This document shows positions 1 through 22,693 of a DNA stretch of 22,693 nt, in pieces. The notes beneath the pieces are model-generated. The model did not search any database and had not been told where the DNA came from. It saw nothing but the letters and a program-made list of their open reading frames with translations. Made by a program: the position numbers and the translations under genes. Numbering within the stretch: the stretch's first letter is position 1; every line of letters begins with the position of its first letter. This DNA comes from a virus. The DNA lies in the IMG/VR virus record IMGVR_UViG_3300004460_000256, positions 1 to 22,693 of that record. One strand, written 5' to 3'.

Positions 1-599
1 CGGCAGAAGATATGAATGCTGTGATTAAAAATGCTGATCGGCTGAGACAAGTAACAAACGCGCACGTTATGCTTATTCACCATAGTGGCAAGTCTAAGGA
101 AGCAGGTGCCAGGGGCAGTTCAGCGCTGCGCGCTGCAACGGACACAGAGATCGAGATTGAGAAATCAAACAACGTCAGTACTGCTACAGTGTCTAAACAG
201 CGTGAGATTGAGTGTGAAGGCGAATTTCATTTCGGGCTTGAAGTTATAGAGCTGGGGCATAATCAACGTGGCAAGGCAGTTACGAGCTGTGTTGTGACCG
301 AAGAGGATGCACCAAGTGGGCGCAAGCGAGAGCGCAGGCCGAATGGCAAGCAGCAAAAGCTTTTATTCAACGTCGCACAACAACTGTTGTCTGGCGCACC
401 ATCTCGGCAGGTGTTAGGTGCCAATGGGCCTACAGTGCGTGTGATTGTTGAGAGTGAACTGCGCCACAGTGCATACGCTCGCATGACAAACGATCCAAAG
501 CACAAATCTACAGCGTTCAATAGGGCGTTAGATGGCCTCGTTGCAGATGAGTTTTTGATGCGTGATGAAACTCACATCTGGGCAATATCTGATGTCTAA
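1..599 (+). CDS. RepA-like AAA ATPase, C-terminal part (5' partial)
   Basis: The reading frame is open from the window edge (first whole codon at base 3), so the N-terminus with the Walker A motif lies upstream. The visible part has the last strands of a RecA-type ATPase of the RepA/AAA_25 group: a hydrophobic strand ending in HHSGK (about 23-27 residues after the first visible Met), then the ARGSSALRAATD segment typical of this family. The last 85 or so residues look like a winged-helix domain ending in a wing (LVADEFLMRDETHIWAI). Members act as hexameric helicases or helicase-like ATPases in phage and plasmid replication, or as general ATP-dependent strand-exchange-like proteins. Position next to a repeat cluster fits replication. 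Family assignment is from motif recall; the exact role is inferred. Confidence 0.8.
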   Translation, partial: AEDMNAVIKNADRLRQVTNAHVMLIHHSGKSKEAGARGSSALRAATDTEIEIEKSNNVSTATVSKQREIECEGEFHFGLEVIELGHNQRGKAVTSCVVTEEDAPSGRKRERRPNGKQQKLLFNVAQQLLSGAPSRQVLGANGPTVRVIVESELRHSAYARMTNDPKHKSTAFNRALDGLVADEFLMRDETHIWAISDV

Positions 600-807
600 A
601 CCAGTACCAATATCTGCATGGATACGCTGGTCAGATGGATCACTTTCGTATGATTTGTACGCGGATAAACAGAACCATTCGTCAGATATATTTAGTTTTC
701 GCAGCGTTTGGTTATGGGTCCGCAAACACCGCAAACACCGCAAACACCGAAAAGCGGTGTGCGCGGGTATGCGGAGTACACACCGCAAACACCGCAAAAC
801 CCTATAG
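592..807 (+). CDS. Possible small overlapping ORF reading through the repeats
   Basis: The ATG at 592 overlaps the stop codon of the RepA-like gene (the end reads ATGTCTAA), a common coupled arrangement. The 71-residue product begins with a plausible segment (SKPVPISAWIRWSDGSLSYD). It then becomes a low-complexity basic tail of repeated K-H-R units, which simply translates the 9-bp DNA repeat at 721-800. The stop codon lies inside the palindrome at 798-811. All three forward frames stay open over the repeats because the unit length is a multiple of three, so openness is weak evidence. It may be a small real protein whose 3' end overlaps a control element, or not a gene. I recognise no family. 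Confidence 0.3.
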   Translation: MSKPVPISAWIRWSDGSLSYDLYADKQNHSSDIFSFRSVWLWVRKHRKHRKHRKAVCAGMRSTHRKHRKTL

Positions 808-826
808 GGTTGCGGGAATGCGGTGT
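721..826. repeat. Iteron-like 9-bp repeat cluster with inverted copies
   Basis: ACACCGCAA occurs perfectly at 726-734, 735-743, 780-788 and 789-797, with a degenerate copy at 744-751. Inverted copies are GCGGTGT at 754-760 and TGCGGTGT at 819-826, with partial ones near 769 and 810. Neighbouring direct and inverted copies can form hairpins: 744-749 with 755-760 (loop AAAAG), and 754-761 with 779-786 (17-base loop). Directly repeated 9-bp units beside a RepA-like ATPase are what an iteron-type origin or a protein-binding regulatory array would look like. A role in replication is inference. Confidence 0.75.
798..811. promoter_or_regulatory. Perfect 14-bp palindrome
   Basis: AACCCTATAGGGTT is a perfect palindrome at the right edge of the 9-bp repeat cluster, 48 bases before the DUF6362-like gene. 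Flanking CGC (793-795) and GCG (812-814) extend the symmetry across small gaps. It suits a dimeric regulator binding site. Its TATAGGG core also resembles the initiation part of T7-type promoters, but the upstream recognition bases do not match the T7 consensus. Confidence 0.45.
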
Positions 827-859
827 CCGAATCAACATTTATAGTGGGGAGGTAGGATT

Positions 860-1249
860 ATGAAGATTAATGGTGTTGACGATTTGATTGAGCTTTTCTT
901 CCAGGCTGCGAAGACTGAACGCAAGTTGCCAAGGGCTTATGATTTGAGAGCTAAAGGTTGCTGGCCTACTTACGCTGATGACCCAGAACTGGCGTATGGT
1001 TACAACGATGCAGTGTTGACGGTTGGCGGGGCAAATACTCAAGAGATTGGTGATTACGATCAGGCGTTGGACATGACACAAATTATGGACGATTCTGACC
1101 GAAAATTGGTATGGGCTGTTGCGCACTCAGCGGCGCGCAGGACGCGTGGGCCTGCTTGGACGAAGATCGGTAAGTTAACGGGCATGCATGCGCAGACGGT
1201 GAAGCGTAGGTTTGAGCAAGCCATCATGGAATTATGGTACAAAATATAG
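860..1249 (+). CDS. DUF6362-like helix-turn-helix protein
   Basis: This is a 129-residue protein with a clear ribosome binding site (GGGGAGG at 846-852, 7 bases before ATG). The N-terminal half has the R-K-L-P...W-P pattern I associate with DUF6362 proteins of alphaproteobacterial phages. The C-terminal half (about 80-128) has the conserved D-x-K-L-V-W start followed by a helix-turn-helix: W100-TKIGKLTGMHAQTVKRRFEQ. The domain resembles sigma-like or terminase-small-subunit-like DNA-binding helices. It lies between the replication edge and the terminase genes, so it could be a late regulator or a packaging-related DNA-binding protein. The family call is from recall; the function is unknown. 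Confidence 0.7.
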   Translation: MKINGVDDLIELFFQAAKTERKLPRAYDLRAKGCWPTYADDPELAYGYNDAVLTVGGANTQEIGDYDQALDMTQIMDDSDRKLVWAVAHSAARRTRGPAWTKIGKLTGMHAQTVKRRFEQAIMELWYKI

Positions 1250-1255
1250 ACGAAA

Positions 1256-1287
1256 ACGTTTGCCAAACGTACGAAATGTGGTATGTT
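1256..1287 (+). promoter_or_regulatory. Candidate sigma70 promoter with overlapping operator
   Basis: A -35-like TTGCCA (1260-1265) is separated by 16 bases from TATGTT (1282-1287), preceded by an extended -10 TGG (1279-1281). The -35 lies inside a symmetric element ACGTTTG-C-CAAACGT (1256-1270), a good shape for an operator. Transcription would start near 1294 and run into the packaging genes through the terminator at 1335-1363. The hexamers are only partial matches, so this is a candidate. Confidence 0.35.
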
Positions 1288-1297
1288 TTTATTAACG

Positions 1298-1311
1298 TTG
1301 GACAAGTCCAA
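1298..1311 (+). promoter_or_regulatory. Leader inverted repeat
   Basis: TTGGAC-AA-GTCCAA forms a 6-bp inverted repeat (in RNA, 5 bp with a CAAG loop) followed by a short T run at 1315-1319. It lies between the candidate promoter and the terminator. Bases 1300-1307 can also pair, with one mismatch, with 1331-1338, which include the 5' arm of the terminator. The two structures are therefore mutually exclusive. Confidence 0.4.
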
Positions 1312-1334
1312 TCGTTTTTCTTCCCTGTCAACTT

Positions 1335-1363
1335 GCCCTGGCCTTGCGCCGGGGCTTTCTTTT
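1335..1363 (+). terminator. Intrinsic terminator before the packaging genes
   Basis: The stem GCCCTGG (1335-1341) pairs with CCGGGGC (1349-1355), with one G-U pair and a 7-base loop, and is followed by TTTCTTTT (1356-1363). The T tract runs straight into the GAGG ribosome binding site of the small terminase gene. It ends transcripts from the replication side, or attenuates those from the candidate promoter at 1256-1287. Confidence 0.8.
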
Positions 1364-1372
1364 GAGGTCACC

Positions 1373-1783
1373 GTGGCAAAGCGTGAGCGCATAAAAAAGT
1401 CTGTGTTTGAAAAGATATGTCAGTTGATGGCCGAAGGCAGGTCGTTGGCTCGCATCTGCCGTGAGGATGCCAAGCTTCCATCTGATCGCACAGTGTTGCG
1501 TCACATACAAGAAAATGAGGATGCTTACGATATGTATCGCAAAGCGCAGGCGGTACGTGCCGAGCGGTTGCGAGATGAGATCATTGATTTGATTGAGATG
1601 CCATTGCCAGACGATCCCAAGCTTGCGTCCGCTGAAGTTAATCGTCGCAGGCTTGAGGCAGACTACAAAGATAAGTTCATCAGGCAGGTACAGAGCCAAG
1701 GCTTACGCGTTCGAAAGGATGACAGCGATGCGCCATCAGGTATCACATTGACCTGGGGAAGTAGCGTTGTTGAAGTGTCTTAG
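1373..1783 (+). CDS. Terminase small subunit
   Basis: I chose the GTG start at 1373 because GAGG (1364-1367) sits 5 bases before it. Upstream in-frame codons would lie inside the terminator hairpin. The 136-residue product starts with a helix-turn-helix (about residues 12-46, containing EGRSLARICRED and PSDRTVLRHIQENED). A helical segment follows, with R-A-E-R-L-R-D-E-I-I-D and AEVNRRRLEADY, the usual pattern of podovirus and siphovirus small terminase subunits. This protein recognises the packaging site and hands DNA to the large subunit. The end overlaps the zinc-ribbon gene by 17 bases. The terminase large subunit gene 550 bases downstream supports the call. Confidence 0.85.
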   Translation: MAKRERIKKSVFEKICQLMAEGRSLARICREDAKLPSDRTVLRHIQENEDAYDMYRKAQAVRAERLRDEIIDLIEMPLPDDPKLASAEVNRRRLEADYKDKFIRQVQSQGLRVRKDDSDAPSGITLTWGSSVVEVS

Positions 1784-1994
1784 GAATATCATACAGCCAT
1801 GCCCTTGGTGTGGTGCAGAGACACGGTTCAGCCACGTTAACGGACATGTGCAATGCGATGCATGTAAGCGTGTGGTGCAGGATTGTTGTGAAGGTGAGCG
1901 AGCTGATAACGGATTGTCTGAAGACATTGCTGACGCGGATCGCGCGCGCGGAGCGCGAACAGATCAAGAACATGTAGGCATGTCAGGTTCATAG
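1767..1994 (+). CDS. Small zinc-ribbon protein
   Basis: The likely start is TTG at 1767 (or TTG at 1770), with GGGGAAG at 1755-1761 as ribosome binding site inside the terminase small subunit gene. The 75-residue product has a four-cysteine knuckle: C12-P-W-C15, then C30-D-A-C33, with H23 and H27 between them. C40 and C41 follow directly. The motif CPWCG...QCxxCKRxVxDCC occurs in small phage proteins of this neighbourhood. The C-terminal 30 residues are polar and probably disordered. Zinc binding is well supported by spacing. The function is unknown, possibly DNA or protein binding during packaging or regulation. The stop codon lies in the loop of a hairpin at 1982-2000. Confidence 0.65.
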   Translation: MLKCLRNIIQPCPWCGAETRFSHVNGHVQCDACKRVVQDCCEGERADNGLSEDIADADRARGARTDQEHVGMSGS

Positions 1995-2179
1995 CCTGAC
2001 GGTTTGTCCAGCAATATCAACGGGTTAGGGGATATTGTCAGCGGCCAGTCCGCAGCCTGGTGCTTAATGCCGCCGAAAAACATTTTGTTTTTCTGCTATC
2101 GAAGCACCCCCCACCCCCCCAGAAGCGACCGCGACTTAATATTAAATATAGGTCCGGCGAACAGTCACACGAGGATTAA
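1982..2179 (+). other. Hairpin-rich gap before the terminase large subunit region
   Basis: No convincing gene is seen here. Several inverted repeats follow one another: GTCAGG/CCTGAC (1982-1987 with 1995-2000), CAATATC/GATATTG (2012-2018 with 2031-2037), GCGG/CCGC (2041-2044 with 2050-2053) and GAAAAACA/TGTTTTTC (2075-2082 with 2086-2093). Two runs of C (C6 and C7 split by one A, 2107-2120) and the palindrome TTAATATTAA (2136-2145) come next. This could be a structured untranslated RNA, a packaging recognition site or a control region. Which of these it is cannot be decided from sequence alone. Confidence 0.5.
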
Positions 2180-2314
2180 ATGCCAGGTCTCTACGCAAAC
2201 ATAAACGCCAGAAAAGCGGCTGGAACCAGCCGCCCAAAAGGCAAAAGCACGATCAGCCCAAAATCATATTCGCTAATGCAAAAGGGTTTTAAGAAGAAAA
2301 AGCCAAAAGCTTAA
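2180..2314 (+). CDS. Conserved-looking 44-residue basic protein
   Basis: The ATG at 2180 follows GAGGA (2171-2175) at good spacing, and the stop at 2312-2314 is 15 bases before the large terminase gene. The product starts MPGLYANINARKAAG and ends in a lysine-rich tail (KKKKPKA). Small proteins beginning MPGLYANI with a basic body are ones I recall from marine podoviruses next to terminase genes; I know no function. The strong positive charge suggests nucleic acid or capsid-interior contact (inference). Confidence 0.7.
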   Translation: MPGLYANINARKAAGTSRPKGKSTISPKSYSLMQKGFKKKKPKA

Positions 2315-2329
2315 ACGCACAGGAGCGTT

Positions 2330-3622
2330 ATGCCCAAAAATGTAAATATTGAGATTCCGTACACGCCAAGGCCGCTTCAGGCAGAGCTGCATGAGCTGAT
2401 CGACGGGGAGCGTTTCAACGTTGTTTTGTGCCATCGACGCTTTGGCAAAACGGTTTGCGCGATCAACCATTTAATCAAGCAAGCGATTTTAGAGCCGAAA
2501 GAGCGGCCTCGGCTGGCCTACATTGCACCAACCAGGGTGCAGGCCAAGTTGGTGGCCTGGGACTACTTAAAACACTACTGCGCAAACATTCCTGACATGC
2601 AGTATAACGAGACGGAATTGCGCGCAGACTTTTCCAACGGCGCTCGAATACAATTGTTAGGCGCAGAAAATCCGAGCAGCCTGCGCGGCATTTATTTAGA
2701 TATGTGCGTGATCGACGAGGTTGCGGATTGCCCAGAAAGTTTATTTCCTGAAGTAATTCGTCCGGCGTTGTCTGACAGGAAGGGTAGCTGCCTTTTTATT
2801 GGAACACCAAAAGGACACAATTTCTTTTTCGATTTATTTGAGACAGCGGGAGCAACTGACGGCTGGGGCCAGGCAGTTTACCGAGCAAGCGAAACAAACA
2901 TTGTTGATGAAGACGAGCTGGCAGCGGCTCGCGTCAGCATGTCAGAGGATCAATACAATCAAGAATTTGAGTGCAGTTGGACAGCGAATATCAGCGGCGC
3001 TGTGTGGGGCAAAGAATTGCAGAAGGCATCTGAGGATGGCCGCATTACGGAAGTACCGTACGATCCTAACTTCCCTGTTGAGACGTGGTGGGATATCGGC
3101 ATGCACGATTACACTGCAATTTGGTTTTCTCAGCGCGTTGGCCGCTCAGTGCATTTTATTGATTATTATCAAGCTCGCGGAGAAGGCTTGCCGCATTACG
3201 TTTCGGTTTTGCAAGACAAGGATTACGTCTATCAAAGCCATTATGGGCCGCATGATCTTGAAGTACGAGAGATATCCAGCGGACGCAGTAGACGTGAAGT
3301 GGCATACGAGCTTGGACTGACGTTCAAGATTGTTCCGAGGATTTCTATTCACGATGGGCTGCATGCGGCCAGGCTTCTAATCCCAATGGCATGGTTTGAT
3401 CGATCTGCTTGCAAAGAAGGTTTAGACGCGATGCGCGCGTACCATTTTGCATACGATGAGCGCTCCAGGCGCTTTAGAGACAAGCCTGTACACACATGGG
3501 CAAGCCATGCAGCGGACGCGTTTCGATATTGCGCCGTTGGTTTAAACAAATTTGATGATCGCCGGGGGCCACCACAGATCATGGCAGATAATAATTATAA
3601 TCCATTTGAGGTATCGTTATGA
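2330..3622 (+). CDS. Terminase large subunit
   Basis: This is the 430-residue packaging motor ATPase and nuclease. The ribosome binding site AGGAG (2321-2325) precedes the ATG. The N-terminal ATPase has the Walker A-like motif C34-HRRFGK-T41, adenine-motif region TPRPLQ (12-17), Walker B CVIDE with D129 and E130, and coupling motif FIGTPKG (156-162). The C-terminal RNase H-like nuclease shows W254-D255-IG (first acidic residue), GPHDL around 306-310, and HTWASHAADAFRY with D396. This set is typical of podovirus large terminases. It is shorter than T7 gp19 (586 residues), as usual for this subgroup. Together with the small subunit it cuts and packages concatemeric DNA through the portal. The gene overlaps the next one by 4 bases (ATGA). 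Confidence 0.95.
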   Translation: MPKNVNIEIPYTPRPLQAELHELIDGERFNVVLCHRRFGKTVCAINHLIKQAILEPKERPRLAYIAPTRVQAKLVAWDYLKHYCANIPDMQYNETELRADFSNGARIQLLGAENPSSLRGIYLDMCVIDEVADCPESLFPEVIRPALSDRKGSCLFIGTPKGHNFFFDLFETAGATDGWGQAVYRASETNIVDEDELAAARVSMSEDQYNQEFECSWTANISGAVWGKELQKASEDGRITEVPYDPNFPVETWWDIGMHDYTAIWFSQRVGRSVHFIDYYQARGEGLPHYVSVLQDKDYVYQSHYGPHDLEVREISSGRSRREVAYELGLTFKIVPRISIHDGLHAARLLIPMAWFDRSACKEGLDAMRAYHFAYDERSRRFRDKPVHTWASHAADAFRYCAVGLNKFDDRRGPPQIMADNNYNPFEVSL

Positions 3623-3840
3623 GTTTTCTTATGCCCAAGACCGCTACGCCACCTCCAATACCACCTGTGCCACCGCCACCAGCTATCGATGCGCCATCCA
3701 CTGATGTGCAAGATGCTTTGCGATCTGATTTGAAGCGCCGCAAGGGTTCATCGGCAGCAATTGTTTCGGGCGGTGCCGGATTAACAACAGAAGAAAAGGT
3801 CTCCAGCGCGTCACTGCTTGGCGGCACTTTGAAAGGTTAA
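3619..3840 (+). CDS. Small proline-rich protein upstream of portal
   Basis: This 73-residue protein begins at an ATGA overlap with the terminase large subunit stop, so it is probably translated by coupling. Residues 9-22 are almost all proline and aliphatic (PPPIPPVPPPPA). The second half has a short basic cluster (LKRRKG, 38-43) followed by S-S-A-A-I-V-S-G-G-x-G and a final S-L-L-G-G. I recall proteins with the same layout (poly-Pro, RRRKGR-S-x-x-L-T-G, final L-L-G) between terminase and portal in many phages. The function is not known; an extended linker or head-assembly peptide is possible. Confidence 0.7.
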   Translation: MSFLMPKTATPPPIPPVPPPPAIDAPSTDVQDALRSDLKRRKGSSAAIVSGGAGLTTEEKVSSASLLGGTLKG

Positions 3841-3841
3841 A

Positions 3842-4054
3842 ATGGGTAGAGTTTTTGGCGGCGCAAAACCCGCACCAGCTCCAACGGTTACACCAAATCC
3901 TGTGGTTACACCAAAGGCAGCGGTTCAGATCGGCGATAACATTGATGGTGAAAAGAAGAAGGCAACCGTCAAGCGCGGCGTTCCGCGCAGGTTATCTTCA
4001 AGTGTGCTTGGTAGTGTTGCAGGCGAGACCACCAAAGCAAAGCTGGGTGATTAA
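3842..4054 (+). CDS. Small Ala/Pro/Lys-rich protein upstream of portal
   Basis: This is a 70-residue ORF of unknown function. AAAGG (3831-3835) can serve as ribosome binding site. Residues 8-26 are rich in Ala, Pro, Thr and Val and probably extended. A lysine-rich stretch (38-45) then leads to V-P-R-R-L-S-S-S-V-L-G-S. The basic-Ser-Gly pattern and final part faintly resemble the preceding 73-residue protein, so the two may be distant duplicates; this is weak. Its stop codon shares one base with the portal start (TAATG), consistent with a real coupled gene. Confidence 0.6.
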   Translation: MGRVFGGAKPAPAPTVTPNPVVTPKAAVQIGDNIDGEKKKATVKRGVPRRLSSSVLGSVAGETTKAKLGD

Positions 4055-5676
4055 TGAACAAGATTGACGATAGAGCCATTGGCCTAGCAAAGCGCCTTTC
4101 CAAACTTGAGAGCGAGCGCGGCCAGTGGGAATATCACTGGCAACAACTGGCTGAATATATTTTGCCGCGCAAGGCTGACATCAATGTCCGGCGTACGCCA
4201 GGCGACAAGCGCATGGAGCTGGTTTTTGATGGCACAGCTATTCATGCGTCTGAGATGTTAGCGGCTAGTTTGCATGGCATGCTGACCAATCCATATTCGC
4301 CTTGGTTTGATCTGCGATATCGTGATGAAGAATTTAATAAAGATGATGAAGCCAAGGAGTATCTTGAAGAGGTCACTGACCTTTTGCACAAAACGTTCCA
4401 GCGTTCAAACTTCAGCGAGCAAATACATGAACTCTATATGGACCTGGTTGTTTTTGGTACGGGTGTTTGTTTTGTCGAAGAAGACCCCGACCTTGATGTA
4501 AGATTTTCAACGCGGCACATGAAAGAATGTTTTCTTGTTGAGAACAATCTAGGCCGAGTTGATACAGTATATCGAAAGTTTCAGTTGCCAGTTCGCGCAT
4601 GTGCTTTGCAGTTTGGCGAAGAGAACATCGGCGAAAAGCTGCAACGCAAATTAAAAAAAGACCCATTTGAAGAAGTGACAATTGTTCACGTTGTGATGCC
4701 GCGAACAGATCGGGATGCTGAAAGAATAGACTCAAAGAACATGCCGTTTGCGAGCATGTATTTTGATCCAGATCAAAAGATTGTGCTTGGCGAAAGCGGT
4801 TTCCGCGAAATGCCATATTTGACGCCGCGTTTTCTAAAAAGCTCGTTCGAAAAAAATTACGGCAGAAGCCCGTCAATGACAGCGTTACCCGATGTGAAAA
4901 TGATAAATCGCATGTCAGAGGTAACCATCAAATCTGCGCAGAAGCAGGTTGATCCACCTTTGATGGTTCCAGACGATGGCTTTATCTTGCCAGTCCGCAC
5001 CAGACCTGGGGGTTTAAACTTTTACAGATCAGGAACGCGAGATCGTATTGAGCCGTTGAACATCGGCGCAAACAATCCGCTTGGTTTGAATTTAGAAGAG
5101 CAGCGCAGGCAAGCTATCCGCGCAGCATACTACGTCGATCAATTGACGCTTGGTGTTGGTCCGCAGATGACAGCTACAGAAGTTGTTTCTCGCACCGAAG
5201 AAAAAATGCGCATGCTTGGACCAGTTCTAGGTCGGCTACAAGCTGAACTACTTCAGCCGATGATTGATCGAGTGTTTGGCATAATGGTTAGAAAAAACAA
5301 ACTACCAATGCCGCCGGAGATACTTGGCGAAACACGCATTGATATTGAATACGTCTCACCTCTTGCGCGCGCTCAACGCCAGTCTGATCTGCAATCAGTA
5401 ATGCGCATGTTTGAAGTGTTATCGCCTGCCGCGTCAATTGATCCGACAGTCTTCGATCACATCGACATGGACGGCATGGTCCGTCACCTACTGAACGTTC
5501 TGCATGTGCCAGCGAGGGTGAGCCAAGGCGAAGCGGAAGTAATGCTGAAGCGCGAAGAGCGGTCAAACCAACAGCAACAGGCGCAACAACAGCAAGAAGC
5601 CATGCAAACAGCCCAGGCGATGGGCGCAGCGGCACCAGCAATGAAGGTTTTGCAACAAGGAAACCAGGAGTTTTAA
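4054..5676 (+). CDS. Portal protein (head-tail connector, T7 gp8 type)
   Basis: The product is 540 residues, close to T7 gp8 (536). The N-terminal part matches the podovirus head-to-tail connector family: RLSKLESERGQWEYHWQQLAEYI..P, then FDGTAIHASEMLAASLHGMLTNPYSPWF, and LVVFGTGVCFVEED. These are the recurrent landmarks of this family. The C-terminus is glutamine-rich (Q runs around 504-518), as is common for these portals. Twelve copies form the ring through which DNA is packaged and ejected, and on which the gp11-like adaptor docks. The start overlaps the previous stop by one base. The next gene starts 3 bases after the stop. Confidence 0.95.
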   Translation: MNKIDDRAIGLAKRLSKLESERGQWEYHWQQLAEYILPRKADINVRRTPGDKRMELVFDGTAIHASEMLAASLHGMLTNPYSPWFDLRYRDEEFNKDDEAKEYLEEVTDLLHKTFQRSNFSEQIHELYMDLVVFGTGVCFVEEDPDLDVRFSTRHMKECFLVENNLGRVDTVYRKFQLPVRACALQFGEENIGEKLQRKLKKDPFEEVTIVHVVMPRTDRDAERIDSKNMPFASMYFDPDQKIVLGESGFREMPYLTPRFLKSSFEKNYGRSPSMTALPDVKMINRMSEVTIKSAQKQVDPPLMVPDDGFILPVRTRPGGLNFYRSGTRDRIEPLNIGANNPLGLNLEEQRRQAIRAAYYVDQLTLGVGPQMTATEVVSRTEEKMRMLGPVLGRLQAELLQPMIDRVFGIMVRKNKLPMPPEILGETRIDIEYVSPLARAQRQSDLQSVMRMFEVLSPAASIDPTVFDHIDMDGMVRHLLNVLHVPARVSQGEAEVMLKREERSNQQQQAQQQQEAMQTAQAMGAAAPAMKVLQQGNQEF

Positions 5677-5679
5677 CAC

Positions 5680-5928
5680 ATGGATGAGCAGGAGCAATTA
5701 ACGGCTTTAGAGAAAAGCCGAGAAGGTATGCGAGTAACTTATCGAGCATTGTTTAAAAGTGACAACGGACAAATCGTGTTGAAAGATTTGCAACGGCGGT
5801 GTCATCAAAGCCGCACATCTTTCGACGCCGATCCATACGTCACTGCATATAACGAGGGCCAGCGAACTGCCATTTTGTTTATTGAGCAAATGATAAGAGA
5901 CCAACCGAAACAAACAGAAGGAGAATAA
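5680..5928 (+). CDS. Bbp19-like small phage protein
   Basis: This 82-residue protein lies between portal and scaffold. Its core (about 22-72) reads RALFKSDNGQIVLKDLQRRC, then TSFDADPYVTAYNEGQR and a hydrophobic helix. It matches the pattern of the Bbp19 family named from Bordetella phage BPP-1 (F..T..G..VL.DL.R.C.....F...DPY.TAFNEG.R). The family has no established function that I know; its place suggests a head-assembly role. AGGAG upstream of the ATG supports the start. Confidence 0.75.
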   Translation: MDEQEQLTALEKSREGMRVTYRALFKSDNGQIVLKDLQRRCHQSRTSFDADPYVTAYNEGQRTAILFIEQMIRDQPKQTEGE

Positions 5929-5930
5929 CA

Positions 5931-6743
5931 TTGTCAGAAGAACAGGTAGCGGAGGTTGCGGAAGCGGAAGCCCCGTCTGAGGCGATTTCTGATTTTAGGG
6001 CAAGCTTGCCAGAAGATTTAAGAGAGCATTCAGCATTAGCGCCGATCCAAGATGTAGAAAACTTAGCCAAGGCATATGTGAATGCCTCATCAATGATCGG
6101 CAAAGATAAGGTTGTTATACCAGGAGCAGCGTCCAGTGAAGATGATTGGGCGCAAGTCTATGAGAAACTTGGCAGACCAGACGCCGCTGACAATTATGCA
6201 CTTGAGCCAGGCGAAGGGGCAGACGAGGAGCTGGTCGGTTGGTTTAAAAATACAGCGCATGAAATTGGTCTAAATAATGCGCAAGCTCAAAAACTTCTAT
6301 CTGCATACAACGAGATGTCAGGATCACAGAACGTTGATTTAGAAGAGGTGATGGTTGCAACGCAAGAGCAAACGATAGCAGAACTAAAAACAGAATTTGG
6401 TGGTAAGTACGAAGACCACATTAATAACGCTGGTGCGTTGTTAAACCAGTTTGGTTCTGAAGGTTTGTCTGAAATGCAGATGCAAGATGGATCACGCCTT
6501 GGCGACAACCCAGAATTTATTAAAACCATTGTGAGCCTGGCCGACTTTATTTCTTCAAAAGTGTCTGAAGATGAGCTGGTTGGGATGGAGCGCACTGAAG
6601 GAACTATGGCTCCTGATGATGCAAGATCAAAACTATTAGAAATTGAGCGACCTGATGGGCCGCTCTGGGATCGCAATCACCCGCAACATAATGAATATGT
6701 TCAAGAGCGATCACGATTATACGGATTTATCTATACAGATTGA
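5931..6743 (+). CDS. Capsid assembly scaffold protein
   Basis: Translation starts at TTG 5931: AAGGAGA (5918-5924) is well placed, the previous stop ends two bases earlier, and the protein reads naturally from MSEEQ. The 270-residue product is acidic and helical. It shows features common in podovirus scaffolds: SLPEDLREHSALAPIQDVENLAKAYV near 25-50, the VIPG and W..VYEKLGRPDAADNYAL landmarks around 62-95, and a C-terminal tail ending HNEYVQERSRLYGFIY. Scaffolds guide procapsid assembly around the portal and interact with the capsid protein through this C-terminal helix. A palindrome overlaps its stop codon. The TTG start may hold output below that of the capsid protein (inference). Confidence 0.85.
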   Translation: MSEEQVAEVAEAEAPSEAISDFRASLPEDLREHSALAPIQDVENLAKAYVNASSMIGKDKVVIPGAASSEDDWAQVYEKLGRPDAADNYALEPGEGADEELVGWFKNTAHEIGLNNAQAQKLLSAYNEMSGSQNVDLEEVMVATQEQTIAELKTEFGGKYEDHINNAGALLNQFGSEGLSEMQMQDGSRLGDNPEFIKTIVSLADFISSKVSEDELVGMERTEGTMAPDDARSKLLEIERPDGPLWDRNHPQHNEYVQERSRLYGFIYTD

Positions 6744-6882
6744 TCTGTGGGTAGCTGGTAACAGTCCAAAAGCTGACGAGCCAACGTCGAGTATCATTTC
6801 GTTAAGTGAAGATTCAGTCCTGATCTCCGGGATAGCTGGTCGAAAAAAACCCTTTATCTTAAACCAAAACGGAGAGTGACAA
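6744..6882 (+). other. Leader before the capsid gene
   Basis: This 139-base gap has no gene I can support. ACAGAT-TG-ATCTGT (6735-6748) spans the scaffold stop. TAGCTGGT occurs twice, in the first and last thirds. The capsid ribosome binding site GGAGAG is at 6871-6876. One frame (+1 relative to scaffold) stays open from 6643 to 6879, stopping just before the capsid ATG. No clear sigma70 promoter or terminator was found. It may act as an untranslated leader that boosts capsid expression. Confidence 0.4.
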
Positions 6883-7743
6883 ATGTCAACTCAAGTAACG
6901 ACTGCTTTTAGTCAGCAGTTCTCCTCGAACGTTTACCTGCTTGCACAGCAAAAAGGTTCGAAGCTTCGCGGTGCTGTTCGTGAAGAGTCCGTCACAGGCG
7001 AAAAGGCTTTCTTTGATCAGATTGGATCAACAGCCGCAATTGCCAAAACGACTCGACACGGGGATACACCACTCGTTGAAACTCCTCACAGCCGTCGCAT
7101 GGTTACAATGACGACGTATGAGTGGGCTGACCTGATCGATGATTCTGACAAAGTCAAAATGCTTATCGATCCAACATCGACCTATGCTCGCGCAGCCGCG
7201 TACGCAATGGGTCGCGCACAAGACGATGTGATCATTGCAGCCGCAACTGGTGCATCTCTTACTGGCAAATCTGGCGCAACTTCGACAGAGTTGCCAGCGG
7301 GTCAAAAAATTGCTGAAGGCAGCGCTAACATGACGTTGGCTAAACTGCTTGAAGCTAAAACCACAATGGATGAAAACGATGTTGATCCAGAAAATCGACA
7401 CATTGTTATTTCTCCAGAAGGTATGTCTGCACTGTTGAATACTACTGAAATTAAAAGTTCAGATTTCAACACTGTAAAAGCTTTGGCCCAAGGTTCGATT
7501 TCGAGTTTTCTCGGTTTCGAATTTCATACCAGCACACGCCTGACGAAAGTCGGGAACATTCGAACATGCTTTGCTTTTCAAAACGACGCCATTCTTATGG
7601 CAGTTGGCAAAGATGTTACATCACGCATTGATGAGCGTTCTGACAAATCTTACTCCACTCAGGTCTACTACTGCCAAAGCATTGGCGCGACCCGCATGGA
7701 AGAAGACAAAGTTGTTCAGATCGACATTGATGAGACGGCATAA
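6883..7743 (+). CDS. Major capsid protein
   Basis: This 286-residue protein follows the scaffold and has a good ribosome binding site (GGAGAG). Its sequence has the layout of the HK97-fold capsid family called Phage_capsid_2 in Pfam: an N-terminal arm (FSQQFSSNVYLLAQQKGSKLRGAV), then GEKAFFDQIG, a segment of P-H-S-R-R-M-V-T-M-T-T-Y-EWADLIDDSDKVKMLIDPTSTYARAAAYAMGRAQDD, and the late IVISPEGMSALL and FLGFEFHTSTRL landmarks. It builds the icosahedral shell; the next gene probably stabilises it. It is shorter than T7 gp10A (345) and closer in layout to BPP-1-type capsid proteins, by inference. Confidence 0.93.
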   Translation: MSTQVTTAFSQQFSSNVYLLAQQKGSKLRGAVREESVTGEKAFFDQIGSTAAIAKTTRHGDTPLVETPHSRRMVTMTTYEWADLIDDSDKVKMLIDPTSTYARAAAYAMGRAQDDVIIAAATGASLTGKSGATSTELPAGQKIAEGSANMTLAKLLEAKTTMDENDVDPENRHIVISPEGMSALLNTTEIKSSDFNTVKALAQGSISSFLGFEFHTSTRLTKVGNIRTCFAFQNDAILMAVGKDVTSRIDERSDKSYSTQVYYCQSIGATRMEEDKVVQIDIDETA

Positions 7744-7754
7744 GGAATAGCAAC

Positions 7755-8261
7755 ATGGCAAATATTAACGGAACGCTTGCAGCAAACTTTGTTGCTGTAC
7801 CTAGCGTATCAAGCCCAGTTCACCAGCTTGGTGGATCAATGCGCGTTGCATCTGGGATTGTCGAATGTGTTGCTGGTGATTTTTCAGCCGGAGACACAAT
7901 CATGTTGGCACCAGTGCCATCAAATGCATCTGTAATTTCAATTACACTTGCACACGATGACATTGATACTGGCACCACAATTACCACTGACGTAGGTCTC
8001 TACACGTCTGATGGTAATGTAACGGCAGTCGATGACGACTGCTATGCATCAGCGATTACCGCATTGCGCGGAGCAGTTGCTATGCCTGGCACTGAAGTGG
8101 CCTACGAAGCTCGCGACCTAGACAAACACGGCCAGAAAGTCTTCCAAGACGCTGGCCTCAGTGCTGATCCAAATCTTCAGTACTTCATTGGTCTCAAGCA
8201 TGACGCCGCTGGCGATGCAGCGGGTACGATTGCATTCACAATTACGTACATTGTGGATTAA
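7755..8261 (+). CDS. Bbp16-like capsid cement/decoration protein
   Basis: This 168-residue, glycine- and threonine-rich, beta-strand-like protein lies 11 bases after the capsid gene. It carries the landmarks of Bbp16-type cement proteins: a mid-section ...GDTIMLAPVPSNASVISITLAHDDIDTGTTITTDVGLYTSDG, a variable YASA..ALRG stretch and a final strand GTIAFTITYIVD. In BPP-1 a jelly-roll cement protein encoded in this place clamps capsid subunits together. No signal peptide or transmembrane segment is visible. The strong terminator after it closes the head block, so capsid and cement can be made at high, matched levels. The family call is from recall and context. Confidence 0.8.
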   Translation: MANINGTLAANFVAVPSVSSPVHQLGGSMRVASGIVECVAGDFSAGDTIMLAPVPSNASVISITLAHDDIDTGTTITTDVGLYTSDGNVTAVDDDCYASAITALRGAVAMPGTEVAYEARDLDKHGQKVFQDAGLSADPNLQYFIGLKHDAAGDAAGTIAFTITYIVD

Positions 8262-8275
8262 CTCGACATGGAACA

Positions 8276-8304
8276 GGGGGAGCTTCGGCTTCCCCTTTTT
8301 CTTT
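8276..8304 (+). terminator. Strong intrinsic terminator after head genes
   Basis: GGGGGAGC (8276-8283), TTCG loop, GCTTCCCC (8288-8295), then TTTTTCTTT. The 8-bp stem has one G-U pair and a very stable C(UUCG)G loop. It sits between cement and tail-adaptor genes, the same place as T-phi in phage T7. The downstream ribosome binding site GAGGAA starts at the next base. Confidence 0.92.
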
Positions 8305-8317
8305 GAGGAAAATATAA

Positions 8318-8890
8318 ATGGCAAGTGAAGTCGATATTTGTAACAGTGCGTTAAATGTTATTGGCGCAAGTAACATTATATCTCTGACTGAGGATTCAAA
8401 GTCAGGCCGCATTTGCAATCAACGGTTTGAGTTTGTACGCGATGCAGTGTCACGCGCACACCCGTGGAATTGTTTAATTAGCCGAGCAAGCCTGGCACAG
8501 CTTTCGGATGCCCCTGCATACGAATTTGCTTTTCAGTTTGCTTTGCCCACCGACCCTTACTGCCTGCGAGTTTTAGATGTGGAAGGGGAAGTAAACCTTG
8601 GCGTGACATATGTTATTGAAGGTCGAAATTTATTAACGGATGAATCAACGGTGAACATTCGTTATGTCGGTAAAGTAACTGACGCAAATCAATATGACTC
8701 ACTGTTCACAGAAGCGTTGTCTGCGCGGATGGCGCATGAAATTAGCTACTCACTTGCAAATAGCAGCACGTTAACAGAACAGCTCTGGAACTTATATCTT
8801 TTGAAATTATCAGAAGCTAGGTTTGCAGATGCGACAGAAGGTACGCCTGCCGAAATTGTTTCAGATAATTTCACAACGGTTCGTCTCTAG
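8318..8890 (+). CDS. Tail tubular protein A (gp11-like adaptor)
   Basis: The 190-residue product is close in length to T7 gp11 (196). The opening SEVDICNSALNVIGASNIISLTEDSKSGRICNQRF and HPWN segment match the tail tubular A family (the pattern ...N.AL..IG...I.SL...S..A..C...Y...R...L...PWN). Twelve copies of the T7 homologue form the ring between portal and nozzle. GAGGAA at 8305-8310 gives a clear start. Its stop codon is followed without a gap by the next ATG, as expected for partners made together. Confidence 0.9.
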   Translation: MASEVDICNSALNVIGASNIISLTEDSKSGRICNQRFEFVRDAVSRAHPWNCLISRASLAQLSDAPAYEFAFQFALPTDPYCLRVLDVEGEVNLGVTYVIEGRNLLTDESTVNIRYVGKVTDANQYDSLFTEALSARMAHEISYSLANSSTLTEQLWNLYLLKLSEARFADATEGTPAEIVSDNFTTVRL

Positions 8891-11374
8891 ATGGCACGGG
8901 CATCAGTCGCGTTTACCAATTTTACCGCTGGGCAGTTATCCAGTCGGCTTGATGGACGAACAGACCTTACAAAATATTTCAATGGCTGTACTCAGCTCAC
9001 AAATTTCATGGTCCACCCGCATGGTGGTGCAACCAGGCGACCAGGCACTTATTTTGCAGCGGAAGTAAAAACCAGCGCAAAAGCAACACGCCTTATACCA
9101 TTTGAATTCAATACTGACCAAACGTACATAATCGAAATGGGCGATTTGTACATGAGGTTTTTTACAAACAATGGTCAAATTATTGAGGGCAACAAAACAA
9201 TTTCTGGCGCAACCAAAGCTAACCCTTGCGTCGTAACAGCAAATTCACACGGCTACTCGAACGGTGAAGAAATTACAATTTCATCTGTTGCCGGAATGAC
9301 TGAACTCAACGGCAAGCGATACTTAGTTAAGAATAAATCGACTAATACTTTTGAGCTGACAGACAAAGACGGCACAAACATCAACAGCACAAATTTTACA
9401 ACGTACGGTTCTGGTGGTGTTGCAAATCGCATATATGAAATTGTAACGCCATTTCTTGAGGCAGAATTATTTAATGTGCGGTTTGCGCAATCAGCCGACA
9501 CGATGTTTATGGTTCATCCAAATCATCCACCACAGAAGTTAACTCGAACTGGCAATGCTTCCTGGACAATCGCCGACGCTCCAATTGAATACGGACCAAT
9601 GCAGGATGAAAACACATCCGACACAACGTTAACAGCAAACGCACGAACAGGTTCTAGTTGTCAGATCACGTCATCGGCAGATTTGTTTGAGGCAACAGAT
9701 GTCGGACGCCTCGTAAAGATTTACGAAGGCTGGGTTAAAATCACAAGCAGAACAAATGCAACAACAGTTGTTGGAACTGTTCAGCCAAACTTAGAAGGTC
9801 GATCAGAACTTCTGCCAGAATACGTTGCATCGACAATCAGTTTTATTGAAGGCGATCCTAGCTCGACAAATGCCGAGCATAATGACCGAATTTTGGATAC
9901 TGCCAAAGGATTTAAAGATCAAGGTTTCGCGGTAAACCAAACAATAACTGTGTCAGGCACAAGCTCAAACAATGGTGATTATCTGATTGTTGATGTTACC
10001 GACGATACTATTCTTGTTTCACCCAGCGATGACCTAGCAGCGGAAAGTGCTGGATCGTCTTTTACAATTGCTGGGAAGCTTACAGCGACCGATGAGTGGT
10101 CGCTGGGCGCGTTCTCAGAAACAACTGGATACCCGTCAGCTATTTGTTTTTTTGAAGAGCGGTTAGTTTACGCTGGTACAACTGAACAACCTCAAACAGT
10201 TTTCTTTAGCGAGTCAGGTGGCTTTGATCAGTTCGCGGATGGAGCTGACGACGGCGATGCAATGATCTATACAATTGCATCAACGGCTGTGAACCAAATT
10301 AGATATCTGTCTCCAGGTAGGGTTTTGATCATTGGCACATCTGGTGCTGAGTTTGCTGCGCAGGGATCAAGCGCAAATGAACCGATTACGCCAACAAGTA
10401 TTCAGATTAAACGACAAACGACGTACGGAACATCAACCGTTGCACCAGTTCAATCAGGCAACGTTGTGCTATTCCTCCAGCGCGCTCAAAGAAAAATACG
10501 AGAGCTAGTCTATAATTTTGATGTTGATGGTTATATAGCGCCTGACATGACTTTGCTTGCCGAAGACATCACTGAAGGTGGCATTGTTGATATGGACATT
10601 CAGCAAGAGCCGGACAACGTCGTTTGGTGTTGTCGCGCTGATGGTGCGTTATTGGGGATGACGTACCGAAGAGAAGAAAATGTGATTGCTTGGCATAAGC
10701 ACGATCTGGGAGGGTCCGCGCTTGCGGAGTCCGTTGCAGTTATTCCTGGCGATCTTGATGAAGATCAAGTTTGGATTTTAACAAAGAAAACAATCAATTC
10801 AGTTTCGCGAAGGTATGTTGAATATTTAATGCCTCAAGATTTTGGTGCGGTTGAGAATGCGTTTTTTGTAGACAGTGGCCTGACGTATAGCGGCAGCGCA
10901 ACCACCTCGATCACCGGACTAGACCATTTGGAAGGCCAGAGCGTATCCATACTGGCAAACGGCGCAACACACTCAAATAAAAATGTAACAAATGGCGCTA
11001 TTGCATTGGATCGATCTGCAACAAAAGTTCAGATTGGCCTTCCATTCACATCAACTCTGAGAACTATGCGTATTGAAGGTGGCTCGGCGACAGGATCAAG
11101 CCAGGGTAAAATTAAGCGCATTCACGATGTGACAGTTCGGTTTTTTGAGACAGTCGGCGCAAAGGTTGGTTCAAATTCTAGCGATCTTGACCTGATACCT
11201 TTTCGATCCAGTGCTGATGAAATGGGCCAGGCTCTCGATCTGTTTACTGGCGATAAAGAAATTGAATTCAAAGATTCATATACCACTGATGGCTACATTG
11301 CAGTCGTGCAGGATCAGCCATTGCCGATGACAGTCCTAGCAATATACGCGCGCATGCACACGTTTGATGCATAA
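8891..11374 (+). CDS. Tail tubular protein B (gp12-like nozzle) with FCCH-like insert
   Basis: The product is 827 residues (T7 gp12: 794). The N-terminus has the FTAGQLSSRLDGRTDLTKYFNGCTQLTNFMVHPHGGATRRPGT landmark of this family. The C-terminus has a beta-rich end ...FTGDKEIEFKDSYTTDGYIAVVQDQPLPMTVLAIYARM. Inserted at about 105-178 is a segment like the FCCH domain of ubiquitin-activating E1 (HGYSNGEEITISSVAGMTELNGKRY...NTFELTDKDG), a small beta-barrel seen in many phage tail proteins. A second beta module (about 335-395, SGTSSNNGDYLIVDVTDDTI) is similar in style. Six copies would form the tail nozzle. The inserts probably lie on the outside and could touch carbohydrate or fibre (inference). 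It overlaps the next gene by 8 bases. Confidence 0.9.
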   Translation: MARASVAFTNFTAGQLSSRLDGRTDLTKYFNGCTQLTNFMVHPHGGATRRPGTYFAAEVKTSAKATRLIPFEFNTDQTYIIEMGDLYMRFFTNNGQIIEGNKTISGATKANPCVVTANSHGYSNGEEITISSVAGMTELNGKRYLVKNKSTNTFELTDKDGTNINSTNFTTYGSGGVANRIYEIVTPFLEAELFNVRFAQSADTMFMVHPNHPPQKLTRTGNASWTIADAPIEYGPMQDENTSDTTLTANARTGSSCQITSSADLFEATDVGRLVKIYEGWVKITSRTNATTVVGTVQPNLEGRSELLPEYVASTISFIEGDPSSTNAEHNDRILDTAKGFKDQGFAVNQTITVSGTSSNNGDYLIVDVTDDTILVSPSDDLAAESAGSSFTIAGKLTATDEWSLGAFSETTGYPSAICFFEERLVYAGTTEQPQTVFFSESGGFDQFADGADDGDAMIYTIASTAVNQIRYLSPGRVLIIGTSGAEFAAQGSSANEPITPTSIQIKRQTTYGTSTVAPVQSGNVVLFLQRAQRKIRELVYNFDVDGYIAPDMTLLAEDITEGGIVDMDIQQEPDNVVWCCRADGALLGMTYRREENVIAWHKHDLGGSALAESVAVIPGDLDEDQVWILTKKTINSVSRRYVEYLMPQDFGAVENAFFVDSGLTYSGSATTSITGLDHLEGQSVSILANGATHSNKNVTNGAIALDRSATKVQIGLPFTSTLRTMRIEGGSATGSSQGKIKRIHDVTVRFFETVGAKVGSNSSDLDLIPFRSSADEMGQALDLFTGDKEIEFKDSYTTDGYIAVVQDQPLPMTVLAIYARMHTFDA

Positions 11375-11801
11375 CTACCAAATTCGACCCTATGAAGCTG
11401 ACCATGCTTTAGCAATTTTAAGCCAAGGGTACACAGAATCTTTTTCAGATACTGATCAAGCTCGATTAATGGAGAATTCTAAATTTTCGGTCACGTTGCT
11501 CATTGATGATGATCCTGTGGTTTGTTCAGGAATTATCAAATTATGGGATGGCGTGGGCGAAGGTTGGTTTTTATCTACGGATGAAGTGAGTAAGTCATCA
11601 ATGGTTATAGCCAGGGCAACAAAAGAAGTTTTGTTAGAAGAAATAAGCGCTGGAAACTATTGGCGTTTGCAAATAAATGTCCGCGCAGATTGGAAACAAG
11701 CTTTGAGATTTGCACAATTTTTAGGATTTAAGGAAGAGGGTCTCATGCACAAATTTGGGCCGGATCAAAAAGATTATTTGCGAATGGCTATAGTTAAATG
11801 A
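11367..11801 (+). CDS. gp13-like GNAT-fold phage protein
   Basis: I take ATG at 11367 as the start; TTG at 11364 is directly before it, and the first 8 bases overlap the gp12-like gene. The 144-residue product is close to T7 gp13 (138), a GNAT-like family (formerly DUF2833) needed for virion core assembly in T7. Visible landmarks are GEGWFLSTDEV, the R-A-T-K-E-V-L-L helix, and WRLQINVRADWKQALRFAQFLGFKEEGLMHKFGPDQKDYLRMA, which is the C-terminal half of an acetyltransferase fold. The usual acetyl-CoA loop Q/R-x-x-G-x-G/A is not evident, so catalysis is doubtful. Position between gp12-like and gp14-like genes supports the virion role. Confidence 0.8.
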   Translation: MHNYQIRPYEADHALAILSQGYTESFSDTDQARLMENSKFSVTLLIDDDPVVCSGIIKLWDGVGEGWFLSTDEVSKSSMVIARATKEVLLEEISAGNYWRLQINVRADWKQALRFAQFLGFKEEGLMHKFGPDQKDYLRMAIVK

Positions 11802-12301
11802 GCGCCGCCGCTTATGCAGCCGTTGCTGGCGGTTCTGCCATTGTAGGTGCGGCTGGTAGCATTAAAGCTGGGAACGCTGCAAAAAAAATTGCGGACTACA
11901 ACGCGGCCATTGCAGATCGAAACGCGAAAGTTTTTGAGCAACAAGCCGAGATGCGCATGACGGCGCAAGATCGTGACAACATTCGTTTTGAAGAATCCGC
12001 AGCGCAATTTCTCGATACAGTAGGTGTTGCATATCGAAAAAATAACGTTGTCGCAAACACTGGAACAGCTTTGACAGTACAATTGGAAAGCGCTGCAAAT
12101 GCGGATGAAGACATTGCGTACAAAACTTACAACGCAAAAGTGGACGCACAAGCTTTTCGTGAGCAAGCAACCAACGCAACGTTGCAAGCTAATGTGACGC
12201 GCATGGAAGGCGCTGCAAAGAAACAAGCTTCAAGAATTCAGGCTTTTCAATCGCTGCTTGGCGGCGGTGAAAAAGCTGCATATGCAAGCATGATGGCTTA
12301 A
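11798..12301 (+). CDS. Internal virion protein B (gp14-like)
   Basis: ATGA overlap with the previous stop gives the start. The 167-residue product (T7 gp14: 196) has a small hydrophobic Ala/Gly-rich N-terminus (AAYAAVAGGSAIVGAAGSI) followed by long charged alpha-helices. The middle has the V-A-Y-R-K-N-N-V-V-A-N-TGTALTVQLESAANADEDIAYKTYNAKVDA stretch typical of this family of podovirus internal proteins. In T7, gp14 is ejected first and forms the outer-membrane part of the DNA channel. Gene order with gp15- and gp16-like neighbours makes the call strong even though sequence conservation is low. Confidence 0.8.
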   Translation: MSAAAYAAVAGGSAIVGAAGSIKAGNAAKKIADYNAAIADRNAKVFEQQAEMRMTAQDRDNIRFEESAAQFLDTVGVAYRKNNVVANTGTALTVQLESAANADEDIAYKTYNAKVDAQAFREQATNATLQANVTRMEGAAKKQASRIQAFQSLLGGGEKAAYASMMA

Positions 12302-12303
12302 AA

Positions 12304-14010
12304 ATGATTATACCAAAAACTTTTATATCTCAAACATTACGCACCGCCGACACAGGCGCTCGACCACTGACAGTTCAAGCAGATGCTAACGCAGTGGCAG
12401 CGCCTGGCCGCGCCACGGCAGCATTTGGCGAGGCAGGTGTAAATGCTGGTGTAAGATGGATGGCTAACGAAATAAAAATCCGGCGCGCGACAGATGTTAC
12501 AACGACTGAGACAGCTTACAAAGCAGCAATGTTTGAGCATGAAAATGTAGCAAACGCTATGAATGATCCAGAAAAGGCAAAAGTTTATATTGCTCAAAAG
12601 TCAAAACTTGAGCAGCAAAGATTAAAAAAAATAACGGGTAGTTTTGATAGCGTCACGCAAAGGCGCATTGGAACGGTTTACGCAACAGAAGATTCTTTAA
12701 TTACATCTCGCGTAAGAAACGAAGCGCGAAAAAGAATGGTCAGCGAACACATTGCATCTTCACTTGATAGTATAGAACAAATCAAAACTAAATTAGCAAC
12801 TGCTTCTAAAGCGGATCAAATAATTCTTTCTCAGAAAGTTTTAGGTAAGCCAGCCGACACTTCTAAAAATAAAGCTGCTATACCTGGGATAATAGATAAT
12901 TTAGTAGACCTGGGTTATTTAAATGCGGAGCAAGGACAAAAGACTGCGCAAACTTTTCGGCAAGATGTGGACGAGAATGCAGTCGATCAACGAATTCTTG
13001 AGGTAACTCAATCTGGTGATCCAGGACAAGCAGATAAACTTTCTGTAGACCTCGCAAACCCAGCAAATTTTAATTTTTTAAGCGCATCTCGACGCACAGC
13101 ACTCCAAGAGCAGGTTTTAAAATTGTCAGATAGACTGGCAAGAAGATCAATTGCGACCATTGATAAGCAAACTGCCAGAGATGAAAAAAACGCCAAAAAA
13201 GCACAAGTTACATTGGAATTAAGTTTTCATAAAAGAATTGCAGACTACCGAAAGAATCCTGAAAACATACTGCCTGATGAAAACCAAATTTTAAAAGCGT
13301 ATGTAGAGGGCCGAATAACTGAACCAGGTTATAAGCGAATTATTGATGCAATAGAAAATATCGACAATTCAATTATTAACGATATGAAATTTGTTCGAGA
13401 TGCTTACAAAGATATTTTTGATGCTGAAACGCAATTAGCTTTAGACGACGTTACACAAAAAACTCAAAACAAATTTATTGCTGGCAAGATAGATTTGGCA
13501 ACATTGCAAAATATAGAAAACAGAATTGCAGGTAGAAAAAACAACACAGAAGAATCACAACAAATTCAGAGTTTCACAAAGGTGCTTAATTCTTATTTGA
13601 AAGCTGAAGGCATTTTAGATGGCCTAGTGCCTGGCAGTTCAGAACGCGCGTCAATTGTGATAGACCAATTTAATAGTGATATAAGAGACAATACTCCTGT
13701 GTTAAAGGCTTTTGAAAATGCCTTTGATAGTATCAATAAATTAGACAGCATAGATAAATTAGTAAGGCCGCGCTATGGCCCGACGACAGATTTGAAAAAT
13801 TGGACGCTTGCAGACGTTGAGGCGTCAGTTTCGGAGACAAGACAAGCATATAGCGGCAAAGCCAGCATTCTTGCTTCTCAGATGGCCCAACTAATTTTAT
13901 TAAGAAAGTATATTGAAGGAAAGCCAGAAAAGCCTGCTAAAGAGCTTACGCCTGGGGAATTAAAAGCTAAAGAAGAGAAAGATAAAGCCGAGCGAGATAA
14001 AAATAGATGA
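12304..14010 (+). CDS. Internal virion protein C (gp15-like)
   Basis: This 568-residue protein is almost entirely alpha-helical, with long polar helices and few aromatics. N-terminal landmarks (APGRATAAFGEAGVNAGVRWMA) resemble other phage gp15-position proteins. The C-terminus is a lysine/glutamate-rich tail (about 540-568). It has no catalytic motif I can recognise. T7 gp15 (747) assembles into the core and, after ejection, into the periplasmic tube with gp16. The identification rests on size, composition and place, not on a detected domain. The gene is A-rich compared with the structural genes upstream. It ends in an ATGA overlap with the next gene. Confidence 0.65.
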   Translation: MIIPKTFISQTLRTADTGARPLTVQADANAVAAPGRATAAFGEAGVNAGVRWMANEIKIRRATDVTTTETAYKAAMFEHENVANAMNDPEKAKVYIAQKSKLEQQRLKKITGSFDSVTQRRIGTVYATEDSLITSRVRNEARKRMVSEHIASSLDSIEQIKTKLATASKADQIILSQKVLGKPADTSKNKAAIPGIIDNLVDLGYLNAEQGQKTAQTFRQDVDENAVDQRILEVTQSGDPGQADKLSVDLANPANFNFLSASRRTALQEQVLKLSDRLARRSIATIDKQTARDEKNAKKAQVTLELSFHKRIADYRKNPENILPDENQILKAYVEGRITEPGYKRIIDAIENIDNSIINDMKFVRDAYKDIFDAETQLALDDVTQKTQNKFIAGKIDLATLQNIENRIAGRKNNTEESQQIQSFTKVLNSYLKAEGILDGLVPGSSERASIVIDQFNSDIRDNTPVLKAFENAFDSINKLDSIDKLVRPRYGPTTDLKNWTLADVEASVSETRQAYSGKASILASQMAQLILLRKYIEGKPEKPAKELTPGELKAKEEKDKAERDKNR

Positions 14011-17000
14011 TTATTGATCAAGAATTAGTCAAAGAACAGATCAGCTCTTTTGACCCTGAGACAAAAGCAGCAATCGCAGCTAAAGATTATGACACTGATT
14101 ATCTAGAAGAAAATCAAGACGCTGAAATTGATTTGGCAACTGATCCCCTTGAGCGGCCACATCGAGTTACCAGCACAAATCTTTTGAAAGATAAGCTGTT
14201 CATTAGTTCGGCCAGGCACCTGTATGGCATGTTCGCAAAACCTGAGTTGCCGGATGATTATACAGTTGATGATATTGGAGAATTAGTTAACCAGCCGCCA
14301 CCAGATCAATCAGAAATTTCTGACGAAGACATTGCAGAATGGGGTTTAGAATTAGCTGGGTATCTTGAGTGGAACGTTGTTGACCTTGGAACGGCAGCCT
14401 ACAAGATTCAAGGCGCGCCTATTCAACAAAGAGCTTCGCTTTTTAGCTTGATGCAAAAGTATGCACAGCTACCAAACTTCACTTGGGATGGCAGCATGCG
14501 TATGTTAAAGGGCATGGGTACTGATCTTTCCAGCTATTTTGGCCTGGCAACTTTAGGTAGCGCATTTTTAGCAAGACAAGCAGCAAAGCAAGCTGGGAAA
14601 ACAGGCATTAAAGCTTACTTGAAAGCAACGTTGCCTGCGGCAGTTTTAGCTGGCATTGAAGGTGGCGCATACACCTCGATTGATGATGCAGCTCGGCAAT
14701 ACATTAGCATTGCTGCGACCGAAGATTTGCCTGAAGATGACTCCGGCGCTGGCGGCTCCAGCCAAACAGATTTTGATAAAACACAGAATGCAATAAGCGC
14801 AGGGATTGGAACTGTTGCAGGAGGTGCGATAGCAACTGTGTTGCCTGCCGTTCCGATGGCTTTAAAGGCCGGAGCTTCAAATTTTGCAAATGCGTTTAAT
14901 GCAGTTGCAGATTCAAGCGCACAGCGATTAAGCATGGGTGCAGGACCAACCCCATCCGCAAAAAAAATAGATACTTTTGACGCCTACGTTAAAGAGGTCG
15001 ATCCATCTGGTAAAATTATACCTGAAGAACAAAGACCTGCTTTAGGTATGGGCGATATGTATGGAATGCTACCTAAAAACTCTGAAGTTGTTCAAGGGTA
15101 TGAAGAAATTAATGGGGTCACTCTGCATAGAGGACCAAATGGAGATTATTACGCTACAGCTTATAACAAGGATTTAGGTGAAGAAGATGTAGTTGGATAT
15201 ATTCAAGGTCGAGAAAATGGAACAGAATTAGCAGTTGTTCAAGAGATGCAGGGCAAAGGTATAGGAACCGAGCTTCAGTATTTGTTTAGACGTGAAAACC
15301 CATATGCACCAACTGGCGGTTTAACAGAAGCTGGCAAGAGTAGGCTTGAAACTACATTTGATAGATTGGATGCAGAAGAAGTTTTTAACACATCAGACGT
15401 AGACGTACCTGCAACCCCATCTGACACAGCCGCCAATGCGACAAGGTCAACAGGCGTAGAGCGTGGCGAACGGACAACGCAAGGATACAAATTAAAGCCT
15501 GGCGAACGCGCGCTTGTTGTTGATGCAGCTACAAAAGTGAATGCAAAGCCATCGGTTGTTCAAAAGAATTACAAAGATACTAAAAGTAAGTTTCCAAAAA
15601 GTGATGGTTGGGCAGACATCGAAATAAACAAAGTTGTTATAAAAAAGGGTCAGCCAGAAGTAGAATTTAAAAAAATACCATATTCGTTTAACCAAACGAA
15701 AACTGCGGACGAGCTTTCAGATAAGATGGTCGAGGAGGTCTTGCAGTTAAAATCGAGGGTTGATCAAGGCGATCCTATAGCGGCAGGAATCTGGGATCAC
15801 AGAAGCTGGTATTCTGAAATGCGCCAAAGATTGCGCGCAGAATTTGGAGGGTTTGGAGATGTGTTTGCTGACGTGATTGGCACAACAAGCGCACAAACCA
15901 ATGTTCAGCAAAACTGGGAAAACTCTATTGAGGTCATGCGCCGATTCACACGCGGTGAATTTGATGGCGCGTTGACTAAGTTAGACGCATGGTTAAAAGC
16001 TGGTAAGCCAATGGGGTCCGGCAAAATTACGGGCGATGGCTACGTGGATGAGCATTACAAAATCCGCAAACAAGTTGAAGAGGCAGCGAAAGCTGATGGC
16101 ATGAGTGAAGATGCCGCATCAGAGATGGGGTTCGCGGCAGCTCAAGAAGAGTTTCCATTAATAGTAAAACAAACGGGCAAATTATTTAACGCGAACAGCC
16201 CAGCAACCATGCAAGCTTTGCTCGGTTTGTTTAGAGACATGAAAGTTGGATCATCTCCAAAGACTCCAAACTTCACTGGCAATCTCATTGGCTTCAGCAA
16301 TTACGCAACGATTGATGTTTGGGCTGCAAGGAACCTGCGCCGACTTGCAGGTCTGGACAGAATTCCAGTGCCAGCCGAGCAAGGCGTTGGCGGCGCTATG
16401 GCTGAAAAAAGTACGCAAGGGCCAGACGGCAAAGAAATAAAAGAATTAAAACCAGATGGTGAGTTTGGATTTGGACAAGACGTGTATCGAGAAACCACTG
16501 CTAAGTTACGTGAGCGAGGCATAGAACTTAATGACGACGATTTGCAAGCGGTCGTCTGGTTTATGGAAAAAGAAATCTGGACCAAAAACAATTGGACAAC
16601 AAAAGCAGGCGAAGGCGGCTCACTTGAAACGGAAGCTGACTTTGCAGGCGTTTGGAATCCAGAAGGTGTGAAGTCTGCCAGATCAACTTTATCGTCAACC
16701 GCTGGTGAGTCTGACCGAAAAAAATTGGAACAGGAATTAAATGATCCAAAAAATATTGAGGCATACGAAGCATCGGTTGCCGAGCTAAAAAACTACGAGG
16801 ATTTTATTGCAGAAGAGACATTAGCCAAGCGCAGAAATTTTGTTATGGCGAATGAGAATATTGAAGACAAAGATTTAGCGTTGGCGCGCGTTAAAGAAAT
16901 TAAAGCGACCATAACAAAACTAAATCGAAATATTTCAAAATTTGAAAATCTTCAGCCGCGTATTGATAAGCGTGTTGAAAAACGTGCAGGCGTTGTCGCA

Positions 17001-17801
17001 GAAGCAGAACAAGTGCTTGAAAGAAAAGTTCCAGCCCGTAGGCTGTTAGGTGGTTTTTCATTGCAAGAAAAAGGCAAGATACCAACTGACAAAAGAATGA
17101 ATGCAGCGCAGGGCCGCATGTTAGAAACTATTAATCCTGACCCAACAGTTATTATGATGCGCGCAACACCAACAAAGGGAAGATACATAGACCCCAAAGG
17201 TGAGATTTGGGATGAACGCGCAATAGACTTTGAATATATTGCGCGAGAAAATCACGACCCGCAGGATGCAGTCCGGCAGATGGTGCAAGAAGCAAAAGAT
17301 GCAAATCAAGAAAGTGCATTCTTTAGCGAAGTTGTTGCACCAGGTACAGTTGAAGATGCAAACCCTGGCCTTGAAGTGTATTTTAATCGAGTGCTGACAG
17401 AAGAAGAAGTCGATAAAGTTACAGAGTTTATAAATTCCACAAAAGTGGATGTTGGTTTTACTTTTGCAACAGATTTGCGACAAGCTCAAATGGAAGCAGG
17501 CGGCGAACAACTTGATAATTTTGTTGGCGTCCGGCTGCAATACATCCCAGAGCTTGCAGAAAAAGGCCAAAAGGGTTCGCAAGAAGCAACTGATAAAATT
17601 CTAGACCTTGTTGATTTACTACCCGAAGATATGGACTTTGTCAGTTCTGCACAGTATACTGAGTATGACACTGAAATTTTCTTTAGAGATGCAGGAGATT
17701 ATGATGCCGAGCTTACAGGAAGTGTACGCCAGGGCCGTCGAGCGAAATGGCGCGGAGAGCAGGTCAGCAAAAATGATCAAGTTACAGATGGAAGCCCTTG
17801 A
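14007..17801 (+). CDS. Large multidomain internal virion protein (gp16 position, polyvalent-like)
   Basis: The product is 1264 residues (T7 gp16: 1318). Regions in order: acidic N-terminus (1-110); amphipathic/hydrophobic part (about 173-232 and 262-300) that could enter a membrane; a GNAT-like segment (about 367-453) with V-V-Q-E-M-Q415-GKGIG-T-E-L-Q-Y-L-F, an acetyl-CoA-loop-like motif; a region at 565-860 with SAQTNVQQNW, NFTGNLIGFSNYATIDVWAAR and LQAVVWFMEKEIW, like the DUF7178/HhH-type domain I recall from phage polyvalent proteins; a coiled coil (about 903-1010); and a C-terminal alpha/beta part (1040-1235). No transglycosylase motif like that of T7 gp16 was recognised. It is probably packed in the head and ejected with DNA to act early in the host (inference). 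Confidence 0.7.
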   Translation: MIIDQELVKEQISSFDPETKAAIAAKDYDTDYLEENQDAEIDLATDPLERPHRVTSTNLLKDKLFISSARHLYGMFAKPELPDDYTVDDIGELVNQPPPDQSEISDEDIAEWGLELAGYLEWNVVDLGTAAYKIQGAPIQQRASLFSLMQKYAQLPNFTWDGSMRMLKGMGTDLSSYFGLATLGSAFLARQAAKQAGKTGIKAYLKATLPAAVLAGIEGGAYTSIDDAARQYISIAATEDLPEDDSGAGGSSQTDFDKTQNAISAGIGTVAGGAIATVLPAVPMALKAGASNFANAFNAVADSSAQRLSMGAGPTPSAKKIDTFDAYVKEVDPSGKIIPEEQRPALGMGDMYGMLPKNSEVVQGYEEINGVTLHRGPNGDYYATAYNKDLGEEDVVGYIQGRENGTELAVVQEMQGKGIGTELQYLFRRENPYAPTGGLTEAGKSRLETTFDRLDAEEVFNTSDVDVPATPSDTAANATRSTGVERGERTTQGYKLKPGERALVVDAATKVNAKPSVVQKNYKDTKSKFPKSDGWADIEINKVVIKKGQPEVEFKKIPYSFNQTKTADELSDKMVEEVLQLKSRVDQGDPIAAGIWDHRSWYSEMRQRLRAEFGGFGDVFADVIGTTSAQTNVQQNWENSIEVMRRFTRGEFDGALTKLDAWLKAGKPMGSGKITGDGYVDEHYKIRKQVEEAAKADGMSEDAASEMGFAAAQEEFPLIVKQTGKLFNANSPATMQALLGLFRDMKVGSSPKTPNFTGNLIGFSNYATIDVWAARNLRRLAGLDRIPVPAEQGVGGAMAEKSTQGPDGKEIKELKPDGEFGFGQDVYRETTAKLRERGIELNDDDLQAVVWFMEKEIWTKNNWTTKAGEGGSLETEADFAGVWNPEGVKSARSTLSSTAGESDRKKLEQELNDPKNIEAYEASVAELKNYEDFIAEETLAKRRNFVMANENIEDKDLALARVKEIKATITKLNRNISKFENLQPRIDKRVEKRAGVVAEAEQVLERKVPARRLLGGFSLQEKGKIPTDKRMNAAQGRMLETINPDPTVIMMRATPTKGRYIDPKGEIWDERAIDFEYIARENHDPQDAVRQMVQEAKDANQESAFFSEVVAPGTVEDANPGLEVYFNRVLTEEEVDKVTEFINSTKVDVGFTFATDLRQAQMEAGGEQLDNFVGVRLQYIPELAEKGQKGSQEATDKILDLVDLLPEDMDFVSSAQYTEYDTEIFFRDAGDYDAELTGSVRQGRRAKWRGEQVSKNDQVTDGSP

Positions 17802-17868
17802 GAAACCATCAAGCGCTGAACGCCTTTTTGTAGGTGGCGGCATGCCAATGGACACAACTAAAGAGTAG
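17704..17868 (+). CDS. Small protein gene overlapping the 3' end of the gp16-position gene
   Basis: The ATG at 17704 (or 17701) follows AGGAG at 17693-17697 at normal spacing. The 54-residue product, starting MPSLQEVYARAVERNGAESR and continuing SAKMIKLQMEALEKPSSAERLFVGGG, looks like a genuine helical phage protein. I recall short proteins of the L-Q-E-V-Y-x-x-A-V-x-R-x-G type in phages with this gene order. It overlaps the upstream gene by 98 bases in another frame and extends 67 bases past its stop. An intrinsic terminator follows. Function unknown. Confidence 0.65.
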   Translation: MPSLQEVYARAVERNGAESRSAKMIKLQMEALEKPSSAERLFVGGGMPMDTTKE

Positions 17869-17874
17869 CGAGTC

Positions 17875-17889
17875 ACCTTAAAATAAGGT
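17875..17889 (+). repeat. Short inverted repeat before terminator
   Basis: ACCTTA-AAA-TAAGGT forms a 6-bp hairpin directly after the small gene, with TATAAA (17889-17894) overlapping its right edge. It could be part of the 3' RNA structure, or a weak -10-like element; I find no -35 partner. Confidence 0.35.
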
Positions 17890-17902
17890 ATAAATCTTTA
17901 TC

Positions 17903-17932
17903 AACGCCGCTTCACCAGCGGCGTTTTTTATT
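17903..17932 (+). terminator. Intrinsic terminator after the internal-protein block
   Basis: AACGCCGC (17903-17910) pairs perfectly with GCGGCGTT (17918-17925) across a 7-base loop, and a T run continues to 17929. The next start codon is only 9 bases further on, so any promoter for the following gene must lie upstream of or within the terminator. Confidence 0.93.
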
Positions 17933-17941
17933 GGAAATTTA

Positions 17942-20923
17942 ATGGCATTAAATGAAAACGAACAGCTCGGCAATTCTTTGCTGGGGGCCGGAGGCGTGTC
18001 TGAACCGCTTGATGAACAGCCAGGCAACGTGCAGATGGCAATGGGCAAGTTTCCATCAAAAATAGCCAAACAAGTGCGACCAGCACTAGAGAAAATTCTG
18101 CCCGACATGCCAGAATTTGCGCCGAAGTCAGAAGATGATGTGCTTCGCGCAGCTCGTCAGAAGATACAACAAAAAGAGGCTGGGGTTTTACCTTCTTCCC
18201 CAGCCGAGCCAACGGCTGCGCCTGTCATTGCTCCTGACGACATGGATGCGCCGTTGGCGACTTCACCACTTGATAACCCAGCGCCATTAAATGTTGCGCC
18301 GCAAATTCAAGCAGATGATGTGCCGCCACAATTTGTATCAGAAGATACGTACAATAAGTTTTTTACTGTAGACGACGAACAAATTAATACAGTAATGAAC
18401 GCGCCAGAAAACAGAAGTGAATTGCTGTCTGAAGGGTTGTCTGATTTTAATTCAACAAAGCTACCCGATGAAGATGGCATTCAAGAGCGATTAGAAGCTA
18501 TATCGCAAACATTTGCTGGCAAGATTACTGAAGAAAAAAGAGGCGTTATTACTCGCGAGGCGACGAGGCAATTAGCTGACCTAGTCGGAGCAGACAGCAA
18601 CAAGCTTGCGAACGCAATTTTAAATAGGAAGCAGGGCGGCGTTATCTATGTCGAAGGACAAGGTCTTGCAGAAACGATTTTGGCTGCGCGCGATTTGCTT
18701 GTTAGCGAAATGCGAAAATTAGATGGTCTTGCAGATGCAGCCGAAATCGGCGGTGAAGCGGATTTACTAAATTTTAGATACCAGATGGAGCTGGTGGCAA
18801 ATTTACAGGCGAACGTGAAGGGTAGTCAGACCGAAATTGCGCGAGCGCTTGGGCAATACAATGTTCCGGCTAAATTGTACGATGGTGTTAACGATCCTAT
18901 GATGGCCCAGCAATTAAGTGAGCAAGCTCGCAAGCAAGATTATACTGCTATGTTACAAGAGCATGGTGGTCCAGACGCCATTAGAAAAATTGTATCGCTT
19001 TATAAAAATACAAAATCGCCTAACAAAAAAGCAGCTTTTGTGCGGGGCAGTTTGGGCAAGAAAGTGTGGAACGCTGTTTACGAAGTGTGGCAACACGCAC
19101 TTTTAACAAACCCAATTACGCAAACCAAAAATATCGTTGGCGGTGTCCTGGGGACATTTGTTCTGCCTACGCTTGAAGGCGCAGCGGCGGTAGGGATTGG
19201 AAAATTTAGGACACAACTTCTTGGAAGTTCAGATCAAGAAGCATTCACGGGCGGTCAATTAGAAGCTAGGCTTTTTAGTCAGATGATGACATTGCGCGAA
19301 GCATTTATTAGCAGTGCTGATAGCTTTGCAAATATGGGATCATCTGAAATACCAGGATTTAAAATTGACCGGGCGCGAGAGGGTAGCGCGCCAGCGTTTT
19401 CAGGAGAAGCCTTTGGGCAAACAGGTGCTATTGGCACATCAATTGACATACTTGGAAATATTTTAACCCTTGGACGTGTCAGTTTTAGAACGCTTGAGGC
19501 TGGCGATACGTTTTTTAAAGTTATCGCGCAACGTTCACAGCTCTATGAAACGGCCTTTTTAGAAGGGCAGGCGCGCGGTTTGTCAAAAAGTGACTTGTCA
19601 GATTTTATCGCTGAAACAGTTACGAACCCAACGCCAGAAATGATGGACAATGCCAATGCGGCAGCGAAATACCAAACGCTTCAAACTGATATGGATGGCG
19701 TTGGAAGAGCTTTGCAAACCATTCAGCGCATACCGATGGTGCGCTATGCGGTGCCATTTCTAAAAACGCCTTACAACGGTTCAAAGTATAGTTTTTTGGA
19801 TAGATCGCCGCTTGGGTATATTTGGGGCAACTCAAAAGCGATGATCGAGCAAGGTGGTCAAGCTAAAGATGAAGCTCATGCAAGAATAGCATTAGCTACT
19901 AGCGTTGGTCTATCTGTTGCTACGTTGGTTGCAACTGGAGATATAACAGGTGGCGGGCCAGCAAATTCTGCACAGAAAGAAATTTTATACGCAGACGGTT
20001 GGCAACCTTATTCAATAAAAGTAGCAGGTAAATATTACAGCTACGCTGGTATGGAACCGTTGTCGTCCATAATTGGCCTCTGGGCTGATGGTTCTGAAAT
20101 TACAATGAACACAGATACCGAAGATGAAAATTTTGATGGCAATGATTTGATGGGGGCAATGGTTGGGGCAACTTTATACAACGTGAGCAACAAAACTTTT
20201 ATGCAAGGTTTTTCAGATTTAGTAGCTATGAGTTCAGACCCTCGAAAGGCTGGTAAATTTTTTGAAAACTTAGGTTCGAGCGTCATGCCGAGATTTGTTA
20301 GTTATGTCGAGCGGATGGACGATCCTGTCATGCGAGATGCCAAAACTTTTGTAGAGCGGTTAAAATCACAAGTGCCAGGCTTGTCTAAAGATTTAAAACC
20401 AAAAGTTGGTTTGTCTGGGGAAGACATTCATTCAGGTATCTATGATTCAGAAACAAAGTCTTACAACCTGGCGCTTGGTCCTGACGCGATATCTCCAGTG
20501 TATATGTCAAAGTCTAAAAATTCACCAATTATAAAAGCTATCGAACAAATAGGAACTGTGTCTTTGCCGAAGGCACCTAGCGCAATCAATGTGCCAAACA
20601 TCGGTGCATTGGGGCTGACCGACAATGAACGATATTTCTTTCAAAAGCGCGCGCATTCTTTGGGTTGGAAATTGATTAACGAATATGTGTCTGAACCTGC
20701 AATCGTTGAGCAAATGAAACGTGCAGAAAACAATGACACATTAAAAGAAGCAATTCGCAGTCGAATAGAATTGAAGTGGCGTTTGGCTAGGCAAAAAGCC
20801 CAGCAAGAATTGATTATGCACGAAGAACTTGGTGACGGCTTGCGTAAAGCTATCGAGGGATTTGCTAAAGAAGAGCAAGCAAAAATCAAAAAAGATTTAG
20901 AAAATTATGAGGACAACCCATGA
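17942..20923 (+). CDS. Second large internal/ejection-type phage protein
   Basis: This is a 993-residue protein. Residues 1-130 are proline/alanine-rich and probably disordered. Residues 170-330 are helical with LADLVGADSNKLANAILNR. The segment 378-420 (VYEVWQHALLTNPITQTKNIVGGVLGTFVLPTLEGA) has the (W)..ALLT.P.T...N..G landmark of large phage internal proteins of this position, followed by hydrophobic stretches (398-420, 650-668). The M-V-R-Y-A-V-PFLKTP segment near 599-610 is also typical. The C-terminus (about 870-993) is a charged helical tail. Membrane-compatible helices and location suggest a DNA-ejection protein complementing the gp16-position protein. GGA at 17934-17936 is a weak ribosome binding site. 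It overlaps the fibre gene by 4 bases. Confidence 0.7.
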   Translation: MALNENEQLGNSLLGAGGVSEPLDEQPGNVQMAMGKFPSKIAKQVRPALEKILPDMPEFAPKSEDDVLRAARQKIQQKEAGVLPSSPAEPTAAPVIAPDDMDAPLATSPLDNPAPLNVAPQIQADDVPPQFVSEDTYNKFFTVDDEQINTVMNAPENRSELLSEGLSDFNSTKLPDEDGIQERLEAISQTFAGKITEEKRGVITREATRQLADLVGADSNKLANAILNRKQGGVIYVEGQGLAETILAARDLLVSEMRKLDGLADAAEIGGEADLLNFRYQMELVANLQANVKGSQTEIARALGQYNVPAKLYDGVNDPMMAQQLSEQARKQDYTAMLQEHGGPDAIRKIVSLYKNTKSPNKKAAFVRGSLGKKVWNAVYEVWQHALLTNPITQTKNIVGGVLGTFVLPTLEGAAAVGIGKFRTQLLGSSDQEAFTGGQLEARLFSQMMTLREAFISSADSFANMGSSEIPGFKIDRAREGSAPAFSGEAFGQTGAIGTSIDILGNILTLGRVSFRTLEAGDTFFKVIAQRSQLYETAFLEGQARGLSKSDLSDFIAETVTNPTPEMMDNANAAAKYQTLQTDMDGVGRALQTIQRIPMVRYAVPFLKTPYNGSKYSFLDRSPLGYIWGNSKAMIEQGGQAKDEAHARIALATSVGLSVATLVATGDITGGGPANSAQKEILYADGWQPYSIKVAGKYYSYAGMEPLSSIIGLWADGSEITMNTDTEDENFDGNDLMGAMVGATLYNVSNKTFMQGFSDLVAMSSDPRKAGKFFENLGSSVMPRFVSYVERMDDPVMRDAKTFVERLKSQVPGLSKDLKPKVGLSGEDIHSGIYDSETKSYNLALGPDAISPVYMSKSKNSPIIKAIEQIGTVSLPKAPSAINVPNIGALGLTDNERYFFQKRAHSLGWKLINEYVSEPAIVEQMKRAENNDTLKEAIRSRIELKWRLARQKAQQELIMHEELGDGLRKAIEGFAKEEQAKIKKDLENYEDNP

Positions 20924-22584
20924 CAGTTTCATCGTTAACAAACAAAGCAAGTTTTTCAGCAAACGGATCAACAACAGTTTTTGCGTATAACTTTAAAATA
21001 TTTGCAGACGCTGACCTGGAAGTTATAAGCCGCGCCGCCGATGGCACAGAGACGATAAAAACACTTTCAACACATTACAACGTGAGTGGCGCTGGTTCAG
21101 ACAGCGGTGGTAATGTCACGTTTACTTCTGGCAACACGCCAGCAAACGGCACATCTGTTATAATCAGACGATCACTAGCTTTAACTCAAAGTACTGACTA
21201 CGTCGAAAATGATACTTTTGCGGCTGAGAACCACGAAGACGCATTAGATCGTCTGACTTTTGTTACGCAAAGTTTGCAAGAACAGCTTGATCGAACTTTT
21301 AAAGTTTCAAAAACAACGACGATCACAACACCGGAAGTTGTTGAGGCGGCAGCGGATCGCGCAAGCAAAGCTCTGGTATTTAGTTCTGACGGCAACGCTT
21401 TAGAGATTGGCCCAACTGCTTCTCAAATTACAACAGCCCAGACCTATGCAACCAATGCTGCCAATAGTGCAAGCGCAGCGGCCGCCGATGTAGTCCTTAC
21501 AAACGCAGATGTTGTTACCACAGGGGCCAGCGCAACACTCTCAGCAAACTACGCCACAAAAATTGACGGCGCTGTAACCGGCTCAGACTATGCCTCCAAG
21601 GCTTGGGCAGTCGGCGGCACAGGTGTAACGACAACAAGCGCTCGCGGTGCTGCCAAAGAATGGGCTACGAGCACAGGTGCAGCGGTTGATACATCAGAGT
21701 TCTCTTCCAAGGAATATTCCCAAGGTACTACGGTTACAACAGGGTCATCTAAGCAATGGGCCTTGGGTGGCGCGTCGTTTGACGTAGATACAGTTGTGGC
21801 AGGTGGTGAGTTCTCCGCTAAAAAATACGCTGCGAACGCTGCGGCGTCTGCGGCACAGGCTGCAAGCGGCCAGATATATTCTACGGTCGTAAACCAAACT
21901 GGTGCGGCGTTATCTCCAGCACTGTCAGCCGACGGTACATATTATTTGTGCGACACATCGTCCAACGATATCACCGTTACATTGCCAGCAATCGGCACTG
22001 CCGAAGGTACGAAGTACGCTTTTCAAAAGACATCTGCTTCCAACAGCCTGATCTTCCAGCGCAGCGGCTCTGACACATTAAACGGTTCAGCGTCAGACAT
22101 CACGATCACCGATGTCAACGCACAAATACAGTTTGTCTCCGACGATAACAGCCCGGACAATTGGGTCGGGGTGCAGATGAGTCAGATTACTGTTGGCGCT
22201 GGTCTGACGAAAGTTGGCAGTGTTGTCAGTATTGGAGACGATTCTATCGTGCCGTCAATGGTCCAAGGCACGGTCAATGCTCAGACAGGGACGACATACA
22301 CCTTGGTAATTGGTGATGCTTTTAAGACTGTGACTATGAGCAATGCGTCTGCAAACACTCTAACGATCCCACCAAACTCTTCAGTTGCCTTTGCCGTTGG
22401 AGATCGCATTGACATTGTGATGTTGGCCGCGGGAGTAACGAGCGTGGTAGGCGGGTCGGGCGTCACAGTCAACGGCGTCAGCACGGGAACAGGCGCTATC
22501 GCAGCGCAATATGGCGCAGTATCTTGTTTGAAGATCGCTACTGACACATGGCTGTTGATGGGGAACCATGGCGGGGTAGCGTAA
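20920..22584 (+). CDS. Tail fibre protein (T7 gp17-type N-terminus)
   Basis: The product is 554 residues, close to T7 gp17 (553). Residues 1-130 match the phage T7 tail-fibre N-terminal domain that attaches to the tail: TNKASFSANGSTTVFAYNF, VIIRRSLALTQSTDYV, FAAENHEDALDRLTFVTQSLQEQLDR. A coiled stretch follows, then a repeated linker with YASKAWA (224-230), AAKEWA (244-249), FSSKEYS (261-267), SSKQWA (276-281) and FSAKKYA (298-304). The C-terminal third has beta-structured modules, including GTTYTLVIGDAFKTVTMSNA...GGSGVTVNGVSTG, a common phage fibre end. There is no visible chaperone or hydrolase motif. Receptor recognition may be shared with the protein encoded directly downstream. Confidence 0.92.
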   Translation: MTVSSLTNKASFSANGSTTVFAYNFKIFADADLEVISRAADGTETIKTLSTHYNVSGAGSDSGGNVTFTSGNTPANGTSVIIRRSLALTQSTDYVENDTFAAENHEDALDRLTFVTQSLQEQLDRTFKVSKTTTITTPEVVEAAADRASKALVFSSDGNALEIGPTASQITTAQTYATNAANSASAAAADVVLTNADVVTTGASATLSANYATKIDGAVTGSDYASKAWAVGGTGVTTTSARGAAKEWATSTGAAVDTSEFSSKEYSQGTTVTTGSSKQWALGGASFDVDTVVAGGEFSAKKYAANAAASAAQAASGQIYSTVVNQTGAALSPALSADGTYYLCDTSSNDITVTLPAIGTAEGTKYAFQKTSASNSLIFQRSGSDTLNGSASDITITDVNAQIQFVSDDNSPDNWVGVQMSQITVGAGLTKVGSVVSIGDDSIVPSMVQGTVNAQTGTTYTLVIGDAFKTVTMSNASANTLTIPPNSSVAFAVGDRIDIVMLAAGVTSVVGGSGVTVNGVSTGTGAIAAQYGAVSCLKIATDTWLLMGNHGGVA

Positions 22585-22693
22585 TGCTTCACACCATTCC
22601 ACTTGGCATCGTCAGTTCCACGGCTGCCGCGTACCTCCTTGAGCAATCGCTACTGTTCGATGGCGCTTCGCACCTGTCACGCACACCTTCTGT
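22584..22693 (+). CDS. LamG-like phage protein, N-terminal fragment (3' partial)
   Basis: The ATG shares one base with the fibre stop (TAATG), and the frame stays open to the window edge (36 full codons). Residues 20-36 read EQSLLFDGASHLSRTPS. The S-L-L-F-D-G-x-S-x-L-S-R-T-P start is what I recall from marine phage proteins with concanavalin-like LamG domains, which often lie next to tail fibres and probably bind surface glycans. The rest is outside the window. Confidence 0.65.
   Translation, partial: MLHTIPLGIVSSTAAAYLLEQSLLFDGASHLSRTPS

Follow-up and report, generated by a model that had tools for sequence, protein, structure and literature searches.

The question raised by this locus is what a podophage does with a protein of 1264 amino acids that sits in its cluster of internal virion proteins and is a mosaic of separate modules. 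The window (the whole stretch of DNA analysed, 22,693 nucleotides) is the entire virus record IMGVR_UViG_3300004460_000256. The phage is a marine, HTVC010P-like podophage, and its portal protein is nearest to those of Pelagibacter phages of the HTVC010P type (58%). An earlier interpretation made without database searches (hereafter the sequence-only reading) proposed that the frame at 14007-17801 (+) encodes an ejection-type polyvalent protein whose effector is an injected acetyltransferase. The open reading frame is confirmed as genuine; it is intact, and its ATG overlaps the stop codon of the upstream gene. Nearby lie genes for terminase, portal, capsid and tail tube and the gp13-like and gp14-like genes; the upstream gene is in the gp15 position, and downstream come an internal virion protein of phrog_6651 and a tail fibre. 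The features discussed below are as follows.

12304..14010 (+): gp15-position gene of the internal virion cluster, upstream, assigned by position; the order is conserved in contigs L001, L002, L004, L021, L023 and L037
14007..17801 (+): polyvalent ejection-type protein, 1264 amino acids (P0001)
14286..14717 (+): residues 94-237, N-terminal region of gp16 type, with homology to LUZ100 gp47 "internal virion D" (38% identity, E 7e-26)
14958..15431 (+): residues 318-475, inserted minimal GNAT-like cassette, predicted from model and fold search; absent from close relatives and found alone in other phage proteins
15249-15266 (+): residues 415-420, acetyl-CoA-loop motif QGKGIG
15696..16598 (+): residues 564-864, DUF7178 / HhH-GPD-like domain, by Pfam and hhalign matches
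16257..16322 (+): residues 751-772, PKTPNFTGNLIGFSNYATIDVW, with invariant K752 and D770 as a candidate catalytic pair
16659..17021 (+): residues about 885-1005, coiled-coil-like linker of long helices in the AlphaFold2 model
17016..17336 (+): residues 1004-1110, first ferredoxin-like unit, SAM-lyase-like, with G1058, Y1060, E1070, Q1101 and E1102
17337..17696 (+): residues 1111-1230, second ferredoxin-like unit, which lacks the SAM-lyase signature
17942..20923 (+): next gene, second half of the split gp16-type protein, matching the C-terminal part of LUZ100 gp47 and phrog_6651 (internal virion protein)

The only named phage protein that resembles the 1264-residue protein is LUZ100 gp47, and the resemblance is confined to residues 94-237. 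Residues 839-1031 of gp47 match the next gene of the window (E 3e-7), which is also matched by phrog_6651 (E 1.8e-27). Because the two ends of gp47 match two adjacent genes, the gp16-type ejection protein is split here, and the foreign domains that make up the payload are placed behind its first half. These matches bear out the ejection-type assignment, with the qualification that LUZ100 gp47 was itself assigned by synteny and not by similarity to T7 gp16 (PMC10134795). Among 71 informative payload loci, which exclude 14 further contigs that end too early, a relative of the next gene directly follows the payload gene in 37, and a gp16-like neighbour is absent at 34. None of the isolated phages searched carries the payload. 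The suggestion that the protein has no recognisable transglycosylase also holds, in that the Pfam SLT search matched neither the window protein nor LUZ100 gp47; such a domain is present in one of 25 relatives scanned. Thus, the window protein shares with the T7 gp16-type internal virion proteins, by way of gp47, its position in the internal virion cluster and homology at both ends. However, the window version is split over two genes, lacks a transglycosylase domain and carries an additional 950 residues or so of cassette and payload.

The modules of this protein are found again in open reading frames as long as 3883 amino acids, beside ART-PolyVal, LPD22, LPD23, PcfJ or transglycosylase domains, which agrees with the polyvalent-type build proposed for it. 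In one protein of 3064 amino acids, a GNAT domain precedes DUF7178 in the same order as in the window protein. Several distinct domains are joined in each chain and exchanged among such proteins. Like the phage polyvalent proteins described by Iyer et al. 2017 (PMC5512222), the window protein is large, multidomain and encoded among structural genes; it has modules in common with ART-PolyVal, LPD22, LPD23 and PcfJ proteins, and GNATs are a listed class. It differs from them in that its payload matches no Pfam LPD model and is joined to one half of an ejection protein of the gp16 type. In the main text of PMC5512222, a word search found no mention of a SAM lyase, SAMase or glycosylase.

Residues 564-864 are securely assigned to DUF7178 by profile comparison. 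PF23802 is matched by all 38 diverse relatives (best E 4.6e-8; window 7.7e-5), and the window protein searched alone scores 23.1 bits, slightly under the cut-off of 27. An hhalign comparison with seven stand-alone DUF7178 proteins gave 96% and E 2.1e-9 over 174 columns, with a profile-profile score of 67.5 against a background maximum of 18.5. For example, the segment PKTRSFALNILGDDNAVTVDVWAAR of mycobacteriophage Heathen gp87 corresponds motif by motif to PKTPNFTGNLIGFSNYATIDVWAAR of the window. The window domain and DUF7178 (PF23802; annotated as N-glycosylase/DNA lyase in some phages) share the motif PKTxxF...TxDVWAAR. In contrast to the known examples, which stand alone at about 200 amino acids, the window domain bears insertions and lies inside a giant protein.

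A kinship between DUF7178 and the HhH-GPD glycosylases is suggested by the same kind of comparison. K752 and D770 are invariant in the family and in register with Nth/MutY in hhalign; in the alignment with endonuclease III/MutY, the DUF7178 Lys and Asp fall on the HhH-GPD catalytic positions. The score of this comparison, 26.1, exceeds the background maximum of 23.0 by a small margin, and the model of residues 515-1264 gave no fold match to a solved HhH-GPD structure. Depositors have named DUF7178 relatives glycosylase or N-glycosylase/DNA lyase, and our literature search returned no paper dealing with DUF7178. The sequence-only reading had described a DUF7178/HhH-like region with insertions here, as a possible DNA-acting domain; its DUF7178 membership is secure, and the HhH part of that description is suggestive.

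The C-terminal part of the protein holds what we regard as the most interesting, and also the least certain, of its three enzyme-like domains. The AlphaFold2 model of residues 515-1264 (mean pLDDT 90, pTM 0.83) contains a long helical, coiled-coil-like stretch and ends in two beta-alpha-beta-beta-alpha-beta units. Both the coiled coil and the extra alpha/beta C-terminus anticipated from the sequence are thus present in the model, the latter as two ferredoxin-like units in tandem, the first of which bears a SAM-lyase signature. In a Foldseek search of the PDB, the top match was the phage SAM lyase 6zm9 (prob 1.00, E 0.026, TM 0.50 by target length), and 6znb ranked fourth (prob 0.99). No PDB match had an E value below 0.001, and the T3 SAM lyase (7ock) was absent among the 50 matches listed. 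CutA, which belongs to the same PII-like superfamily, and designed ferredoxin folds were also returned. The fold search leaves the matched unit unspecified, and only the profile comparison and the signature point to the first.

In the SAM lyase Svi3-3, residues G56, Y58, E69, Q104 and E105 are conserved or belong to the active site (PMC7877911). Their positions in the fold are occupied by G1058, Y1060, E1070, Q1101 and E1102 of the first unit. The pattern G-x-[FY], E, Q-[DE] is kept in 35-36 of 36 relatives (F/Y in 36, E1070 in 35, Q1101 in 36 and the E1102 position in 35), and all nine aligned T3-type enzymes retain the G, aromatic, E and QD. When spacing is taken into account, 35/36 first units carry the signature, as do 9/9 T3-type lyases and 5/6 members of the set of small proteins typified by P60 gp54; among second units the figure is 0/39, and among background segments 1.3%. 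An Arg present in most relatives (S-x-x-R) is replaced by Glu1021 in the window protein.

We also sought direct sequence proof of kinship with the T3 enzymes, and this failed. The hhalign comparison with T3-type SAM lyases scored 14.5, with background families reaching 26.0 and shuffles 16.6, and the Pfam SAM-lyase model touches one of 36 members (E 0.03). A separate search of the window record with the PF23780 family gave no match, even at E 10. PDB-sequence HMM searches with payload profiles returned only chance matches to TPR, YdhR or deacetylase sequences. Characterised SAM lyases have barely detectable sequence similarity to one another (PMC7877911). Because no significant T3-type profile match was obtained, we do not claim membership of the SAM-lyase family, but propose that the unit works like such an enzyme, based on the fold, the signature and a profile link to the P60 gp54-type proteins. 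What the unit has in common with phage SAM lyases (Svi3-3, T3 gene 0.3) is a ferredoxin-like fold of PII type and the conserved positions for Gly, an aromatic residue, Glu and Gln-acid. The window protein differs in carrying two tandem units per chain fused to a virion-type protein, and in having no significant direct sequence similarity, the lyase role being predicted. By analogy with SAM lyases, the second unit may complete an intersubunit pocket.

The profile link came from a search of a viral fold library, which returned small stand-alone proteins that include P60 gp54, a member of the Pfam family DUF3574. Relatives of P60 gp54 in S-CRES1 and S-CRES2 are annotated as S-adenosyl-L-methionine hydrolase. 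The profile of these small, P60 gp54-type cyanophage proteins scores 25.5 against the first unit, compared with a maximum of 17.95 across 37 real background families. A DUF7178 gene comes immediately after a P60 gp54-type gene in contig L175, and in cyanophage S-CRES3 the two are separated by two small genes. Thus, domains that the window family joins in one chain also occur as separate genes in each other's neighbourhood. The DUF7178 proteins of L175 and S-CRES3 are 79% identical, and the adjacency therefore does not amount to two independent cases. A scan of the viral contigs with S-CRES3 gp66 gave no match. DUF3574 had no match in the MAGs that contain relatives, but the control genomes gave none either, and that search therefore carries no weight. 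Another small fold neighbour, ORF16 of Xanthomonas phage f30-Xaj, has Glu in place of the Gln, and because this Gln is missing it was not used alone as evidence for a SAM lyase.

Other accounts of the C-terminal unit must be weighed against a lyase. It might be a PII/CutA-like module for ligand binding or oligomerisation that has kept its pocket and has no lyase activity, in a protein that is mainly an ejection-core scaffold with DNA-binding domains. Non-enzymatic binders with PII-like folds are widespread, CutA is found among the fold matches, and the similarity to characterised SAM lyases is insignificant. However, the key residues of Svi3-3 are near-invariant across very divergent relatives, and the top solved-structure match is a lyase rather than CutA or PII; we consider this account rather unlikely. 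It is less probable still that the unit is an ejected anti-CRISPR whose substrate is not SAM itself but a signal nucleotide, derived from SAM or otherwise, for instance the SAM-AMP of type III CRISPR. Although SAM-AMP lyases have the SAM-lyase fold with catalytic E and Q, and a phage-encoded SAM-AMP lyase with an N-terminal extension is known (PMC12255297), the nearest small relatives of the window unit are annotated as SAM hydrolases, and an injected lyase would act ahead of signal synthesis.

The least probable account is the one favoured by the sequence-only reading, in which a GNAT acetyltransferase, joined to a domain that acts on DNA, is injected and disarms the host as the effector. The cassette at residues 318-475 does resemble a GNAT. 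In its QxxGxG loop, the Q and the three G residues are invariant in 17/17 relatives. Acetyltransf_7 touches 15 of these 17 and matches the window protein below the cut-off (E 0.037 for the whole protein and 0.0032 for the domain; 18.3 bits against the Pfam curated value of 27). The AlphaFold2 model (pLDDT 86) has a five-strand meander, the acetyl-CoA loop, a helix, a loop and a helix, and MYST-type GNATs head the fold search (prob 0.92-1.00 for the first 14). The cassette also co-occurs with ART-PolyVal (L010, L013), LPD23 (L011), LPD22 (L101) and DUF7178 (L098) in polyvalent-type proteins. Against this, the E values of the fold matches are 0.02-0.19 with TM about 0.4, and a PDB-sequence HMM search with the GNAT profile gave chance matches only. 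The model has no strands past the acetyl-CoA helix and so lacks the second half of a complete GNAT fold. The GNAT-like domain of the sequence-only reading is supported as to motif and fold, but it is a minimal core. In terms of the GNAT superfamily, it has the acetyl-CoA loop and the core of sheet and helix, but not beta5-beta7, and it lies under Pfam cut-offs. We regard these residues as a minimal GNAT core and a putative enzyme.

The distribution of the cassette is what decides against a central role. Close relatives (L001-L004), which are 49-62% identical elsewhere, skip residues ~318-475, and of 86 payload-bearing open reading frames (some of them duplicates) only that of the window holds the cassette. 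The segment is found in unrelated large phage proteins at 43-78% identity, and its GC content is 39%, compared with 45-46% around it. The cassette is mobile, a late addition in this phage and an optional extra. Because only one of the 86 payload frames carries it, the GNAT is rejected as the main effector of the family. An injected acetyltransferase is thus probably not the main point, and the conserved payload is DUF7178 together with the SAM-lyase-like C-terminus.

We give a probability of about 0.55 to the interpretation that the protein is polyvalent, has a split gp16-type base and, once ejected, removes SAM and works on DNA on entering the host. From its position in the internal virion cluster and its homology to gp47, we infer that the protein is delivered into the host. 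It would be housed in the internal core of the mature virion and would enter the host with the DNA or ahead of it. The DUF7178 domain would then work on DNA, most likely as an HhH-GPD-like base-excision enzyme or AP-lyase. The first ferredoxin-like unit would work like a phage SAM lyase, converting S-adenosylmethionine into methylthioadenosine and homoserine lactone, and SAM loss would begin at entry, ahead of phage gene expression. The resulting shortage would starve SAM-dependent restriction, BREX-type defences and host methylation. The GNAT cassette, an insert that separates the ejection part from the payload, probably adds modification of a host target. In this scheme, packaging in the virion, ejection, all enzyme activities, the targets in the host and the sequence of steps are inferred. 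Phages are known to inject anti-restriction proteins (PMC12373910), and a literature search that covered few subscription journals returned no virion-borne SAM lyase.

More tentatively, we propose a specific form of this interpretation, in which a split ejection protein of the gp16 type carries a SAM lyase and a DNA glycosylase/lyase as fused cargo, and SAM is removed before phage gene expression begins. Such a protein would be the equivalent of T3 gene 0.3 in virion-borne form, and cassettes such as the GNAT would be swappable.

The T3 SAM lyase is made only after infection, and restriction can already act in the meantime. An ejected SAM lyase would close the gap left exposed to restriction by synthesis of the T3 type, and the phage would, if this is true, bring ready-made anti-defence chemistry along with its DNA. 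Polyvalent proteins, including those with GNAT domains, are known. The window shows an ejection protein divided in two with putative effectors attached, and DUF7178 and the small SAM-lyase-like genes of cyanophages gain a common functional context. A relative of the payload module is present in at least 220 viral contigs, and so this may be a common, unannotated form of counter-defence.

The gene that follows the 1264-aa polyvalent ejection-type protein (window 17942-20923) is similar to the C-terminal part of LUZ100 gp47, a gp16-position "internal virion D" protein, and to phrog_6651. Because of this similarity, the gp16-type protein is, as judged from sequence, encoded by two genes in the phage group of the window.

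The domains of the polyvalent protein were also encountered in other arrangements:

L098:4674-13865, 3064-aa phage open frame with GNAT cassette and DUF7178 domain
L175:1086-2108, adjoining stand-alone SAM-lyase-like and DUF7178 genes
L151:546-2079 (cyanophage S-CRES3), neighbouring stand-alone SAM-lyase-like and DUF7178 genes

As in the window protein, the GNAT cassette of the 3064-aa frame (residues 1112-1239) precedes the DUF7178 domain (1512-1626). SAM-lyase-like and DUF7178 domains are fused in the window protein; in L175 and S-CRES3 they are neighbouring single genes. The payload module that these two domains form is also present in MAG contigs L139-L143, which are perhaps prophages or co-binned phages; in one example, from a Sutterella sp. 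MAG (L143), it lies inside a 3130-aa open frame.

The gp13-position gene (window 11364-11801) could encode a second GNAT-like virion protein, given a weak match to the acyl-CoA N-acyltransferase family phrog_4470 (E 0.028) alongside matches to internal virion families. Distant from the polyvalent gene, the left part of the window carries a short tandem repeat (720-753; 3.8 copies of CCGCAAACA).

Both RefSeq and PHROGs (phrog_2226) give the label SAM-dependent methyltransferase to T3 gene 0.3 (402-860 of the T3 RefSeq record), although this gene encodes the known SAM lyase. Such labelling conceals SAM lyases from annotation-based surveys.
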